Origin: a virus
Direction: 5' to 3' (one strand)
Virus record (IMG/VR): IMGVR_UViG_3300032313_001281
Location: 1 to 64,000 of that record
DNA: 64,000 nucleotides
Below are positions 1 through 64,000 of the stretch, in pieces (the first letter of the stretch is position 1; the number at the start of each line of letters is the position of its first letter). A program made the translations under genes and the position numbers. The notes beneath the pieces were generated by a model, which saw nothing but the letters and a program-made list of their open reading frames with translations, made no database searches and had not been told where the DNA came from.

Positions 1-166
1 AGAAATATTAGGCATGCCTGAATTTTACAAACCTACAATAAGCCACATTGTTGACCTTGAACAGAAACAACAATGGATCTCCAAAGACGATCATCATCCC
101 AATCAAGTCAGTCATGATGAATGGGCCAGCGAGTTGCTTAAATTTTACAATACCTTGTACAAATGA
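1..166 (+). CDS. C-terminus of an SGNH-hydrolase-like protein (partial, 5' end outside window)
   Basis: An open frame enters from the left edge and ends at the TGA at 164-166, giving the last 54 residues of a protein. The tail contains a DDHHPNQVSHDEWA block. This resembles the Asp-x-x-His block near the C-terminus of SGNH/GDSL-type hydrolases, and five more SGNH-like proteins lie in this window. The stop overlaps the start of the next gene as ATGA, so the two are probably translationally coupled. The family call rests on one short motif; the substrate is unknown. Confidence 0.5.
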   Translation, partial: EILGMPEFYKPTISHIVDLEQKQQWISKDDHHPNQVSHDEWASELLKFYNTLYK

Positions 167-1629
167 AGCATCAGTATACCCTGGGACTCAGTGCTGGATT
201 TCATGACGCGGCTGCCACGCTCATACGCAACGACGGTGAAATTGTATTTGCCGGTCACAGCGAACGATATTCAAAAAAGAAGAACGACGCTAATCTTTGT
301 CCAGAACTCATGACAGAATTCTGTGAATACGACATAGATACCATTGCTTACTATGAACGTCCTTGGTTGAAACAAGCCCGCAATTTGGTGTCAGGGCAAG
401 GCATAGACTGGAACAATGTTACTGTCCGACAAGTGTTACGAAATCAATTGGGTTCCTGGTTACAACAGCCGCCCAGACACATCAACACTTACAGTCATCA
501 CCTGTGCCACGCAGCCGCAGGATTTCAAACCAGTTCCTATGAGCGTGCCACTTGTGTGGTCGTAGATGCCATTGGCGAGTTTGACACTGTCTCAATATGG
601 GGAGCAAAATATGATGGATCAGGTTGTGCAACATATAAGAAGCTTTGGAGCCAAACTTATCCCAGAAGCATTGGGCTCTTTTATAGTGCAATTACTCAGC
701 GCATTGGCCTACACCCGTTAGACGAAGAATACATTACCATGGGCATGGCCGCTTGGGGTGAACCTCGGTATGTGGAAGAACTACGTCCCCTGCTCAGTGA
801 AAATCTACACATAGGTATAGATCCAGAATTCCTGTCAGGAGCAAGCAATGAAGATATTGCTGCTAGTGCGCAGATTTTAACAGAACAACTGATATATAAC
901 ATAATACGTTACGCCCGAGAGTTCGGATGGAGTTCTAATCTAGTCTACCAGGGCGGCGTGGCTTTGAACTGTCTTGCTAATAGAAAACTTGGTGAATTTT
1001 TTGAAAACATTTGGATCATGCCTTGCCCTGGCGATGCTGGCAATAGCCTTGGTGCTGCCGCATTGGCCCATGGAAGACGTCTACGCTGGACAGATGCGTA
1101 CCTTGGCCACGAAATCTCAGGAAAATATCCTGTTGATGCCCTCGTTGATAGTTTACTCCGTGATAGAATCTGCGGTGTCGCTAGTGGTCGAGCCGAGTTT
1201 GGACCCAGGGCCCTGGGAAACAGAAGTTTGCTCGCAGACCCAAGAGGACCAGATATAAAGGATCGTGTGAATGAAATCAAACGTCGTCAAAAGTTTAGAC
1301 CGTTTGCGCCGGTTGTTCTAGCAGAGCATGTGGCGGAATTTTTTGATATGCCCAGCGGTTTCGGTAGTAGTCCTTATATGCAGGCAGTTGCACATTGCCG
1401 CAGTCCTGACCTATACCCTGCTATCTGTCATGTGGATGGTACTAGTCGAGTACAGACTGTGGCACGCGACGGCTCGGGCATTAGGCGGCTCTTAGAGGCC
1501 TGGTATGCTCGCACTGGATGTCCTTTACTACTCAACACTAGTCTCAACATTAGGGGCGAGCCTATGGTCAACGATCGTGCCGACGCCGATCGTTTTGAGC
1601 AACTATACCGTGTTAAAGTTTGTTCTTGA
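163..1629 (+). CDS. Carbamoyltransferase, NodU/CmcH/TobZ family
   Basis: Members of this family transfer a carbamoyl group from carbamoyl phosphate, through carbamoyl-adenylate, to a hydroxyl of a sugar or small molecule. The 488-residue protein starts with the expected SAGFHDAAATL block and has the metal-site motif HHLCHAAAG at residues 112-120. It has QGGVALNC at 263-270 and the C-terminal EFGPRALGNRSLLADP block at 345-360, followed by LLLNTSLN. It is slightly shorter than typical members but has both domains. It is one of only three complete plus-strand genes and converges on a minus-strand SGNH gene with a 17-base tail overlap. The amidinotransferase, aminotransferase and epimerase nearby suggest an aminosugar or cyclitol acceptor, which is inference. 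Confidence 0.9.
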   Translation: MKHQYTLGLSAGFHDAAATLIRNDGEIVFAGHSERYSKKKNDANLCPELMTEFCEYDIDTIAYYERPWLKQARNLVSGQGIDWNNVTVRQVLRNQLGSWLQQPPRHINTYSHHLCHAAAGFQTSSYERATCVVVDAIGEFDTVSIWGAKYDGSGCATYKKLWSQTYPRSIGLFYSAITQRIGLHPLDEEYITMGMAAWGEPRYVEELRPLLSENLHIGIDPEFLSGASNEDIAASAQILTEQLIYNIIRYAREFGWSSNLVYQGGVALNCLANRKLGEFFENIWIMPCPGDAGNSLGAAALAHGRRLRWTDAYLGHEISGKYPVDALVDSLLRDRICGVASGRAEFGPRALGNRSLLADPRGPDIKDRVNEIKRRQKFRPFAPVVLAEHVAEFFDMPSGFGSSPYMQAVAHCRSPDLYPAICHVDGTSRVQTVARDGSGIRRLLEAWYARTGCPLLLNTSLNIRGEPMVNDRADADRFEQLYRVKVCS

Positions 1630-2311
1630 TATTGGTCACAACTAATTCGGCAAATCTTTGGTGAGTATCTAGGAAGTAATGCCCCCATTCGGTTTTCTTG
1701 CACTGGTTACGATTAGCCCAGTCATAGAACGGTTGGTCTACGGCCCAGGTTACATAATCAGGACATTCAATAGGATAAAAACTGTCAATGTTAATTACTG
1801 GAATTGAGCGATGTTGAGCCAGGCTGTTTAATCCCAATATGTTTTTTAATTTGTTTAATTTGCTGGTAACCGGATTAATTTGATAACGAACCCACTGCTC
1901 ACGATAGGCCTGATAGTCCGAATTCATTGAAATTTGTCCGCCTGAGTTTTGCCCAGACAGTGCATACTTACTGTCAACAAGAGGATAAAAAGTATGATGC
2001 CCCTGAGATAGTGGTAACCATTGATGATCAAGATCGTGCCATATTTCCGTACGATCAATACCTGTCCAACAAGCAATTACAATATCGTCTTGGGTCAATT
2101 GATCCAACTGTTCGTTGAAGATTCTAAACATTGCATCATTACTACCACCGGGTATGGCATAATTCAGTGGCCGGTAACCCAACTGTTGAGCTATCAATAC
2201 TGGATAACTATTTTGCCAACCAAAGTTTATTGGATCATCAATGGCAAAAGACGGATCCTTATACATTTCGTCACCGGCGGCATGACTACATCCAAGTATT
2301 AATGCCTTCAT
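1613..2311 (-). CDS. SGNH/GDSL-hydrolase-like protein
   Basis: The N-terminus KALILGCSHAAGDE matches SGNH block I, with Ser in GCSHAAG. A second block, NYAIPGGSNDAMFR at about residues 51-64, matches the Gly/Asn block. The tail has a D-x-H (FLDTHQRFAE) that would supply the catalytic Asp and His. These proteins usually remove or transfer acyl groups on glycans. It shares this architecture with genes at 26627, 35859, 38515 and 57033, so it belongs to a phage paralog family. Its start overlaps the end of the amidinotransferase gene by 4 bases. Substrate unknown. Confidence 0.6.
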   Translation of the reverse strand: MKALILGCSHAAGDEMYKDPSFAIDDPINFGWQNSYPVLIAQQLGYRPLNYAIPGGSNDAMFRIFNEQLDQLTQDDIVIACWTGIDRTEIWHDLDHQWLPLSQGHHTFYPLVDSKYALSGQNSGGQISMNSDYQAYREQWVRYQINPVTSKLNKLKNILGLNSLAQHRSIPVINIDSFYPIECPDYVTWAVDQPFYDWANRNQCKKTEWGHYFLDTHQRFAELVVTNIKNKL

Positions 2312-3327
2312 AGGTAGCTTTCCAACCCGCCTCTACGTCTGAGATCCTGTGTGCAACAACTTATACCACCGTCCCAGAAATAGCTGTGCCGTAGTTCGCT
2401 GATAATGGGATTAATTTTGTGGCGGTTGCAAAAATCAAAAACGTCTCGATTGTAGGCGCTGAATATAACATTTTCTTCATCTAAAACTAAACAGTTGACA
2501 TCAAACACAGTTTCGGCTACAAAGCCTGTCCATTTGTTTAGATAGGTGTTTACAAATTGAGTGAACTCTGGAGTAGGCGTCTGTCCCTGCACATACCAGG
2601 CACCTGGATTTGATTCGTATTTAAATTTGCCCACTTCCATGGCGGCCCAGATCGAACTATCCCAAATCTTTAATACTTCCCAACCCGGAAAGTCTCGGGC
2701 TAAATCAAGGTGCATGTCGTGTTTGCTGGAAAGAATTACCCCGGGTTTGAGAATAGCAAAAACAGCATCACCGTGCCCATCTGTGACAGCTTCGTGAATT
2801 CTATATTCGGGCCCTAAACAATTTTCCACTATCCATGCTGTTTGATCTGGACGTAGGAAATCACTATTGTCAAAGAACACATCACGACCCACGCGAACGA
2901 TACAACTGGCTGATGCACCATTCAGTATACAGTCTGGATCCCAGCGACTTGTGTGAGGGTTTACAACTTGACTTTGATAATCATTGCAAATCTCATCCAG
3001 TTCAGACATGTTCAATACTCTTAACAGTTTTTGACCCAGACTGATCTGCCAATCTCTTGGAGTCAATGGAGGCAGTGGTGCACCACCACCTTCAGTTTGG
3101 AACCACACAAATTGATCCTTGTTGGGCAAATTGGGTCTGCGTACTCGGGCACCATACTGTTCTATGGTGCGTTGAAGATTGTCTAAATCTTCTTCAGTTT
3201 CGGCCAGGATCTGTTGCAATTGATTGCGTACTTGGGCATCGTCTATAAAATCAAAGTAGTCGGGACTGTAGGCACGACCCACTATGACTTCTTCAAGTGG
3301 TTGCCAGCTGGTGTAGGAGTTTATCAT
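2308..3327 (-). CDS. Glycine/inosamine-type amidinotransferase
   Basis: These enzymes move the amidino group of arginine onto a primary amine, giving a guanidino compound and ornithine. The N-terminus has WQPLEEVIVGR, typical of the family. The catalytic His-Asp region is at GHGDAVFAILKPG (residues 184-196). The active-site Cys is in GGISCCTQDLRRRG (320-333), where either Cys324 or Cys325 could be the nucleophile. The length of 339 residues is close to StrB-type inosamine-phosphate amidinotransferases. The aminotransferase and carbamoyltransferase nearby fit a streptomycin-like tailoring chemistry, but the acceptor cannot be read from sequence. The 5' end overlaps the upstream gene by 35 bases. 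Confidence 0.88.
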   Translation of the reverse strand: MINSYTSWQPLEEVIVGRAYSPDYFDFIDDAQVRNQLQQILAETEEDLDNLQRTIEQYGARVRRPNLPNKDQFVWFQTEGGGAPLPPLTPRDWQISLGQKLLRVLNMSELDEICNDYQSQVVNPHTSRWDPDCILNGASASCIVRVGRDVFFDNSDFLRPDQTAWIVENCLGPEYRIHEAVTDGHGDAVFAILKPGVILSSKHDMHLDLARDFPGWEVLKIWDSSIWAAMEVGKFKYESNPGAWYVQGQTPTPEFTQFVNTYLNKWTGFVAETVFDVNCLVLDEENVIFSAYNRDVFDFCNRHKINPIISELRHSYFWDGGISCCTQDLRRRGGLESYL

Positions 3328-4483
3328 ATAAGGTATTTAATCTAGACCTTTTTGAGGATAGAAAATGTTGTTGGTTGTACAGCACATCGTCGAGGCATGA
3401 TTTGAACCAAGAATCTGGATCCTGGGCACAAATCTGTTGCATGGAATTCAATATCTTTTGCCAACGGCGGGTGTTGTCAGTTTCAAGATCGTAACTGTTG
3501 TCAATCGCATGATCAAATGTGCGATATCCCAGATCTCTCAGGGCCTGTAAACTTCCAGGAGCACCAACAATCACAAAAGGTTGTCCGTGCTTGATGGGTT
3601 TGAATGTTTTTTCAGTTAGAAAAGCCCCGCCAGATTGGTCGGGATCAAAGTGTGTTTCAATCACAATGTGGCAATAACTCTGTGTGTAATGAGTCGGCAC
3701 ATGCAGGTGATGATCGTTGTGCTGATCTGCTGTGAGTGTGTCGCAGGTATACGGACCTTGATTTACAAATTCTTCTACAGTATTGCGCAGTTCTAAAACG
3801 TCAATTTCTATGGGATTGTCTGCGGGATCGTTGCCCGCAGTGACGTTGGTGTTGTAGCTCCACTGACTAAGTTCCAAGATGCCGGCACGCTGTAAGTCAG
3901 CCATGACTGTGGCACGCCACCATTTGTGTGTGCGATTCAGTATGGTAAATCGCCAGGGCCTGGGATCAACATGAGTGTCACATGCAGGAATATTTTGATT
4001 GCGGTGCCAATACAGCAATTCATGATCGGGAAACCAGGCAAAGTTTTGTATGTGATCAGCACTAGTATTTCCACTGACAAATTGATAACAATTGGTATCT
4101 CGTCCGTGGTCTTGGCACAACTGATCCAGTCGTTGTTTTATACGCAAGGGATTGTCACCTTCATGATAGTAGAACAACACACGGAGCCCACGCTCAAATA
4201 CCTCAGCTGGTATCAGAGCAATGTAGTCAATGTCAAAATCAAAGAATCCCAGGCCAATGGTATAGAAATTTTCAGATCCGGTGCAATTTTTTACTGTGTG
4301 TATGTGGTGCGGAAAGCTGTGTGTGGCACAGTGTTCATGCAGTTCGCAGGGCACAGTGTAAGGCCAATGATAACAAAACTGCCGCCACTCAGTGGTATAA
4401 GGTTGTGCGGGCCACTCAGCCAAGGCCGGATAGGCCTTGCTTCTCAACACAGCATCAGCGGCAAAATTAAACTCGTAGGCCAT
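3293..4483 (-). CDS. Glycosyltransferase-like protein of the TEKTFK family
   Basis: Of 396 residues, only the C-terminal third is recognisable: FLTEKTFKPIKHGQPFV, then GSLQALRDLGYRTF and DNSYDLETDNTRR. The TEK motif followed by a Gly-rich stretch is reminiscent of GT10 fucosyltransferases and exostosin-like GT-B enzymes, where this segment binds the nucleotide sugar. The same segment recurs in the next gene (4467-5558) and at 34759-35868, so these are paralogs. The N-terminal two thirds are rich in aromatic residues and His and lack recognised motifs. Function is inferred from family resemblance and from the sugar-enzyme context. Confidence 0.5.
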   Translation of the reverse strand: MAYEFNFAADAVLRSKAYPALAEWPAQPYTTEWRQFCYHWPYTVPCELHEHCATHSFPHHIHTVKNCTGSENFYTIGLGFFDFDIDYIALIPAEVFERGLRVLFYYHEGDNPLRIKQRLDQLCQDHGRDTNCYQFVSGNTSADHIQNFAWFPDHELLYWHRNQNIPACDTHVDPRPWRFTILNRTHKWWRATVMADLQRAGILELSQWSYNTNVTAGNDPADNPIEIDVLELRNTVEEFVNQGPYTCDTLTADQHNDHHLHVPTHYTQSYCHIVIETHFDPDQSGGAFLTEKTFKPIKHGQPFVIVGAPGSLQALRDLGYRTFDHAIDNSYDLETDNTRRWQKILNSMQQICAQDPDSWFKSCLDDVLYNQQHFLSSKRSRLNTLYDKLLHQLATT

Positions 4484-5558
4484 TTAACATGTTGGTCAAT
4501 TCACGCCAAAGCACCTCAGCAAATCCACCACGATAGAAATGATTGTAGTTGTGTTCAACTCGAGGCAAGCAGGCCCGATGTATCTGTTGTCGCTCGCGTA
4601 CCGAAAGATTATTAAGGTCTTTTAATAACTGTACCACACGCTCTACACGACGTATGTCATCAGTTTCTTCATCATAGCTTTCGTCCAAGATACCAGCAAA
4701 GGTTTGGAATCCATATTCACGCATGTAGGCCAAACTACCAGCAGGCGCCACCAACACAAACGGCATTTCAAGAGCAATGGCCTTGAATGTTTTTTCTGTG
4801 ATGTGTGTTCTGCGACCAAAATACACTGTTTCGGTGGACACATACACCAGGCTGTCCTGGGCTTCGGCAAAGTTCCCCAACCAGCAACTGGTCATTTGTT
4901 GTGTTTCTTCGCCGGCAAATAATCTGGGCAACTGGGCCTGATCAAATACCTGGGTAATGTCCTGGTATACATTGTTGTACTTTTGTGCTATACTAGTAAT
5001 ATCTATGTTTTCAACTGGACATATTCTAGGTGCGGTGATATGGTTATTTTGCAAGCCATGTTTGAACACATGGTAAAGAAACAATACACGATGATCTCTT
5101 TTACCGGCCACAATACGATTTGGGCTTACAAATGTTCTTGTAGGTGTTCTATCTTGAGCACGAGGAATTAAAAATGTCTTATCATATCCACGGAACCAAT
5201 CCAGGCAGGCCCAGCCATGGTAAAAATAATAATGGCTGGCCCAGTTATAGCGGTCGCATAGTTGTTGAACCATTTCTCCACGTTCACTTACTACAACATG
5301 TCCTGTAGGATTATCTGAAATATCAAGATTCCTTCTTACTACATCACGGAACAACGGATCATATAAGTCGGCATCTACCGGTTCTTGATCGTGAAAAAAC
5401 ACATAACTGGTTTCTATGACATTGTCGCGGCCTAGATTAAATAAATGCTCTGGACCAGTGTGCCCGGGTGGATCACAAAAAAACATTCTAGTTCCAGGAC
5501 AATGTCGTCCCAACCAAGGCCAAAATGTATGGTTGTAAATCTCGTCTATTCTAATCAT
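4467..5558 (-). CDS. Glycosyltransferase-like protein of the TEKTFK family (paralog)
   Basis: This 363-residue protein has HITEKTFKAIALEMPFVLV, GSLAYMREYGFQTF and DESYDEETDDIRR near its C-terminus, matching the genes at 3293 and 34759. Those motifs resemble the donor-binding part of GT10-like glycosyltransferases. The start codon is at 5556-5558 and shares the palindrome CATG with the start codon of the plus-strand gene at 5557. There is therefore no intergenic promoter space between the two, and each promoter must lie inside the other gene. Acceptor and donor unknown. Confidence 0.5.
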   Translation of the reverse strand: MIRIDEIYNHTFWPWLGRHCPGTRMFFCDPPGHTGPEHLFNLGRDNVIETSYVFFHDQEPVDADLYDPLFRDVVRRNLDISDNPTGHVVVSERGEMVQQLCDRYNWASHYYFYHGWACLDWFRGYDKTFLIPRAQDRTPTRTFVSPNRIVAGKRDHRVLFLYHVFKHGLQNNHITAPRICPVENIDITSIAQKYNNVYQDITQVFDQAQLPRLFAGEETQQMTSCWLGNFAEAQDSLVYVSTETVYFGRRTHITEKTFKAIALEMPFVLVAPAGSLAYMREYGFQTFAGILDESYDEETDDIRRVERVVQLLKDLNNLSVRERQQIHRACLPRVEHNYNHFYRGGFAEVLWRELTNMLNGLRV

Positions 5559-7545
5559 GTTTGATATATTTTATTCCGGTACTAAACCTAATTTATTTGC
5601 TCACGAGCGTGAAGCTCGCGATATTGAACATGCACGAGAATTAAGCGGTACTAGATACTTCTGGTGGGTAAACTATTTAACTGACTACACGGGGTTTGAT
5701 TTTTTATGGGAACCAGTGCCTTGGCAAGCCAATCAGCGCCATGCATGGCCCAGCCAATGGCAAAAAGACGCTGGGACATATTTGGTTCCTAAGCAAGGCT
5801 ATATAGAAACTAATTATAGATTAGGTACAGAATTACAACGATTACCCCAGGAAACTAACTGGCAAGGAATAGGACTAATAGATATTAGTTGGCACCCAGA
5901 TCCGGCAGAGCCACCAATGGTATATCAATTTGGAACACAATGGCAAAAAACCGGAGGTCCGACGTATGTTGTTCCTGGAGGAGTTGATATAAAGTATGTT
6001 GATTGTCCTAGGGTATATAAAACCACTATAGATAATAATTGGGTAACTCCAGATTCGGTAGATACAACAACATTTGACTTTACTTGGCACCCCGACGATA
6101 CTGACCCGCCTTATATCTATCAATTTGGCACACAACATCAGCGCACCGGCGGCCCACAATACATTGTTCCAGGTGCAACAGATTTAAAGTATATTGATCA
6201 AATAAAAATTTCTACACGTCAAGTAGCTACAGCTATCTATGAAATTGATCACATGGACGGCAACGCTGGAAAAATACCTAACACTACAAAAACAGTTAGA
6301 TATTTTGACAATTACTTAGATACTCTGAAACGAATAGCAAAAAATTGCAACGAAGAGTTTATATGGATTTGCAGCAGTATCTGTGATTATAGTAATTTTG
6401 ATTTTACTTGGCATCCGGAACAATGGCAAGCAACGATGTTACATGCATTTGCCAGTTCCGGCGAAAAGTTTGGAGATACATTCTTTATGCATGTGCCTAC
6501 ATTTAAGTACCGTGCAGACCGTTGCCAATTACTTGATTGGTACGATATAAACTTTATAGGCCCGGGCGTACCACGCAGACCGTTGCCCGTTGTGCAACAC
6601 AATCATGATACACACGTAGAAGCAATAAAGACTATTGAGTGGTCCGGACCACTAGCAGTATTCAGCATGGACAGTCGGCTTGGCGAAATCCCAACAGTTC
6701 CGTTATGGCGCGAAAAGACCAAGACCATTGTGCCACTAAGTGCTGGCGCCAGTCAAGTCATTGTTCCCAAGTCAGCCGTGCCGTACATCAAGACACAAGC
6801 ATACGACTATCCTTATATAGATCGTACACAACGTCACTTACACAACGAGCAATTTCTGGACATTGTGTTTATTGACAATGGTGAACCCAACGCTGACAAT
6901 AACTGGAATACATTATTACAAGTCGCGGCACAAGGTAAGAATATGATCCATCGTAGTAGTGGAATCAACGGACGTGTGGCTGCTTATCAAGCAGCCGCAG
7001 AGTCAAGCACAACTCCGTGGTTCTTTGCGGTGTTTGCCAAGCTAAGAGTCAACAAAGATTTTAACTGGTCTTGGCAACCGGATAGACTACAAGAGCCTAA
7101 GCATTACATCTTTCATGCTTATAATCCTATTAACGGATTGGAATACGGACATCAGGCAATGATTGCTTATAATAAGAAGTTGGTGTTGGACAACCCAGGA
7201 ATAGGGTTGGACTTTACCTTGGATTCGGCTCATGAAGTAGTGCCTATATTAAGTGGCACAGCCGATTATGCTTGTACTCCCTGGATGGCCTGGCGCACGG
7301 CCTTCCGTGAATGTGTCAAACTGCGTGGGCAGACCGACGTGGAAAGTCAATATAGATTACGCAAGTGGCTTGAAATAATTCCTTTGGCCACACCCAATGC
7401 AGAATGGAGCCGCTGGGGTGCCGAAGATGCTGTGGAATACTATGAAAGTGTAGCCGGTAATTCGACAGAACTACGCAAGAGCTACGATTGGAGTTGGTTG
7501 GCTAGTTATGCACTGTTGAGACGCAATCTAATACCTGATCAATAA
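5557..7545 (+). CDS. Large WHPD-repeat protein, possibly glycosyltransferase-related
   Basis: The 662-residue protein carries five copies of an aromatic module with the pattern F-D-F-x-W-H-P-D/E. They lie at about residues 47-80, 108-149, 172-214, 280-319 and 501-540. Copies two and three continue with a near-identical YQFGTQ, TGGP and VPG stretch. Between copies four and five is a segment with VFIDNGEPNADNNW, GINGRVAAYQAAAE and TPWFFAVFAK, which looks like the nucleotide-sugar-binding half of a GT-A fold; that reading is tentative. No signal peptide is seen. No Shine-Dalgarno sequence precedes the ATG, which overlaps the divergent gene's start. Its 3' end overlaps the opposing aminotransferase gene by 44 bases. 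Specific function unknown. Confidence 0.8.
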   Translation: MFDIFYSGTKPNLFAHEREARDIEHARELSGTRYFWWVNYLTDYTGFDFLWEPVPWQANQRHAWPSQWQKDAGTYLVPKQGYIETNYRLGTELQRLPQETNWQGIGLIDISWHPDPAEPPMVYQFGTQWQKTGGPTYVVPGGVDIKYVDCPRVYKTTIDNNWVTPDSVDTTTFDFTWHPDDTDPPYIYQFGTQHQRTGGPQYIVPGATDLKYIDQIKISTRQVATAIYEIDHMDGNAGKIPNTTKTVRYFDNYLDTLKRIAKNCNEEFIWICSSICDYSNFDFTWHPEQWQATMLHAFASSGEKFGDTFFMHVPTFKYRADRCQLLDWYDINFIGPGVPRRPLPVVQHNHDTHVEAIKTIEWSGPLAVFSMDSRLGEIPTVPLWREKTKTIVPLSAGASQVIVPKSAVPYIKTQAYDYPYIDRTQRHLHNEQFLDIVFIDNGEPNADNNWNTLLQVAAQGKNMIHRSSGINGRVAAYQAAAESSTTPWFFAVFAKLRVNKDFNWSWQPDRLQEPKHYIFHAYNPINGLEYGHQAMIAYNKKLVLDNPGIGLDFTLDSAHEVVPILSGTADYACTPWMAWRTAFRECVKLRGQTDVESQYRLRKWLEIIPLATPNAEWSRWGAEDAVEYYESVAGNSTELRKSYDWSWLASYALLRRNLIPDQ

Positions 7546-8596
7546 TGTATTCAACTTCTAAATCAGTCAGTTCAGGATACAAGGGCAAGGTCAAGACTCT
7601 ACGTGCCATGGCCGATGCCGCACTCAGTACGTCGGGTCCTGGCAAATGCTGATAAGCTGGTAGCTCGTGCAAGGGTTCTTGGTAGTGTATCCGAGTCTCT
7701 ATGCCGTGCAGGGCCAGATTACGTTGCAGGATATCACGATTACTAACTTCAATCACAAACTTATGATAGGCATGATGTTGATGATTGCTTTCGTCAATAA
7801 AACTTCTTGCACCGGTGCCCTTGAGACGTTGCATCCAATAGGCACTGATCTTGGCTCTACGAGCCTGCCAGGCATCAATGTGACCTGCCTTGACCAACAT
7901 CTGTGCGCAATCAACCTCACTCATTCGGCTGTTTGATCCGGTGTCCATGTGTGTGGGTTTGCCGTTGTTGCGAGAACTACGGGCATATTCTAACAGGTTA
8001 ACATCATCGGTGACTATGGCACCACCGTTGCCGTAGTTGTTCAAATTCTTCATGGGATCAAAACTTATGGCCGCTGAATTGGCCACACGTCTACAGCCAT
8101 AGCTCAACCAGTGCTGGGCCGCATCTTCAATGATTACAGAGGCATTGTTGTTGAGCCACTCATGCTTGTTGAGTGCATGGCCATATAGGCCCACTGCTAC
8201 CATGGCCTGCACACTCATGTTACGATCTATCTTGCGCAGATCTAGTATACCATAGTAGTCGGTATCTACTATGACCACGTCCCAACCCACACGCATGAAA
8301 GCATTGATGGTAGCCGGATAAGTCATGGCCGGAACCAAGACTCGGGGAGGGCTGGGCCAAAACTTTTGGCTGGCATAGTATTCGGCGATGATTTCCAAAG
8401 CATGTGTGCCTGAATGGCAAGTGGCTGCATACTTGACACCGTTTTTCCGGGCCAACCAGCTTTCAAACTCAGCAGTATAGTTGCCGTCCATGAGTTGTCC
8501 TGACCGTAGAACTACATCGGTCACATCTAGGATTTCTGTGCGTAAGTTGTTATACTGTTTTTTGAGACCAGTAAACGGAATCGTTAAGCCATTCAT
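7502..8596 (-). CDS. DegT/DnrJ/EryC1/StrS family PLP-dependent sugar aminotransferase
   Basis: This enzyme type aminates keto-sugars or keto-cyclitols using pyridoxal phosphate. The 364-residue protein is full length. It shows the cofactor Asp in VIIEDAAQ (near residue 158), the Schiff-base Lys in SFDPMKNLNNYGNGGAI (Lys183), and CHSGTHAL near residues 60-67. It probably forms an operon with the epimerase gene at 8550, whose 3' end overlaps it by 47 bases. With the amidinotransferase it could supply an amino-sugar for guanidinylation. The product sugar cannot be predicted. Confidence 0.9.
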   Translation of the reverse strand: MNGLTIPFTGLKKQYNNLRTEILDVTDVVLRSGQLMDGNYTAEFESWLARKNGVKYAATCHSGTHALEIIAEYYASQKFWPSPPRVLVPAMTYPATINAFMRVGWDVVIVDTDYYGILDLRKIDRNMSVQAMVAVGLYGHALNKHEWLNNNASVIIEDAAQHWLSYGCRRVANSAAISFDPMKNLNNYGNGGAIVTDDVNLLEYARSSRNNGKPTHMDTGSNSRMSEVDCAQMLVKAGHIDAWQARRAKISAYWMQRLKGTGARSFIDESNHQHHAYHKFVIEVSNRDILQRNLALHGIETRIHYQEPLHELPAYQHLPGPDVLSAASAMARRVLTLPLYPELTDLEVEYIIDQVLDCVSTVHN

Positions 8597-9530
8597 AGTA
8601 GAGACTGAATCCTTGTTCTATGTTCATGCTGGGAGTATACCCAAAGTCTTTCTGGGCTGCTGAGATATTTAACTGACCTCGGCTAGGGAAAGCCGCATCT
8701 GGATCCAGGATCCGTATGGTGCCACGTTGTGCTAGATTTATTGCTGTCTGTGCGGCTTCCAACAAGGTCCTGCTACGGCCACGAGTGATATTGTAGGTTT
8801 TATTTTCAGCGTTGGGACTCTGTGCGGCGGCCACAATACCATCGGCAGTATCACCCACATAGGTAAAATCTAGTAGTTCATCGGCACCACGCACCTGTAT
8901 TTCTTGACCGCGCATGGCTCTAATTAAGAACTTGCTGATCACACGATCCTCCACATCCAAGGGTCCATATACCGCACTGGGCCGCACAATGGTGTGTGGC
9001 ATGCCGGCACGCACAGTGTAGTCTCGCACCAACCATTCACCGGCCAACTTCATGATGCCATACTGACCCAAGGGTCGGCATTCGTGTGATTCATCTATGC
9101 CGTCCTGCCCGGAGTCCTTGAAGTCACCGTAGATCATGCTGCTGCTGGCATACACAAATCTGCTCACTGAGTTGGCCACTGCGGCCTCTAGCAGATTCAG
9201 CAAGCCTTCGCTCATGACACGGCTGCCGGCTGGTGCGTTGGCATTGACCACCTTTTGTCGGGGAAAACTGGCCAGGTGTATGATGCAATCGGGCCGATGA
9301 TGTTGCACCAGCCAATCTATGCCCGTACGATCTGACATGTCTACACCGTAAATTCGATCTGTGCGGATCTTTTTACGGCGTTCTGAAACTAGATACTGTA
9401 TTTCTTCTGGAGCAACTATGCCATAAGTGCTCTGTGTATCGGTGATGACCACATCATGTCCTTGCGCTTCCAAACGCAACACCACATTGTGTCCGATAAA
9501 TCCCAGCCCGCCTGTGATTAAAAATTTCAT
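8550..9530 (-). CDS. NAD-dependent nucleotide-sugar epimerase/dehydratase (extended SDR)
   Basis: The N-terminal NAD site is TGGLGFIGHN. The catalytic triad is visible as Ser in YASSSMIYG and Tyr/Lys in QYGIMKLAG. The C-terminal domain has RPSAVYGP and DFTYVGDTADG, typical of UDP-glucose 4-epimerase-like enzymes. Length (326 residues) is normal. The upstream 79-residue gene overlaps its start by 4 bases. The exact nucleotide sugar is not determined by these motifs. Confidence 0.88.
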   Translation of the reverse strand: MKFLITGGLGFIGHNVVLRLEAQGHDVVITDTQSTYGIVAPEEIQYLVSERRKKIRTDRIYGVDMSDRTGIDWLVQHHRPDCIIHLASFPRQKVVNANAPAGSRVMSEGLLNLLEAAVANSVSRFVYASSSMIYGDFKDSGQDGIDESHECRPLGQYGIMKLAGEWLVRDYTVRAGMPHTIVRPSAVYGPLDVEDRVISKFLIRAMRGQEIQVRGADELLDFTYVGDTADGIVAAAQSPNAENKTYNITRGRSRTLLEAAQTAINLAQRGTIRILDPDAAFPSRGQLNISAAQKDFGYTPSMNIEQGFSLYYEWLNDSVYWSQKTV

Positions 9531-9766
9531 TTACCCCACCTTAACAAATACTCTGTTGCCAATTGATCTTCTACTTCTCCGTAGACAATAACTCGATGCC
9601 CCCAATTTTGATCATCGGGTTGTACAATGTACCGTGGGTCGGAACAATGTTCCATGACCCACTGCCCCTGTTCTGTTTGTTGCCACTCATACAATGGTTG
9701 TGCGGCATACAGTTCAGGATCCTCTACATCGCCCATACCAAACGAGTGGAAGTTGATTCGTTGCAC
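9527..9766 (-). CDS. Small phage protein ending in an F/Y-x-L-R-W motif
   Basis: A 79-residue protein that starts with GTG directly after the TAA of the cytidylyltransferase gene. It ends in EDQLATEYLLRWGK. This terminal pattern is shared with the tandem small genes at 16266-17245 and weakly with 14085, so it is probably a dispersed member of that family. No catalytic motif is visible. Similar short proteins with an F-x-L-x-W/F tail occur in T4-like cyanophages (recalled, not searched). Function unknown. Confidence 0.65.
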   Translation of the reverse strand: MQRINFHSFGMGDVEDPELYAAQPLYEWQQTEQGQWVMEHCSDPRYIVQPDDQNWGHRVIVYGEVEDQLATEYLLRWGK

Positions 9767-10243
9767 TTATTTTGTTTTGAGTAGTTTAACTGTTTCAGCT
9801 TCTACTACACGCTGGCGTAGTCCAGAACTACTAAAACTATGATCACGAGCATTGAAAATAGGTTGAATGCCACGTATCATTCCTTCGTTCTTGCCTGTGT
9901 ATGCTTTGTCTTGATATTCAACTCCAAGCACACGCACATCCAACGGAAGTATCAACAGCAAGTCTACTAGGTCTTGCTCTGTTTGGTAAACCACTACTTC
10001 ATCAACATAACGACAGGCGGCCAATTGTATTTGACGTTCCACAATACTTTGTACAGGTTTGTTTTTGGTGTCTGGTCGATCAATTGTGGGATCTGTTTGC
10101 AAACCGCAAATCAAATAATCACAGTGATTCCGGGCTTCGGCCAACATGGCAATGTGACCAGCATGCAACATGTCAAAGGTACTGAATGTAATGCCAATCT
10201 TCTTGCCGTCTTCTTTGAGTTTACGAATATGATTGAATATCAT
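9767..10243 (-). CDS. Cytidylyltransferase-like nucleotidyltransferase
   Basis: The 158-residue protein has the HxGH signature in TFSTFDMLHAGH (residues 19-30) and the C-terminal SSSGLRQR loop that replaces the ISTT signature. This is the fold of glycerol-3-phosphate cytidylyltransferase and of the RfaE/HldE nucleotidyltransferase. It would activate a sugar- or polyol-phosphate with a nucleotide, feeding the glycan genes to its left. A sigma70-like promoter ends five bases before the ATG, so the mRNA may be nearly leaderless. The AAGG just before the ATG is too close for a normal ribosome site. Confidence 0.8.
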   Translation of the reverse strand: MIFNHIRKLKEDGKKIGITFSTFDMLHAGHIAMLAEARNHCDYLICGLQTDPTIDRPDTKNKPVQSIVERQIQLAACRYVDEVVVYQTEQDLVDLLLILPLDVRVLGVEYQDKAYTGKNEGMIRGIQPIFNARDHSFSSSGLRQRVVEAETVKLLKTK

Positions 10244-10248
10244 ACCTT

Positions 10249-10277
10249 ATTATAGCAGATCTATTCTGCTTTTGCAA
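10249..10277 (-). promoter_or_regulatory. Sigma70-like promoter (TTGCAA - 17 - TATAAT)
   Basis: Read on the minus strand, TTGCAA (10277-10272) is followed by a 17-base spacer and TATAAT (10254-10249). It lies across the 3' end of thyX and points at the cytidylyltransferase gene, whose ATG begins five bases after the -10 box. Confidence 0.6.
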
Positions 10278-10944
10278 CAAATTCTTTGATCATTGGAAAG
10301 ATTGATTGTATAGCGTCAGCACATCCAACTGCTATTTGTCTGTGTTCTTTTTGAGTTTCGGGCCCTGACCGCAATTCAATATAGTGTAGCCAGCTACGTA
10401 GTGTACCTTGCATATACAATCTACTCACAGTGAGACCTTCTGGCAACACAGCTCTAGCTTGTTCTTTGGCAATGCCGTTGGCAATGGCCCAGTCATAAGC
10501 GTATTCGGCATCTTGTATCAGTTGCTCTTGCTTGACCTTCCACTGTTCCATTAGATTTTGTTCTTTAAGGGTCAGTCCACTCAGTGTAATACTGTTCTGA
10601 CGATTTTTGGTATCTTGTAGTCGAGCTTCTTTTAGTTCCCAACCCAGGTCCGCTACAGCATAACGCTGACTGAACTCTTGAAAGGAGAAGCTACGATGAC
10701 GCAGAATTTGACGTGCAATATCTCTAGTAGTTTCTATTTCCAAACACACTGACACCATTTCCAGTGGACTCCAGTGAGCGTGTTTGATAAGATAACGTAT
10801 GAGCTTTTCACTAGTTTCTGTGTTGGTTTGATTTGAAGGATTGCTTACTCGGGCACAGTAAGCCACAAGCTCTTGAGCATCAACAATGCCTTGAGCTTGT
10901 AGTTCTGTACTGGGTTGACTATAGCTTACCAGTGCAATCTTCAT
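10261..10944 (-). CDS. thyX: Flavin-dependent thymidylate synthase ThyX
   Basis: ThyX makes dTMP from dUMP with methylenetetrahydrofolate, FAD and NADPH. The 227-residue protein has the exact RHR-x7-S signature in RHRSFSFQEFSQR (residues 82-94) and the downstream LRSWLHYIELR segment. It supplies thymidylate for phage DNA synthesis; many phages carry ThyX in place of ThyA. The 5' end overlaps the upstream gene by 4 bases, so both are likely expressed from a promoter further upstream. Confidence 0.97.
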   Translation of the reverse strand: MKIALVSYSQPSTELQAQGIVDAQELVAYCARVSNPSNQTNTETSEKLIRYLIKHAHWSPLEMVSVCLEIETTRDIARQILRHRSFSFQEFSQRYAVADLGWELKEARLQDTKNRQNSITLSGLTLKEQNLMEQWKVKQEQLIQDAEYAYDWAIANGIAKEQARAVLPEGLTVSRLYMQGTLRSWLHYIELRSGPETQKEHRQIAVGCADAIQSIFPMIKEFVAKAE

Positions 10945-11243
10945 ATCTTGCCCAACAACTTATCGGTTTCGGGCTGAACCAAATTGGCCACCGACGACAC
11001 ATCAACTACAAAATCTACATCGTGAATTTCATGGTCCATGTCACTGAATGTTCTAGTGAGCATGGCTTCCACTTCTTCTAACTCTAAGCCTTGTTTCTTT
11101 AGAGTATGTAGATTGATAGTTTTTTGTCTACCACCTTTTAGTTTGATCACTACTTTTTTAATGCACTCGAGGGGAATATCCGTTTTGTTTACATCTGCAA
11201 TAATGCGTTCCCAACGATCTAAGAAGTCATCATTGTGTTGCAT
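10941..11243 (-). CDS. Conserved T4-like phage protein
   Basis: About 100 residues if translation starts at the ATG at 11243, which overlaps the upstream gene by 14 bases; a start at 11294 would force a much longer overlap. It has a Lys-rich KKVVIKLKGGRQKTINLHTL segment split by acidic helices, and ends in LVQPETDKLLGKI. It resembles small proteins next to thyX-type genes in T4-like phages. No enzyme motif is visible. A role as a transcription or replication accessory is possible but unsupported. Confidence 0.7.
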   Translation of the reverse strand: MQHNDDFLDRWERIIADVNKTDIPLECIKKVVIKLKGGRQKTINLHTLKKQGLELEEVEAMLTRTFSDMDHEIHDVDFVVDVSSVANLVQPETDKLLGKI

Positions 11244-11952
11244 CCGCCGCCACCTTGGTCTTTGCAGGACGGCCGCGTTTGCCAGTTTCAGCAATCACGG
11301 GTTGGGGGGCTTCTTTGGCTACAACACCTGGGTCCATACGTTGGGCATCTTTCTTCATTCTAGACGCTTCGGCAATCATAGACTTGGCTTCTTGTTCCAT
11401 CTTCTTGGCCTGGAACACCATGTTGGCAGCTATGTCTCTATCACTCAATGCACCATCCTGTGGTGCTTGGAATTTGGATACAGACTCGGTGGATTGTGTC
11501 CGGCTGGCCTTGTATTCGGCTTCAGCTTTGCGTTTGACTTCCGGTGCCACCATACCGCGGCTGGCATCATTTTGAGCCATTTTCTTAATGGCTTCCTCGC
11601 CCAGTTTCATTTCGTTCAACATCTTGTTCAACTCATCCAAACGAATTTTGCTCTGTGCGTTGGGAGTAATAATAATGTCACTGGTGCGTACTTTCTTTAT
11701 CATGCGCTCTTGGTGCAGAGTTTCGAGTATAGGACGGCCATCTGGCAAGAAGTTGCGATGAAGAGCATCGGCCAGTTCGTCGGCCTGTTGTGCTATGTCA
11801 CTTTCCACAACCTTCTGTATGGCCTGTTGCCAATGTGCCTGCAGGGTTTCTGGATAGACAATCAAGGCCATATGATCTTCACCTGGTACCTGTCGGAACA
11901 GGATGCAGACTTTACGGTCGCCGTGTTTGCCTATGTGTTTCATAAATGCCAT
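11230..11952 (-). CDS. Conserved T4-like phage protein with AT-hook-like tail
   Basis: The 240-residue protein begins MAFMKHIGKHGDRK and contains PGEDHMALIVY and IRLDELNKMLNEMK, a layout I recall from T4-like cyanophages. The C-terminal half is predicted coiled coil, rich in Lys, Glu and Ala. The last 20 residues contain GKRGRPAKTK, a GRP-core AT-hook-like motif that often binds the minor groove of AT-rich DNA. DNA binding is inference. A good ribosome site (GGAG) precedes the ATG by about 6 bases. Confidence 0.75.
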   Translation of the reverse strand: MAFMKHIGKHGDRKVCILFRQVPGEDHMALIVYPETLQAHWQQAIQKVVESDIAQQADELADALHRNFLPDGRPILETLHQERMIKKVRTSDIIITPNAQSKIRLDELNKMLNEMKLGEEAIKKMAQNDASRGMVAPEVKRKAEAEYKASRTQSTESVSKFQAPQDGALSDRDIAANMVFQAKKMEQEAKSMIAEASRMKKDAQRMDPGVVAKEAPQPVIAETGKRGRPAKTKVAADATQ

Positions 11953-11953
11953 G

Positions 11954-12166
11954 TTATTCTCCTTTGAATTCGCTGGTATCGGCTGGTTCTTGAGTTTCTT
12001 GAGCCTGGGCCTGTGCTACTACTGCGGCAAGAAATGCCGTGAGCTTGTCATATACTTCGCCTACTTGTTTCATTTCGGCGGCACGGAAAGCGCCACGTGT
12101 GCTGGCCAAGTCAATGATGTTTTTGATCATATCGAGATCTGCGATTGTGATTTGTGTATCGTCCAT
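11954..12166 (-). CDS. Small conserved T4-like phage protein
   Basis: A 70-residue protein starting at the ATG at 12166 (MDDTQITIADL). The alternative start at 12226 lies inside a terminator hairpin and is rejected. The middle, STRGAFRAAEMKQVGEVYDKL, looks like a short helical scaffold conserved in T4-like cyanophages (recollection). The tail is acidic. It lies one base upstream of the 240-residue gene and is probably co-transcribed with it. Function unknown. Confidence 0.7.
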   Translation of the reverse strand: MDDTQITIADLDMIKNIIDLASTRGAFRAAEMKQVGEVYDKLTAFLAAVVAQAQAQETQEPADTSEFKGE

Positions 12167-12214
12167 GCAGATATTTACGACTGTCTTTACGGCGTGATTT
12201 ATTTTTGCCAAGAA

Positions 12215-12239
12215 AAAACACCCCAAAGTGGGGTGTTTT
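12215..12239 (-). terminator. Rho-independent terminator
   Basis: A perfect 10-base-pair stem (AAAACACCCC / GGGGTGTTTT) with a 5-base loop is followed on the minus strand by a run of T. It would end transcripts of the vWA protein and the 56-residue membrane protein. Confidence 0.85.
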
Positions 12240-12255
12240 GGTTAAACTGACGGAC

Positions 12256-12426
12256 TTATTTGTTGCGGAACCAGTAGTTGGCTGCAGCTATAGCCCAACA
12301 AAGTACAGCATTTAACAACTGTCCTTGACCAAAATAGATCAAGCCACTCATGATCATGGCACCAATGACGAACCAAGTGATTTCTGTAGCATTGGCCAAG
12401 TACCAATTTCTAAAACTTTCAAGCAT
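12256..12426 (-). CDS. Small membrane protein (56 residues)
   Basis: The reading frame starts at the ATG at 12426 and ends with TAA at 12256-12258. It has two hydrophobic stretches, TWFVIGAMIMSGLIYFG and LLNAVLCWAIAAANYW, joined by a short polar turn and flanked by an Arg/Asn end, so a two-helix hairpin in the inner membrane is likely. It overlaps the end of the vWA gene by 8 bases and has AAAGGA as ribosome site. The terminator follows 17 bases downstream. Unknown function; holin-like or membrane-anchor roles are possible. Confidence 0.75.
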   Translation of the reverse strand: MLESFRNWYLANATEITWFVIGAMIMSGLIYFGQGQLLNAVLCWAIAAANYWFRNK

Positions 12427-13708
12427 GTGCTATTTCCTTTTCATAGTAAGCATGTTGCCCCCAGGGCGGAACCACAGTAGTGTTACCATGTATGATAAAC
12501 ACAGTATCACAATAGTTTTCATCACCCCACGATCCAAATGGATAACCGTCAGTGAACATGATGTGACGCTTGGGTTGTATGTCATTTTCTTTGAAATATT
12601 CAAACACACAATCAAAGTCAGTGCCACCACCACCGTGAATTTCATAATCTACTAGATTGTCCAAGTTCTCTGAATCATAGGTAGCAGGATTGTAAATCCG
12701 GGTATCAAAAGAAACCACATGCAGTTTATAAGCCGGGAAGCTATCCATGATACCTTGAGTTTCAGACAAGATGTCCTTGAGCATGGCTTCGCCCATGGAC
12801 CCAGACGCATCAATGCTGATGGCAATATCAATCATTTCATCGTTTTTCATACCCGGCATGACAGCGTCCATGTGCCAACCTCTACGACTGGCACGCATCC
12901 AGGTAAAGTCACTCTTGATTGTGGACTCCAATTGCATACGCAAAAATTCACGCCAGTTCATCTTGGGTGCAGTTATGTCCTGGATCAAGCGTCGGACACC
13001 TGCGGGCAAGTTGCCAGCACCATCTGACGCCGCGGCAGCTGCCAGGACTGCTTCTTTGATTTCATCACGGATCTTTTGACGATCCTCGGCTGACAGTTTG
13101 GGTTTCTTGCCCCGGCCATCTTTTTCGTCGCCATCATCGTCGTCTCCGCTGTTACCCTCGCCATCCAGGTGATCGTCCAAGAGCTTGTCGATGAGATCCG
13201 ACATGTTGATTTTTTCAGCATTTTCATACAGGTCGTCATAGATTTCTTCTGAACTCTTGCCTTCATACTTGCTGTCATACAAGCAAGGTACCGACGTAAT
13301 AAACTCGCCCACACGGTGTTTTTTCAAGTCGCCGTTGACAGCATAATCATTGGCCACATTGAACAACATGGGGTCACGGTCGCCTCTACGACCAAAGTGG
13401 TCATACACACAATGCAAGACCTCGTGACCAAACAAGAACTCAATCTCTTTGGGCCGGAGCATGTCAATGAATCGGCTATTGTAATAGAAATGACGTCCGT
13501 CTGTGGCCGCGGTGCTGCACCATTCGTCAGCGTTGACTAACTTAAGACGGGTGGCCAAGTTACCAAAGAAACTGGCACGGAGCAGTAAACCCACACGGGC
13601 TGTGATCAGCTTTTCACGCACTTCACGATCCAGTTTGGGATCCATGGGTCCGCATAGATCTTTGAACTTGTCACTTTCTTTTTTGTTTTGTGTGGTTGCT
13701 GTGCTCAT
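12419..13708 (-). CDS. vWA-domain putative metallopeptidase (DUF2201-like), MoxR partner
   Basis: The 429-residue protein has an N-terminal zincin-like domain with HEVLH (His95, Glu96, His99). An acidic linker follows (about 180-205, DDDDGDEKDG), then a C-terminal von Willebrand A domain whose MIDAS motif DASGSMG begins at Asp300. Proteins of this build normally work with a MoxR-type AAA ATPase, here probably the one at 18478, to remodel or activate metal-containing or large complexes. T4-like cyanophages carry a similar pair (recollection). A sigma70-like promoter lies upstream and the mRNA has an AGGAG ribosome site. The phage target is unknown. Confidence 0.88.
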   Translation of the reverse strand: MSTATTQNKKESDKFKDLCGPMDPKLDREVREKLITARVGLLLRASFFGNLATRLKLVNADEWCSTAATDGRHFYYNSRFIDMLRPKEIEFLFGHEVLHCVYDHFGRRGDRDPMLFNVANDYAVNGDLKKHRVGEFITSVPCLYDSKYEGKSSEEIYDDLYENAEKINMSDLIDKLLDDHLDGEGNSGDDDDGDEKDGRGKKPKLSAEDRQKIRDEIKEAVLAAAAASDGAGNLPAGVRRLIQDITAPKMNWREFLRMQLESTIKSDFTWMRASRRGWHMDAVMPGMKNDEMIDIAISIDASGSMGEAMLKDILSETQGIMDSFPAYKLHVVSFDTRIYNPATYDSENLDNLVDYEIHGGGGTDFDCVFEYFKENDIQPKRHIMFTDGYPFGSWGDENYCDTVFIIHGNTTVVPPWGQHAYYEKEIAHA

Positions 13709-13737
13709 ACTGCTCCTATTATCTGACTGTATATAAC

Positions 13738-13766
13738 ATTATAGCAAAAACGGATTTATTGGTCAA
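13738..13766 (-). promoter_or_regulatory. Sigma70-like promoter (TTGACC - 17 - TATAAT)
   Basis: Minus-strand TTGACC (13766-13761), spacer of 17 bases, TATAAT (13743-13738). It lies at the 3' end of the preceding gene and drives the vWA protein gene, leaving a leader of about 25 bases. Confidence 0.75.
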
Positions 13767-14088
13767 CCAGGGCATTATTAAGGTATTTTAGCACAAACCA
13801 AGTCTGTTGGGCTTGATCGTAGAAATCCAGGTGTATTTCCATCTGATGAGTGTAACGATTAGACAAATCTTGACCAATACTGGAAAGAAAAGTGTTTTCA
13901 TCATCCGTATATTTCTCACTCCAGGGCACATAGGTTTTGTGCCTACGTACAGTGAATCCCAACTCTCTCCGACACACATAACTGATCAACACACGGGTTC
14001 CATAATCACATCCAAGACGATATTGTATGGGCTCCCAATCTTTGGGATTGTGGAATACGATCAGGCCGGGTTTGACGGTAATTTTCAT
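13756..14088 (-). CDS. Hypothetical phage protein
   Basis: A 110-residue protein with no recognised motif. It starts MKITVKPGLIVFHNP and has a mixed alpha/beta composition with several Tyr and Arg residues. It overlaps its upstream neighbour by 4 bases, in a run of three small genes (14637 down to 13756) that look like one operon. Its last bases overlap the -35 region of the vWA promoter. Function unknown. Confidence 0.65.
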   Translation of the reverse strand: MKITVKPGLIVFHNPKDWEPIQYRLGCDYGTRVLISYVCRRELGFTVRRHKTYVPWSEKYTDDENTFLSSIGQDLSNRYTHQMEIHLDFYDQAQQTWFVLKYLNNALVDQ

Positions 14089-14366
14089 TGGCCAAATTTC
14101 AACAAGAATACTGTGTATTTTTTCTCATCTACAATCACATAGTCCAGATCAATGCCACCCAGCTTGTGATTCATAGCGAGTTTGATTCCGTAGTATTCTC
14201 TTATGTAATCTTCAAAGGTCAGGAAGCCTTGGCCTACGGGCACAGCCGCAGCCAACTGATCCCATTCTCGTTTGGCCTGTTGTAGACGTGCAAAATTTTG
14301 GGTATCCCCTCCAATCAAAGTATCCAGTCGGGCCGCTGTGTCGGCATAATAAGAATCCTTACTCAT
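14085..14366 (-). CDS. Small phage protein with F-x-L-K-F tail
   Basis: A 93-residue protein if started at the ATG at 14366, which overlaps the upstream stop by 8 bases and has GGTGGGAAG before it. The protein ends in DEKKYTVFLLKFGQ, resembling the tail of the 16266-17245 family and of T4-like cyanophage mini-proteins. It also has LTFEDYIREYYGIK. No enzymatic motif. Confidence 0.6.
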   Translation of the reverse strand: MSKDSYYADTAARLDTLIGGDTQNFARLQQAKREWDQLAAAVPVGQGFLTFEDYIREYYGIKLAMNHKLGGIDLDYVIVDEKKYTVFLLKFGQ

Positions 14367-14637
14367 CTTCCCACCATTTAATCGTCTTTGCACGCAGTTT
14401 AATCATGGTAAACTCGTGCGGATCTATGGAGCGACGTATACCCCAGACAGGTTTGACCAAGTAAACACCATTGGCATTTTCCAACCAAACTCTACGGCTG
14501 TTGGACACAAAGTCGTCATGTGTTTTGAAACACATGCGGCCACCTTCTGCTGGCGAGCAGTTGGGCATGCACCAAAGATGCCACTGCTCCAGCGTGGCTT
14601 TCTTTGTGCGCTCGTCTAGTTCGTAATAGTAGTTCAT
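14359..14637 (-). CDS. Hypothetical phage protein
   Basis: A 92-residue Trp-rich protein (KATLEQWHLWCMPN, WLENANGVYLV, IKWWEDE) with no recognised domain. It lies 3 bases downstream of a radical SAM gene and is coupled to the next gene by an 8-base overlap. The aromatic-rich composition resembles other T4-like accessory proteins. Function unknown. Confidence 0.6.
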   Translation of the reverse strand: MNYYYELDERTKKATLEQWHLWCMPNCSPAEGGRMCFKTHDDFVSNSRRVWLENANGVYLVKPVWGIRRSIDPHEFTMIKLRAKTIKWWEDE

Positions 14638-14640
14638 GAT

Positions 14641-16158
14641 TTATTTGTTACAGTAAGATCTGGCTCTGGCCAATTCAGGAATATAGTCTTCTAACCTACT
14701 GTTTCTTGATTCATCTAGTTTGTCATTGTATTCAAAAAAACTTGTCAGCAATCTTGGATCGTATTCATGATTTTGATGCCTTGAAATCACTTCATCTACA
14801 AGGTTGTTGGTGTTTCTACCATTGTTATGATACACTTTGGTTTCTCTGCATCTATACATGGATTCCAATACTTGTTCCTTTAGAGGATTGTGCCAGGGGC
14901 CAAGATAGTTGTCTACAGTGCTGGCCGGTTGCACCAAAGTATTATGCCCAGGAAATTCACGATCATAAAACTCATAAACCTCATGTATTCTGGTAGCATT
15001 GTACATCATAAACACTGTCTGAAATGCCAGTTGATGTCCTTTTTCAATTATCTGATAGCAATTTTTTCTCACAGATTCAAAATCACTGCCCCACCTGATG
15101 TAATCATTGATTTTTTTATAGCCATCAAAGCTGACACTGAAATTTACCTGAGAAAATTCCTTCAGCAGATCCCATAAGGTGTTGCTGATCTTGTGTCCAT
15201 TGGTTCCAATGGTAAGATAAAAGTTTGTTTGATTTTGCTTGATACATCGTCGCAAAAAAGTATAAAATTCAGGTATAACTGTTGGATCACCACCGGTGTA
15301 ATGTATTCGTTTCACAGTGTCAAAGTTGATTTTGTCCCAGGGAAAATCTTGCATGCGCCATTGGTCAGTTCGAATCGGCCAGCCAATTTTCTTGTATTCT
15401 TTTTCAATAAGATGGCTATGCACGTCATCACACATCCTACACATGATATTGCACTTGTTACTTGGACGTATTTCAATGTATGCTGGATCTCTGACATCTT
15501 TGAGATCAGTTATGTTTTTCAGTCTTAGCTCCATGGCCCATTCTAACGATTCAAATTGTCTGGCAGATTCTCCATCGTGTTGTTCTCTTTCGTAGCATAC
15601 ACCGCAACGTTCGTGCATTTGAATTCCAGCCAACATATTATCTCTTATGACACCAAATGCTGGATCAGTTGACCAGTTGGTAATTTTTTCAATCTTGGTC
15701 ACAGGTGTGGGATTTTTTTGACATTGTACAACGTTGCCATAATCATTGTTTAACCCTATAAAAGGGTAAACGCAGACACTTTTGTTGGTTCTCAATAAGT
15801 CGTACCAATACAGTATGGTCTCATTTCCAAGATTGTTTCTGAACTCGGTAGCAATACCTTTTTTCTCCAACGCAATCATTAGTTTGAAGGTATGGACAAA
15901 TGATTTCCAGTGTGGATAACTGTCAATGTCTTGATCTATCATTACAACCAAATCAAAGTGCTTGGCCAAATTACTGATAATATCGCCAGAAGATATGTCT
16001 GCTATGCTGGTATGGTAGTAACCATTTTTAACAGGAGCAAAATGTTCTGAGGTAATAAGGCCATGATTAATGGCAGAATTTTTTTTGGCCAGTTCGATGA
16101 CCAAGATGTCGGTATTCTCAGTTTCGTTGCCAATACATAGTATTTTTTTATCGGGCAT
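14641..16158 (-). CDS. Radical SAM protein with N-terminal extension
   Basis: Of 505 residues, the first 180 form an alpha/beta domain without known motif. A Cys pair at 185-188 (CGVC) follows, then the radical SAM cluster CNIMCRMC (Cys236, Cys240, Cys243), and HYTGGDP as the SAM-binding GGE-like motif. Similar twitch-domain radical SAM proteins occur in phages and marine bacteria. The upstream Cys pair could bind an auxiliary cluster. No precursor peptide is obvious nearby, so the substrate may be a sugar, a nucleotide or a protein side chain. Composition is a little more AT-rich than the neighbours. Confidence 0.85.
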   Translation of the reverse strand: MPDKKILCIGNETENTDILVIELAKKNSAINHGLITSEHFAPVKNGYYHTSIADISSGDIISNLAKHFDLVVMIDQDIDSYPHWKSFVHTFKLMIALEKKGIATEFRNNLGNETILYWYDLLRTNKSVCVYPFIGLNNDYGNVVQCQKNPTPVTKIEKITNWSTDPAFGVIRDNMLAGIQMHERCGVCYEREQHDGESARQFESLEWAMELRLKNITDLKDVRDPAYIEIRPSNKCNIMCRMCDDVHSHLIEKEYKKIGWPIRTDQWRMQDFPWDKINFDTVKRIHYTGGDPTVIPEFYTFLRRCIKQNQTNFYLTIGTNGHKISNTLWDLLKEFSQVNFSVSFDGYKKINDYIRWGSDFESVRKNCYQIIEKGHQLAFQTVFMMYNATRIHEVYEFYDREFPGHNTLVQPASTVDNYLGPWHNPLKEQVLESMYRCRETKVYHNNGRNTNNLVDEVISRHQNHEYDPRLLTSFFEYNDKLDESRNSRLEDYIPELARARSYCNK

Positions 16159-16265
16159 GGCTTATTTACGTATTAAATTTTAACCGTCACAAACTCTATC
16201 TAAGAGCATATTCTTGCTTTACAAAAACCAGCACAGACATCATGGTCACAACAACCCTGGGTGCA

Positions 16266-16493
16266 TCATGACCAATGTAATCCAAATACTGTAGCGTCAC
16301 GGGCATCTTCAAATCTAAACGCAAATCCTTCTGTGTTCTTGTATCCATGCAGGTGCCAACGCCCGTGCCCAGGATAACGATAGCACCACTCAGTGATAGC
16401 ATTTGGGGCCCGATCAGCATTGTGCAACATGATCTTCCAGGTAACAACAATCTCGGTCCAGTTGGGTGGTGGCCATAAGTCTAACTTAATCAT
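16266..16493 (-). CDS. Tandem small phage protein, member 1
   Basis: 75 residues, ending DARDATVFGLHWS. It is the last of four adjacent small genes whose products all end in F-x-x-R/H-W/F. The N-terminus has Trp/Pro-rich LDLWPPPNWTE. The start overlaps the upstream family member by 4 bases. Function unknown; similar short proteins are frequent in T4-like cyanophages (recollection). Confidence 0.65.
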   Translation of the reverse strand: MIKLDLWPPPNWTEIVVTWKIMLHNADRAPNAITEWCYRYPGHGRWHLHGYKNTEGFAFRFEDARDATVFGLHWS

Positions 16494-16708
16494 TCAAACC
16501 GCATCCTAAAAAAGGTTTCCTGTACTGGGTCACGGAATATAAATCTGACCTCAGGATGTGCATGTAAACTGTCATCGTATCCATCATAGGGATCAGGTCG
16601 ATATTCCCAGGTAAAATCTTCATGTAAGATCAGGCCGGCGGTCAAGACCTGCTCCTTAAATTCCAAGGCTTCCTGTGCGTTTTGAACAAGAACTCGTATC
16701 ACGACCAC
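16490..16708 (-). CDS. Tandem small phage protein, member 2
   Basis: 72 residues with a central FTWEYRPDPYDGYDDS and the tail FRDPVQETFFRMRFE. It is coupled to its neighbours by overlaps at both ends (4 and 10 bases). The end pattern aligns with members 1, 3 and 4, so the array probably arose by duplication followed by divergence. No enzymatic motif. Confidence 0.65.
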   Translation of the reverse strand: MVVIRVLVQNAQEALEFKEQVLTAGLILHEDFTWEYRPDPYDGYDDSLHAHPEVRFIFRDPVQETFFRMRFE

Positions 16709-16935
16709 CTCAACCGGAACAGCACAGCATGCCGCTCATCTCGAAACATGTAGGTGCTTTTGTAATCTGTCATCATGCTAGCCATAATATCTTCTCCTAA
16801 CTTGTACCAGTCCAGATCAAATTGACCAATGTTGGCCTCACACCATTGTTGTACTTCGGGATAAGGATGCCTGGTGTAGCACACATAGGGCCACTCGGGA
16901 TCAGGCTGGCGCATGCTGTCTCCATCGAAGTTCAA
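16699..16935 (-). CDS. Tandem small phage protein, member 3
   Basis: 78 residues, ending MFRDERHAVLFRLRWS, the clearest form of the family tail. It begins MNFDGDSMRQPDPEWPYV and contains VQQWCEANIGQFDLDWY. It overlaps the next gene upstream by 35 bases. Function unknown. Confidence 0.65.
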   Translation of the reverse strand: MNFDGDSMRQPDPEWPYVCYTRHPYPEVQQWCEANIGQFDLDWYKLGEDIMASMMTDYKSTYMFRDERHAVLFRLRWS

Positions 16936-17245
16936 ACATGGTCAAGGCTGAATCACTCACATAGATCCTGTATTCTTGATATCTACAACTGTAGGCCCAG
17001 TCAGTGTTGATGTAGCTGAAGTCGTGTACGTCTATGTTCATACGCACCTTGCTTTTGATCATCTCTATACGGGTCTCTACTTCCTGACTCCAACCATAGG
17101 TCGCATTGAACCACTTTCGTGCTTGATCAAAGTCCAGCACACCTGTGCCCTGACCCCACTCACGATTTTTATGGAATTCAATCATGTAGTTGAATTCTTC
17201 CCAGTGGGCGTATCTACGATCCAGGCGAGTAACGGTATAGTTCAT
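16901..17245 (-). CDS. Tandem small phage protein, member 4 (longer)
   Basis: 114 residues from the ATG at 17245; an upstream TTG at 17266 is less likely. The tail VSDSALTMFELRWRQ matches the other three members, while the N-terminal 60 residues (ARKWFNATYGWSQEVETR) are extra. It is the first gene of the array. Between 17267 and 17350 I see no gene, only AT-rich sequence. Confidence 0.65.
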   Translation of the reverse strand: MNYTVTRLDRRYAHWEEFNYMIEFHKNREWGQGTGVLDFDQARKWFNATYGWSQEVETRIEMIKSKVRMNIDVHDFSYINTDWAYSCRYQEYRIYVSDSALTMFELRWRQHAPA

Positions 17246-17350
17246 AGTTTTTCTAGTAAAATACAAAATATTTTGTTGTTACCTTGTCAGGGTTATTCCT
17301 TACAAACACTCTGGTTAGGCTGGTATAAGTGATTATAATGCTATCAAATT

Positions 17351-18397
17351 TTAACAAATCCGTTGATCTGATATTTTATTATCAATATATTTCCTTAGTT
17401 CACTGGTGTTTTCAAAAAAATTCTTTTTATACATTGGAAATTTTATTTTAAAATAATTTTCACACAGGTATTCCACATACGACTCCTCACTGATGTTAAG
17501 AGTAATAAGAATATCTATATTGTTTTTTACAGCATCAAATACGGTTTCACATAATTGTCTTGAATTTTTATTAGGAACTTTTGATACATAATCATTATGT
17601 ATACTTTCTGAAAAATAATCTAGATCAAAATCCATGCCAAAATAATTTCCAATATCGATCAACTCTTGTTTAAAAAGATTAATGTCGTAAATATTTCTCA
17701 AACTTAAAGAATACATATTAGGAAATTGCGTATTATTACATCTTGTAAAGTCAGGCATTTTAGAAGGTGGAGCCCGATGAAACCAAGACTTAAACATGTG
17801 TCTAATGACCCATCGCGGTGCATTGGTACTGTGTTTATCTAAATAAAATGGTTCAAAACCAAATACATTTACACATTCGTTGATAATATTTTCTGGTAGA
17901 TTCCAAAAATCATCTACCGAATTGATATCGGGCCAACTTGGGTCTTTTATATTGTTATATGGAGTAATGTCAGAGTATCGGTTGATATTATCAATAACTT
18001 CATGTAGCTCAGCTGTTGCTAATTTATTATAGGTATTTTCGGTCAGTAATTCCAGATCAATAGAAATGTTCGGACCCCGTCTTAGAGCAAGTTGTTTCAC
18101 GGTTATATCTTCTGCTGATTCAAAGTTTATTTTTATAAAAAATTCATCCTTTTTAATATGTTTAACTATTGGATCCATGTTATATTCCACTAAAGTTTGC
18201 CAAGGATGCCAACATTCAAAAAATTTATTTTTTCTATAAGTATCAGTTCCTGTTACGTTATGAAAGGTACCGCCCGGATCAATAGGATTGTTCACATATT
18301 TTCTTTTGGTAGCCAGGGTGTTTAATACAAATTCAATATAATGGCCATGGGTTCCTGAGTAAAAAATAATTTTAATTGGTAAATTTGATCTAAACAT
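17351..18397 (-). CDS. Sulfotransferase-like P-loop protein (tentative), AT-rich gene
   Basis: 348 residues. The N-terminus IIFYSGTHGHYIEFVLNTL looks like a sulfotransferase-type phosphosulfate loop (S-G-x-x-G-x-x followed by a helix), but no other motif is clear. The rest is rich in Asn, Ile, Lys and Tyr. The gene is visibly more AT-rich than both neighbours and its codons favour A/T endings, suggesting recent acquisition. A smaller protein with a comparable loop is at 27942. Function is a weak inference. Confidence 0.6.
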   Translation of the reverse strand: MFRSNLPIKIIFYSGTHGHYIEFVLNTLATKRKYVNNPIDPGGTFHNVTGTDTYRKNKFFECWHPWQTLVEYNMDPIVKHIKKDEFFIKINFESAEDITVKQLALRRGPNISIDLELLTENTYNKLATAELHEVIDNINRYSDITPYNNIKDPSWPDINSVDDFWNLPENIINECVNVFGFEPFYLDKHSTNAPRWVIRHMFKSWFHRAPPSKMPDFTRCNNTQFPNMYSLSLRNIYDINLFKQELIDIGNYFGMDFDLDYFSESIHNDYVSKVPNKNSRQLCETVFDAVKNNIDILITLNISEESYVEYLCENYFKIKFPMYKKNFFENTSELRKYIDNKISDQRIC

Positions 18398-18425
18398 TTT
18401 ATTCTTGCCATTATATTAAAAGATT

Positions 18426-18467
18426 GGAAGGCTGTAGCGACACAGCCTGTGAAATCCACAGCCTTCC
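18426..18467 (-). terminator. Probable rho-independent terminator
   Basis: A 10-base-pair stem (GGAAGGCTGT / ACAGCCTTCC) encloses a smaller CACAG/CTGTG hairpin and is followed on the minus strand by AATCTTTT. It would end MoxR gene transcripts and separate them from the AT-rich gene. Confidence 0.65.
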
Positions 18468-18477
18468 GGGCCTATTT

Positions 18478-19563
18478 CTAGGCCGAAGCTTGCAGGATGT
18501 ACTTACCGTAGCGGTTGTGGAACTCATCAAAGTTCTTGAGCTTGGTAGGCTGAAACGGTAAGTTGTAAGTGGTAAGTGCAATTCTGGCACCCATAACAAC
18601 CAACTCGGTCTCAAAGTTCTTCATCATGTAGGCAAAGAAATGATCGGCCATTTCGTGGAACTGCTTGTCAGCAACCTTGCGTTCAATAGCACCTTTGAGC
18701 TCGTAGCACATACTGATCACCAAGCTGTACATGGCTGACACTTCTTTGACATCTAGATCCTTGACCTTGCCCGACAAGATATCTTCGGGTTTGGGCATGC
18801 GTCCAGCAATCTTACGGTGTGCCATGAACTTGACAGCAAGGCCTTCGCCCACAGTACCAGCAATCAAGTTCATGACAGTGTCATCATCACCATCTTCATC
18901 TTCTAAAAGCTGGCTCACAAATGTCCACGATCTTGGTGTTGCAAAGGCACGACTTGCACTTTTAGGATCAAAGTCATAGAGATCTTGTTTGGCAAAACTC
19001 AAATAACCTACCACGTCCTTGTGGATGTTGTTGTTGACTGCCCACTCTTGGTAGCTGGCAAAGTCCACACGCATCTCTTGGTGAATGAAACGATTGGCCA
19101 AGGGCGTGGGCATGCGGTATGTGACACCTTTGTCGCTTTCTCTGTTACCGGCAGCAACCAAGACCACGTTGTCGGGCAAGAAATATTTGCCCACTCTGCG
19201 ATTCAAAATCAATTGATAAGCCGCGGCCTGTACGCTAGGAGCCGCACTATTCATCTCGTCCAAGAACAGCACCACCATCGGATATTGATCAGCAAACTCT
19301 TTGGTAGGAAGATCTACAGGTTCAGCCCAGTCCATTTTACCTGAATCTTTGTTGTAGAAAGGAATACCACGAATGTCTGTGGGCTCCATTTGACCAAGAC
19401 GAAGGTCGATCATGTAACCACCAAGTTCCTGGGCAATATCGGCTACCAGTTCACTTTTACCAATACCAGGAGGACCCCACAGGAATAGCGGGCGTTTTTT
19501 TGCGAATGCTTTGAGCAAGCTCTTGCGAGCCTGCACCGATGTTACGGTTCTTGTGTCTGACAT
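18478..19563 (-). CDS. MoxR-type AAA+ ATPase
   Basis: 361 residues with Walker A GPPGIGKS (30-37), Walker B VLFLDEMN (98-105), sensor AAGNRESD and an Arg-finger region LANRF. MoxR ATPases act as chaperone-like remodelers together with vWA proteins; the candidate partner is at 12419. It has its own sigma70-like promoter with a leader of about 50 bases and an AAAGGA ribosome site, and a terminator follows, so it is a single-gene unit. The regulated target in phage infection is unknown. Confidence 0.93.
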   Translation of the reverse strand: MSDTRTVTSVQARKSLLKAFAKKRPLFLWGPPGIGKSELVADIAQELGGYMIDLRLGQMEPTDIRGIPFYNKDSGKMDWAEPVDLPTKEFADQYPMVVLFLDEMNSAAPSVQAAAYQLILNRRVGKYFLPDNVVLVAAGNRESDKGVTYRMPTPLANRFIHQEMRVDFASYQEWAVNNNIHKDVVGYLSFAKQDLYDFDPKSASRAFATPRSWTFVSQLLEDEDGDDDTVMNLIAGTVGEGLAVKFMAHRKIAGRMPKPEDILSGKVKDLDVKEVSAMYSLVISMCYELKGAIERKVADKQFHEMADHFFAYMMKNFETELVVMGARIALTTYNLPFQPTKLKNFDEFHNRYGKYILQASA

Positions 19564-19616
19564 GGCTGTGTCCTTTTACGTACTTACTACAGGTTGAAAT
19601 TAACTACTATACGACT

Positions 19617-19645
19617 ATTATATAACAAAGGACTTTTGAGGTCAA
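19617..19645 (-). promoter_or_regulatory. Sigma70-like promoter (TTGACC - 17 - TATAAT)
   Basis: Minus-strand TTGACC (19645-19640), 17-base spacer, TATAAT (19622-19617), upstream of the MoxR gene. The GGTTGACC core matches the promoter before the vWA partner gene, consistent with co-expression of the pair. Confidence 0.78.
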
Positions 19646-19680
19646 CCAGGCATTATTTAATGTTAGTGTATACTAACTTG

Positions 19681-20838
19681 TCAGACTGTGCTAGAGATAT
19701 CACTGATTTCGCCAAGATATCTGCCAATGGAAAATTTTGGTTTAACCCCACCAACATACATGTTGTTTTCTCTCATCTCATTGACCGGAACCACCGAGTT
19801 CATATACTGCATGCCTTGACGCCAAATCCTTAAAAAATCAGAATTCTCATCACGATGAAACCAACTATCCCATTCTCTCAGAAAACCATGACTGGATTTT
19901 TCACAATCCCAGTGCGGTAAAAATCTTTTGGGATAAATTACAGATGCTATCCAGTCCTGAATGTTGCGACTGCTCCAATTGATTAAGAGTTTGTCTGCAT
20001 GCGATTTACCATTTTGCATGCGATTTAATGCCGTCAAAACCAGATGACCTTGTTTGCACAGCAGTTCGCCAGCCGAAGGAGCCCAATAAAAATGTTCAAT
20101 AAAATTATAGTTGCTATTGTTGTTGCGCAAGGGATTCTGTCGATTCAAATTTTCATCATCAAATACCAGGTGCAGGCCATTCCCTCGGCGAAAAAATCTG
20201 GGTTTTTCCATGCCTGTGATATGTGCTACAGTCTTGCCTTGATCCACCATCTTGGTGTATCTTTGATCCAAACAATTTGGGGTCGAAAGTACCAACATGC
20301 CAGGATCTAAATTGTTGTATTCTTCAAACCAGGCAGGGTTGTCTCTCATGATATCAACGGCTAATTGTTTGGTTTCTACTACGGTAATTTTTAGATCAGG
20401 TTGATATTGTTCTTTGAAAATTTTTGCAGCAGGAACAGCAGCAATGCCGATTTCGGCATAGGTATTTTTCGCAGATCTAACTGTGGAATCTTGGATGCTG
20501 TCAGAAAAAGGACCACGTGTAACCACTTCATCTAGTTTGATATCATTAACAGCAAAGGTCTGCAATATATTTCCACTGTCATGTCCACCACTGAGATGCA
20601 GGACAAGATAATCGTATTTGTTTCTGATTTCTTGTGCTCGTTGCGTATATAAATCTTGTATGCTAGATTTCGGCTCAACAGACCAATCTATTAGATCAAA
20701 GTAATCGTTGTTAAAACACCATGAAAAATCTAAACCATGCGCCTTACAGTGCAAAATACATTCTAGTTTGTTGTAAAACTTTTTTTTGTCGGATGATAGA
20801 TAGTAACCGTATCTGTCAAAGTCAAATATGCTATACAT
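19681..20838 (-). CDS. PP-loop ATPase, asparagine-synthase-like (paralog A)
   Basis: 385 residues with the ATP-pyrophosphatase signature SGGHDS at 83-88, after an N-terminal 75-residue domain. This fold adenylates a carboxyl or carbonyl and then adds an amine or sulfur. There is no Cys cluster, so it is not a typical QueC or N-acetyl-sugar amidotransferase, and no N-terminal Cys glutaminase. It is closely related to 33121-34305; both share the DL/ELYxxRAQxIRxKYDY segment. It starts in a TGATG overlap with a TctC-like gene, and the paralog also sits next to a TctC gene. Substrate unknown. Confidence 0.8.
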   Translation of the reverse strand: MYSIFDFDRYGYYLSSDKKKFYNKLECILHCKAHGLDFSWCFNNDYFDLIDWSVEPKSSIQDLYTQRAQEIRNKYDYLVLHLSGGHDSGNILQTFAVNDIKLDEVVTRGPFSDSIQDSTVRSAKNTYAEIGIAAVPAAKIFKEQYQPDLKITVVETKQLAVDIMRDNPAWFEEYNNLDPGMLVLSTPNCLDQRYTKMVDQGKTVAHITGMEKPRFFRRGNGLHLVFDDENLNRQNPLRNNNSNYNFIEHFYWAPSAGELLCKQGHLVLTALNRMQNGKSHADKLLINWSSRNIQDWIASVIYPKRFLPHWDCEKSSHGFLREWDSWFHRDENSDFLRIWRQGMQYMNSVVPVNEMRENNMYVGGVKPKFSIGRYLGEISDISSTV

Positions 20839-21776
20839 CAGTTTGGTTCCAAAATCTTCATTTGATCATTTATCATACGCCATTGATGAGCTTGTTTTTT
20901 TACCTGTGTTTCAAAAGTGCCATCTAGCACAGACATCACCGCCATTCCTTGTTCGTGTGCCTGTTTTTGAAAATCTTTTGAAAAAACATGTCGTGAATAT
21001 TTTTTCCTAAGTTCTTGGATTTGTGCTTGGTCTAACTTACTGTTTACTGCCAGTGCTGACCAGTTGTAAAAAACGAATCCATCCAGCCAATCATGCATCA
21101 ACGGATACTGATTGAATCGAGAATCGTTTGGTGCTGATCCCAATGCCATTATGTCAATGTCTTTGCCTATGTTTGCAGCTACAATGCCCAGATTATCTAG
21201 CATGATATCAATGTGTCCACCCAACAGTGCAGCTTTCACATCGCCGCTGCCTTTGAAAGGAACTACAATCAACTCGTGTGCTGTGTATTTTTGCATCCAA
21301 CGTGCAAAAAATTCATGTGCGGTCCCGCCCACACCAATGGTTATACTCAACCTGTTGTTGGTAGGCCCAAATAATTCTTTCATTGTTTTGACCTTGCTGG
21401 TTTTTGTGTTGATTGCCATGACCTCGGGACTGGCCAGAAAGGGAGAAATTATAGTCAAGTCTCGCAAAGGGTCAATTTTTTTGGTGCGCATGGGTTCAAA
21501 CAGTATTATACCTGGCCCCACGCCGATCAAGGAGGTTGCATCCGGTGGCAATGTCAGATAAGCATGGTAGCCTACTAGTCCGCCTGCACCTGCACGATTT
21601 TGGATTATGGTTCGTGTGTTATCGTATTTGTCTGAAAAGTTGGCTAGTTGTCTGGACCACAGGTCAACATTTCCACCCGTAGAAAAGGGAACGATGATTG
21701 TAGTATTGGCTATGGCCATGTTGCCAAACAAGCACAAGATAGCCGTGACCAATACCAAAGTGAGTTTTTTAATCAT
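20838..21776 (-). CDS. Tripartite tricarboxylate transporter (TctC/Bug) substrate-binding protein A
   Basis: 312 residues with a signal peptide (hydrophobic to about residue 23, cleavage near AIA/NTT). It has the family blocks IIVPFSTGGNVDLWSR, RAGAGGLVGYHAYL and VPFKGSGDVKAALLGGHID. Bug proteins bind carboxylic acids in the periplasm for TctAB, and are expanded in Burkholderiales. No TctA or TctB is present here, so the phage would have to use host permeases or use the protein only as a binder. The stop overlaps the PP-loop start as TGATG. Confidence 0.93.
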   Translation of the reverse strand: MIKKLTLVLVTAILCLFGNMAIANTTIIVPFSTGGNVDLWSRQLANFSDKYDNTRTIIQNRAGAGGLVGYHAYLTLPPDATSLIGVGPGIILFEPMRTKKIDPLRDLTIISPFLASPEVMAINTKTSKVKTMKELFGPTNNRLSITIGVGGTAHEFFARWMQKYTAHELIVVPFKGSGDVKAALLGGHIDIMLDNLGIVAANIGKDIDIMALGSAPNDSRFNQYPLMHDWLDGFVFYNWSALAVNSKLDQAQIQELRKKYSRHVFSKDFQKQAHEQGMAVMSVLDGTFETQVKKQAHQWRMINDQMKILEPN

Positions 21777-21808
21777 TTTTTTTCTTCAAATAAAAATTTT
21801 GTTGCGTG

Positions 21809-22093
21809 TTATCGGCCACGTCCAGCACTTCGTGTGGGTGGTTTTTTGCCTGTGGGCGGCGCAGTCTTGACCTTCTTGACTTTAATATCGGTAGCGGCCA
21901 CATCACTGCCGTCCACGTGGGTCTTGCCCTGTTTCTTTTCCAGGGCACGGGCCAGGGTTTCAGACATCTTGCTCATTTCTCTATCCTTTCGTTTTTGATC
22001 TAGCCGATCTAACAAGGCCAGCAATTCTGTTTTAGTAAGTGTTTTGCCCCAGGTGGGCTTGGTCTGTGTAGTTTTGGATTTTTTAGTTGCCAT
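21809..22093 (-). CDS. Small basic phage protein
   Basis: 94 residues, strongly Lys/Arg/Thr-rich, ending PTGKKPPTRSAGRGR. A central helix (TKTELLALLDRLDQKRKDREMSKM) could dimerise. The charge suggests nucleic acid or ribosome binding, but no family is recognised. The tRNA-Thr gene lies immediately upstream. Confidence 0.6.
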   Translation of the reverse strand: MATKKSKTTQTKPTWGKTLTKTELLALLDRLDQKRKDREMSKMSETLARALEKKQGKTHVDGSDVAATDIKVKKVKTAPPTGKKPPTRSAGRGR

Positions 22094-22098
22094 ATTTT

Positions 22099-22173
<75 letters not shown>

Positions 22174-22178
22174 CGATA

Positions 22179-22397
22179 CTATTCTGCCACAGTTTCTGCT
22201 ACCGCCGGCGCCCGATAGCTGGAACGACCTTTTAGTTCTGCGATTCTGCGTGTAATTTTTGCCACATGACGTTTGCGAGACGAAGTCAACAGCTTTTCCA
22301 ATTGTGCCACATTGAGTGGTCCCAAGCGTGGGTTACCATTCTTGGTACGCATAGGATCTGCCTTGCGTGATTTTTGTCCTGTTTTGTTGCTGGCCAT
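22179..22397 (-). CDS. Small basic conserved phage protein
   Basis: 72 residues, basic, with RTKNGNPRLGPLNVAQLEKLL and KRHVAKITRRIAELK. I recall similar proteins in T4-like cyanophages. It lies between the Thr and Glu tRNA genes and has AAGGAGTA before its start. It probably binds nucleic acid; function unknown. Confidence 0.65.
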   Translation of the reverse strand: MASNKTGQKSRKADPMRTKNGNPRLGPLNVAQLEKLLTSSRKRHVAKITRRIAELKGRSSYRAPAVAETVAE

Positions 22398-22454
22398 GTA
22401 TTACTCCTTGTTTTGCATCTGTACTTATTTTGCATGACCACTGATAAAAATATT

Positions 22455-22529
22455 TGGTACACCCTAGGAGAATCGAACTCCTCTTCCGCCCGTGAAAGGG
22501 GCGTGTCCTAACCGATAGACGAAGGGTGC
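22455..22529 (-). tRNA. tRNA-Glu (anticodon TTC)
   Basis: 75-base minus-strand cloverleaf: acceptor GCACCCT/AGGGTGT (first pair G-T), anticodon loop CTTTCAC in a CGCCC/GGGCG stem, T loop TTCGATT, discriminator A and encoded CCA. Confidence 0.95.
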
Positions 22530-22532
22530 AGG

Positions 22533-22688
22533 TTATTTCATGTGTTGTTGTTGGGCAAACTGCTTTAGTATCAGATGTGTTTGTTTTTTAGCCGCTGCAA
22601 TACTTCTACTGGCGGCCGAACGCTTTTCGGTCTTTGACCACTGTCCAGCGATAGTTCGACTCAATTCACCTGCTGATTGCTTTTTCAT
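22533..22688 (-). CDS. Small basic protein (51 residues)
   Basis: Starts at the ATG at 22688 after an AAAGGA site and ends with TAA at 22533-22535, four bases before the tRNA-Glu gene. The sequence MKKQSAGELSRTIAG continues into a Lys/Arg/Ala-rich helix (KRSAASRSIAAAKKQ) and a Gln-rich tail. It looks like a DNA- or RNA-binding mini-protein; no family is recognised. Confidence 0.6.
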   Translation of the reverse strand: MKKQSAGELSRTIAGQWSKTEKRSAASRSIAAAKKQTHLILKQFAQQQHMK

Positions 22689-22698
22689 ATGGGTTCCT

Positions 22699-22920
22699 TT
22701 ATTTTACCTTGGCCATGTAATCGATCATGTTTAACTGACCGGCTTGCGCCTCCAGCAATGCATCAATGGGTGTGACATACTGATTGGTTTCGCGAGCACG
22801 GCGTTTCATTTCTCTCAGGCGTTGTGCGGCGGCGATCACAAGATCATAACGACCACCGGCATGTTTAACACAGCGTTCGGTATCAATTTGACCATTACGA
22901 CTTTCGATTCTTACACTCAT
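22699..22920 (-). CDS. RNA polymerase omega (RpoZ)-like protein
   Basis: 73 residues. The segment CVKHAGGRYDLVIAAAQRLREM (17-38) aligns with the RpoZ core ([20 protein letters not shown] in E. coli), and the later YVTPIDALLEAQAGQL matches the omega region with ALREI. Omega wraps the beta-prime C-terminus and assists RNA polymerase assembly and ppGpp binding. The protein is shorter than host omega. It has its own consensus promoter and a good AAGGAG site, so it is probably expressed early. Phage use to modify or replace host omega is inference. Confidence 0.7.
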   Translation of the reverse strand: MSVRIESRNGQIDTERCVKHAGGRYDLVIAAAQRLREMKRRARETNQYVTPIDALLEAQAGQLNMIDYMAKVK

Positions 22921-22941
22921 GATTTCTCCTTGTAAAATACA

Positions 22942-22970
22942 ATTATACTACAAAATTTTTTGTGTGTCAA
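22942..22970 (-). promoter_or_regulatory. Sigma70 consensus promoter (TTGACA - 17 - TATAAT)
   Basis: Minus-strand TTGACA (22970-22965), 17-base spacer, TATAAT (22947-22942). It directly abuts the 3' CCA of the tRNA-Leu gene and drives the omega-like gene and the following small gene and tRNAs. Confidence 0.85.
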
Positions 22971-23047
22971 TGGTACCCCGGGAAGGATTTGAACCTTCAA
23001 CAGCTCCCTTCTGAGGAGAGTGCGTCTACCAATTGCGCCACCGGGGT
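22971..23047 (-). tRNA. tRNA-Leu (anticodon CAG) with short variable loop
   Basis: 77-base minus-strand cloverleaf: acceptor ACCCCGG/CCGGGGT, Leu-type D arm (GGCGCAATTGGTAGACGC), anticodon loop CTCAGAA, discriminator A, CCA encoded. The region between anticodon and T stems is only CTGTT, while bacterial tRNA-Leu normally has a long class II variable arm. The Leu assignment comes from the anticodon and D arm. Confidence 0.85.
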
Positions 23048-23093
23048 TTTTACTACATGACCTGTGTGGTATTTATTTCACCCCAGTGATTGG

Positions 23094-24137
23094 CTAACTG
23101 GGATTTTTACGTTTGAACTGGATCTTTTTATTGGTGGCTTTGAATCTTGTCACGGTCATGTTTTCCGGGCAAAGACTGCATTGTGGCACAGGTACGGCAC
23201 TGCGCAGATCATCCACAAATGATTCCAACTGATCGGTTGGCCAATCAACTTCGGCCGGCACATATGATTCTATTAGATGTCGTTGAGCAACTGACATGGT
23301 TACCGGAAACTGCTTGATGAAATCCGGTAGTATGCCCACGGGCCCGCATTTATAAAGTTTGCCCTTGATTATGTGATGGCATTTTTTAAAATAGCATACC
23401 TCCATGGCTCGCACGGGATCACTGTTGTGCAGAAACAGTCCGTGATTCACGGGATCATATGTCACAGTGGAAGTATTGAAACTGTCTGCCATGGCCAATT
23501 CAACCCTGATGCCATTGCGATCAACTATGCGATGGGTGAAGACTTCGCGAGACCAGATTTTGGGACTGAAATGATGTATGTCGTGGCATTCCTTCTGTAT
23601 GTGTATGGGCAAATCAAAAAAGTCATCCAGTGTGGCACAATCCGGCCAGCTGTCGTCGCGGATCCTGTGATAGCAAGAATTCCAAAGATTGAGCATACGT
23701 TGATCAACTAAGACATGTGCTGGATCGACCACGTCATCTAAAAAATCCATGATGTTGCGAGATATTTCAGATTTTGAATCTAGATTATGGCAATTGACTT
23801 CTAACATTATGCGACCGTTGTGTTCCAGCAACACATCGTACAACTGAGGCCAGCGAGCAAACTGTGTGCCATTGGTTATTATCTTGATCTTGCTGTGTGG
23901 CCATAGACTGGCGATGCCCTTGACCCATAACAGGAAATCTGGGTTGGTCATGGGTTCGCCGCCCAGTATTCCAACAGTGTCAAGATCTAGCAACTGGGCC
24001 CATTTCTGATTTTGGCTGACATGATCCTGCCAGCGAGTGTGCCCGGAAAAACTGTAATTGTTGCAGCGATTACAATTTGGACAGTTGAGATTGCACACAT
24101 TGGTTATATAAAATTCAGTATAGTCTAGCTTGAGCAT
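23094..24137 (-). CDS. Radical SAM/SPASM-like protein
   Basis: About 347 residues from the ATG at 24137 (24155 is an alternative). The [4Fe-4S] motif is CNLNCPNC at Cys15, Cys19 and Cys22, then VGILGGEP for SAM binding. Later Cys clusters (CYFKKCHH, LYKCGPVG and CSLCPEN) look like a SPASM/twitch auxiliary-cluster region. SPASM enzymes modify peptides or sugars by hydrogen abstraction. No leader-peptide gene is recognised nearby. It is one of three stand-alone radical SAM proteins in the window. Confidence 0.85.
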   Translation of the reverse strand: MLKLDYTEFYITNVCNLNCPNCNRCNNYSFSGHTRWQDHVSQNQKWAQLLDLDTVGILGGEPMTNPDFLLWVKGIASLWPHSKIKIITNGTQFARWPQLYDVLLEHNGRIMLEVNCHNLDSKSEISRNIMDFLDDVVDPAHVLVDQRMLNLWNSCYHRIRDDSWPDCATLDDFFDLPIHIQKECHDIHHFSPKIWSREVFTHRIVDRNGIRVELAMADSFNTSTVTYDPVNHGLFLHNSDPVRAMEVCYFKKCHHIIKGKLYKCGPVGILPDFIKQFPVTMSVAQRHLIESYVPAEVDWPTDQLESFVDDLRSAVPVPQCSLCPENMTVTRFKATNKKIQFKRKNPS

Positions 24138-24156
24138 TGCTGTATATATACACAAA

Positions 24157-24233
24157 TGGTCTCGGTGGCAACAATCGAACCTTCAACAGCTCCCTTCTGA
24201 GGAGAATACGTCTACCTGTTGCGCCACCGGGGT
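24157..24233 (-). pseudogene. Degenerate copy of tRNA-Leu(CAG)
   Basis: The first 57 bases nearly repeat the tRNA-Leu at 22971 (same acceptor 5' strand, anticodon arm CTCAGAA and CTGTT loop), but the last 20 bases differ so that neither T stem nor acceptor stem pairs; CCA is kept. The 3' part (GTTGCCACC) can instead pair with GGTGGC-GC-AAC of the 5' part. Either a decayed duplicate or a refolded RNA. Confidence 0.75.
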
Positions 24234-24292
24234 ATAGTGCAGGGATTCCACCTGCGCCCACTTCACTTTAGAGTCTGCGTGTCCAAGACTTG

Positions 24293-24907
24293 TTACATGG
24301 TTACTTGTGTAGTGCCATTTCCGTTTTTAAATCCTACAGTACCACCTTCGGCTTCAATCCTCTTGATAACGTCTTCAAACAGGATAGGCGCAAAGTCAGG
24401 AGTTTGTTCCACGCACACACAGTGATATCTTGTATCGATCTCGTTGCTGTATAGCGTTTCTCCGGTTCTAGCATCTACACCACGGGCACGCATCACACGA
24501 TTTGCATGCGTGTGTCCGTGTATGTTGACACCAAACCGCCCCAGACTGGCTTCGTGTACAGGAATATGGCTGAGAATCATGCCGTTCATCACATGGTAAG
24601 CACGCAGTTCACGGAAGTGTTCACGATAGTCAGTGTCCCGGAAGATGTCGTGGTTACCGCGGATCAGGACCTTGTCACCGTTGAGACGGGCTAGGGTGGC
24701 CAAGGCTCTACGATTGATCACCACATCACCCAAGTGATACACCTTGTCGTTGGGACGCACACGATCATTCCAAGCCGCAATCATGGCTTCGTCCATTTCC
24801 TCTGCCGAATCCCAGGGACGAAGCGGTGTGCAACCATCGCTACGTGTGAAGCGACATACGCCGGCATGGCCAAAGTGTGTGTCGCTGACTAAAAATACTG
24901 CTGGCAT
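24293..24907 (-). CDS. Calcineurin-like metallophosphoesterase
   Basis: 204 residues from the ATG at 24907, which has a perfect AGGAGG site; an upstream start at 24961 is rejected because it enters tRNA-Trp. The five metal motifs are in order: DTHFGH, HLGDVV, RGNHD, SHIPVH and HGHTH. Such enzymes cleave phosphomonoesters or diesters, including cyclic nucleotides or RNA ends. Similar small phosphoesterases are common in T4-like phages. Substrate undetermined. Confidence 0.92.
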   Translation of the reverse strand: MPAVFLVSDTHFGHAGVCRFTRSDGCTPLRPWDSAEEMDEAMIAAWNDRVRPNDKVYHLGDVVINRRALATLARLNGDKVLIRGNHDIFRDTDYREHFRELRAYHVMNGMILSHIPVHEASLGRFGVNIHGHTHANRVMRARGVDARTGETLYSNEIDTRYHCVCVEQTPDFAPILFEDVIKRIEAEGGTVGFKNGNGTTQVTM

Positions 24908-24932
24908 ACATGCCTCCTTTCTATGCAAAACA

Positions 24933-25006
24933 TGGCGCCGGCCTAGGGAATTGAACCCCAATTAACGGTTTTGGAGACCGCTGTAATGCCATTATACCAG
25001 ACCGAC
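24933..25006 (-). tRNA. tRNA-Trp (anticodon CCA)
   Basis: 74-base minus-strand cloverleaf: acceptor GTCGGTC/GGCCGGC, anticodon stem GCGGT/ACCGT with loop CTCCAAA, T loop TTCAATT, discriminator G, encoded CCA. Confidence 0.94.
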
Positions 25007-25007
25007 C

Positions 25008-25085
25008 TGGAAGTGAGGGTCGGATTTGAACCGACGGCTTTAGGGATTTGCAGTCCCTTGCATTGGGCCTCTCTGCCACCTCACT
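25008..25085 (-). tRNA. tRNA-Cys (anticodon GCA)
   Basis: 78-base minus-strand tRNA: acceptor AGTGAGG/CCTCACT, anticodon stem AGGGA/TCCCT with loop CTGCAAA, T loop TTCAAAT, discriminator T as expected for Cys, encoded CCA. One base separates it from tRNA-Trp. Confidence 0.93.
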
Positions 25086-25091
25086 GTTGTT

Positions 25092-25165
25092 TGGTTGCGG
25101 GTGATGGAATCGAACCACCAACTGGAGCTTATGAGACTCCCGAGATACCGTTTCTCTAACCCGCG
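25092..25165 (-). tRNA. tRNA-fMet (anticodon CAT), initiator-like
   Basis: 74-base minus-strand tRNA: acceptor CGCGGGT against ACCCGCA leaves a C1-A72 mismatch, the hallmark of bacterial initiator tRNA. The D stem has A11-T24, another initiator trait. Anticodon loop CTCATAA, discriminator A, CCA encoded. The usual three G-C pairs at the base of the anticodon stem are absent (GGAGT/GCTCC). Confidence 0.8.
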
Positions 25166-25171
25166 TCTGTT

Positions 25172-25345
25172 TCACTGTTCTTGTTGCATTCTACGAAATT
25201 GCTCTTGCGCCCGAATCATTGCGGCCGCACGATCAATCTTGTTTTGAAACAGCCGTTGCTTTTGATCTTCGTTCAAAAAAACCGAAGTATGGTCATACGC
25301 TTGTTTCACAATCTGATCGTTTAATTTTGTATAATCAATCGACAT
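25172..25345 (-). CDS. Small hypothetical protein (57 residues)
   Basis: Starts at the ATG at 25345 after AAGGA and stops with TGA at 25172-25174, six bases before tRNA-fMet. The product MSIDYTKLNDQIVKQAYDH continues into a charged helix rich in Gln and Arg (EDQKQRLFQNKIDRAAAMIR). It looks like a small helical nucleic-acid-binding or adaptor protein. It heads the Met-Cys-Trp tRNA unit. Confidence 0.65.
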   Translation of the reverse strand: MSIDYTKLNDQIVKQAYDHTSVFLNEDQKQRLFQNKIDRAAAMIRAQEQFRRMQQEQ

Positions 25346-25363
25346 CTTTTTTTTCCTTAAAAT

Positions 25364-25393
25364 AAAAAACCCCGGAGTTGTTAGTTCCAGGGT
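25364..25393 (-). terminator. Probable terminator between promoter transcript and small gene
   Basis: An 8-base-pair stem with one mismatch (ACCCTGGA / TCCGGGGT on the minus strand) followed by TTTTTT. It would end or attenuate the transcript starting near 25521, before the 57-residue gene and tRNAs. Confidence 0.55.
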
Positions 25394-25419
25394 CTTTGAA
25401 TATGATATAATATGCTATA

Positions 25420-25521
25420 CTATTCGTTGCCCTGAATTTTTTCTTCACAAATGGACCATAGACCCACACTCCCATTTAAATTGGGTTGTGGTACAAGATG
25501 GGCGACTTTGCGATTCAACAT
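25420..25521 (-). CDS. Possible 33-residue leaderless ORF (alternatively a short ncRNA)
   Basis: An ATG at 25521 lies six bases after a consensus -10 box and opens a 33-codon frame (MLNRKVAHLVPQPNLNGSVG...) ending with TAG. No ribosome site is possible if transcription starts at the usual distance. The same transcript, about 155 bases to the terminator at 25364, contains a palindrome CCCATTTAAATTGGG and could equally be a small RNA. No known family. Confidence 0.3.
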   Translation of the reverse strand: MLNRKVAHLVPQPNLNGSVGLWSICEEKIQGNE

Positions 25522-25527
25522 AGTAGT

Positions 25528-25556
25528 ATTATATATGATTATTTATACCTTGTCAA
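25528..25556 (-). promoter_or_regulatory. Sigma70 consensus promoter (TTGACA - 17 - TATAAT)
   Basis: Minus-strand TTGACA (25556-25551), 17-base spacer, TATAAT (25533-25528). It drives the tRNA unit. The spacer contains TATAAATA, which resembles a T4 late -10 box. The divergent plus-strand radical SAM gene starts 25 bases to the right. Confidence 0.82.
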
Positions 25557-25567
25557 CCTGGGCTATC

Positions 25568-25575
25568 CATAAATA
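25568..25575 (+). promoter_or_regulatory. T4-late-like -10 element (CATAAATA)
   Basis: CATAAATA lies exactly five bases before the ATG at 25581. With T4 late spacing, transcription would begin at the A of the start codon. No Shine-Dalgarno sequence is seen. One mismatch to TATAAATA. Confidence 0.4.
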
Positions 25576-25580
25576 TTCCT

Positions 25581-26609
25581 ATGCTTGATCTAGCCGATGT
25601 ACGTCAAGTTCAAATTGAACTAACCACCCGTTGCAATGCCCGTTGTCCAATGTGTATGAGAAACTATCGTGGATACGATTACAACAGCGGGTATCCTGAG
25701 ACTGAACTTTCTTTGGAAGATATCAAAAAAATATTACCTGTTGAATTTTTAAAACAGTTGACCAAATGCATCAGCTTCAATGGTAATTTGGGAGATTTTG
25801 GTCTGGCACGCGATGCTCAAGAAATTGTGCATTATTTAACAGACTTGGATGTTCCGGTCCGTATCAACACCAATGGCAGCATGCGCACACCCGATTGGTG
25901 GGCCAATTTGGCCAGACCCGAAGTCACAATTGGTTTTGCACTGGATGGCATTGATCAACCTACGCATGCTCTGTATCGTCAAGACACAAATTGGGATACA
26001 GTTATAAAAAATGCCAAAGCATTTATATCTGCTGGGGGTAAAGCCATTTGGAGATTCATTCCCTTTGATCACAATCGTCATCAAGAATCTGCTTGCCGGC
26101 AAATGGCCCAGGACCTGGGATTTGCCATATTTGAAAACATTGATGAAGGCCGCAATCGTGGTGCTGTGTATACAAGATCGGGAGAATTCAGTCACTGGCT
26201 AGGGGAACCGTGGACTGAACAAGAAAGAATCAATCCTACTCCAGTGAAGCAGTTGCTTGACCATCATGTTACTTGGTTTGATACTAAAACCGTGCTGTCA
26301 GAAAAAGACACTCAACCACTGAATTTAATCTGTCAACACAAACGTCTTGAAGAGATATACATAGCTGCCGACGGCACAGTGTGGCCTTGTTGTTTTTTAG
26401 GGTTTTATCCGGCTACCATGCACCATCCTGGCAACAGTCAGTTGGCACCTCTGGTGGCAGAAAACAATGCCTTGGAATATGATCTAGCTCACTGTATGGC
26501 CTGGTTTAGCAGAGTAGAAGAAACCTGGAGCAAAAACAGCATAGCTGAAGGGCGTCTGTATGGGTGTGTGAACAGTTGCGCAAACAATAAATCAAATTAC
26601 CCTGGGTGA
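25581..26609 (+). CDS. Radical SAM/SPASM-like protein (plus strand)
   Basis: 342 residues with CNARCPMC (Cys18, Cys22, Cys25), the FNGNLGDFGL segment in place of GGEP, and a Cys pair near the C-terminus (AADGTVWPCCFLG and YGCVNSC) typical of a SPASM domain. Plus orientation inside a minus-strand genome and an apparent late-type start make it a likely moron. No ribosome site is present. Substrate unknown; the glycan-enzyme cluster follows on the opposite strand. Confidence 0.85.
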   Translation: MLDLADVRQVQIELTTRCNARCPMCMRNYRGYDYNSGYPETELSLEDIKKILPVEFLKQLTKCISFNGNLGDFGLARDAQEIVHYLTDLDVPVRINTNGSMRTPDWWANLARPEVTIGFALDGIDQPTHALYRQDTNWDTVIKNAKAFISAGGKAIWRFIPFDHNRHQESACRQMAQDLGFAIFENIDEGRNRGAVYTRSGEFSHWLGEPWTEQERINPTPVKQLLDHHVTWFDTKTVLSEKDTQPLNLICQHKRLEEIYIAADGTVWPCCFLGFYPATMHHPGNSQLAPLVAENNALEYDLAHCMAWFSRVEETWSKNSIAEGRLYGCVNSCANNKSNYPG

Positions 26610-26626
26610 TTGATACCACAATAACA

Positions 26627-27442
26627 TTATTGTATGCTGTGGTCCTGAGTTATGCGTCTATGCCAATTTTCAGCTATGAGCTCTTGACTGTAGGGACTGC
26701 CATGATAGCCTGGATCTTGGCCTTCAAAGCTGTTGTTGCCAGTGAGTGGTAACACACTTTCGCGTTCATTGAGCATGATATATTGATCGGGCAACATGCT
26801 AGGAAAGGCTTGACGCCATTGCTTGGTATTGTCGGGATCCCATGGCCATAGCAGACTGGGTTGTACAAAAAATGCCAGGCCATCAAAATACATCTGCAAG
26901 ATGCCTTCCACAATGATCCATTCGTCTTGTTGTTTTTTCCAGTTGCTGTCATACAGCTGGTCAATGTAGTATTTCATTGCTGTTTGAGTTTCTTTGGGAA
27001 TTAGATCCAAGCGATATGGATGCGTTCCGTTGTCGGCCAAAGTAAAAATAGTCTCGCATATCATGTTTGCCGGTTCGTTGCCATAGTTCACATTGCGAAT
27101 GCCGGCCAGGCGATCATACCCGTTGCCTAGCGCACGATTTTGCAAGTGGTTCTGTAGATGATTTTGATCGCGCTGTGTTTGTTTGGGCCATTCAAAGTTG
27201 GCACCACGGGCAGGAATTTCCATCCGGTCCCAGAATGTGGGAGTCACAATGGCAAAGTCCGGACGCTGTCTGCGGATTTCTTCCATTTGGATCCTGATGC
27301 CACCATTGGAGCATCCTTGCCGGGCTAGATTGGTCAGACGCCAGCCCAGGCGGTGGGCCAGACGTTCGCTCCAGCTGGTGCCAGGTAATTTTTGACTGGG
27401 TGCGCTGTAACTGCAACCTGCTACCATTAGGTGTTTTTGCAT
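26627..27442 (-). CDS. SGNH-hydrolase-like protein
   Basis: 271 residues. Block I HLMVAGCSYSAPS and the second block NLARQGCSNGGIR correspond to SGNH family positions for Ser and Gly/Asn. TPTFWDRMEIP is a third conserved stretch seen in the phage paralogs. The tail has an ENWHRR segment that could supply the His. It is the largest of the group. It overlaps the PIG-L deacetylase gene by 16 bases, suggesting joint action on an acylated glycan. Exact reaction unknown. Confidence 0.55.
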   Translation of the reverse strand: MQKHLMVAGCSYSAPSQKLPGTSWSERLAHRLGWRLTNLARQGCSNGGIRIQMEEIRRQRPDFAIVTPTFWDRMEIPARGANFEWPKQTQRDQNHLQNHLQNRALGNGYDRLAGIRNVNYGNEPANMICETIFTLADNGTHPYRLDLIPKETQTAMKYYIDQLYDSNWKKQQDEWIIVEGILQMYFDGLAFFVQPSLLWPWDPDNTKQWRQAFPSMLPDQYIMLNERESVLPLTGNNSFEGQDPGYHGSPYSQELIAENWHRRITQDHSIQ

Positions 27443-27945
27443 GTGATATACTCGTTGGTATGTGTGTTTGAATGAAATCCAGCAATTACATCTCTATGCA
27501 AGGGCAGTTCTTCTAAGCTGTAACAACCAGGTTCTATAGAGTATTTAACAGTGCCAGATCCGGGTCCTGCAAAAGTCACACGGTGTGGATGCCCTGCTGT
27601 GGCCTGATTCACAAACACATGATGCAGATGTCCATAGTCGCCTTGCTCATTGTGTGTGAGTATCAAATCGTAATTTGAAATGATATCGCCAATTTCTTTG
27701 CGAGCCTGTGCTTCATCAAAGCTGATGCGTTTATTTTCGATGTCGTGCCAGTCATCTCGATAGCCCAAAAATACTGTTGGTATGTTTCTGCGATTCCAAA
27801 ACTGTCGGAATTCTTGTGCCCGTGGTTGCCAATCACAGTAGGTAAGATAACATATGGTCCATTCATGTTCGGGATGATTGTGTATGTAACTGTAGGCAAA
27901 TATCACACAGTCATCCGGGTGCGCCACCATGGCCATGGCTTTCAT
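27427..27945 (-). CDS. PIG-L/LmbE-type de-N-acetylase
   Basis: 172 residues. The zinc motif AHPDD is at residues 8-12, and THNEQGDYGHLHHVFVN supplies the second His pair. Members remove N-acetyl groups from GlcNAc-containing substrates. It is short for the family but retains both ends. Linked by overlaps to the SGNH gene on one side and a sulfotransferase-like gene on the other. Substrate likely a nucleotide sugar or glycolipid. Confidence 0.88.
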   Translation of the reverse strand: MKAMAMVAHPDDCVIFAYSYIHNHPEHEWTICYLTYCDWQPRAQEFRQFWNRRNIPTVFLGYRDDWHDIENKRISFDEAQARKEIGDIISNYDLILTHNEQGDYGHLHHVFVNQATAGHPHRVTFAGPGSGTVKYSIEPGCYSLEELPLHRDVIAGFHSNTHTNEYITCKNT

Positions 27946-28574
27946 GCCAGATAAGTTCCGTTGGTTGTTGATCTAAAAAGATTGTGTAAATCCTGCCAGT
28001 TAGTGATCCAATCTTTGAAGTTGTGGGGACTGGGTCTATTGATTTTGCCCACCTTGTTTCCGTCATAGTAGATGCCCAGGGTGTTGGCTATATGCACCAC
28101 GCCGTGATGCATTATATCTTCATAGTATATGGTGACAACTTTTTTGAAATTATCAAAGTTGCCATTGGGCCATGAACTATAAGACCGCAACACTGACAGA
28201 AATTTTTGTTCCGACACAACAGTGGGCAATGCTGGTTTATCTGTGTAGTCCTTGCCATTCCATTCTTGTGTGATTTCCGCCACCAATAAACTAATGGTCT
28301 GCGCAAATTTGTCTTTTCGATCACTCAAAATCAAAATTGCATGTTCTGGGTCAATTCCCAAGTTTGCGACAGTGAGATTCAAATTGTGTGTGTGTATGAC
28401 AATATTTTGATCTGTATCATAACTTTCGTAAGGCTGGGGATTTTTAGGATGCCAATAACATTGGGCATTGCCCAGCCCTCCTGCTGTGTTGCCCACGCCA
28501 GACATTGCTTCAAGAATGATATGGCTGCCGGTTCTACCGGGAGTATTAATAATGTAAGTTTCTCTGGTATTCAT
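27942..28574 (-). CDS. Sulfotransferase-like P-loop protein (tentative)
   Basis: 210 residues. The N-terminus TYIINTPGRTGSHIILEAM matches a PAPS-binding loop (T-x-G-R-T-G-S) of sulfotransferases, followed by ILILSDRKDKFAQTISLLVA, comparable to the second PAPS-contact segment with an Arg and nearby Ser. This supports transfer of a sulfo group to a sugar, but the acceptor region is not recognisable. It overlaps neighbours by 4 bases at each end. Confidence 0.6.
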   Translation of the reverse strand: MNTRETYIINTPGRTGSHIILEAMSGVGNTAGGLGNAQCYWHPKNPQPYESYDTDQNIVIHTHNLNLTVANLGIDPEHAILILSDRKDKFAQTISLLVAEITQEWNGKDYTDKPALPTVVSEQKFLSVLRSYSSWPNGNFDNFKKVVTIYYEDIMHHGVVHIANTLGIYYDGNKVGKINRPSPHNFKDWITNWQDLHNLFRSTTNGTYLA

Positions 28575-29410
28575 ACCAGGTCTTGAGCTGTGGCAAGCCC
28601 ATGAGTCAACAACAGATTCTTGTAATGGTTGCGTTGGTCTTGACTCATCTGTGCCCAGGCATATCTATGCACACTCACAGTCAGATTATCTGGGTCGTGC
28701 ATCAACTTCAATTTTTCATCAATTTGGTGCGTTTGATTGCGACACAAGTTACATACGGTATAAGGATTAGTCAAACTATAGAACTTGTCCATCGACCCGT
28801 GCAACAGCAGATTGAATCCAACATACAACAAATATTCAGTTACCATGCCTTGTTTTTGAAACCAATCGCTGAATTTTTCACCGGTTCGAGAATGAATTTC
28901 ATCTAACATTTTTCTTATAGTTTGACCATGGAAGAAAAATGGAACACCCGATGAGCCACCATTTTTGGTGAGTTTCACATCAAACAAGTGTCCCACAATT
29001 TTGGCGCTGGTGTCAAATACTTCTGGTATTGGCATGGTGCCACCGATAGGTTTGCCCTCAGGTAATACCAAATCCAATGTAACGGGTTTTACTATTATGG
29101 TTTTGGCATCTAGGATCATGATGAATTCATTTTCACTGTGGGCAGCTCCAAGAACCTTTAAGGCTTGTTGGCTTACCCAACCATCATCCACATACCAATC
29201 TGCTAGGGCACTTCTATGCAACACACGCACACAATTTTGTAAAGGTCCCCACCATGTTTTGTCAATCAAATCAACAACTTGGGGATCATCGTTGACCACA
29301 ACAAATATATTCTTTATACCTATGTGCTGGCAATTTTTAGAAATGCTTTCAGCCTGAACCTTTAAAATAGGCAGTTCGGGTTTAAAAACCACAGTCAATG
29401 TGTCAATCAT
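28571..29410 (-). CDS. GT-A-type glycosyltransferase-like protein (DUF6492-like)
   Basis: 279 residues from the ATG at 29410; the in-frame upstream segment runs into a terminator and is excluded. The start MIDTLTVVFKPELPIL and the central EFIMILDAKTIIV (a DxD-like position) fit a GT-A fold, and WVSQQALKVLGAA precedes it. Later segments KNGGSSGVPFFF and TEYLLYVGF are characteristic of DUF6492 as I recall it. Part of the PIG-L, sulfotransferase-like and SGNH group. Start lies five bases after a T4-late-like box. Confidence 0.65.
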   Translation of the reverse strand: MIDTLTVVFKPELPILKVQAESISKNCQHIGIKNIFVVVNDDPQVVDLIDKTWWGPLQNCVRVLHRSALADWYVDDGWVSQQALKVLGAAHSENEFIMILDAKTIIVKPVTLDLVLPEGKPIGGTMPIPEVFDTSAKIVGHLFDVKLTKNGGSSGVPFFFHGQTIRKMLDEIHSRTGEKFSDWFQKQGMVTEYLLYVGFNLLLHGSMDKFYSLTNPYTVCNLCRNQTHQIDEKLKLMHDPDNLTVSVHRYAWAQMSQDQRNHYKNLLLTHGLATAQDLV

Positions 29411-29415
29411 CTTTT

Positions 29416-29423
29416 TACTTATA
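29416..29423 (-). promoter_or_regulatory. T4-late-like -10 element (TATAAGTA)
   Basis: Minus-strand TATAAGTA is separated from the ATG at 29410 by exactly five bases (AAAAG). With T4 late spacing (-13 to -6) this gives a leaderless mRNA. Confidence 0.45.
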
Positions 29424-29455
29424 CAAAAAAAGCCCCCTAAGGAGCTTTTTTGTAT
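29421..29455 (-). terminator. Terminator downstream of the Gcw_chp gene
   Basis: A long A/T-flanked stem (ATACAAAAAAG-C / G-CTTTTTTGTAT) with a CCCCTAAGGA loop region and T runs on both strands. It ends the Gcw_chp transcript before the glycosyltransferase-like gene. Confidence 0.75.
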
Positions 29456-29467
29456 CACTTTTAAAAA

Positions 29468-30208
29468 TCAATTAAAAGTTTTTGTCAACCCAACTACCAC
29501 TGCGTTCTTGTAGAGCTTTTGGCCCGATACAGTGTTGGCAGTTTCAAAGGCGCCGGTTGTGCCAGTATTGGTGAAATACTTGACACTGACGTCATACTCT
29601 CGTGGTAAGCTGTAAACAAACCCAGCATTGATGTCATTGTAATCATATGCTGAACTGTTGGCCACATTGGTACGACCATAGTGAGCAACCACAGCAAGAT
29701 TCTTGATCACAGGAACTGGTAACTTGCCATCAACTTGTGTATAGTTGGTGCCACGAGCATTGGCTGTACCGAAGTAACCGTTGCCCAAGGTTTGGCTATA
29801 CTTGGCAGAAATAATATCTTTGTAACCCAATCCAACATAGCCTTCATAGGTGTCAAAGCCGGAGCCAGTTGAGGCTGATGTGGCGGCACGTGGATAGAAA
29901 TAGTTGTAGCTACCAACGTCAACGCTGATACCTTTAAAAATTTCTTTCTTGTAACCGGCATAGAGGTCGCTTTCTAAGCCTGCACCTGAAGTGTAGACTT
30001 GGCTAGAAACCGAGCTGTTCCAGTTACCAACGTAGAAGCCACTCTTGGTTGCATAGTCAATGCCGCCCTGAACTGCAGGAGCATTTTGGGTTTGGCTAAC
30101 ACCGCGGAAACGGTAGTCGCTGGTCAAACCTAAATTGCCAGTGAGTTGAGCTTGAGCCGAGGCAACAAAGCCAGCGGACAAGGCTAATGCGATTAATAAT
30201 TTTTTCAT
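29468..30208 (-). CDS. Gcw_chp family outer-membrane beta-barrel protein
   Basis: 246 residues with a clear signal peptide (KKLLIALALSAGFVASAQAQ). The mature start NLGLTSDYRFRGVSQ is the Gcw_chp/PF09694 signature. Alternating aromatic strands run to the C-terminus VVVGLTKTFN, whose final Phe-Asn is typical of outer-membrane barrels. Similar proteins occur in T4-like phages (recollection) and Proteobacteria. It could change host envelope permeability or receptor exposure. A clean AAAAGGAAAAT site precedes the start, and it is a single-gene unit with its own terminator. Confidence 0.9.
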   Translation of the reverse strand: MKKLLIALALSAGFVASAQAQLTGNLGLTSDYRFRGVSQTQNAPAVQGGIDYATKSGFYVGNWNSSVSSQVYTSGAGLESDLYAGYKKEIFKGISVDVGSYNYFYPRAATSASTGSGFDTYEGYVGLGYKDIISAKYSQTLGNGYFGTANARGTNYTQVDGKLPVPVIKNLAVVAHYGRTNVANSSAYDYNDINAGFVYSLPREYDVSVKYFTNTGTTGAFETANTVSGQKLYKNAVVVGLTKTFN

Positions 30209-30286
30209 GCTTGAGATTTTCCTTTTAGAAGAATGCTGGACGATCGCCCAACAAATTATTTAGTGGTTATCACTGACGGACCAACA

Positions 30287-30312
30287 AAAAAGCCTGATTT
30301 CTCAGGCTTTTT
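30287..30312 (-). terminator. Rho-independent terminator of the tmRNA gene
   Basis: An 11-base-pair stem (AAAAAGCCTGA / TCAGGCTTTTT) with a 4-base loop and a T run on the minus strand, right after the tmRNA coding piece. Confidence 0.88.
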
Positions 30313-30645
30313 AGACTAGTTTGGGTGACAAGGCATAGTTGCCCCGGAGATCATGCCGCTAAGGCAAAGACCTCGTTATTAGATGCGTTTGCATTTAATA
30401 GAGTTGCTTGATTTACAGTCATCGCCTACTGTGTAGATCCTGTTCATACTTGTTGCCACGTCGAAACTGTGTATGGCCCATCAAAAGCATATTGTAACGC
30501 GAACAAGAGTGAGTCGTTCCAAGTCGCCAGATCAACAAACACATTTCTGCGTTGTTCTCGCACCTGCAATATGCTTTTGGTGGACCATTCGGGCACTGCC
30601 CCCGAGTCCGCAACACCTTTCTGTCAAGGCATTAAACTACAATTC
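30313..30645 (-). ncRNA. ssrA: Circularly permuted two-piece tmRNA gene (ssrA)
   Basis: tmRNA rescues stalled ribosomes and tags the nascent protein for proteolysis. On the minus strand the acceptor piece comes first. It has a T-type stem TCGGG/CCCGA, the acceptor 3' strand ATGGTCC, then A and CCA at 30581-30578. A processed segment follows, bracketed by the 12-base inverted repeat AAAAGCATATTG (30578-30567 and 30494-30483). The coding piece starts near 30479 with GGGCCAT, pairing with ATGGTCC over seven positions (one G-T). GCAACA (30456-30451) pairs with TGTTGC (30615-30610) as helix P2. The tag frame 30392-30351 reads ANASNNEVFALAA then TGA. The T loop is GGCAGTG, without TTC. A consensus promoter and a terminator flank it. 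Mature ends are estimates. Confidence 0.93.
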
Positions 30646-30651
30646 TTTAAT

Positions 30652-30680
30652 ATTATACGACACACCTATTTATGTGTCAA
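30652..30680 (-). promoter_or_regulatory. Perfect sigma70 promoter of the tmRNA gene
   Basis: Minus-strand TTGACA (30680-30675), 17-base spacer, TATAAT (30657-30652): both hexamers match consensus. Predicted start near 30645. Confidence 0.92.
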
Positions 30681-30719
30681 CCAGATCCGACCCACCACCA
30701 CGTTTTGAGAACGTGGAAA

Positions 30720-30788
30720 CTATAATACCAACAAGAATACCACAACAACAATGACCACACCAATGGCCCAACTGTAGTCTTGATTCAT
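30720..30788 (-). CDS. Tiny membrane protein (22 residues)
   Basis: MNQDYSWAIG followed by an uninterrupted hydrophobic run (VVIVVVVFLLVL), ending TAG. It starts in a GAATGA overlap with the stop of the preceding tiny gene and has GGAGGG seven bases before the ATG, a strong sign that it is translated. A single transmembrane helix is likely; function unknown. Confidence 0.5.
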   Translation of the reverse strand: MNQDYSWAIGVVIVVVVFLLVL

Positions 30789-30868
30789 TCGTTATCCCTC
30801 CATGCCTTCAACTCAATCATGGCATACAACAACAGGGACACTGCAATTATGGAAAACATGATCAACAT
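30785..30868 (-). CDS. Tiny membrane protein (27 residues)
   Basis: Starts MLIMFSIIAVSLLLYAMIEL and ends KAWRDNE: one transmembrane helix with a charged tail. The ATG lies one base after the stop of the 57-residue gene, with AAAGG upstream, and its own stop overlaps the next tiny gene. Membrane mini-proteins of this type can be lysis or transport accessories; no homology is recognised. Confidence 0.5.
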   Translation of the reverse strand: MLIMFSIIAVSLLLYAMIELKAWRDNE

Positions 30869-30869
30869 G

Positions 30870-31043
30870 TTAATTGTAACCTTTGATGTTTTTGCCGTCA
30901 ATCTTAGGATTGCCTCGTACAATCGCGTTTTCAAGTCGACGGTTGCGATCACGTTCGGGCGGTAACGGCCCACAACCTAACCTTGCCCACTCATCATCTG
31001 AGTAGTAGTAGCTTTCCACCGGTAGTTTCTTTTGCTGTCCCAT
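30870..31043 (-). CDS. Small hypothetical protein (57 residues)
   Basis: From the ATG at 31043, which lies five bases after a TATAAATA box; the in-frame ATG at 31070 is inside the terminator and is rejected. The sequence MGQQKKLPVESYYYSDDEW, then GPLPPERDRNRRLENAI, is hydrophilic and basic in the middle. It heads a unit with two tiny membrane proteins. Function unknown. Confidence 0.6.
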   Translation of the reverse strand: MGQQKKLPVESYYYSDDEWARLGCGPLPPERDRNRRLENAIVRGNPKIDGKNIKGYN

Positions 31044-31048
31044 AAAAA

Positions 31049-31056
31049 TATTTATA
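31049..31056 (-). promoter_or_regulatory. T4-late-like promoter element (TATAAATA)
   Basis: Exact TATAAATA on the minus strand, five bases (TTTTT) before the ATG at 31043, so the predicted mRNA starts at the start codon. Confidence 0.55.
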
Positions 31057-31059
31057 AAA

Positions 31060-31080
31060 AAACCCACCATTGGTGGGTTT
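31060..31080 (-). terminator. Rho-independent terminator
   Basis: A 9-base-pair stem (AAACCCACC / GGTGGGTTT) with a 3-base loop and a T run on the minus strand, ending the DctP-like transcript. Confidence 0.85.
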
Positions 31081-31100
31081 TATTTGATGCGTCTAATCGA

Positions 31101-32057
31101 TCAAGCCTTGCGGATACGTTGAATTAGATTGTCAGCAAATGTGCTTTCAAATTCAGCATACACTGACTGCATCTTGTCCTTCATTGATGCTGTTTCTTCT
31201 GCGGTAGGCTCATACACCGTCTTGCCTTCACTGATCAAACGATCACGTGCTTGGATACCATCAACAATTGTGGTTTGACGTTCGTTACGGCCGGCTTGGA
31301 TAGCGGCTGTCTTGATCACTGCTTTGACTTCTGCACTGAGACTGTCCCAGAAACGATCACCAATTATCATTGTGGTCAAGAACAAGCTGTGCTTGCTGTC
31401 AACAACACTTTGGATTACATCGTTCTGGTTCAACGGATAGATGCGGCTATACACTGTGTCATTACCGTTGCAATCGCCACGGGCCACGTGTTCACGTGCT
31501 TCTTCAGTTTCGCAAATGAATGGCTCAACGCCACTCATGGTACGGATCACAGCACGGCCCACTGGGTTACGATTTGAACGTAGTTTTTCACCAGTCAAGT
31601 CGGCCAATGTGCTCACTGGCTTGTTCACGCCCAAGCAACGGAAGCCGCCCGAGTATGTGTAAGCAAGTCCGCGAACATTGCTGTTGTCTGTGAGTTTGGC
31701 TAACAAAGTTTCGCCAACTTCACCTTCAAGCACACGGCTAGCATGGTCATGATCGTTGAAAATGTAAGGCATTTCAAACGCCAAGAAATCGTGTTCATAA
31801 TGTTCAGCCAACCAAGTGGTGTACATCTGACTCATTTCAATTTTGCCCTGTTCCATCAGGTCTAACAAATCGTGCTTAGTGACTACAATGCCATCGTTAT
31901 ACCTGGCACTGTATTCACCCAACGTCATAACTTCAATTTCAATTTTCTCTGCAGATTGCTGTGCATTGATTTCTTTTTCAAAATCTTGTGCTGCACGTAC
32001 AAACAAGCTGAGTGGCTCGTGGGCAATAACCCAACGAATTTTAGTAGTTTTGCTCAT
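31101..32057 (-). CDS. DctP-like TRAP substrate-binding protein without signal peptide
   Basis: 318 residues. The family features are present: FEMPYIFNDHDHASRVLEGEVG, GLAYTYSGGFRCLGVNKPVSTLADLTGEKLR and a long C-terminal helix region. TRAP binding proteins capture organic acids in the periplasm. This one begins MSKTTKIRWVIAHEP with no hydrophobic signal segment, so it probably stays in the cytoplasm or uses another route. DctP-like proteins have been seen in marine T4-like phages (recollection). A good AAGGAG site precedes the start, after a structured 139-base leader. Confidence 0.85.
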   Translation of the reverse strand: MSKTTKIRWVIAHEPLSLFVRAAQDFEKEINAQQSAEKIEIEVMTLGEYSARYNDGIVVTKHDLLDLMEQGKIEMSQMYTTWLAEHYEHDFLAFEMPYIFNDHDHASRVLEGEVGETLLAKLTDNSNVRGLAYTYSGGFRCLGVNKPVSTLADLTGEKLRSNRNPVGRAVIRTMSGVEPFICETEEAREHVARGDCNGNDTVYSRIYPLNQNDVIQSVVDSKHSLFLTTMIIGDRFWDSLSAEVKAVIKTAAIQAGRNERQTTIVDGIQARDRLISEGKTVYEPTAEETASMKDKMQSVYAEFESTFADNLIQRIRKA

Positions 32058-32115
32058 TTAAAATGAACTCCTTAATTATTAGTTGCTTACGACAGTGTCG
32101 CATACGGTCGGCGTC

Positions 32116-32152
32116 CCAGTGTATCACACTGGTAAAAGGGTATCACTACCCT
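32116..32152 (-). promoter_or_regulatory. Two adjacent hairpins in the DctP leader
   Basis: CCAGTGT-GAT-ACACTGG (7 base pairs) and AGGGTA-GTGA-TACCCT (6 base pairs) lie four bases apart and share GTGATAC. They stand between the TctC-B stop and the DctP-like start, and no other feature is visible in that gap. They could be processing, attenuation or ligand-sensing structures. Confidence 0.45.
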
Positions 32153-32196
32153 AAGCGTCTTTATTTCCGACGTCAGAAGAACCCGGCGTTGCAATA

Positions 32197-33111
32197 TTAT
32201 TTATCCAATGATACACCTTGTGTCAAACGTTTCCACTGTGCAACCTGTGAATTAAACCAAGCATCAATTTGATTGTCAGGCATCTGGTTATTTGGAACAC
32301 AGTTATCAGCATCATTGGCATTGCGTACACTTTGAGCACGACTGGCTTCCACCAGGATCTTGCGTATTTCACGGAACTTTTCATCTGACAATTTACGTGA
32401 TGCAAAAATCTGCTGTGGAGTACTCATGTCACCGAGGTCTTTATTAAATCCCTGCTTTGACAACAATTCTGTGCCTTTGATACTGGCTTGTCCGGTTTGC
32501 CCAAGCCAATAAACTTTTTTAGCAGATCCAGGAACAGTGTACTGTTCGCTGTCACCGTGGAATCCCACTGAAAAATCTACTGAACCATTGAGAACCCCTA
32601 ACAAAGCTTCGCTGGTGCTTTTAAACGGCACAATGGTTAAATTTGGATAATTTTTGGCAATCTGAATACTGACCAAATGTGTGGTAGTGCCCATGCCGCT
32701 CATGCCAATGGATAGTTTAGCATCACGTGGCACGTCTTGCCAGCTTTTGTATCGGGCGCTGCTGATCACAAAAGGACTCACACACATAGGCAGAATACTG
32801 CGAAAATCTGCCATGCTGTGACTGTCAGCTGGCAACAAATTTGGACGAATAAATCCAGCAGAACTGTTAATCCACAAGGTATTTGAAGGGTTGTTTGTGG
32901 TGTAATTTGCTGCCACGGTACCACCAGCTCCGGGTTTGGTATCAAACAAAAATGTGTATTGCGTCTGTAGTTTGTTGGCTTCTTCGGTTAATGCACGATA
33001 GAAATTTGCTGCCTTGTCGGCAGCTGTCCAACTATAAGCCAGGGTAATAGTTTCTTTTGCTGACACTGTCAACGACAGGGTGGCTAGCAATAATGTTAAT
33101 AATTTCTTCAT
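32197..33111 (-). CDS. TctC/Bug-type substrate-binding protein B
   Basis: 304 residues with a signal peptide (KKLLTLLLATLSLTVSA). Family blocks: TKPGAGGTVAANY, the GMSGMGTTTHLVSIQIAKN ligand region, and VPFKSTSEALLGVLNGSVDFS. It is more divergent than TctC-A at 20838. The PP-loop ATPase paralog B ends 9 bases upstream, repeating the pairing seen at 19681-21776 in reverse order. AAGGAAAA site. Probably periplasmic carboxylate binding, using host partners. Confidence 0.9.
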   Translation of the reverse strand: MKKLLTLLLATLSLTVSAKETITLAYSWTAADKAANFYRALTEEANKLQTQYTFLFDTKPGAGGTVAANYTTNNPSNTLWINSSAGFIRPNLLPADSHSMADFRSILPMCVSPFVISSARYKSWQDVPRDAKLSIGMSGMGTTTHLVSIQIAKNYPNLTIVPFKSTSEALLGVLNGSVDFSVGFHGDSEQYTVPGSAKKVYWLGQTGQASIKGTELLSKQGFNKDLGDMSTPQQIFASRKLSDEKFREIRKILVEASRAQSVRNANDADNCVPNNQMPDNQIDAWFNSQVAQWKRLTQGVSLDK

Positions 33112-33120
33112 AATTTTCCT

Positions 33121-34305
33121 TTAAAATTTAAAATGTACATTGGTTCCAGGATCCTCAAAAGATGCTTCGCCAAGATAATAAAACGGACTAATGAACCCTA
33201 CAAATCCAACAGGACGGCCCATTTCATTGTTAAAATATTTTGGATCAATTGAATCGACTAGATACTTTAGGCCACTTTGCCAGGCGCGATATGCATGAGT
33301 TTCTTGAAAGTTGGTGTAAAACCAATGATCCATTTCGTTGTAAAAACTATTGGTGGGTTTTGATGTTTGAAATGTGGTTGGGTCAAATTCGGGATAGATC
33401 AAGGGTTTGATAATGTGTTCATAAGTGGTGCGTTGTGTAAAACTATAGTTGGGCCAACGAACCAGGTGCTGAAGATATTTGTTGCTGTCTAGATTGAACC
33501 AATTTTTTATCATGTGTGCCTGTTTGGCCAGCAGTTCCGGCAAGTCTGGACTCCAGAAAAAATATTCATTGGTAACATTGGTATATCCGGCTGTATCAGG
33601 ATTGGCCGCATTGGCCTGAACATCCATAAAATACAAATACCACTTTTTATCTTTAATGCAAATCTTGGGTTTATCTATGCCCCACAGCACACAAACTCGC
33701 TGGCCTTGATCCAATTTTCTTTTATGGTCATCCACTGCGTCCACTGTGTGTTTAAAAGGATGCCCGGGTTGAAAGTAATCTCTGGTTTTAAAAACCCAAC
33801 TTTCGTCATGTCGACTTCGAAGCATGTCTTCACTGTAATCGTGTATGGTAATTCGTGTTTGTGGACTGTGCGTAGCAATCCAGTCCAACACAGGCATGGC
33901 CGCATAACGAGCTTCACTTAAGGTGTTTTCTGGTTTGGTATTGAAGGGGTCGTCAGTGACATTTTTCTCTCCAGTTTTGGGATAGCGAAACACCACTTCA
34001 TCTAGATGTATGCCGTTGTTGATAAAACTGTAGGCCGCAGTCACTGAATCACCACCGCCTGAAAATTCTAGTCGCACATAGTCATATTTTTCTCTGATCT
34101 GTTGAGCACGTATTCGATAAAGTTCGAGCAGATTAATTTCGGGTTCCTCTAACCAATTCACACTGTCAAACGTTGATCGATTGAAATTCCATTCTGGAAA
34201 TTGGTTGCGTTGGGTACCTTGAATCAACGCCTGAACTTTGTTGTGGAACTTGTCTGGCCCTAATTGATAAAATCCCAGCTTGTCGTTTTTTTCAATGTTT
34301 AACAT
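33121..34305 (-). CDS. PP-loop ATPase, asparagine-synthase-like (paralog B)
   Basis: 394 residues. SGGGDS is at 82-87, following the same LLELYRIRAQQIREKYDY lead-in as paralog A at 19681. The middle has TRITIHDYSEDMLRSR and WGIDKPKIC; both paralogs share the WSPDLPELLAKQAH-like segment. No Cys4 zinc site or glutaminase domain, so ammonia or amine source is unclear. It lies directly before TctC-B. The product could be an amide or amidine on a sugar, or a modified nucleobase; undecided. Confidence 0.8.
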   Translation of the reverse strand: MLNIEKNDKLGFYQLGPDKFHNKVQALIQGTQRNQFPEWNFNRSTFDSVNWLEEPEINLLELYRIRAQQIREKYDYVRLEFSGGGDSVTAAYSFINNGIHLDEVVFRYPKTGEKNVTDDPFNTKPENTLSEARYAAMPVLDWIATHSPQTRITIHDYSEDMLRSRHDESWVFKTRDYFQPGHPFKHTVDAVDDHKRKLDQGQRVCVLWGIDKPKICIKDKKWYLYFMDVQANAANPDTAGYTNVTNEYFFWSPDLPELLAKQAHMIKNWFNLDSNKYLQHLVRWPNYSFTQRTTYEHIIKPLIYPEFDPTTFQTSKPTNSFYNEMDHWFYTNFQETHAYRAWQSGLKYLVDSIDPKYFNNEMGRPVGFVGFISPFYYLGEASFEDPGTNVHFKF

Positions 34306-34316
34306 ATATTAGTAGT

Positions 34317-34391
34317 TGGTGGGCCTTCTAAGAATTGAACTTAGACTCCAACGATTATGAGTCGTTTGCTTTACCATTAAGCTAAAGGCCC
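34317..34391 (-). tRNA. tRNA-Ile2 (anticodon CAT, probably lysidine-modified)
   Basis: 75-base minus-strand cloverleaf: acceptor GGGCCTT/AAGGCCC, anticodon stem AACGA/TCGTT with loop CTCATAA, T loop TTCAATT, A, CCA. The C4-G69 and C5-G68 pairs and the CGACTCATAATCG arm match TilS substrates better than elongator tRNA-Met. It would read ATA codons after host modification. Elongator Met cannot be fully excluded. Confidence 0.85.
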
Positions 34392-34399
34392 TGATTTAC

Positions 34400-34428
34400 A
34401 GTATAGCATCAGGGCCGGTAATTGTCAA
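34400..34428 (-). promoter_or_regulatory. Sigma70-like promoter (TTGACA - 17 - TATACT)
   Basis: Minus-strand TTGACA (34428-34423), 17-base spacer, TATACT (34405-34400), starting transcription just before tRNA-Ile2. Confidence 0.8.
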
Positions 34429-34780
34429 GGAATTGTTTGAGATTTCCATACAGGTTTACCATTACAGCTTCTCGGCTGCCAAAGAACACAATTTTTTTGG
34501 GTATGCCTTTGGTGGCTGAGATATAGTAAGGCATCTGCATTTTTCTATCTAGATCTAAAATGGTCTGTTGATTGAACAGCATGGGATCTGCTATTGCATA
34601 TTCATAGTGCTCGAGATCAAGATCCTTGACAAAGGTCCGATGTCCCGGACCTGTCAGGCGCATGCCTCCATTTTTTCTAAGATTGAACCACCAGGTCTTC
34701 ATGGCTGTGTCAACACTGACAGCTAGATGTTCGGGTAACTGCGATACCAGTTCGGTGGTTAGACGTCGTTTGTCTCGCAC
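34409..34780 (-). CDS. Conserved T4-like hypothetical protein
   Basis: 123 residues. MKTWWFNLRKNGGMRLTGPGH is a distinctive segment that I recall from T4-like cyanophage proteins. LFNQQTILDLDRKMQMPYYIS and KKIVFFGSREAVMVNLYG follow. No catalytic motif. Its start overlaps the AT-rich glycosyltransferase-like gene by 22 bases, and its 3' end contains the tRNA-Ile2 promoter. Confidence 0.7.
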   Translation of the reverse strand: MRDKRRLTTELVSQLPEHLAVSVDTAMKTWWFNLRKNGGMRLTGPGHRTFVKDLDLEHYEYAIADPMLFNQQTILDLDRKMQMPYYISATKGIPKKIVFFGSREAVMVNLYGNLKQFLDNYRP

Positions 34781-35868
34781 AATTTATGTTGAGTTGTCAG
34801 CGATAAAAGATCGATTCGATCGTACGATTTTTCATAAAACATATTTTTATTATGTAGTAATATACTCATATTATTATCCCAGTGCTTTTTCCATGTATCA
34901 ACGTCTAAATCTAGCAATCTTTTAACTTCTTCCTGGTAACTTTGATACCGCTGTTCATCGTCGACTACTGCATCGTACGAATAGTCTATAAAATTGGGGA
35001 ATTTAAACCCTAGCAAGGTTAAGTGGCTTATAAACCCGCTAGCACTAAACGGCAGTATAAAATGCCCTTTAAATAGCGGATCGTAAGTTTTTTCTGTCAC
35101 AGCAATAGTTGTTCCGTACTCGATAGTTTCGCCGTATATGCTAATAAATGTATTTTTATAATACTCGTTGTGCGGCGGCGAATACCCAAAATAGGATTGC
35201 GACGGACAAACTTGTTTTTCAAGATCTTGGATATTATTAATAAAAGGAAAGTCGCCGTGCGAATATAAAAATTTTGATGGATTATCGTCGCTATTTCCAA
35301 TATAACCTAAATTTTGATATTGGACACTGTCTAATAACTCAACCAACCGTGGCCTAAATTTTATAATCCTGGATCCATAACTTCTATACGTTTTATTTGG
35401 CGCTACAAAAATTTTAGATTTATTATTGGAGTCGGGTAAATTAACATCAACGTAGTTATTTTTATTATAATAATACCATTTTACGGTATTGTCTCTAAAC
35501 GGATAGTTGTTGTAGTATGCTTTGGTGCGATTGAATAAAAAATCATTGTGTATAATTTTGTTAGATGCTTCTGTAGTACTGATTGTGTTTGATATTATAA
35601 AAAAATTATCTGGTAAGTCTTTTAAAGTATCAATACACCTTGAAATTTGATCTTCAAAATTATGAAAAATATCTAACATTATGTAAAGTTTAGCTTTTAC
35701 ATTATTGATTACTACGCCCCCAAAAAAATCGTTAAATTCACAAACTGCGATATCAATAGTTGGGTGAGAAATATCATTAGTAACAGTATAATCATTGGGA
35801 TTATTTAAATCAAAAAACATTTTTAAATCACGGGTAGAAGAACTAGGAATGTATATAGTCAACGGCAT
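34759..35868 (-). CDS. Glycosyltransferase-like protein of the TEKTFK family, AT-rich
   Basis: 369 residues. The C-terminal third has AVTEKTYDPLFKGHFILPF, GFISHLTLLGFKFPNF and DYSYDAVVDDEQR, matching the donor-binding segment of the paralogs at 3293 and 4467. The gene is much richer in A/T than its neighbours (many ATA, AAT, TTA codons), which suggests separate recent acquisition. N-terminal half unknown. It overlaps the SGNH gene at 35859 by 10 bases. Confidence 0.5.
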   Translation of the reverse strand: MPLTIYIPSSSTRDLKMFFDLNNPNDYTVTNDISHPTIDIAVCEFNDFFGGVVINNVKAKLYIMLDIFHNFEDQISRCIDTLKDLPDNFFIISNTISTTEASNKIIHNDFLFNRTKAYYNNYPFRDNTVKWYYYNKNNYVDVNLPDSNNKSKIFVAPNKTYRSYGSRIIKFRPRLVELLDSVQYQNLGYIGNSDDNPSKFLYSHGDFPFINNIQDLEKQVCPSQSYFGYSPPHNEYYKNTFISIYGETIEYGTTIAVTEKTYDPLFKGHFILPFSASGFISHLTLLGFKFPNFIDYSYDAVVDDEQRYQSYQEEVKRLLDLDVDTWKKHWDNNMSILLHNKNMFYEKSYDRIDLLSLTTQHKLCETNDV

Positions 35869-36536
35869 ACACTATTAATCTTTATAGTTGTCAATAGTCT
35901 TTGAACCAAATCGGCATGAGCCTTTGCACCAGGATGGCTGGCGTCTGGGAACAGGGGACTTGTCTTTTTAAGCTTCTGTAAGTAAAGTTCATGGTCCATG
36001 TATTTAAATTCTAGCTCTGGATCATCCATGCTTAGATTTGCAGTTGGGACCTGTAAAATCAAAGAGCTCCAGCTGGGTATGACAAAATCTGGAACAAAGT
36101 ATTCTTTGTGGCAAGGGTGTAGATCTCCATTGCCACCTATCAAGGCAACCTTGCATTGCAGTGAGTCAAAGAATTTTTGAAACTGTTGGTAGGTAAATCT
36201 TGCTACGGTTTGAATCCTATTGATTGAATTTGTGGGCACATTATCAAAATCTCTCAAGAAATCAGTTTGAAACCAGACCACCCAGTCGATATTTTTGATG
36301 TCGGTGGTCATTTGCATTGTCACACCATGCAACCCAGGGTGCAAAATTTCTTCCCCAGCCAAATATTCTTGTGCCCTTTGCAAAGAATAAAGATTACTGC
36401 CACCATTTTTGGCACAGTTTATGACCTTGTGGTCAAACGATTCAAGGAGATATTCTGTATGAGTTTTGGGAGGATCTCCCGGGGCACCATGGTAGTTGGG
36501 AACGCCCCAACTACACCCCATCAACAAAAAGTTCAT
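35859..36536 (-). CDS. SGNH-hydrolase-like protein
   Basis: 225 residues. Block I MNFLLMGCSWGVPNY, second block NCAKNGGSNLYSLQ, VVWFQTDFLRDF in the third position, and FPDASHPGAKAHADLVQ supplying Asp-x-x-His near the end. All four SGNH blocks are thus visible, making this the clearest member of the family here. It is coupled by 4 bases to a small upstream gene. Likely acyl-ester hydrolysis or transfer on a glycan; substrate unknown. Confidence 0.68.
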   Translation of the reverse strand: MNFLLMGCSWGVPNYHGAPGDPPKTHTEYLLESFDHKVINCAKNGGSNLYSLQRAQEYLAGEEILHPGLHGVTMQMTTDIKNIDWVVWFQTDFLRDFDNVPTNSINRIQTVARFTYQQFQKFFDSLQCKVALIGGNGDLHPCHKEYFVPDFVIPSWSSLILQVPTANLSMDDPELEFKYMDHELYLQKLKKTSPLFPDASHPGAKAHADLVQRLLTTIKINSVCR

Positions 36537-36820
36537 GGATATATCTGGTCGCCGGCACGAAGCAACACCACGGTGAACTGATCTGTACGGAACTGTGTAT
36601 TCAGCTTGCGAGCCAGATTTCTGGCATGGCCGGGATTTGAGAATGAAACTTTTTTGTACTTGGGTCCTGGGTACTGCACCAGCATGTTGGATGTTTTGAG
36701 ATTGATAGGTTGGTTGTCATAAAACACGGCCCACACTCCTTCCGACGCCAGGACTTGTTCGGTCTTGTAGGTGGATTTGTTGGTGTGTTCGATCAACACA
36801 CGAGGTTTGGGTCTGCTCAT
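36533..36820 (-). CDS. Hypothetical phage protein
   Basis: 95 residues. Begins MSRPKPRVLIEHTNKSTYK and contains GVWAVFYDNQPINLKT and NPGHARNLARKLN, a basic helix. It could be a small DNA-associated protein. An AGGAG ribosome site lies nine bases before the ATG, with a CATAAATA box further upstream. No family recognised. Confidence 0.6.
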   Translation of the reverse strand: MSRPKPRVLIEHTNKSTYKTEQVLASEGVWAVFYDNQPINLKTSNMLVQYPGPKYKKVSFSNPGHARNLARKLNTQFRTDQFTVVLLRAGDQIYP

Positions 36821-36831
36821 AGCATAATACT

Positions 36832-36859
36832 CCTACATTTATTTATGCCAAAATGTAGG
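36832..36859 (-). promoter_or_regulatory. CATAAATA late-like box inside an inverted repeat
   Basis: A 9-base inverted repeat (CCTACATTT / AAATGTAGG) with a 10-base loop; the loop contributes most of CATAAATA (36847-36840). With late spacing the mRNA would start at AGGAG, the ribosome site of the 95-residue gene. Confidence 0.4.
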
Positions 36860-36865
36860 TATATT

Positions 36866-37075
36866 TTAGAACTGTCCGCCCTGTATTTCCACTTGAATTA
36901 TGTCTGCAGTGGCAGTTTTAATCTGTTTTTCTTGCAGAGCCTGCAAGGTCAACAACAAACGAGTAATGTCAGCGTGCAAATCTCGTGCTTCGTTCATGGT
37001 CATTACAAGATCTCGGGCACCGCGGGCTTCTTGGCCCCGTACACGGTCAACGAATTTCTGTAGATGTATGGTCAT
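36866..37075 (-). CDS. Small helical phage protein
   Basis: 69 residues from the ATG at 37075; longer starts would read through the next gene in another frame. The sequence MTIHLQKFVDRVRGQEAR then TRLLLTLQALQEKQIKT is heptad-rich, so a coiled coil is likely. It overlaps the upstream gene by 29 bases. Function unknown. Confidence 0.55.
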   Translation of the reverse strand: MTIHLQKFVDRVRGQEARGARDLVMTMNEARDLHADITRLLLTLQALQEKQIKTATADIIQVEIQGGQF

Positions 37076-37511
37076 TGGCCTGAGCCTCCGAGTAGAATGG
37101 TCCAGCATGTTCATAGCGTTGTAAAACAATGAGTTTTGGTGCCAGCATGGTGTGCCAGACACGACTTCGTCGCACACAATACCAACCAGCGGCGAACCAA
37201 CTTTTGCTTTTGGCTGTCTTGGTGTATACTGGCAACTGTTGAGACACGTCCCACATGGGATTGTGAATTCGACCGCTGACTGGATATCCATGCACCTGGT
37301 CCATGGCCGACTTGGGTTTGGATAATTTCACCGCAGGTTCAAATTCAATGTTGGCACGCTGGGCCGCCATCTTTATGGTCTTGAATTGTGCCACTTGATT
37401 GTTGAGCCGGACTTGATAACCGCCGGCACAGGCCTCCACATTACCTACCTTGCGATTGTTTTCTTGCAAGATCCAAAACTGTTTGTCTATTACGGGTTTA
37501 GCTACTAGCAT
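37047..37511 (-). CDS. Conserved T4-like hypothetical protein
   Basis: 154 residues with KVGNVEACAGGYQVRLNNQVAQ (a beta-rich start) and SKSWFAAGWYCVRRSR followed by PKLIVLQRYEHAGPF, a C-terminal block I recall from T4-like cyanophages. It overlaps the exonuclease gene by 14 bases, so it may be co-translated. No enzyme motif visible. Confidence 0.7.
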   Translation of the reverse strand: MLVAKPVIDKQFWILQENNRKVGNVEACAGGYQVRLNNQVAQFKTIKMAAQRANIEFEPAVKLSKPKSAMDQVHGYPVSGRIHNPMWDVSQQLPVYTKTAKSKSWFAAGWYCVRRSRVWHTMLAPKLIVLQRYEHAGPFYSEAQANDHTSTEIR

Positions 37512-38505
37512 TCAATATTCCTTTGTATGTTTCATTCATCCATCGACCAAAACTTTCAGCCGACTCCGAACATTTGTTCAGTTCATACTTGCCACAGAAC
37601 TGCATGAATCGCACACCCACTTGACCCACATCCTTGTGCGAAATCTGTTCACGTATGGCCGCATCCACTGTGGCCTTGATGTCTTCTGGCTGTGCTGTGA
37701 GATCGATCAAGGTTCTGTTGCGTTCATAATCGTCCAACACACGATGTTCTGCACCGTCGGGATCTGACCAGCGTTGCAACATCATGTTGTTCCAGTTGTA
37801 ACCTTTTTTGTCCTTGTCCGCAAACGCTTCCTGAAGCCCAACCTTGTTCTTAGTGCCTTTGGTCCTGACACCCGGGAAGGCGCTAAACACATTGTCGCTA
37901 CTATCTCCCCGCATGCATTTTTCAAACAGAAGCCACGCTGGATCAGGGATTGTTTTAGGTTCTTTAGTTTTCTTATCGATAACCGCTTTGCCTTTGGCAT
38001 CGAAGATTCCTTCCGTGGTGTGCAATTCGTCGGTAATGCCGTTGTATTGTTTGACGTTGGGTGCAAGTAATTGCACAAAATCTGTGTCGCTTGAAATTAC
38101 TACATGTTCATCTTGGGGGTGTAATGCTATCCAGCGAGCTATGATATCGTCGCCTTCTGCGGTTGGGCACCGTATTACGCTACAGTTGGTCCTCTCACTC
38201 AAGTATTTAGTCAAAGCGTCATAGGTTTCCCAGAACATCTTGTCTTCTTCAGCTTCGGCTTCAGTGAGTGCTTGCCGGGCCACAGCACGATTGGCCTTGT
38301 AGGGTTTATAATGATCCTTACGCCACGACCTGCCCTCCAAAGCAAATACCATGTGATCGGCTTCAAAACGCCGGGCCATTTTGTTGGCAGCCATCAAGGT
38401 CACATGCAGGGCAAAACCTACTTTTTCCCAGGTATCACTGGCTCTAAAAGCACCGTGTCGGGCACGGAAGAACATGTTTGCTGTGTCAATCAGCACATAC
38501 CGCAT
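37498..38505 (-). CDS. 5'-3' exonuclease / flap endonuclease (T4 RNase H-like)
   Basis: 335 residues. The FEN-family metal residues are visible: YVLIDTANMFFRAR near the start, AEGDDIIARW, ISSDTDFVQLL and MRGDSSDNV. This family removes RNA primers and 5' flaps during lagging-strand synthesis, and T4 RNase H has that role. An HhH-like stretch follows the last Asp group. It lies upstream of two T4-like small genes. Assignment is firm; T4 symbol not used because the exact ortholog is not verified. Confidence 0.93.
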   Translation of the reverse strand: MRYVLIDTANMFFRARHGAFRASDTWEKVGFALHVTLMAANKMARRFEADHMVFALEGRSWRKDHYKPYKANRAVARQALTEAEAEEDKMFWETYDALTKYLSERTNCSVIRCPTAEGDDIIARWIALHPQDEHVVISSDTDFVQLLAPNVKQYNGITDELHTTEGIFDAKGKAVIDKKTKEPKTIPDPAWLLFEKCMRGDSSDNVFSAFPGVRTKGTKNKVGLQEAFADKDKKGYNWNNMMLQRWSDPDGAEHRVLDDYERNRTLIDLTAQPEDIKATVDAAIREQISHKDVGQVGVRFMQFCGKYELNKCSESAESFGRWMNETYKGILNASS

Positions 38506-38514
38506 AGCACCACC

Positions 38515-39216
38515 TTAGATGAATTTGTTTGCAATAATATATTGTAACATAAAACGGTGAAAATAGCTATGCCCGTCCTTGCCAAAATGCCATGAATTGG
38601 GCGCAACTGTTTCTATACCATGTGTTCTAATGATGGAATCATAGGTTTGTTTGGGATCATACGGACCAATATAATTGGGTCCCCAATCATGATGATCGAT
38701 TAGCTGTGAAAAATCATTATTGCCATTGAAAAAAATATGCTTGATATTTTGTTGTTCTAGCTCAAGATGAAGTTCCCAAATTTCATTGTGAGCCTCTTGG
38801 GTTTTTTGTTTCCAGTTGGTACCAACAATATAATTGCGATATCTTTCTGCGGCTTCTGCAGGCACACTGTCGGTGCCGCTGGCGCCCACTTGATAATACA
38901 CGCCATCGTACAGCCATTCTTCTCTCTCCCAGGTGCTCCACTGAATTATTACCAACCTGTCGTCATATGCCACTTGTTGACGCAACCATTCTCTTGTGGT
39001 GCGCAAGATCCTAGTGTTGGAGCTGGCACTTTCGGCTGCACAATGAAATCCTGCTTTGATCGATTTACTGAGAAGATGCCCCCAACTTACAGCCAAGTTG
39101 GCTGGATGAGGTGTCCTGCCTAGACAGACCAGCGCCGGATCATCTTCGGCAAAGGCGTAAGGGTTAACAGCTTCTGCACCAGCCGTGTGACTATCACCGT
39201 TGACATACAGGATCAT
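38515..39216 (-). CDS. SGNH-hydrolase-like protein
   Basis: 233 residues. Block I ILYVNGDSHTAGAEA with Ser in GDSHTAG, a second block AESASSNTRILR, and VIIQWSTWEREEW in the third position. The tail NSWHFGKDGHSYFHRFM supplies His residues, in place of the D-x-x-H of classical members. It shares Trp-rich features with 57033 and 26627. Starts in ATGA overlap with the next gene upstream. Substrate unknown. Confidence 0.6.
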   Translation of the reverse strand: MILYVNGDSHTAGAEAVNPYAFAEDDPALVCLGRTPHPANLAVSWGHLLSKSIKAGFHCAAESASSNTRILRTTREWLRQQVAYDDRLVIIQWSTWEREEWLYDGVYYQVGASGTDSVPAEAAERYRNYIVGTNWKQKTQEAHNEIWELHLELEQQNIKHIFFNGNNDFSQLIDHHDWGPNYIGPYDPKQTYDSIIRTHGIETVAPNSWHFGKDGHSYFHRFMLQYIIANKFI

Positions 39217-39599
39217 GACACTTCACTTCGTCCATCTCCGATGTCTCGACTTTTGACCACACGGTTGGGATTCATGGCCTGTTCCTGCTCCCAAGTTTCC
39301 AGCACAACGTTGCGGCACACAGCCTGGAACCAACGGTCCACAATGTCGTTGTCGGTGTCGTTGGGTTTCATTTGATATCCAGCCCGTACTAGATTGGCCA
39401 CAAACTTTTCATTCCAGTCCAGTTCAAAACTGCCTTGGTGCAGGTTGTTGGGATCTACTTCCATGCTGAGCATGGCCACATAGGGTTCTCCACGTTCGGT
39501 AGCCAAATCTTTTTCTGATTTCTCTTTGGGCTTGGGTGCTTCTTTGACTTTGGGTTTCTTTTTACCAAAAGTATTTTTTAAATTGTCAAAAAATTTCAT
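39213..39599 (-). CDS. Conserved T4-like phage protein
   Basis: 128 residues. A Lys-rich start (NTFGKKKPKVKEAPKPKEK) is followed by RGEPYVAMLSMEVDPNNLHQGSFELDWN and a helical tail ending GDGRSEVS. I recall near-identical layout in T4-like cyanophage and pelagiphage proteins of unknown role. AAAGGAA site before the start. The basic linker suggests nucleic-acid or capsid interaction. Confidence 0.72.
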   Translation of the reverse strand: MKFFDNLKNTFGKKKPKVKEAPKPKEKSEKDLATERGEPYVAMLSMEVDPNNLHQGSFELDWNEKFVANLVRAGYQMKPNDTDNDIVDRWFQAVCRNVVLETWEQEQAMNPNRVVKSRDIGDGRSEVS

Positions 39600-39602
39600 T
39601 TG

Positions 39603-39836
39603 TTATTCCTTTAGTTGCCATACAAGATGTTCCTGGCGATCGTGCCAGTGTTCTTCTACCAAGGGTGTGCCCGGTCCGTGCCATACTGCACGTCCACGGT
39701 AAGCCCAGGTTCCAGGCCATAATCTGCGACCTGTGATCTCACAGCATTGGGGCCATATTACTCGGCACAACTGCCAATCAGCTCGTATGTAAAAATGTCC
39801 ATTGGGACGGGCTATGCGTTCTGGAATGGGACTCAT
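39603..39836 (-). CDS. Small Trp-rich hypothetical protein
   Basis: 77 residues from the ATG at 39836 (ATGA overlap with the upstream dehydrogenase). MSPIPERIARPNGHFYIR is followed by a Trp/Arg-rich core (GRRLWPGTWAYRGRAVWHG). No family recognised. Possibly linked to the glycan genes because of its position. Function unknown. Confidence 0.55.
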   Translation of the reverse strand: MSPIPERIARPNGHFYIRADWQLCRVIWPQCCEITGRRLWPGTWAYRGRAVWHGPGTPLVEEHWHDRQEHLVWQLKE

Positions 39837-41080
39837 AATCTGCGGGTGTTTCCATAGTGCAACACAGTCATACCCGGCATGTCCACAGGCAATTTTCGCC
39901 AAGGATCCACAATCACACTGCCAGGTTTGATGCTGTAATAAAACTTGTCGATATGATCACCGGCCACATAGTCATAGGTCACTGAACGATTGTGGGCCAT
40001 CAACACCACAGCTGGCCGATCAAAGTCAATGATCACATCTTGGGTGTCGTCGGCCAACGGGTCCACATATCTGATCTGATGACCTGCTTGCGTGACATAG
40101 TGGCCAATCAAGGTCGAATAACTGCCAATACAATAGGGCACGTCTGGCTTGTAGGCCTTGCCGTGTATGATGATGGGCAGATTGTGTTTGACAGCTTGTG
40201 CTACTAGAAAATCAGCTAGATTGCGAGCCTGTTGTTCTCGAGCCAGCATGATTGTGTCAAACAGATCATAACCAATGTTGTATTCTTCGGCCAACCAACG
40301 CAGGGCTATGTTGTCTCTGGGATGGCAGGCACCTGCATCACCCATGCCTGCGGTCATGTACTTGGGTCCCATGATGCGCTGGGTACTGTGTGCAAGAGCG
40401 TTGGTTACAACATCCACGTTGATGTTGCCTATGCGCTGGGCAAAGTCTTGTATCATGTTGACCAAACCAACCTTGGCACTGATAAATGTGTTGTAGAATA
40501 TCTTGATAGCTTCACACTCTTCCCAGGTTCCTATTTCAAAACGTGGATTGTTTCGGACCATGGGTCGGTATAGTTCAACCAGTTCTTCGGCCAGTTCAGT
40601 GCGGTTTCCGTATTCAGTGCCAATCATGATCATTTCCGGATTGACCATGTCCCACTTGACACTGCCCATGGCTATGAGATACGGATTGTATAGAAACTGA
40701 TGTTGTTTGTTCAGCAGCCCTGCAAAATGCTGTCTGGTAGTGCCCGGTAACACTGTGCTGATCAACACAACCCGTTTAGAAGTGGTGGCATAGTGATTGA
40801 TCTTGGTCAAACTACTCTGCACAGCTTCATGGATAAAATCTTTGGGAGGCATGTGACTGCTAGGAACACTTCCGTCGTAGCCCTCCAAATGTGGAGTAGG
40901 CACTGCTACAAATATCCAATCGCTGGCTTGCACTACTTCTTGAATGTCACACACTTTTACAGTGTTGCTGGTGCGTGGAACAATGTCATAGCCACGCACT
41001 GTGTAATGTTCGGCAAACACCTCTGCCGCATCCATGCCCAGTTTTCCTAGTCCAACAAATCCAATGTTCATTTGCCCCAT
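39833..41080 (-). CDS. UDP-glucose/GDP-mannose dehydrogenase family protein
   Basis: 415 residues. N-terminal Rossmann NIGFVGLGKLGMD, central helix, catalytic Cys in GACHPRDNIA, and a C-terminal NDP-sugar domain. VPTPHLEG and STVLPGTTRQH are typical. The enzyme oxidises an NDP-hexose to a uronate in two NAD steps. The 13-base overlap with queE couples it to the preQ genes. A second, shorter homolog is at 43371. The substrate base is undetermined. Confidence 0.88.
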   Translation of the reverse strand: MGQMNIGFVGLGKLGMDAAEVFAEHYTVRGYDIVPRTSNTVKVCDIQEVVQASDWIFVAVPTPHLEGYDGSVPSSHMPPKDFIHEAVQSSLTKINHYATTSKRVVLISTVLPGTTRQHFAGLLNKQHQFLYNPYLIAMGSVKWDMVNPEMIMIGTEYGNRTELAEELVELYRPMVRNNPRFEIGTWEECEAIKIFYNTFISAKVGLVNMIQDFAQRIGNINVDVVTNALAHSTQRIMGPKYMTAGMGDAGACHPRDNIALRWLAEEYNIGYDLFDTIMLAREQQARNLADFLVAQAVKHNLPIIIHGKAYKPDVPYCIGSYSTLIGHYVTQAGHQIRYVDPLADDTQDVIIDFDRPAVVLMAHNRSVTYDYVAGDHIDKFYYSIKPGSVIVDPWRKLPVDMPGMTVLHYGNTRRL

Positions 41081-41949
41081 CCGTTACCCCATAAGTCTAC
41101 ATGCAATCTTGGACTGTAGTTCCATCCATGCTTGACACAGATGTCTGCTATGCGTAACTTGTTTCGATCGTAGGGTTCAACTACTCCACCCTGTGGCATT
41201 AAATAAATTTGTCCTGTAAATCCACCAGCACGGAAAGCATCTGCAGCCTTGATTGCTTCTGTAATATGCTCGTCTGTTTCAACAACAAACTTGAGATATG
41301 TGTGACCAATGTCTTGATAGCTCTTAACAATGTCTGGACAAATTGCATCTTCCCATGACTCACCTGACGCACTTAGCTTTGCACTTACACTAAATGTCAA
41401 ATTGTTATAACCACGTCTTTTGTATTTGGGATTCAGTGTCCAATCCAACATCGTGTGCCTAAAGTCTGCGTGAATCTTTTGTGTGCCGTTGGTCTCAAAT
41501 GTAATATTACGCAGATCCTGCATGCGTTCATGTTGCAACAGTTCTGTATATGCACGTTGCCAGCCCAACAAAGGTTCTCCACCAGTAATCACAAGATGCA
41601 CATCGTTGCCATTGTTCTGCTGCCACATGTTGTTGGGAGTCAGTGCCAACATGCGTTCTACCAGTTCTTCTGTGGTCTGTGACGGGCTCAAGTGTTTGTA
41701 AGCTGGGTGCCACGACGCATAACTATCGCATCCGGTCTCCACTAGGGGTAGATCATTGAATGTAGGATACATATGGACCACTTCGGCCACGTCGTCAGCA
41801 CCGGTGCTTTTTTCGCCTGGCTTACAACCAAATCCTGCACAGGTAAAGTTACAGCCATAGGTGCGTAAGAACACACTAGGCACACCAACAAAGCGACCTT
41901 CGCCTTGTAAACTGTAGAATACTTCTGAAACTTTTATCTTTGCCACCAT
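41068..41949 (-). CDS. queE: 7-carboxy-7-deazaguanine synthase QueE (phage variant)
   Basis: 293 residues from the ATG at 41949 (an in-frame GTG also follows). QueE converts carboxytetrahydropterin to 7-carboxy-7-deazaguanine. SEVFYSLQGEGRFVG and ITGGEPLL are diagnostic. The cluster motif reads CNFTCAGFGC (Cys33, Cys37, Cys42), that is C-x3-C-x4-C, whereas the usual QueE motif is C-x3-C-x2-C. A second Cys-containing insert (GCDSYASWHP) is also present. It belongs with folE, queD and the dpdA-like gene in this window. It overlaps the phosphoribosyltransferase gene by 16 bases. Confidence 0.9.
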   Translation of the reverse strand: MVAKIKVSEVFYSLQGEGRFVGVPSVFLRTYGCNFTCAGFGCKPGEKSTGADDVAEVVHMYPTFNDLPLVETGCDSYASWHPAYKHLSPSQTTEELVERMLALTPNNMWQQNNGNDVHLVITGGEPLLGWQRAYTELLQHERMQDLRNITFETNGTQKIHADFRHTMLDWTLNPKYKRRGYNNLTFSVSAKLSASGESWEDAICPDIVKSYQDIGHTYLKFVVETDEHITEAIKAADAFRAGGFTGQIYLMPQGGVVEPYDRNKLRIADICVKHGWNYSPRLHVDLWGNGWGK

Positions 41950-42437
41950 GCCTCCCAAGGAAATACAATCCACGAATCTTCTTCAGCTTTATTTAGATCA
42001 ACGGCTGAATAACTAATTTTTAATTTGCTCTTACTTGCTTCGTTATCTACCAGCACCGCCACACGTACATTGTTGCCCCATACGTCTTTCCAACGCTTGT
42101 CTTTGGGAAAACACCCACTAGGCCAATCTTCCTTGATCCAATTTAATGTGGCACCCGAGTCGTTGATATCGTCTACAATAAGGATCTGCTTGCCTTCATA
42201 TGCATCTTCGGCCATCCACAAGTTACTTTCGCAAGCATTTTCATCACCGTCACGCAGACTTACCTTTAGTGTTTGCATGGGAACTTCTAGATATTGGCTA
42301 ATAAGGTTGGCCGGAACCAAGCCGCCACGTGTGAGCCCAACCACATAGTCTGGACGCCAGGCATCTGCGTGTAGTTGTCGTAGAATTTCTTGTGTCTGGC
42401 ACTCTACATCTTGCCAGGTATGATAGATTTTTTTCAT
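41934..42437 (-). CDS. Phosphoribosyltransferase (purine type)
   Basis: 167 residues from the ATG at 42437. The PRPP motif is ILIVDDINDSGATL, preceded by YVVGLTRGGLVPANL. Length and motif fit xanthine/guanine-type phosphoribosyltransferases, which salvage a purine base onto PRPP. Next to queE it might act on a deazapurine or supply GTP precursors; this is inference. A sigma70-like promoter lies five bases before the ATG. Confidence 0.85.
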   Translation of the reverse strand: MKKIYHTWQDVECQTQEILRQLHADAWRPDYVVGLTRGGLVPANLISQYLEVPMQTLKVSLRDGDENACESNLWMAEDAYEGKQILIVDDINDSGATLNWIKEDWPSGCFPKDKRWKDVWGNNVRVAVLVDNEASKSKLKISYSAVDLNKAEEDSWIVFPWEAWWQR

Positions 42438-42442
42438 ACTTA

Positions 42443-42471
42443 ATTGTACACTATTTGTGAAAAGATTGCAA
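42443..42471 (-). promoter_or_regulatory. Sigma70-like promoter (TTGCAA - 17 - TACAAT)
   Basis: Minus-strand TTGCAA (42471-42466), 17-base spacer, TACAAT (42448-42443), then TAAGT and the ATG of the phosphoribosyltransferase gene. It would drive that gene and queE with almost no leader. Confidence 0.6.
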
Positions 42472-43374
42472 CTATTTAGATCTCTTGCCAATGATAGATT
42501 TCATTCCTTCGGCAAAATTTCTAGGCCGATATGCAGGCATGATTGAAAGTAATCGGTTGATGTTGGGTCTGCGTGTAGCAGTTGAGCCAGGTAACCCAGA
42601 TTTCAGTGTCCACTTGGCCGATTCATAGCCCATGGCTTTGGCTATGATGTCAGCGGCTTCGGGTATGGTAATTTCCACATCTGTGCCAACGTTGACTACT
42701 TCACGCAACACCGTATTGGCACAGTGTATGGTGGCTTCTACAGCATCTTCAATGTAGCAAAAACTACGAGTTTCGGCACTGCCAGTAACTTCAAACACAC
42801 CAGATTCAATCTTGGCCATTTGGTCAGCAATGAAATGGCCAGCCTTGCTGTCCGCACCGTAGATGTTGAAATATCTAAGTGCTACCCAAGGCAATTCACT
42901 ATTGACCAAATAATTCTCGCTGGTAATTTTGGCCAGTCTATAACTCCAACGAGCATTGTGTATATTTTTGATAGTGATGTCTGTGTGCTCGGGTGTTGGA
43001 CTTACTGGATCATCGGACACCAGTTCACTGCTTGACGCATACACCAACTTGGTCAAGGTATCACATTGTTGAGCAAACTCAAACACATGTATATCTGTGA
43101 TAAAATTGTTGGTCAGCACTTGGTTAGGCCGCTCGTAAAAGTTCTTGGTACCGTTGATGGCTGCATAGTGGTAAATCTGATCAAAGTCACGAGGCAAATT
43201 GTCAAAGTTGCTCTGGTTCATAAGGTCCAGATTGACCCAGACATCACAGGGCGGTATGGTATTGCTACGACTATGGTTGTCCACAGCCCACACTTCGTTG
43301 TCGGCGCTGGATTTTAATTGGCGGCAGATTTCTGTGCCCAATAAACCACTGGCACCTGTGACTAATATTTTCAT
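42472..43374 (-). CDS. NAD-dependent epimerase/dehydratase
   Basis: 300 residues from the ATG at 43374, in ATGA overlap with the upstream dehydrogenase. KILVTGASGLLGTEI is the NAD loop, YASSSELVS the Ser block, and WSYRLAKIT the catalytic Tyr-Lys. IPPCDVWVNLDL and RYFNIYGAD are typical of extended SDRs on NDP-sugars. It starts the glycan operon running from 46388 down to 42472. Sugar unknown. Confidence 0.85.
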   Translation of the reverse strand: MKILVTGASGLLGTEICRQLKSSADNEVWAVDNHSRSNTIPPCDVWVNLDLMNQSNFDNLPRDFDQIYHYAAINGTKNFYERPNQVLTNNFITDIHVFEFAQQCDTLTKLVYASSSELVSDDPVSPTPEHTDITIKNIHNARWSYRLAKITSENYLVNSELPWVALRYFNIYGADSKAGHFIADQMAKIESGVFEVTGSAETRSFCYIEDAVEATIHCANTVLREVVNVGTDVEITIPEAADIIAKAMGYESAKWTLKSGLPGSTATRRPNINRLLSIMPAYRPRNFAEGMKSIIGKRSK

Positions 43375-44144
43375 TGTTTGACTTTCTCGTTGTCTTGTAT
43401 AATGCTTTGGATCATGGTATATGGTAGTCCAAGATTTTGTATGAGATTGTTCCAGGCTGCGGTGTCTTTGGGCAGGCAATGCCCGCCATATCCACGCATG
43501 TTGGGATTGGCCATCAGATAGGCCGGATTGAAACATTCACGACGGGTAATGGCCTTGTAAACATTCATGTAGTTGGCCCCCATTTTATCACACACATCAA
43601 ATGTGATATTGGCAAAGGTCACACTCATGGCATGATGCACATTGTTGAAATATTTGATTATTTCGGCTTCGGTAGGTGTAACTCTGGCCACGTGCTGTGG
43701 AAAGCTGCCATGCAACTCTACAATAATCTCAGCATCTTCCTTGTTGTAACAACCTGCGACCAAAAGATCATGATTGTACACAAAGTCAGCCAGGGCACTC
43801 TTGGCCCTTAAAAACTCTGGAACCATGCAGAGACGCAAGGTAGGATACAGTTGATGTAATCGATCTGTGGTACCAGGAATCACAGTGCTCTTGATTGACA
43901 CTAGACCCGGATAGTTGTTGACGGCCAATTCAGCAACCACGTTGTCAACAATACTGGTATCACAATCTCCATTGGCGGTCTGGTCGGTAGGCACGCTGAT
44001 AAACACCACTTCGGTGTCCAGCACATCGTTCATGGTGCTACCTGCATGCTTGGGATCAAAGAACGTCATGGTGTGTCCAAGATATTCTAAACCTTCAAAT
44101 ACTGCACTGCCCACAGTGCCTCGTCCTATAATTCCTATTTTCAT
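43371..44144 (-). CDS. Short UDP-glucose dehydrogenase homolog
   Basis: 257 residues. KIGIIGRGTVGSAV is the Rossmann start, SIKSTVIPGTTDRL and GYGGHCLPKDTAAW give the conserved loop and catalytic Cys. It ends where the C-terminal UDP-binding domain of the family would begin, so either a truncated paralog or a minimal oxidoreductase. Compare the full-length protein at 39833. ATGA overlaps at both ends. It may act on a different NDP-sugar or need a partner. Confidence 0.8.
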   Translation of the reverse strand: MKIGIIGRGTVGSAVFEGLEYLGHTMTFFDPKHAGSTMNDVLDTEVVFISVPTDQTANGDCDTSIVDNVVAELAVNNYPGLVSIKSTVIPGTTDRLHQLYPTLRLCMVPEFLRAKSALADFVYNHDLLVAGCYNKEDAEIIVELHGSFPQHVARVTPTEAEIIKYFNNVHHAMSVTFANITFDVCDKMGANYMNVYKAITRRECFNPAYLMANPNMRGYGGHCLPKDTAAWNNLIQNLGLPYTMIQSIIQDNEKVKQ

Positions 44145-44758
44145 GTTGCTTCCTTAAAAGTCATATCTACACATCTACTGGTTTGATTCTCTTTGACCAG
44201 TTTATAAATTTGCTCCGCCACTTGTTCGGGACGCAAATAATCCAATTTGGGATCAATTTCTTTGCCTGCTGTGGCCATCCGGGTCAAGGTTCTTACCGGA
44301 TTGATCAAGTCAATGGTAATGTTTGTGCCTTCTAGAGAGTCTTTGACTCCTTGCCAGAGATTATGCAATGCAGCCTTGCTGGCACTGTAAAGCGGATACA
44401 GTTTTTTTCCGCTGACATAACTGCTGGAACCAATCATGATCAATCGTGTGACATGATTTTGATTTTCTGGATTCATATAGTGTCTGACAATACTCCAGTT
44501 GCTGCCGAAATTCACATTCATGGTTCTTGTGTGATCTTGTTCCCAGCCGTTTTCAAAAACACCTGCACAGTTTATGATCACATCGGGTTGCGCATTGGCC
44601 AATAGGCCACGTATTTCTTGATCCGCTGAAGACTTGTTGAAATCTATAATAGAACTATTGACCGGAATGATCCTGAATCCGTTTTGTAAAAACATTTTTC
44701 TAGTGGCAGATCCAATCCCGCCACGGTCTCCAAAGATAAGAGCTGTTTGTTTTTTCAT
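44141..44758 (-). CDS. Classical SDR oxidoreductase
   Basis: 205 residues. Cofactor loop FGDRGGIGSATRKMF, NCAG motif, Ser in IGSSSYV, and YSASKAALHN for Tyr/Lys. Short-chain reductases act on sugar, polyol or keto intermediates. It shares its start base with the stop of the cupin gene (44758). It resembles the protein at 47250 but keeps the catalytic Tyr that the other lacks. Confidence 0.85.
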   Translation of the reverse strand: MKKQTALIFGDRGGIGSATRKMFLQNGFRIIPVNSSIIDFNKSSADQEIRGLLANAQPDVIINCAGVFENGWEQDHTRTMNVNFGSNWSIVRHYMNPENQNHVTRLIMIGSSSYVSGKKLYPLYSASKAALHNLWQGVKDSLEGTNITIDLINPVRTLTRMATAGKEIDPKLDYLRPEQVAEQIYKLVKENQTSRCVDMTFKEAT

Positions 44759-45162
44759 TATCGTACTATGCTATCAACTCTATAAGTATCACTCTCATAA
44801 TCTTCACCGCCGCGTGGACCTTCGGCAAAGGCTATGAATGTGCATCCATGTTCACCTGTTCGCATGGCATGTATTTCCATGGGTTCGCTGATGATCATGT
44901 CCCCATGTCCGGCCACAAACTTTTGAACTGGCTCCTCTCCATCCACAGCCTTGCTGTAGTAGGTCAACGTGCCATTTAGTACCAAGGTATACTGTGTGGT
45001 CAGTTTGTGATAGTGATTGCCACGTACGGCACCAGGAGCATTGGTTATAATGCAACCATGGTTCATGTTACGGGCATAGAACATGTCAGTGATTGTGCCA
45101 CGATCGTCGGTGTGTTGACCTAGACCTTGTTCGATGTTTTTGTTGATATTGTAGTATTTCAT
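44758..45162 (-). CDS. WxcM/FdtA-like cupin (sugar 3,4-ketoisomerase type)
   Basis: 134 residues. RGNHYHKLTTQYTLVLNGTL carries the His-x-His of a cupin, and GDMIISEPMEIHAM the second His. FdtA and WxcM cupins isomerise dTDP-keto-sugars. The size is right for the single-domain form. It sits between the C-methyltransferase and SDR genes, consistent with synthesis of a branched or unusual deoxysugar. Specific substrate unproven. Confidence 0.78.
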   Translation of the reverse strand: MKYYNINKNIEQGLGQHTDDRGTITDMFYARNMNHGCIITNAPGAVRGNHYHKLTTQYTLVLNGTLTYYSKAVDGEEPVQKFVAGHGDMIISEPMEIHAMRTGEHGCTFIAFAEGPRGGEDYESDTYRVDSIVR

Positions 45163-46388
45163 TGTTGTAAGAACCTTGTGTTGGGATTTATATTCGATAT
45201 GGCTTGTTTGAGACCTGCACCAATGTTCCAGCTCAAGATCACAGCATACGGCTTGTCATACTGAGCAAAGATTGTGTCGTCAGCAATGGGTATTCTGCTC
45301 AAAGGAGTGTATTTTCCTTGTTTGAATGCGCTGGAATCAGTTATGTATTTCAAGTGTGTTCGGTTGAGACCGTGCCAGGTCAGCCAGGTATTAGCCTTGG
45401 CAGCAGCACCCACTCCTATAAACACAGCTTCTGGTTCGTTCTGTCGTATTTCATAGAACTGACGCAACCATTGATCTCGCTGTTGTTCAAATCTGCGTTG
45501 CACTACCTCATAGAAACGTGTGTCAAATAGACCAATCTGTGTTTCTCTGGCTATGGCATCTTCTATGGCCACGGGCATAGCGGCTCCGGTGTCACGACGA
45601 GCAAACACTCTAAGGCTGCCGCCGTGGTAGTCAACCACATCAAAGTCTGTGATTTCTAGTCCCGCGGTCCTGAGCATATTCCAGGCCATCTTGATAGTAA
45701 AGTATGTAGGATGTTCATGATACACCATGTCAGTGAAACGACCTGACTCAATCATGCTGAGCCAATAAGGCACTTCAAACACAAACACAGCATCATCGGA
45801 CAACAAAGAGGCCACAGCTCTAGCAAATGCAACAGGATCGTTGGCATGATTGAACACATTATTGGCCATTACAACATTGGCACTGCCCACACGTTTAACT
45901 AGATCTTTGGCCACAGATTCGCAGAACATGGCTGGCATGACCTCTACACCACGTTCTTTGGCAACATGACACATGTCCATGCTGGGGTCTATTCCTATGG
46001 CACGCACTCCTTCTCCGCGGAACTGATTGATTAGATAGCCATCGTTACTGCCTATTTCCACAGCAAACTTTATTGCTGGACATCTATTCTTCACAGTGGT
46101 GGCATATTCATTCCAGTGTGCTCGAGCTGTGGCACTGTTGCTGGAAGTATAGCTGTAGCTGTAGAGACTGTACCGATCCTCGGCATGGCTCACATAGCCC
46201 AACTGTATGCTGCCAGAGTCAGCATTGAGATTGACCTGTAGTGGAAACACAGGCTCGCTGAGATTGAGTTGGTTCTCAGCGACGAAAGTGTCTGCATAGG
46301 CATGCTGACCAAAGTCAAGTATTTTTGTCACTGGTTGCTGGCTGATCAAACAATGTGTCACTGCTTGGCTGGTAGTTATATTGGTCAT
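45159..46388 (-). CDS. Sugar C-methyltransferase (NovU/TylC3 family)
   Basis: 409 residues. The SAM motif VEIGSNDGYLINQF, NVFNHANDPVAF and YHEHPTYFTI are signature segments, and a C-terminal Rossmann-like domain has VFIGVGAAAKANTWL. The N-terminal zinc site is degenerate: only one Cys remains in CLISQQP. This type adds a methyl to carbon 3 of a dTDP-keto-deoxysugar. It overlaps both neighbours by 1-4 bases. Confidence 0.88.
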   Translation of the reverse strand: MTNITTSQAVTHCLISQQPVTKILDFGQHAYADTFVAENQLNLSEPVFPLQVNLNADSGSIQLGYVSHAEDRYSLYSYSYTSSNSATARAHWNEYATTVKNRCPAIKFAVEIGSNDGYLINQFRGEGVRAIGIDPSMDMCHVAKERGVEVMPAMFCESVAKDLVKRVGSANVVMANNVFNHANDPVAFARAVASLLSDDAVFVFEVPYWLSMIESGRFTDMVYHEHPTYFTIKMAWNMLRTAGLEITDFDVVDYHGGSLRVFARRDTGAAMPVAIEDAIARETQIGLFDTRFYEVVQRRFEQQRDQWLRQFYEIRQNEPEAVFIGVGAAAKANTWLTWHGLNRTHLKYITDSSAFKQGKYTPLSRIPIADDTIFAQYDKPYAVILSWNIGAGLKQAISNINPNTRFLQQ

Positions 46389-47245
46389 TATTTGTCGAGT
46401 ACCATTTTGATGTGACCATTGGCATCTTTAACTCTTGTAAAAGAACTTATTTGATTATTAGGGTCATTTTCCTTGATGCGTTGTATGGGAGGAATTTTTC
46501 CACTCTTGGTGTCTTCCCACCATTGTGTGCTGAGACCACGAGATTTCATGTAGGCGGCCAAGCGTTCAGCGTCAATGTATCTGTGCTGGACAAAAAACTC
46601 ATTGTGTAGATCTCGAGGATTGTTGGGATTACCCTCGAGATATTCACGTTTTTTGTAGGCTTCGTCCTTGTTGTTGCCAGTAAGGTCAGCACGATCGTGT
46701 GTGACATCTACTTCGATTATTTTCATTATGTCTAACCAATAGGCCATTTGGCTGCCTTCGGCATCTAGCATTTGATGACGGCTGAGTTGTCCCAGAGTTT
46801 CCATCCATTCTTTAGGAAAAATAGGAAATATGCTATAAGGATGTTCGTTGTGTGTGTGCACCTTGAGCAATCGAAACTCGCCGGTGCACTCGCGTATGCG
46901 CTGATCCCAATCTTGTGTTTGCATGACAGCGTCATCACACCATACAAACAACCAATCGGCGTCGGCATCTCGAGCCAGAGTGTTGAAATACTGATTGAGA
47001 CCGGCATAGCCCAATGGTTCAAATCCCAGGGCTTCATAGTCTATGTCCCGTGCATCCAATTCGGGTTGTATGTTATTGGTAAAATAGTCAAGACCTATGC
47101 TATCATTGTTGTCAATGCCCAATCTAAACTGCACAGAGTCTAGATCATGTGCCAGATCGATTAAGCTGAACAGGCTGCGACGCAAGGCATCTGTGCGCTT
47201 GTGTGTGGGCAACAATACAGCTATGTCGTATTGGCGTGATTTCAT
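46388..47245 (-). CDS. GT2-like glycosyltransferase (stand-alone)
   Basis: 285 residues from the ATG at 47245, five bases after the upstream stop. DIAVLLPTHKRTDALRRSL opens a GT-A fold; WLFVWCDDAVMQTQDW carries the acidic nucleotide-sugar site. From residue 5 to about 260 it aligns throughout with the C-terminal half of the protein at 47894 (THNEHPYSIFPI and LGQLSRHQM are shared). Therefore a recent duplication. Donor unknown. Confidence 0.82.
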   Translation of the reverse strand: MKSRQYDIAVLLPTHKRTDALRRSLFSLIDLAHDLDSVQFRLGIDNNDSIGLDYFTNNIQPELDARDIDYEALGFEPLGYAGLNQYFNTLARDADADWLFVWCDDAVMQTQDWDQRIRECTGEFRLLKVHTHNEHPYSIFPIFPKEWMETLGQLSRHQMLDAEGSQMAYWLDIMKIIEVDVTHDRADLTGNNKDEAYKKREYLEGNPNNPRDLHNEFFVQHRYIDAERLAAYMKSRGLSTQWWEDTKSGKIPPIQRIKENDPNNQISSFTRVKDANGHIKMVLDK

Positions 47246-47249
47246 AATT

Positions 47250-47885
47250 TTAGTTTTCAATTTGTATTTTTTGCGGAGATATGCCCACACGATCCAATTT
47301 CAATTCAATGGCCAAGGCAATGGTATGAGCCACCTGGGCCGGACCCAGCACAGGACCACGTGCATATTCCTCGGCTATGTCCTGATCCGAGCGGGTGCCT
47401 TGGTAATTTTGTCGCAACATGTTGGTCTGAGTTTTTCCAGGAACAATCTCGGTAAACAAGATTCCCGGATAGTCTCGCTTGACAGCGTTTAGACTTTGGC
47501 GCAGGGCGATCTTGGAACCTACCATGAATATGGTATAGCTGATAGGATCATCTGCGCTGGTACTGGTTAGGTAGATGAATTGTCCTGTGGTTCTTTGTTG
47601 TGTGTATTGTTTGGCCAACAATAACGGCGCTGTGAAATTCACAGCCACATGATTCTGTTGATTCTGCCAAGAATTTTTGTGCCAACCCAAATATGCACCG
47701 CCATTGGCACCTGCACAATTCACTACCACATCGTACTCGGCTAGATCCAGACGATCTATTGAGGCAAAATCACCAAGATCAAATTCTTGTCTTGTGGGGG
47801 CCGTGACCACGTGTCCCTGGCGGCCTAGCAACTGTTTTACGGCTTGCCCAATTCCGCTGTTGCCTCCGGTCAAGAAAATTTTCAT
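47250..47885 (-). CDS. SDR-family protein lacking the catalytic tyrosine
   Basis: 211 residues. TGGNSGIGQAVKQLLG is the cofactor loop, NCAG the next motif and LTSTSADDPIS the Ser block. At the active site the sequence is YTIFMVGSKIAL: four residues before the Lys is Met rather than Tyr, so the normal Y-x3-K acid/base residue is missing. It may be inactive, regulatory, or use the Tyr four residues further upstream. Between two GT2-domain genes. Confidence 0.8.
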   Translation of the reverse strand: MKIFLTGGNSGIGQAVKQLLGRQGHVVTAPTRQEFDLGDFASIDRLDLAEYDVVVNCAGANGGAYLGWHKNSWQNQQNHVAVNFTAPLLLAKQYTQQRTTGQFIYLTSTSADDPISYTIFMVGSKIALRQSLNAVKRDYPGILFTEIVPGKTQTNMLRQNYQGTRSDQDIAEEYARGPVLGPAQVAHTIALAIELKLDRVGISPQKIQIEN

Positions 47886-47893
47886 ATAGTTGA

Positions 47894-49459
47894 TTAGGAT
47901 TTGCCAGGGGTAATGTTTGTTATGTTGTTGCCGTTGTAGGCTATGTCGAATTGAAACATGTGCTGATTGATGTCATTGGCTTGAAGACGTTCCCATGGAT
48001 CTTGAGTTTTGTTCTTGACACCTTGCCAAAAACTGGTATTCTGCCCTAGGTTTTTCATGTAGGCGCAAAGTTGATCACAGTCTGTATGGCGTTGTTCTAT
48101 GGTTGCTGGATAATGAAAGTCTTGGACATTCTCAGGATGGCCTTCAAATCTGTGCTTGGGTTTGATGACTTCTATGGCGTTCTGGACCAACTCCACTTGA
48201 TTGTGGGTCACATCAATGTCCACAATCTCCATCAGGTCCAACATGTAGGCTATCTGACTGATCTCGGCATCAATCATCTGATGACGGCTCAACTGACCCA
48301 GTTGTTCATACCAGACTGCGGGCATTATAGGAAATATGCTGTAGGGATGCTCGTTGTGAGTGTGTACTTTGAGCACTTTGAATTGACCATTGTAGGCTTT
48401 GACAACCTGATCCCAATCCTGTGTTTCCATCACAGCATCGTCGTTCCAGACAAACAACCAATCAGCTGAAGCCTGTTGTGCTAGATAGTTATAGTAATGA
48501 TTCAGACCTTCGTAGCCCATGCTTTCAAAGGCCTGAGCTTCGTAGGCTATGTCCCGTTCATCCAGCCAAGGCTGTATCACAGATGTAAAATAGTTCAATC
48601 CTGTTTCGTCATCATTGTCAAACCCAAACACCAGTTGTAGGTCGGAAGCATCGTAGGCACGTTCTACAATGCTGGTCACGCTGGCTGTCAACTCGTCGGT
48701 CCGACCTCGACTGGGCAACAACACCGCAATTGAAAATTCACGGCTGGGTTTTTCAAAATAAAATTCGTAATCATCTAGACCCAGCACATTACTGACATCT
48801 ATGCCCGGCAAATAAAATTCTGGACGATCGGTAAAGTCTGTGCAGAGATCGTGCCGTAAAAAAGTAAATTCATAACAGTCACAGCTGCCGTCTGCGCTCA
48901 ATGGAGTGTGGTTGTTGCCGTGCAAATGTACCAACACATATTCAGTCTGTAGTTTTTTTACTGTGTTGACGAATTGTTGTCTGCGATGATTGGCAAAGTG
49001 TATTTCAATTACTATGCCAGGAAAAATCTCTCGATTGGCTAAAATTTCATCAATAAGGGGGAATTCACCACCTTCAATATCCATCTTGAGCAATACTCGT
49101 TTGCTGTCCAAACGTTGGATGGCCGTGGAAAATGCAGTGTATCCTGGACCTATGTTTTCTTCATAGTGTGTGGCCTTGGTTGAAAAAAAATCTTGGTAAG
49201 GAGCACGCAGGTAATCTTTCATGTTGTTGATGTTCACAGTTCCATCATACATGTGTATTTTGGACTGGGGCTTGAGATCTCGCCAGCCTTGATCAAAACT
49301 CCAGTTCTCGCCTAGCCCACAACTGAGCAGGTCATCGCAGTGATCCAACAGCATTTGTGGTATGATATAACCGCCATCGCTGGCACACCCTATACGCACA
49401 GGGTCGGCAATGATCTTGGGTAAACAACATATCAGTTCATTGGGTAATTGTATTTTCAT
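47894..49459 (-). CDS. FkbM-like methyltransferase fused to GT2-like glycosyltransferase
   Basis: 521 residues from the ATG at 49459. Residues 1-230 look like a FkbM-type methyltransferase (CGLGENWSFDQGW, LLKMDIEGGEFPLIDEI). Residues 235-521 are a GT2-like domain (FSIAVLLPSRGRTDEL, WLFVWNDDAVMETQDW), paralogous to the gene at 46388. The fusion suggests that sugar transfer and O-methylation act on the same glycan. A TATAAATA box lies five bases before the ATG, so the mRNA may be leaderless and late. Confidence 0.82.
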   Translation of the reverse strand: MKIQLPNELICCLPKIIADPVRIGCASDGGYIIPQMLLDHCDDLLSCGLGENWSFDQGWRDLKPQSKIHMYDGTVNINNMKDYLRAPYQDFFSTKATHYEENIGPGYTAFSTAIQRLDSKRVLLKMDIEGGEFPLIDEILANREIFPGIVIEIHFANHRRQQFVNTVKKLQTEYVLVHLHGNNHTPLSADGSCDCYEFTFLRHDLCTDFTDRPEFYLPGIDVSNVLGLDDYEFYFEKPSREFSIAVLLPSRGRTDELTASVTSIVERAYDASDLQLVFGFDNDDETGLNYFTSVIQPWLDERDIAYEAQAFESMGYEGLNHYYNYLAQQASADWLFVWNDDAVMETQDWDQVVKAYNGQFKVLKVHTHNEHPYSIFPIMPAVWYEQLGQLSRHQMIDAEISQIAYMLDLMEIVDIDVTHNQVELVQNAIEVIKPKHRFEGHPENVQDFHYPATIEQRHTDCDQLCAYMKNLGQNTSFWQGVKNKTQDPWERLQANDINQHMFQFDIAYNGNNITNITPGKS

Positions 49460-49464
49460 CACAA

Positions 49465-49472
49465 TATTTATA
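49465..49472 (-). promoter_or_regulatory. T4-late-like promoter element (TATAAATA)
   Basis: Exact TATAAATA, then TTGTG and the ATG at 49459: five-base spacing puts the predicted transcription start on the A of the start codon. Confidence 0.6.
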
Positions 49473-49498
49473 TACGCCGTTTACTACGAAAACAAATC

Positions 49499-50038
49499 TT
49501 ATCCTTCGTATACTGCTGAGTTTGCATTGTGCTCAAACACTTCAACTGAACGCAACTTAACACCTTGCCCAACAGGATAGCGACACTTGAATTCTTTTAC
49601 AGTATTTCCGTCTTGTGAAACCAGAAACCAAGAGTTACCTGCTTGAAATGCCCGGAGAATATTTTCCATGGTTTTGTAAGCAAGTTCGGCAAACTTTTCG
49701 CAACCTACACCCTCAACAATACGAACATCGCATACTCCACCTTGATCTTGCAACCCTAGTTCGGCCATCTTTTCAAACATAGTACGATGAGGATCATCTT
49801 CGGCAATCACTAACGTGTGATCAAACATATACTCAGACCACTCTTTGAATGCTTTGAGTCCACCAAAGTCCATGACCCAATTACGATCATCCAATGTTTC
49901 ACTTTCAAAAATTAGTTTGATACCAATCGAGTATCCGTGTAGTAATGAGCAATGACTGTGTGTGCTTCGCCATTGTCTAAAACAGCATGAAAGTCCGCGG
50001 TCGTTACCGTAAGTTTTTGTTGAAAGATATTTTGCCAT
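49499..50038 (-). CDS. queD: 6-carboxytetrahydropterin synthase QueD-like
   Basis: 179 residues. STKTYGNDRGLSCCFRQWRSTHSHC and FDHTLVIAEDD are typical of phage QueD, and FEHNANSA is near the C-terminus. It converts dihydroneopterin triphosphate into carboxytetrahydropterin, the QueE substrate. The canonical HGH zinc ligand is HGY (residues 34-36), so one metal His may be replaced. It has its own promoter and an AGGAGAAA site. Confidence 0.88.
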   Translation of the reverse strand: MAKYLSTKTYGNDRGLSCCFRQWRSTHSHCSLLHGYSIGIKLIFESETLDDRNWVMDFGGLKAFKEWSEYMFDHTLVIAEDDPHRTMFEKMAELGLQDQGGVCDVRIVEGVGCEKFAELAYKTMENILRAFQAGNSWFLVSQDGNTVKEFKCRYPVGQGVKLRSVEVFEHNANSAVYEG

Positions 50039-50056
50039 TTGTTTCTCCTATGTTAG

Positions 50057-50085
50057 ATTATAGCATAGGTGGCAGAGTTTGTAAA
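50057..50085 (-). promoter_or_regulatory. Sigma70-like promoter (TTTACA - 17 - TATAAT)
   Basis: Minus-strand TTTACA (50085-50080), 17-base spacer, TATAAT (50062-50057), upstream of queD with a 12-base leader and AGGAG. Confidence 0.72.
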
Positions 50086-50114
50086 GCGGGGTGACACCAA
50101 AGACCGCTGTAGTG

Positions 50115-50483
50115 CTATTTACGATAGTTTCCTTTGCCCGGAATGGTATTACGGACTCCGCCCACTGGGTCCGCTACATCGCCTGTCCTGCGTGGAATAA
50201 GATGCACATGCGGATACATCACAGTTTGGCCGGCAGCTTCTCCTGAATTGTATCCAATATTAAACCCATCGCACTCGCCTGATACAACCATATGGTTACC
50301 ATCAGCCAGAGCGTGTTCCATAGCCTGCACAATCCAATGAGAATTGTCATCTTTGGGCACATACAATCTATGCCCAGGGGTGCATGGATAGCGGTCTAAA
50401 TACACAGCAACCAACGGACGATCTTCTACAAGATTGTCCCATGGTGCTACGCCCCTCTTTTGTGCTTCTAGTAGTGTTGTCAT
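50115..50483 (-). CDS. HIT-family nucleotide-binding protein
   Basis: 122 residues. RYPCTPGHRLYVPK and the triad region MYPHVHLIPRRTGDVADPVGG identify a histidine-triad hydrolase, which cleaves nucleoside phosphoramidates or dinucleotides. The His triad is PHVHL, with the first His provided earlier or absent. It lies between the lipoprotein and queD genes and could clear adenylated intermediates. Substrate unknown. Confidence 0.85.
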   Translation of the reverse strand: MTTLLEAQKRGVAPWDNLVEDRPLVAVYLDRYPCTPGHRLYVPKDDNSHWIVQAMEHALADGNHMVVSGECDGFNIGYNSGEAAGQTVMYPHVHLIPRRTGDVADPVGGVRNTIPGKGNYRK

Positions 50484-50484
50484 A

Positions 50485-52929
50485 TTAGTCTATCCAAAAT
50501 TTCAATTCGGTCATTGCACGATACTGTCCTGCTGTGGTGCCCATAGCACTTAATTTTAACTGGGTCTGACGGGTCAGTTGATTGGTGTACAAGGCACGTA
50601 GATATCCAGTGGTCTGATTTTGCACTTGCAATGTTTTGTTAGTATACACTATGTTTCCGCCCGTGTCAACAGCGGTGGGTATCCGGGCTTGCACCGAACC
50701 AGATAACACCACGGGCTTGACTCCGGCATATATGCCCACGTCTCCGGCACGTTGGACGTTGCCAAATCTATATCCGGATTCGGCCCAGGCACCCCACATG
50801 TTATCTACTCTAGTGACCAAGCCCGGTTGTATGTTTGTGGTCACGTGCATGGCACTGGCCTGCGCCGAGAATCCGCCTTTGCGGTAAGTGACCACATTGT
50901 CCATGACGCCCGATCCGGTGATCTCACCCCAGGCACCACCAAAGGCCATCCACGGATTGGAATTCAAATAGGTATATTGTGTGCCCACACTCCAGTTGCC
51001 GTTACTGTACCATCTTGGTACTCCTACTGTGTATTGAGTGGGCTTGTTTAGACCCATACCGTTGGCATCTCTACCAGCAAAGTCAGCACCCACTCGCATG
51101 CCGTTGACAGTGGTTAATGCTCCATTGACCAAGTATTCGGCATGGCTGGTCAGTTCGTATTGATCATTGTGCTGAGTATTATATCCAAAAGCATTCATGG
51201 CCGTGATGTTCATGGGTTTGATATTGGTGGAGAATGCACGACCCAAGCTGTCAGTGACCACGGCTGCTCCGTCACCAATGTTGAGACCTGTGATATAACC
51301 ACGTATGGGTGCTACACCACCGGTGGCCAAGGGCAAGCCAAGACCTCCAATGGGCTGGAATGCTTTTTCTGGATCCAACACATTCATGCCAAACCATGTG
51401 GTCGAACTCTGTGCCAACACTGTGTTGATCTGTCCGTCGCTCATCCAGGGCCATGCCTGTTTGATTGCAGCGGCAGTGGCCTGTGCTGAAGCGGCAGTGG
51501 CGCCCAGTTGGCTGAGATAAATGGCTTTTTGTTGCACACCGCCGCTGACATAACTGACCGCAGTGGCCAGGTACACATTGCCATCTGGGCCCTTTACAAA
51601 CACAATACCGTTAGCGCCGTTTTCAGCACTGGCGTTGATGGCCTTTTCCAAGGCCAAGGACTGTCCAACAAAAGCGTCGATCACTGTGCCGTAACTGGCA
51701 ACATATTTGTGTTCTGAGGTGTGTATCAAGACCTGGGCTCCAGTGGCACTGGTCCAACTGGTTCCGCCCAACACTATGTCAATGAGCCCATCGTTGTTCA
51801 CGTCCATTAGTTTGGGATTGTAGTGTTGTGAAGATGAGGCAGTGTTATATCCAACCAAGGTAGTGTCTGTGACATCAGTAAATGTTCCGCCACCGCGATT
51901 TTTCAAGAACTGTATTTCACTGTAGTCGGGCCAAGTGTATCCGCCGGCACCGTTGGCTTTAACCGGTCGGCTGAATATTACAGCACTAGCAAGGCCCGAG
52001 TTGTCAAAGTCAAATGCTAGAGAGCGATAATCGTGACTACCGCTAAATCCGTATCCATTCCACTTGGGCAGGAGAAATCTTGAATCCGGTAGGACACTGA
52101 TCATAGTCAGGTGAAAATCCAGTGTGGGTCTACCACCGTCGACCATGCTCCAACTATACAGTCTATTGTTGCCTGCTTGCCAGGCATTTTGATCAGTAAG
52201 TATGACGCTACTACCGCCGGTGCCCATAAAGTCCGCTATGGCCACTGAGCCGGCACTACCGCCATAATTTCTATCCCCCGATACTGTGTGTGTAGTAAAA
52301 GTTCGATCTGCATTGCCAAAACTCACACGGCTACCGGTGGTAAAGATATCAGATCGGCCATCTCGGTTGATATCATAGACTGCGCTGTCATGGCCGTGTA
52401 TGCCAAGATTTAAATCAGCACGAGTGAATCTGGTACCGTTGTTGAAAAATACCCAACCTGATCCGGTTGAGCTGGCATCGGTATTGGGTGCCACATACAT
52501 ATCTTTTTTACCATCACCGTCAAAGTCGGCAAACTTAACGCTGGGTTCTGTGCCTAAAATCACATTATCTGTGCCTGAAAACCATTGACTGGTTCGGTTG
52601 ACCAAGGTACCGTTACTCCAACCAAACACATTGAGATTATAGCTGGGATATGATCCTTGGTTGGCCGAGCCGGAACGCCCAGCTGTGATTAGTTCTTCTC
52701 CGGAGCCGCTAAGGCTTTCAGCATACATGGCACTGGAATCAGATTCTCGTGCGGTGCTGTTTATAGGAGTAACTGATCCAACACGAGTCGGGGTTGAGTA
52801 TGGAACTTGTCTAAGTATAGGGCTAGGACTATTGTATGGAGAGCCACCTCCACCACCACCGCCACCACCACAGCCTGTGATGACTACAACTGTGCCAAAA
52901 AGACAAGTCCAAAGCAGTTTGCGACGCAT
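50485..52929 (-). CDS. Large FG-GAP repeat lipoprotein with possible beta-barrel tail
   Basis: 814 residues. A lipoprotein signal with lipobox VITGC (Cys20) is followed by nine Gly and a Ser/Pro-rich linker. Three FG-GAP/VCBS calcium-binding loops follow (DFDGDGKKD, DINRDGRSD, DVNNDGLID), suggesting an integrin-like propeller. The last 250 residues are Gly/aromatic-rich and end in AMTELKFWID, like an autotransporter barrel tail. Probably exported to the cell surface. It has its own consensus promoter. Possible roles include receptor masking or adhesion; none is shown. Confidence 0.82.
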   Translation of the reverse strand: MRRKLLWTCLFGTVVVITGCGGGGGGGGGSPYNSPSPILRQVPYSTPTRVGSVTPINSTARESDSSAMYAESLSGSGEELITAGRSGSANQGSYPSYNLNVFGWSNGTLVNRTSQWFSGTDNVILGTEPSVKFADFDGDGKKDMYVAPNTDASSTGSGWVFFNNGTRFTRADLNLGIHGHDSAVYDINRDGRSDIFTTGSRVSFGNADRTFTTHTVSGDRNYGGSAGSVAIADFMGTGGSSVILTDQNAWQAGNNRLYSWSMVDGGRPTLDFHLTMISVLPDSRFLLPKWNGYGFSGSHDYRSLAFDFDNSGLASAVIFSRPVKANGAGGYTWPDYSEIQFLKNRGGGTFTDVTDTTLVGYNTASSSQHYNPKLMDVNNDGLIDIVLGGTSWTSATGAQVLIHTSEHKYVASYGTVIDAFVGQSLALEKAINASAENGANGIVFVKGPDGNVYLATAVSYVSGGVQQKAIYLSQLGATAASAQATAAAIKQAWPWMSDGQINTVLAQSSTTWFGMNVLDPEKAFQPIGGLGLPLATGGVAPIRGYITGLNIGDGAAVVTDSLGRAFSTNIKPMNITAMNAFGYNTQHNDQYELTSHAEYLVNGALTTVNGMRVGADFAGRDANGMGLNKPTQYTVGVPRWYSNGNWSVGTQYTYLNSNPWMAFGGAWGEITGSGVMDNVVTYRKGGFSAQASAMHVTTNIQPGLVTRVDNMWGAWAESGYRFGNVQRAGDVGIYAGVKPVVLSGSVQARIPTAVDTGGNIVYTNKTLQVQNQTTGYLRALYTNQLTRQTQLKLSAMGTTAGQYRAMTELKFWID

Positions 52930-52959
52930 ACTATACCCATAAGAGTTTACAATATTACT

Positions 52960-52988
52960 ATTATAGCAAAACGGGTATTTTGTGTCAA
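52960..52988 (-). promoter_or_regulatory. Sigma70 consensus promoter (TTGACA - 17 - TATAAT)
   Basis: Minus-strand TTGACA (52988-52983), 17-base spacer, TATAAT (52965-52960). Drives the lipoprotein gene with a leader of about 25 bases. Confidence 0.85.
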
Positions 52989-52994
52989 ACTAGG

Positions 52995-53423
52995 TTAGTG
53001 TACACTAACTTCTTGTTCTAAATAGCGAATCAGCTCTTTGTCTGTGGGTTCTACTGTGTAATTGTTCTTGAAGAAGATTTCATAACTGTCTGATCCGTAT
53101 TTGCCTATACCATACAGTTTGTCGGCTTGGTTGCCATCCCATTCCATAAAATCCAGGGTCATCTGTGTGAGCCTTTCGTAGCGACGATTCACCATGCCCA
53201 GACTCCAAATCACATCACGAACCTCGTCCGGAGTGGCCTGCAGGAATGCATACGGACTAGGCCACTTGTGCCAAAATACAGGTGCAACTGACTTCACAGG
53301 CTTGCGACCAGTTTGATTCAGCATGATCACTGCTACCATGTGTTGCCAGGCCGCATTAACACTCTCCAAGCCATCAGGCAACTGTTGTTGCACCATGAGA
53401 TCATCACGGAGTGGCTGTATCAT
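52995..53423 (-). CDS. HhH-GPD DNA glycosylase, MBD4/Nth-like
   Basis: 142 residues. AVIMLNQTGRKPVKSVAP, LGMVNRRYERLTQM and KLYGIGKYGSDSYEIF (helix-hairpin-helix), then the Asp in VEPTDKELIRYL. This build matches the glycosylase domain of MBD4, which removes T or U mispaired with G. It is shorter than Nth and has no [4Fe-4S] Cys cluster. It overlaps folE by 4 bases. A phage enzyme acting on a damaged or host base is plausible; specificity unproven. Confidence 0.85.
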   Translation of the reverse strand: MIQPLRDDLMVQQQLPDGLESVNAAWQHMVAVIMLNQTGRKPVKSVAPVFWHKWPSPYAFLQATPDEVRDVIWSLGMVNRRYERLTQMTLDFMEWDGNQADKLYGIGKYGSDSYEIFFKNNYTVEPTDKELIRYLEQEVSVH

Positions 53424-54271
53424 CTTGGAGCAAAGTCCTGTTGTAGTTTGATATTGTCCATGAACTCTTTCTTGGTGCCAGGATCTGTTTGGAACACACC
53501 TTTTAACACTGTAGTCTGTGTTAAACTACTGTGTGCCATTATGCCCCTATTTTCGCAACACCCATGTTGAGCTTGTATGTAAACTCCGACATTCTCTGAG
53601 TCGGTTGCTTTCATTATTTCTCTTGCGATGTCGTTGCACAGTTCTTCTTGTAGCGTACCACGGCGAGCGCACCACTGAGCGATCCTAGTATACTTAGACA
53701 GACCGATAAGTTTGTTAGCGGCGATGATGCCAATATAAGCAACACCACTGACAGGCTGATGGTGATGAGAGCACATGCTTCGTAACTCAGAACGCACCAC
53801 AAGCATGCCTTCATAGCGGTCCGCCGAATCATTTGGAAAAGCTGTTGCATCTGGTGCTGGATCATATCGACCTCCCATAATTTCGTTGTAGTACATTTTA
53901 GCAAGACGACGGGCGGTACCTTGGCTGTTAGGATCATTCTCACGATCAATCAACAAGGTATCTAATACTCGTTCAAACGCTTCTGCGGCTTCATCAATCA
54001 AGCGTTCTTTATCACCCTCGTGTAAATATTCGCTAATGTTATCGCCAGCCCAGAAACGTTTTTTATCACGCTTCATGTTAAACCGGATAGCATCGGCTAG
54101 ATACTTGCCTTCTTCGTAACCTTTATCGCTCATGTGCATTACAGCATCTTCGTAGCCGGGATGGTATGGAGCTTCGGCTACTATGCGGCTTTGCTTCAAA
54201 GCGTCAAATGTTGCTTGGCTGTCATTATTTTTCACTGCGTTCTCTCTATCGTCTGAAGTAAATGTTGTCAT
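53420..54271 (-). CDS. folE: GTP cyclohydrolase I (FolE)
   Basis: 283 residues: an N-terminal extension of about 85 residues, then the FolE core. Zinc ligands are in MCSHHHQPV (Cys167, His170) and HGCCENRG (Cys238/239). SKYTRIAQWCARR is the substrate loop. It forms dihydroneopterin triphosphate from GTP, the first step towards preQ0. It has a sigma70-like promoter inside the following gene's 3' end. Confidence 0.93.
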   Translation of the reverse strand: MTTFTSDDRENAVKNNDSQATFDALKQSRIVAEAPYHPGYEDAVMHMSDKGYEEGKYLADAIRFNMKRDKKRFWAGDNISEYLHEGDKERLIDEAAEAFERVLDTLLIDRENDPNSQGTARRLAKMYYNEIMGGRYDPAPDATAFPNDSADRYEGMLVVRSELRSMCSHHHQPVSGVAYIGIIAANKLIGLSKYTRIAQWCARRGTLQEELCNDIAREIMKATDSENVGVYIQAQHGCCENRGIMAHSSLTQTTVLKGVFQTDPGTKKEFMDNIKLQQDFAPR

Positions 54272-54282
54272 GGCGTCCTCTT

Positions 54283-54310
54283 ATTATACATGTTATTTAG
54301 ATTTTTGCAA
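54283..54310 (-). promoter_or_regulatory. Sigma70-like promoter (TTGCAA - 16 - TATAAT)
   Basis: Minus-strand TTGCAA (54310-54305), 16-base spacer, TATAAT (54288-54283), then AGAGGACGCC and the folE ATG. One base shorter spacing than the rest of the promoter set. Confidence 0.65.
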
Positions 54311-54884
54311 GATCAAATGGAATTTTTCTCAAGTCTGGATACACGGCCGCTTGGCTTTGGGGTGTGATGGCGGGCAATAATTCTAATCCTTTAACACATA
54401 GTTCTAATGTTGGGCAATAATGGTAGCCCAGGATCAAGTCTGTTTCGGTTTCCCATGGTATGTGTAGGTCTCTTCCATCACTGCGCTGGCGACTCATTGT
54501 GCGATATGCTTCTGCATCATCTAGTAAGATAGCTCCTACTTTGCCCAACTGTAGCGGCTTGGTCCATCCAAAACTTAGACACTGCATGGTTCCAGAATTA
54601 TACATGTTGCGCTCTAACCTACGAGCCGAATCCCAAATTCTAGTTCCGTAGAATTGATATTCGCCCGACCATTTTTCAGTGACCATCTCGTACTCAATGC
54701 CCAAGTGATGCATCAGCATGGGAACACTGAGATAGGTATAAGCAGAGAATCGAGTGCGTTTAACTTGATCATACCGCATGCACAATTCAATGGCATGTGT
54801 ACAACCATCGGTTACAACCACATATGGCGCACCGGTATATTCGGCTAGGGCTGATTCAAAATCAAACAGTGCCCGAAAGCTCAT
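54297..54884 (-). CDS. Short DegT/DnrJ-type aminotransferase-like protein
   Basis: 195 residues. VVVTDGCTHAIEL and CLSFGWTKPLQLGKVGAILL (with the PLP Lys in GWTKPL) belong to the sugar aminotransferase family. The C-terminal domain is missing: it is about half the normal length, so it may be a truncated enzyme or a partner. Similar short forms occur in T4-like cyanophages (recollection). Overlaps galE by 4 bases. Confidence 0.8.
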   Translation of the reverse strand: MSFRALFDFESALAEYTGAPYVVVTDGCTHAIELCMRYDQVKRTRFSAYTYLSVPMLMHHLGIEYEMVTEKWSGEYQFYGTRIWDSARRLERNMYNSGTMQCLSFGWTKPLQLGKVGAILLDDAEAYRTMSRQRSDGRDLHIPWETETDLILGYHYCPTLELCVKGLELLPAITPQSQAAVYPDLRKIPFDLAKI

Positions 54885-55834
54885 CTATTGTACCACGCCC
54901 AGGCATGACTAATCATATTTTCAAGCGTGAACTTGGGTTTCCATGTACTCACACCCATGAACTTACCGGCATCAGCTGTGAGCACAGCCGGATCACCTTC
55001 ACGTTTTGGACCATGAACAACTGGTATTGAAGTTTTGGTTATTTGTGCAGCCAACTGTATCACAGCAAGATTGCTGTTGCCGGCGTTTGTACCAAGATTA
55101 TAGATGTCACTTGGAATATCTTTGTCTATAGCAACAATGTGTGCGTTGGCCAGATCTTCTACGTGGATATAATCTCGAACACAAGTGCCATCATCGGTGG
55201 GATAGTTGGTGCCATACAGTGTAAAGTCGGTGCCGTTCTTGACTGATTCTAGTACTCGAGCAATGATATGCGTGGCACCCGGTGCTTGGCCGTGTCTGCC
55301 TTGACTGTCTGCACCACAGGCATTGAAGTAACGGAATGACACAAAGTCTAATCCATAAGCCTGCTTGTAGCTGGTCAGCATCCAGTCCGTCATCAGCTTG
55401 CTTTGACCGTATGGACTGATGGGCTCGGTAGGATCAACTTCTTGCACCGGCGTCATGACGGGATTGCCGTAGGTTGCGGCACTGCTACTGAAAATGAATC
55501 TAACTTGTTTGTCATGATTCTTGACCAGGTAGTCTAGTAGGATCTTGGTTTTAACAAAGTTATTATCGTAGTATTCTTGCGGATTTGATACACTGGGGCC
55601 AACAAGACTAGTGCCAGCACAGTGTATGATGGCATCTGGGCAAAATCTTTTAATTGCATCCAATCCCAACTCAGCTGAAAAATCACCGGTGTGCCACTGA
55701 CATGGAACCGGAATCAGATGCCCGGGTGGCATTGCTCGATCAATGGCCAACACGTCGTGGCCAGCGTCTACTAACTTGATTAAGGTTTCTCCGCCAATAA
55801 ATCCAGCTGCTCCAGTAACTACAACTTTAGTCAT
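54881..55834 (-). CDS. galE: UDP-glucose 4-epimerase GalE-like
   Basis: 317 residues. TGAAGFIGGETL, FSSSAATYG, SPYGQSKLM and the diagnostic TNYPTDDGTCVRDYIHV identify GalE. It interconverts UDP-Glc/GlcNAc with UDP-Gal/GalNAc. Overlaps the glycosyltransferase gene at 55831 by 4 bases; the pair probably acts together to supply and attach galactose-type sugars. Confidence 0.93.
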   Translation of the reverse strand: MTKVVVTGAAGFIGGETLIKLVDAGHDVLAIDRAMPPGHLIPVPCQWHTGDFSAELGLDAIKRFCPDAIIHCAGTSLVGPSVSNPQEYYDNNFVKTKILLDYLVKNHDKQVRFIFSSSAATYGNPVMTPVQEVDPTEPISPYGQSKLMTDWMLTSYKQAYGLDFVSFRYFNACGADSQGRHGQAPGATHIIARVLESVKNGTDFTLYGTNYPTDDGTCVRDYIHVEDLANAHIVAIDKDIPSDIYNLGTNAGNSNLAVIQLAAQITKTSIPVVHGPKREGDPAVLTADAGKFMGVSTWKPKFTLENMISHAWAWYNR

Positions 55835-57036
55835 CTTTCAATTTTCCTTACATGGTATTTGGCTTGACTAACATGATCTCTATACCGATTGCCGGCACGA
55901 TTCCAAGATTCGCCTTTACCTTCTAGGATGTCTACAACACGATCTACTGTGCCATCAGTCCAATCCGAGATCAATCCCATGTTGTGATGTGGCTTGTTCA
56001 ATAGCAATTCTAACTTGTGATAAGCGTCGTCGATACTCCAAGGAACATATAAACGATTAGGATCATCAGCAAAAGTCTCGGGAAAACTTCTATAAGCAGG
56101 ATAAAGAACATTGCAACCCAAAGTATCAGCTTCTGAAACGGTGTTAGAAACCCAGTCTTGTAATGCACAATTAAACAATACACGAGTATCATTAAGCAAA
56201 TTATAGTAATCATTTTTCTTTAAGTTTTCATAAATTACAAGTTTACCTTCCGCCTCTAGTTGTCTAGCACGATCGATGTACCTGGGATTATTGCTACGCA
56301 AAGGGCCGCCTTGAAATATAGTAAACTCTACATTCTTATGCCGACCTTGATTGTGATACATTTCGATCAGGTCCATGTAAAAGTCTGGTTGTTTCTCTTG
56401 GTCAAATCTGGCAGCAAAGCCCACACGCATTTTTCTTTGGTCAAAGGATTTTATATTCTGTGCACCGCCTATGCGTTCTAACACTTCCGCTTTGCCAAAG
56501 GCCAGCCCTGAGATATTGTAGATAGGAGCAGTCCAGCCGGCAATACGCATGTGTGCAACCATTTCTTCGTTGGTAGCCAATACACCTGTTACAAATTCGT
56601 TAACCATCTTTTCATACAGGTCCATCCACTTCGCCATGCCCCACACATGTACAAAATCGTCAGGGTCAATGGCCTGTGCAAGGCAACGAACAAATACACG
56701 AGGCCGCTGATTACTAGGTATTTGATCCATAATATAAGGGAGACTTTCGATACCAGGTTGAAACATGTCTTCAAAGTAGATAACATCTTCATTGGTAACC
56801 TTTCCATTACGCATCATTTGTACCAGATTCATCATTTGACTCATACCAAAGTAACTGCGGCCGTGGGCATCCAAGACTTGACCCACGCTGATGCTCTGGG
56901 TGTTGTCAATAGTCTGTCCAGGCACGATCACATAGTTGATGCCGCGCTGTTCAAACACACGAGTATTCCACTCAGTGAGTTGCAAGGTATATCTGGCTTC
57001 ATAACTCTCTAAGCCCATGTAGAATAGTTTTCTCAT
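55831..57036 (-). CDS. GT4-like glycosyltransferase (GT-B)
   Basis: 401 residues. KMRVGFAARFDQEKQPDF marks the start of the C-terminal Rossmann domain. DYYNLLNDTRVLFNCALQDWVSNTVSEADTLG supplies the donor-binding Glu region. ATNEEMVAHM is also typical of GT-B enzymes. Co-transcribed with galE. Acceptor unknown; beta- or alpha-glucosylation of phage DNA is a known role of T4 glycosyltransferases but no resemblance to those is seen here. Confidence 0.82.
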   Translation of the reverse strand: MRKLFYMGLESYEARYTLQLTEWNTRVFEQRGINYVIVPGQTIDNTQSISVGQVLDAHGRSYFGMSQMMNLVQMMRNGKVTNEDVIYFEDMFQPGIESLPYIMDQIPSNQRPRVFVRCLAQAIDPDDFVHVWGMAKWMDLYEKMVNEFVTGVLATNEEMVAHMRIAGWTAPIYNISGLAFGKAEVLERIGGAQNIKSFDQRKMRVGFAARFDQEKQPDFYMDLIEMYHNQGRHKNVEFTIFQGGPLRSNNPRYIDRARQLEAEGKLVIYENLKKNDYYNLLNDTRVLFNCALQDWVSNTVSEADTLGCNVLYPAYRSFPETFADDPNRLYVPWSIDDAYHKLELLLNKPHHNMGLISDWTDGTVDRVVDILEGKGESWNRAGNRYRDHVSQAKYHVRKIER

Positions 57037-57608
57037 AAAGTCCTCTGTTTATACAATTTTACTTGATCCTTCACAAATTTAGCAACCAGTTGGTTGCCAG
57101 TTTCATCCAAGTGGTTGATTGTGCCAGGATGATTGTTCCAGATATGGTGTAGAATTTTTATATCTGCAATGTAGCCAATTTCAAAAAAACTTACGTGTAA
57201 CACTGGTTTATGTGCTACTAGTGCTTTGATTTTGTCACACAGTAGCTCATGTGTGTGTTTGGCCTGCTCCAGATCAAACACGTTTTCAAACCACCAAGTT
57301 ACATGTCCCGCAAAACTGTCAGGCAATTTTGAACGCATGTCTTCATAGATTAAGTCACAGTTGTGATGAGTCTGGCTTTGTTGATAATACGGATTTTTTT
57401 CTACATAAATCCTGTTGGGACTTGTGTGTCCCACTACCACAAAATCAAATCCGTCAAGATTTGTTTGTGTGACAGTTCGAAACAATCTGTATTGACTGGC
57501 ACCGTTAGAAGCAAGATTTGTGACTTCATAATCATTGCCAAGTTGACAAGTCCAACCCTGAGGATGGTGCGCCGCAAAACTGTCTCCAATTATAAGAATT
57601 CTTGACAA
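57033..57608 (-). CDS. SGNH-hydrolase-like protein (TTG start)
   Basis: 191 residues. ILIIGDSFAAHHPQG has the SGNH Ser in GDSFA, NLASNGASQYRLF is the second block and FVVVGHTSPNRIY the third. The start codon is TTG at 57608. A NHLDETGNQLVAKF tail supplies an H-x-x-x acid-like group but no clear D-x-x-H. Smallest member of the phage family. Overlaps the GT4-like gene by 4 bases. Confidence 0.6.
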   Translation of the reverse strand: MSRILIIGDSFAAHHPQGWTCQLGNDYEVTNLASNGASQYRLFRTVTQTNLDGFDFVVVGHTSPNRIYVEKNPYYQQSQTHHNCDLIYEDMRSKLPDSFAGHVTWWFENVFDLEQAKHTHELLCDKIKALVAHKPVLHVSFFEIGYIADIKILHHIWNNHPGTINHLDETGNQLVAKFVKDQVKLYKQRTL

Positions 57609-57617
57609 TTTTGACTC

Positions 57618-57839
57618 TTAGAGGTTGCGTCCCAGGCGTCGACCGTCTTCTACCCACATGTTCTTGGCATTCTTGCCTTGGCTGAACTTGTTGTACTGTT
57701 GCCAGGCATAGGCTTTGAAGTTGTATAGGTCTTCTTCACGGAATCTGTAACCGTACTCCTGGCAGAATTCCAAGAAGTTGCTCAAGTCTTCCAATGCCTG
57801 AATGGCTCTGGGGTTTACACGATGTTGGGGCTTGCCCAT
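57618..57839 (-). CDS. Small conserved T4-like protein
   Basis: 73 residues. NPRAIQALEDLSNFLEFCQEYGYRF then EDLYNFKAYAWQQYNKF are features I recall from T4-like cyanophages. All-helical, basic tail. AAAGGAA site. No enzyme motif. Function unknown. Confidence 0.7.
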   Translation of the reverse strand: MGKPQHRVNPRAIQALEDLSNFLEFCQEYGYRFREEDLYNFKAYAWQQYNKFSQGKNAKNMWVEDGRRLGRNL

Positions 57840-57849
57840 GATAGTTCCT

Positions 57850-58299
57850 TTAAATTACAATTGATTGAGTTGGACGAGTAAGGTTATAACTAATAGAGCA
57901 TCCGTTCTCGCCGTCTTCGGACACTTCAATTACTACAGCACGACCCGGATAACGATCTGCTATCTGTACATACAAGTCATCCGCGATCATTTCACAACTT
58001 TTCCAGTCTAGTTCTAAAACGGTATTCGAACCGTTATACAACGACTCGAGCCATCGCTTGAATTGGATGAACTCGATGTCCCGGTCATTGTGGAACACAT
58101 CGATTGACACCCGGAAATGAAATATATGGCGATGAGGATTAGCAAGGAACGAAACATCATATTCTCCTGCTGTATTTAACCGGGGATCTGTCGCGGCCGC
58201 TGGATAGCAATGGATGCCTTCCTTGCGGAATGTAACCCAAATTTTACGTTCTGCGGCATCCATAATGCGTGTTACGGTTTCTCTTTGTTCCTGTATCAT
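57850..58299 (-). CDS. Conserved protein of unknown function
   Basis: 149 residues. KIWVTFRKEGIHCYPAAAT, HRHIFHFRVSIDVFHNDRDIEF and LDWKSCEMIADDLYVQIADRYPGRAVVIEVSEDGENGC. This layout recurs in proteins of phages and bacteria without known function. The beta-rich fold with HRH and a Ser-Cys-Glu could be pterin-synthase-like; this is a weak guess. Overlaps the next gene by 4 bases, in the operon leading to the DpdA-like gene. Confidence 0.65.
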   Translation of the reverse strand: MIQEQRETVTRIMDAAERKIWVTFRKEGIHCYPAAATDPRLNTAGEYDVSFLANPHRHIFHFRVSIDVFHNDRDIEFIQFKRWLESLYNGSNTVLELDWKSCEMIADDLYVQIADRYPGRAVVIEVSEDGENGCSISYNLTRPTQSIVI

Positions 58300-58523
58300 A
58301 GTGCGCTCCTCATCTCACGGAGCCACTCATCCACACGAGTCTCGGCTTCGGCCTGGCTCATGGCCGGCACAGTGATACGGTATGGTGTGCCAGGTCTGTG
58401 ACGGATGTCATAGCGTATGGTTCCGTTAAGGATCATGTCGTTTTCGTCACGCAACACTGTGAACTCTTGCAAGTTCTGAGCACGATAAATGGCTCGTTCT
58501 GCTAGTACTCTAACATCATTCAT
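58296..58523 (-). CDS. Small hypothetical protein
   Basis: 75 residues. MNDVRVLAERAIYRAQNLQEF starts a helix, then RYDIRHRPGTPYRITVPA and an Arg-rich C-terminus. Overlaps neighbours by 4 bases on both sides. Unknown function. Confidence 0.6.
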   Translation of the reverse strand: MNDVRVLAERAIYRAQNLQEFTVLRDENDMILNGTIRYDIRHRPGTPYRITVPAMSQAEAETRVDEWLREMRSAL

Positions 58524-59038
58524 TTTAACACCTCATCTTGTGTATATTTAGACCAGTCGGTGAACTGACTGCGTTTTTGTAAATCATGTAGGCTGTGACA
58601 CCACACTCCGGCATTGGTAGCACGAAAGTCTCGGTCATCCAGTTTGAGTGTAGCATTGTAGCCAAACTGACGGATATAAGGTAGTTTAACACTGATCATA
58701 GGAATAAAGTTATGGAACTCTACCAACGAGGATTCTAGTAGTCCTTCCGCTTGTGCATGATCTAGATCAAGGGTGCAATAGTTGGGGCGTTGTTCTAAAC
58801 AAGGCTGAATCATTGTTTCCCAATGACGCCAGCCAAAATTATCGTTAATGTCTAATGGTGGAAAACTTTGGTTGGCCCCAAAGTAGATATGCTCACAATT
58901 GTTGTTGTCAAACTCTTGCAGAACAATCTGCGGATCCTGCCGACCCACCACAAACAAGGTGCGTAGGCCAAATGCAGGTGTGTGTTCTACTTCGTTTCCA
59001 ACAAAGAAACTTACTGCTTCATGTCCGTCTCGGTTCAT
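58520..59038 (-). CDS. Conserved protein near the DpdA-like gene
   Basis: 172 residues. SFFVGNEVEHTPAFGLRTLFVVG, CEHIYFGANQSFPPLD and PMISVKLPYIRQFGYNATLKLDDRDF. No known enzymatic motif, but I recall relatives in T4-like phages. It shares one base with the DpdA-like start, so co-translation is likely. A role in DNA modification is suggested only by position. Confidence 0.65.
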   Translation of the reverse strand: MNRDGHEAVSFFVGNEVEHTPAFGLRTLFVVGRQDPQIVLQEFDNNNCEHIYFGANQSFPPLDINDNFGWRHWETMIQPCLEQRPNYCTLDLDHAQAEGLLESSLVEFHNFIPMISVKLPYIRQFGYNATLKLDDRDFRATNAGVWCHSLHDLQKRSQFTDWSKYTQDEVLK

Positions 59039-60627
59039 TATGCTTGATCATGTTCGAGTTGATCTAATCGGGCCAGTTGGTCCGGGCTAAAGTCTTCTTC
59101 TAATTGTACACTATCTTCGTCTGCATCGTCAACAGTTTTGAACAAAGCATTGAACTGGCTGTGTGCGTTTTTGGCCTTCTTGCCTTTGAATCCACGTGTG
59201 CCCACAATGTCCATCCAATAACGGTCATAGTGCTCGATAATGGCTTCGGCTTCGGCACGGTCTGGTGTGGCAAATATGGCATCCACAATGTCCTTGAATC
59301 GAGCATGGTCACCATTTTGATTCCACATCATGGCCGGCCATGAACCCGAATCATATTCACGATTGGCACGTTGCACTGCTTCAATATGCATCCAAACATT
59401 GTGACCCATTAATAGAGCATAGCTGAAACTATCCCACGACGTCTTGCCTTCCTTGCCAATCTTGTTGAGATCGCCGGGCTTGTAGATACAGACATCTTTC
59501 ATCTGTAGTTGCTGGCTGATTGGGCTTTCATCAAAGTGATTGATCAAGCCATCAGCAATCACAGCAGGTCCAAACTGGCGTGTATCCGTGGCATACTTTT
59601 TGTCATCCACAATAGGGCTCATCCTGTAGCACCATTTGTCATTGTGTGGTAAATCAATGTGATGATATACTTGACCGTTGGCAGTTGCTAAAAACGGACT
59701 GGCACAGTCAAAGCTGATGGTAAAACTTGGATTCACATACTTACGCACAGCACGTTGGATATCTGTGAGCAATACTGCCCACTCTAACTTACTTGTGCCC
59801 AAGAAGTGCATCCAATCATGAACACCTTCTTGCAATAGATTATCATGACGCAAGGCCACCAGTCGCTTCAACACTAGATGCACATCACACATGTTCTGAC
59901 CGCCCATACTCCAGCCATCAAAGTGAGTGTCAGGATATACTTTGGGATCACAATAGTGCTTCATGATGTCATACCACCGATCTGCATCAGCATGATTGGC
60001 ACCCTGCAACACATTCAAGAACTTGGCACCGCCATTCTTGACACCTTTACGGTGTCGCATGAAGTAGTCGTTATTGAACTTGGTGGCATCTACAGCTTCT
60101 TCTAGTGTGGTGATCTGACAGGCCGCTGATGCTTTTTTGTCGTGTATGACCCAGGTCGGAATATCAAGAATCATACCATAGTCAGCAATACTATCCAACC
60201 AGGTCAACACTGCCGCACGCTTCTTTTGTGCTTTGGGACAACCTGAGTTGGCCTTCCAGTCGCCTTCCCACAAGCCTTTGGCTATTTGGAATCCACCCGA
60301 GTCACCTAACATTAGTGTACCAGGTTCACGATTGCGAACCATGTCCTCTGACCAATCCTGTTTGTTCAAATCCAAGTTGGCGTGTCCACCTGAATATAAA
60401 CTCCACTTGTAAGGAAACAGACCTTTAGAACTGTTGAGCCAGTTCATCTGTTCCATGTCCGGAATACCCGCAGGCATCCTGGCCGGATCTACATAAGGAC
60501 CTGCCGCAGGATCACGTTGCTTGCCTACGAATGTGGCATAGAATCCTGAAATGGCCGGCAAGAACACAGCATACTGGCTACGTCCATCTGGGCCAAGTTG
60601 CTTGGCAGTTAGATTGTCTTGGATCAC
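59038..60627 (-). CDS. dpdA: DpdA-like DNA/tRNA guanine transglycosylase
   Basis: 529 residues, GTG start. The queuine tRNA-transglycosylase core motif GDSGGFQI spans residues 108-115 (Asp109 as acid/base). LDIPTWV, GWSMGG, HFLGTSK and SFDCASP (Asp307 as nucleophile candidate) follow in the right order. In phages, DpdA exchanges guanine in DNA for preQ0 or archaeosine-type bases. FolE, QueD and QueE in the window supply most of the precursor route. It overlaps the clamp gene by 4 bases. DpdA rather than a tRNA enzyme is preferred because of length and context. Confidence 0.82.
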   Translation of the reverse strand: MIQDNLTAKQLGPDGRSQYAVFLPAISGFYATFVGKQRDPAAGPYVDPARMPAGIPDMEQMNWLNSSKGLFPYKWSLYSGGHANLDLNKQDWSEDMVRNREPGTLMLGDSGGFQIAKGLWEGDWKANSGCPKAQKKRAAVLTWLDSIADYGMILDIPTWVIHDKKASAACQITTLEEAVDATKFNNDYFMRHRKGVKNGGAKFLNVLQGANHADADRWYDIMKHYCDPKVYPDTHFDGWSMGGQNMCDVHLVLKRLVALRHDNLLQEGVHDWMHFLGTSKLEWAVLLTDIQRAVRKYVNPSFTISFDCASPFLATANGQVYHHIDLPHNDKWCYRMSPIVDDKKYATDTRQFGPAVIADGLINHFDESPISQQLQMKDVCIYKPGDLNKIGKEGKTSWDSFSYALLMGHNVWMHIEAVQRANREYDSGSWPAMMWNQNGDHARFKDIVDAIFATPDRAEAEAIIEHYDRYWMDIVGTRGFKGKKAKNAHSQFNALFKTVDDADEDSVQLEEDFSPDQLARLDQLEHDQA

Positions 60628-61346
60628 TTGCTTTGTGCTGGAAGAATATAGTTATAAACAGCAAGTCCAGAATCCACAGTGATCATTGCAGCACCATCAT
60701 CACTGATCTTGAATGTCTTGTCACCGGTTAGATCAAGAATACTGATTACTGTTTTGATGGGCCAAGACCATGCACGTTTGAGTGTGCCGGTCACACCTGG
60801 ATGAAACACAAAGTTTCCTGCATGGGTGCTATGGTCACCAAAGAAAAACTTTAAATCGCCGTTTTCAGTCTTGGCCTGGAAGTTGACTTCTTCAGCATTG
60901 GCCTGTGCCTGCATTTTAAGGCGTTGGATTGCGGCCACAGTAGGAGTAAACTCAATGTGCCAGTTCACACCTTTGAACTTGACAGTTTTTAACTTTTCAT
61001 TCACAATTTCACTGGCCATGAATCTGTAGTTGTTTTTAAAGTCTCCGGTGGCATTCACAAAGTTGATGCCGTCGGGTGCACCAGTGTCTTTCCTTGTTAA
61101 ACTTAATTGAGCATTTTCTCGATACTCTTGCAAGTTCAAAAGAATCTTTAACTTGCTCAAGTTTGGCATGCCAAAGTTTCCAATAAAATCTGCATGTGGT
61201 CCTGCAAATGTGCCTTCCACTACCACACTACGATCTTCTGCTAGTCCATTGATCACTGTGCTTTTGTCGTCGCCAGTGATTTTGACCAAGTCGATTACGC
61301 CCAGGTCATGTGTGTGTTCTACTAAGTCTAATAAGTGATCTCTCAT
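60624..61346 (-). CDS. 45: T4-like sliding clamp (gp45)
   Basis: 240 residues. MRDHLLDLVEHTHDLGVIDLVK and SKLKILLNLQEYRENAQLSL, with the C-terminal domain ending DDGAAMITVDSGLAVYNYILPA, fit the gp45 clamp. The homotrimer holds the DNA polymerase on DNA and in T4 also activates late transcription. Its own promoter and an AAGGAG ribosome site lie upstream. The polymerase gene starts 1 kb further right. Confidence 0.88.
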   Translation of the reverse strand: MRDHLLDLVEHTHDLGVIDLVKITGDDKSTVINGLAEDRSVVVEGTFAGPHADFIGNFGMPNLSKLKILLNLQEYRENAQLSLTRKDTGAPDGINFVNATGDFKNNYRFMASEIVNEKLKTVKFKGVNWHIEFTPTVAAIQRLKMQAQANAEEVNFQAKTENGDLKFFFGDHSTHAGNFVFHPGVTGTLKRAWSWPIKTVISILDLTGDKTFKISDDGAAMITVDSGLAVYNYILPAQSK

Positions 61347-61367
61347 TGATAATTCTCCTTGTGTTTG

Positions 61368-61396
61368 ATTATACGGGATTTATTTAGATTCTGCAA
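61368..61396 (-). promoter_or_regulatory. Sigma70-like promoter (TTGCAG - 17 - TATAAT)
   Basis: Minus-strand TTGCAG (61396-61391), 17-base spacer, TATAAT (61373-61368). Drives the sliding clamp gene. Confidence 0.75.
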
Positions 61397-62336
61397 CGGG
61401 TTTGGGTATTATTTTTGCCAAAGCCTGTCCGCCACGCAGGCTATGCTGTTCACCGGGCTTGCGCAGTTCCAACCAGGTGCTAGGACCTTGGTCAGTCCAA
61501 CTGAAGGCTATTTCATAGCCCAGAGTCTGGGCCAGTTCGCGCACCAGATAACCGGGGGTATAACAACAATAGTGTTGTTCTACCAACATGACTGCCTTGG
61601 CACGATCACAATCATTGAATGTCATGACCAACATGCCACCGGGTCTCAGTTTTTGATATATTTCTGTGAGATACTGTCGTAGTACTTCAAAAGGTCTGAA
61701 GTTAAAAAAGTTGTAGGCAAATACCAGTCCAAACTGACTTTTAGGCAACTGTCCTAATATGGCCTCGCCCGATCGTTCCTGGATGGTATAGGGTCGCAGG
61801 CGTTGCTGATACTGTTCGTTGAACTGAGTCATGGCCGGTTGCAGGAGATCATGGCTTTCATCCACCAAGTACAACGGATCTGAAGCCAACAGGTCATTGA
61901 TAAATGTTTCTCGTCCGGGACGTATGATCATGGCAGCATGGTGCCAACTATTGTAGCGTGTCAGGCGAGTGCGATAGAACTGTTCAGTGTTGGCAGAAAT
62001 TTCAGGACGGCGATCCAAGATGTATTCAGCGGTTTCATGCAACATCTCTTGCTCGTAGAGCCTGTAGCTTTCAGCAAACCAGGGCTTTTCGGTGACGGTA
62101 ATCAGCTCACGCAAGGTCTGTTTTAATGCGTCCAGATCAGACTGATATTGTCTCAAGGAGTCGGCTACCTCAGTTTGCCTCCGGGCCAGCACAGCGCTGA
62201 ACTGTTCCAATTGTATAGCAGAGGTTGATACCACATGCGTGATCTTGGACAAATTTTGATCAGTTTGCTGTGCTGTGTTGACCGCAGACATTACATCCAG
62301 CTGGTTCATGTAGTTTACGAGTTCACTGAGCTTCAT
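61380..62336 (-). CDS. Coiled-coil methyltransferase-like protein
   Basis: 318 residues from the ATG at 62336, one base after the polymerase stop. Residues 1-110 form a long coiled coil (SQ/L-rich heptads). Residues 190-300 look like a SAM-dependent methyltransferase (GLVFAYNFFNF, IYQKLRPGGMLVMTFNDCDR) though the first SAM loop is weak. C-terminus rich in Gly/Lys. It may act as a structural or protein-modifying factor. T4-like phages carry related genes near the polymerase (recollection). Confidence 0.65.
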   Translation of the reverse strand: MKLSELVNYMNQLDVMSAVNTAQQTDQNLSKITHVVSTSAIQLEQFSAVLARRQTEVADSLRQYQSDLDALKQTLRELITVTEKPWFAESYRLYEQEMLHETAEYILDRRPEISANTEQFYRTRLTRYNSWHHAAMIIRPGRETFINDLLASDPLYLVDESHDLLQPAMTQFNEQYQQRLRPYTIQERSGEAILGQLPKSQFGLVFAYNFFNFRPFEVLRQYLTEIYQKLRPGGMLVMTFNDCDRAKAVMLVEQHYCCYTPGYLVRELAQTLGYEIAFSWTDQGPSTWLELRKPGEQHSLRGGQALAKIIPKPVAESK

Positions 62337-62337
62337 A

Positions 62338-64000
62338 TCACCACTCAAACAAAGTTTGGAAAGTGTTTTCTGTATTGGTGGCCGACACCAGGTCCCAGTC
62401 CAACACACCTAGTAGATTATCCAATTTCTGATCCACTACTGTGGCTTCCATTTCGCTGTCGTCAAATGGTAGTTCTTTGAACCAAGTTGGCAAATGAATC
62501 TCATCGGTGGGATACCCTATGCTGGTCCAGCCCAGGGGATTGGATTTCAACTTGCACACAATGGTCTTCATGCCATCAACAATCTGCATTGAATACTTGT
62601 CCGAGTTCATTCTGCGTAAGTTATTCCAATTGATAGCCGCACGCACATGGCCTGGCATGTTGGCTTTGCCCAGGCGTTCCTCTTCCTTGGCATACTTGGT
62701 CAAGTTATTCACACGCTTGGGACTGCCCTTCTCCCAACCTGGACGTTCTTTGAACTTGTATTTGAACTCGCGAATCTTTTCAATGATCTGCTCACGACCG
62801 GTGCCAACCAGAACCTCGTCGAGAATTTCGCTTAAAAACTCCTGGATGACCTTAGGAGTGTCACTGCGTTTGAGATCAAGCCCCATGGCTTTTACTTTGC
62901 CAGGACTACCGTGGGTATCCACACGCTTATTTTCTTTGTCGTAATACATAACAGCATAACGTTTTTTAGTAATAAACAAGCCTTTGCTTGCAACAATTTC
63001 GCGTCCACCTCGTATTACATCGCCCATTTCACGCGGCACATGGAATGCCTGTTCCATAAATCCAGGAAAGCTATCGTTGACTTGATCGGCAATTGAATTG
63101 TACAGTTGTACAGCAATCTCACGACTCCAGGTCATGTTGCCGGCTTCAATTTCTTTTTGTAACACAGGATAAGCAGTAAAGTAACAGGAGTCTGTATCAC
63201 CATAGATGATACTTTCGCCTACGTGGTCATACTTGCCAGTGATACATTCGTTTACATACGCATCCATATGTTTAGCAATTGCACGTCCAGTAAGAGTTGT
63301 AGACTGGCCAATACGCTTGTCAAAGAATCTGCAACCAGGATTAAGAATAGCACCATACAGACTGTTGAGGTTAATCTTTTTAACAAGTTGACGCTTGTCC
63401 CAATACTCCTCATCTTCTGCATTTTTACATTCTTTTAGTTTGGCCTGCATTTCTTTACGCTCGGCATACCAGCGTTTTAGCAAGCCAGGAATAACTGCTT
63501 CTTTCTCATAGGTAAAGATAGTGCCATTGGCTGTGATCATCCAGGGACGGTTGCTATCAAAAATTATTTTCCATACATCAGCGGCACTGTGTACACTTTC
63601 TTCGCCATCTTTCCAATCAATGGTAATTTCTGTGCCGACTTCGGTATTCATAACAGCCGTGTATTCTAAACTACCAAACAGACCCTCCCATGCGCCAGCA
63701 AAACTCGAGCCACTGCGCATTTTATCACCGATATATCGTTCGGTCATTACAGGACGCAACTGCCCAATGATGGTTTCTGGTCCCATGTTGAGCGCACGAA
63801 TAGCACTGGGATACAAACTGTTGATGTCTATGCTTCCTACATACTCGTGGATGCCTTTCTTTGGAAATGCAACATAAGCCCCAGCGGCCTGCGTGTCTTC
63901 ATCACTGTAACGTTCCTTGCGATTGGGCACAACCATGCCACGCTCGTGTGCTTCGTTGATAATGGCCTGTTCTGTCACAGCTACAGCACCCATTGTGGTT
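62338..64000 (-). CDS. 43: DNA polymerase, family B (T4 gp43-like), N-terminus outside window
   Basis: 554 residues of an open frame that continues beyond base 64000. The palm motifs are present: DINSLYPSAI (region II), KKINLNSLYGAI (region III) and IIYGDTDSCYF (region I), plus TKKRYAVMYYD. The exonuclease domain would lie outside the window. The C-terminus TFQTLFEW resembles the clamp-binding tail of T4 DNA polymerase. Together with gp45 this defines the replisome of the phage. Confidence 0.95.
   Translation of the reverse strand, partial: TTMGAVAVTEQAIINEAHERGMVVPNRKERYSDEDTQAAGAYVAFPKKGIHEYVGSIDINSLYPSAIRALNMGPETIIGQLRPVMTERYIGDKMRSGSSFAGAWEGLFGSLEYTAVMNTEVGTEITIDWKDGEESVHSAADVWKIIFDSNRPWMITANGTIFTYEKEAVIPGLLKRWYAERKEMQAKLKECKNAEDEEYWDKRQLVKKINLNSLYGAILNPGCRFFDKRIGQSTTLTGRAIAKHMDAYVNECITGKYDHVGESIIYGDTDSCYFTAYPVLQKEIEAGNMTWSREIAVQLYNSIADQVNDSFPGFMEQAFHVPREMGDVIRGGREIVASKGLFITKKRYAVMYYDKENKRVDTHGSPGKVKAMGLDLKRSDTPKVIQEFLSEILDEVLVGTGREQIIEKIREFKYKFKERPGWEKGSPKRVNNLTKYAKEEERLGKANMPGHVRAAINWNNLRRMNSDKYSMQIVDGMKTIVCKLKSNPLGWTSIGYPTDEIHLPTWFKELPFDDSEMEATVVDQKLDNLLGVLDWDLVSATNTENTFQTLFEW

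Follow-up and report, generated by a model that had tools for sequence, protein, structure and literature searches.

The window, a stretch of 64,000 nucleotides, is part of a 76,792-base IMG/VR virus record. A preliminary description of the DNA had proposed that its minus strand carries, in this order, a promoter, an acceptor piece, a processed loop, a coding piece and a terminator. All of these parts were located at 30286-30680. The features of the locus and of its immediate neighbourhood were as follows:

30286-30680, minus strand: circularly permuted tmRNA gene, complete, in the two-piece form
30652-30680, minus strand: sigma-70-type promoter, TTGACA-17-TATAAT, agreeing with the consensus at 12 of 12 positions
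30578-30641, minus strand: acceptor piece with P2 3' strand, T-arm, acceptor 3' strand and encoded ACCA, from the RF04321 match
30589-30605, minus strand: T-arm, TCGGG-GGCAGTG-CCCGA, with an alphaproteobacterial T-loop (GGCRG)
30480-30577, minus strand: intervening sequence (spacer) of 98 nt, a long hairpin that is presumably removed on processing
30449-30479, minus strand: 5' part of the coding piece with acceptor 5' strand GGGCCAT, D-loop ACACAGTTTCGAC and P2 5' strand
30351-30392, minus strand: tag reading frame and stop codon; direct translation of GCAAACGCATCTAATAACGAGGTCTTTGCCTTAGCGGCATGA gives ANASNNEVFALAA*
30311-30350, minus strand: 3' body of the coding piece, resembling the betaproteobacterial 3' domain and aligned by RF01850
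30286-30312, minus strand: intrinsic terminator with an 11-bp stem, a 4-nt loop and a T run; inverted repeat 100%
29468-30208, minus strand: TorF-family porin gene (TIGR02001, E 2.9e-41), directly downstream of the tmRNA gene
30870-31070, minus strand: small ORF of the YYY..EW.R..G..P.ER family, upstream of the tmRNA gene and syntenic in 16 sequences

Transcription is predicted to start near 30645, and the acceptor piece ends at 30578 with ...ATGGTCCACCA. Among related phages, an identical promoter sequence precedes tmRNA genes of both elbow types described below, and the terminator is found as well. A hairpin, CCACGTT...AACGTGG, lies upstream of the promoter at about 30690-30730 on the minus strand and recurs in relatives, where its stems are altered yet complementary (for example, CCAATT/AATTGG in L019). 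The late promoter of T4-type phages is TATAAATA. Two sequences in the window resemble it: CATAAATA at 30667-30674 (minus strand), which precedes the tmRNA gene and overlaps the sigma-70 promoter, and CTAAATAA at 30256-30263 (minus strand), which precedes the porin gene.

Covariance searches of the kind suggested in the preliminary description confirmed, far beyond chance, that the gene is a circularly permuted two-piece tmRNA gene. Specifically, RF04321 matched 30641-30351 over its entire length (model positions 1-213 of 213) with 109.8 bits and an E value of 1.6e-20. As its cut-off is 47, a match to a permuted-tmRNA model was clearly present. RF01849 (alpha_tmRNA) scored 52.5 bits, just above its cut-off of 50, and covered only positions 40-238 of 355; the tag end and the 3' body were left out of this match, as they do not fit the model. 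RF01850 (beta_tmRNA) aligned at full length, 1-331, including the 3' domain and the terminator hairpin (E 4e-23), although its score of 75.9 bits was below the cut-off of 84. The fit of both models to the gene as a whole was poor. The gene also lacks the canonical beta elbow, T-loop UUCRANY with D-loop GG, and instead has T-loop GGCAGUG and D-loop AG. These loops are of the alpha type. RF01851 (cyano_tmRNA) was not listed at the gathering cut-off, nor at E ≤ 10 in 30200-30800, where one lower-scoring match from the same clan was omitted from the table with no family given. ARAGORN called no tmRNA at this locus, likely due to the non-canonical T-loop; this result was not counted as negative because the loop is of the alphaproteobacterial type.

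The elements required of a tmRNA were intact. The preliminary description had proposed pairing across the two pieces. Indeed, the acceptor stem, GGGCCAT/ATGGTCC, is paired at 7 of 7 positions, bears the alanine identity pair G3-U70 and ends in ACCA, and P2, GUGGCA/UGUUGC, comprises six pairs, three of which are G-U. The proposed tag was likewise found, in frame and followed by a stop codon at 30392-30351; ANASNNEVFALAA ends in ALAA, a hydrophobic terminus of the degradation type. Tags of the form ANAS(N/D)(N/D)E(V/I)FALAA were seen again in relatives of either elbow type. Predicted tags in the coding pieces of L044, L049, L050 and L069 were unusually long, at 24-31 residues (for example, ANADTFDFSAMSFTGNTVRGAANESRFALAA). 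The fold of the precursor transcript had a z-score of -5.0 and was better than 100 of 100 shuffles. Across the relatives, the acceptor and T-stem sequences covary through compensatory changes, and P2 pairing exceeded that of re-dealt partners (3.66 versus 2.64 of 7 in 190 distinct sequence pairs). G3-U70 was present in 288 of 289 loci, which had been selected in part by search patterns. The gene in the window is real and probably functional as a tmRNA.

The DNA polymerase encoded by the record belongs to the T4 gp43 family (phrog_262; PF00136), which, together with the RF04321 score, upholds the proposal of a permuted two-piece tmRNA on a T4-like phage. The best matches of the polymerase were to Sinorhizobium phage Phosso, Agrobacterium phage Atu_ph07 and the Cronobacter GAP32 group; blastn against named phages returned short matches only. 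The porin is a syntenic marker of the locus, with the tmRNA gene lying just upstream of it in many relatives. Three uptake-type substrate-binding proteins, two TctC and one DctP, are encoded by ORFs at 20838-21776, 32197-33111 and 31101-32057. Together with the TorF-type porin, they are apparently auxiliary genes for the outer membrane and nutrient uptake, and they hint, without being decisive, at a proteobacterial, perhaps betaproteobacterial, host. FolE-, QueD- and QueE-like genes (41068-41973, 49499-50038 and 53420-54271), with weak scores below the cut-offs, suggest 7-deazaguanine modification of the DNA. By eye, the ORFs at 25581-26609, 14641-16158 and 23094-24155 resemble radical SAM proteins. 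No relative of the YYY protein encoded upstream of the tmRNA gene was found in named phages.

Relatives of the locus were fetched from IMG/VR in two ways, by the porin and by the T-arm sequence, yielding 47 records, all of them metagenomic fragments. A permuted tmRNA scored above the cut-off in 43 of the 47. The records fetched by T-arm were bound to show one; most of those fetched by porin show one too. The form has also been reported: the T4-like phage Melnitz has a two-piece tmRNA, published in 2022, and a survey of tmRNAs from 402 phages counted 53 two-piece forms (PMC9004378). In light of that report and of the 43 records, the view that the permuted form is unusual in a T4-like phage does not hold. 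Phage two-piece tmRNA is a known form, and what is new here is the mosaic make-up of the gene and the cargo in the spacers of related phages. Methylophilales phage Melnitz (MZ577097) resembles the virus of the window in being a T4-like phage with a permuted gene, an alphaproteobacterial T-loop (GGCAGTA) and a long spacer, of 142 nt. In contrast, the body, tag and neighbourhood of its gene are unlike those of the window.

The T-loop of the window, GGCAGTG, departs from TTCRANY. We considered whether this loop represents a new form of tmRNA and rejected the idea: the loop is common in alphaproteobacteria, and GGCRG is present in the RF01849 consensus, while that of RF01850 has UUCGAUU. Among the matches listed in a genome scan for the window's T-loop, most were alphaproteobacterial. 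Across 289 permuted loci, chosen partly by T-loop and never by D-loop, the types of the two loops were linked: GGCRG occurred with AG in 254 of 257 cases and TTCRA with GG in 29 of 29. A third T-loop type, TGCRANN (TGCAAAT, TGCGATT, TGCAATT), was observed in L033, L393, L416, L456, L478 and L386 and may represent a step from one main type to the other. The gene of the window combines an alphaproteobacterial tRNA elbow, GGCAGTG with D-loop AG, with a betaproteobacteria-like tag and 3' body.

Both elbow types occur among phages that share the porin neighbour. On the porin tree, several forks of which are weak, elbow type required at least 8 changes versus 7.7 with shuffled labels, i.e., it is scattered randomly. 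Comparison of the gene with three relatives, segment by segment, located the exchanges. L037 is 97% identical to the window in the spacer and 92% in the body but only 56% in the acceptor piece and 59% on the D-side. L073 is identical in the acceptor piece and the D-side (100% each) and 95% identical in the body, versus 15% in the spacer. In L005, the acceptor piece (100%), spacer (93%) and D-side (98%) are shared, and the body is 36% identical. Therefore, the elbow (both sides together), the spacer and the body move separately. These alignments show that the tmRNA gene is a mosaic produced by recombination among three parts that can be exchanged: the elbow, the spacer and the 3' body with its tag. 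The preliminary description had also suggested that the gene may have been taken from a host. The gene did not simply come from one host: its elbow is of the alphaproteobacterial type, its body fits the beta type best and its segments have passed from phage to phage.

The halves of the tRNA-like domain are distant from each other in standard tmRNA genes. In the permuted gene they are adjacent, so that a single exchange can replace both sides of the contact between the D-loop and the T-loop. We infer that one such exchange could swap the whole contact.

The spacer of the window folds into a hairpin (z = -3.2) whose 11-bp closing stem adjoins the acceptor stem. A 12-base inverted repeat had been described in the loop; it is present, but as part of longer arms of 22 nt that are 91% complementary (30567-30588 and 30473-30494). 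L037, a relative with the other elbow type, has a spacer 97% identical to this one, and the closing stem is preserved between the two by a paired change from C-G to T-A. No ribosome-binding site and no convincing ORF were found in the spacer of the window. A coding role was rejected on this basis and because a 1-nt indel among the four copies disrupts the reading frame. As a class, spacers of 50-100 nt showed no excess of ORFs (1 versus 2.4 expected).

Longer spacers of related phages differ in this respect. In this set of sequences, the median spacer length is 30 nt in hosts and 82 nt in phages, and phage spacer ends pair with each other over 10.6 bp, as compared with 5.9 bp when ends were re-dealt. 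We counted a spacer ORF if it had a ribosome-binding site and covered at least 70% of the spacer. By this measure, among the 22 distinct phage spacers that are at least 140 nt long, 16 contain an ORF, as compared with 0.65 (maximum 3) in shuffled spacers; at 100-140 nt, an ORF was present in 5 of 18, with 1.25 expected. Between the spacer ORFs of L031 and L036, differences were counted at 16 of 20 synonymous sites as against 8 of 73 non-synonymous ones; in most other computable pairs, dN/dS was approximately 0.24-0.5. These values show selection on related spacer ORFs at the level of the protein. Conservation at the protein level was observed for the spacer ORFs of L031, L035, L036, L119, L120, L147, L163, L170, L174, L177, L189, L214, L225 and L478.

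Most spacer ORFs matched no Pfam or PHROG family, and in named phages no relative was found for three of the four families of spacer proteins that were searched first. The ORF of L035 matched the metal-chelating domain PF03692 with 27.3 bits (cut-off 23). Some of these proteins occur both inside and outside spacers. In 23 loci, family B (MEVIWHILL...) is found within the spacer, at offset 12-15; in 30, it stands on its own as a free gene on the upstream side of the tmRNA gene. Family C lies in the spacer in 11 loci, nine of them one-ORF spacers, and also occurs in 68 loci that showed no tmRNA; as some contigs overlap or are nearly identical, such locus counts are not counts of events. The family B member of Melnitz is gene 85, a free gene whose end is four bases ahead of the tmRNA gene. 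Relatives of the YYY ORF of the window lie inside the tmRNA spacers of L129 and L161, the resemblance extending over about 30 residues, and the 443-nt spacer of L478 holds two ORFs in tandem. The Melnitz spacer also contains an ORF, MFKWLSKTRLVVITRDYFRERNRKADAKIPKYLSGTRSV... (MFKWLSKTRLVVITRDYF...), at 46096-46212 of its record and beyond. This ORF has a relative in the spacer of L188; it lies under the SsrA feature, where no coding gene is annotated. The spacer of the window is, in contrast, an apparently non-coding hairpin. In related phages, the spacer therefore often seems to serve as a cargo slot for small protein genes.

We found no report in the open-access literature of protein genes in the spacer of a permuted tmRNA. 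Inserts in the intervening sequence have been described: a 2025 survey noted one permuted gene with a tRNA-Ala gene and one with a repetitive element at this place, as well as a homing endonuclease gene in 36 of 883 intron-form tmRNAs (PMC11915505). Small phage protein ORFs are not mentioned there.

The spacer ORFs raise the question of whether the phages retain this locus chiefly in order to express cargo, either small proteins or an RNA with structure, and not for the rescue of ribosomes. Such a role would agree with the conserved ORFs that occupy most of the long spacers of related phages, and with the conserved, stable hairpin of the window. Nevertheless, we consider it improbable: the tag and the pairing are conserved too, no convincing ORF is present in the hairpin of the window, and many phages have a spacer of only 25 nt, which indicates that cargo is optional.

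We regard the gene, with high though not full confidence, as a functional two-piece phage tmRNA of three-part mosaic structure that is processed, charged with alanine, used with host SmpB and active in ribosome rescue. Its processing and function are inferred from the known two-piece tmRNA of Caulobacter, cited in PMC3985003. In the proposed mechanism, the strong promoter of the gene would yield a single precursor comprising the acceptor piece, spacer, coding piece and terminator. The 98-nt hairpin spacer would be excised by enzymes of the host (RNase P and tRNase Z, by analogy), and the two pieces would pair through the acceptor stem and P2. G3-U70 would direct charging with alanine. An SmpB gene (PF01668) was found neither in the record of the window nor in 24 other records, so that host SmpB must be assumed as the partner. 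During infection, the tmRNA would free ribosomes that have stalled on broken mRNA and append the tag ANASNNEVFALAA to the stalled peptides.

Alternatively, the RNA could act as a decoy that blocks the host tmRNA. There is a precedent in the tag-less tmRNA of mycobacteriophage DS6A, as cited in PMC11915505. However, DS6A lacks a tag frame, whereas the tag frame, stop codon and ALAA end of the window are intact and recurrent, which renders a decoy very improbable. Least probable of all is that the tmRNA was acquired from one host and is now decaying, functionless in the phage: its ORF-less 98-nt spacer and non-canonical elbow loop might suggest decay, but the loop is a standard alphaproteobacterial form, every stem, the tag, the promoter and the terminator are intact, changes in the stems are compensatory, the gene is retained in most of the related records, and the mosaic structure rules out a single recent uptake.

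A functional rescue RNA assembled from exchangeable parts remains the preferred reading of the gene. Beyond the window, we think it more probable than not that, in T4-like aquatic phages, the permuted tmRNA is a modular cassette. Its T- and D-loops could be swapped jointly, and its spacer would be a slot for cargo: a structured RNA, a small protein gene or even two such genes. Expression of this cargo would start from the promoter of the tmRNA, and processing of the precursor would release the cargo or be the point at which it is read.

So far, the two-piece tmRNA of phages has been viewed simply as a gene derived from hosts; here, its elbow, spacer and body have separate histories. As two alternative pairs of D-loop and T-loop swap as a unit, the elbow contact and SmpB specificity are open to tests using natural swaps. 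The spacer cargo of the relatives is the most surprising lead, and because Melnitz is cultured, the reading of a spacer ORF is directly testable. For spacer ORFs that overrun the end of the spacer, the cut that forms the 5' end of the coding piece would give rise to non-stop messages, the substrate of tmRNA. If protein genes do sit in the spacer of an RNA gene, one transcript would be both rescue RNA and mRNA.
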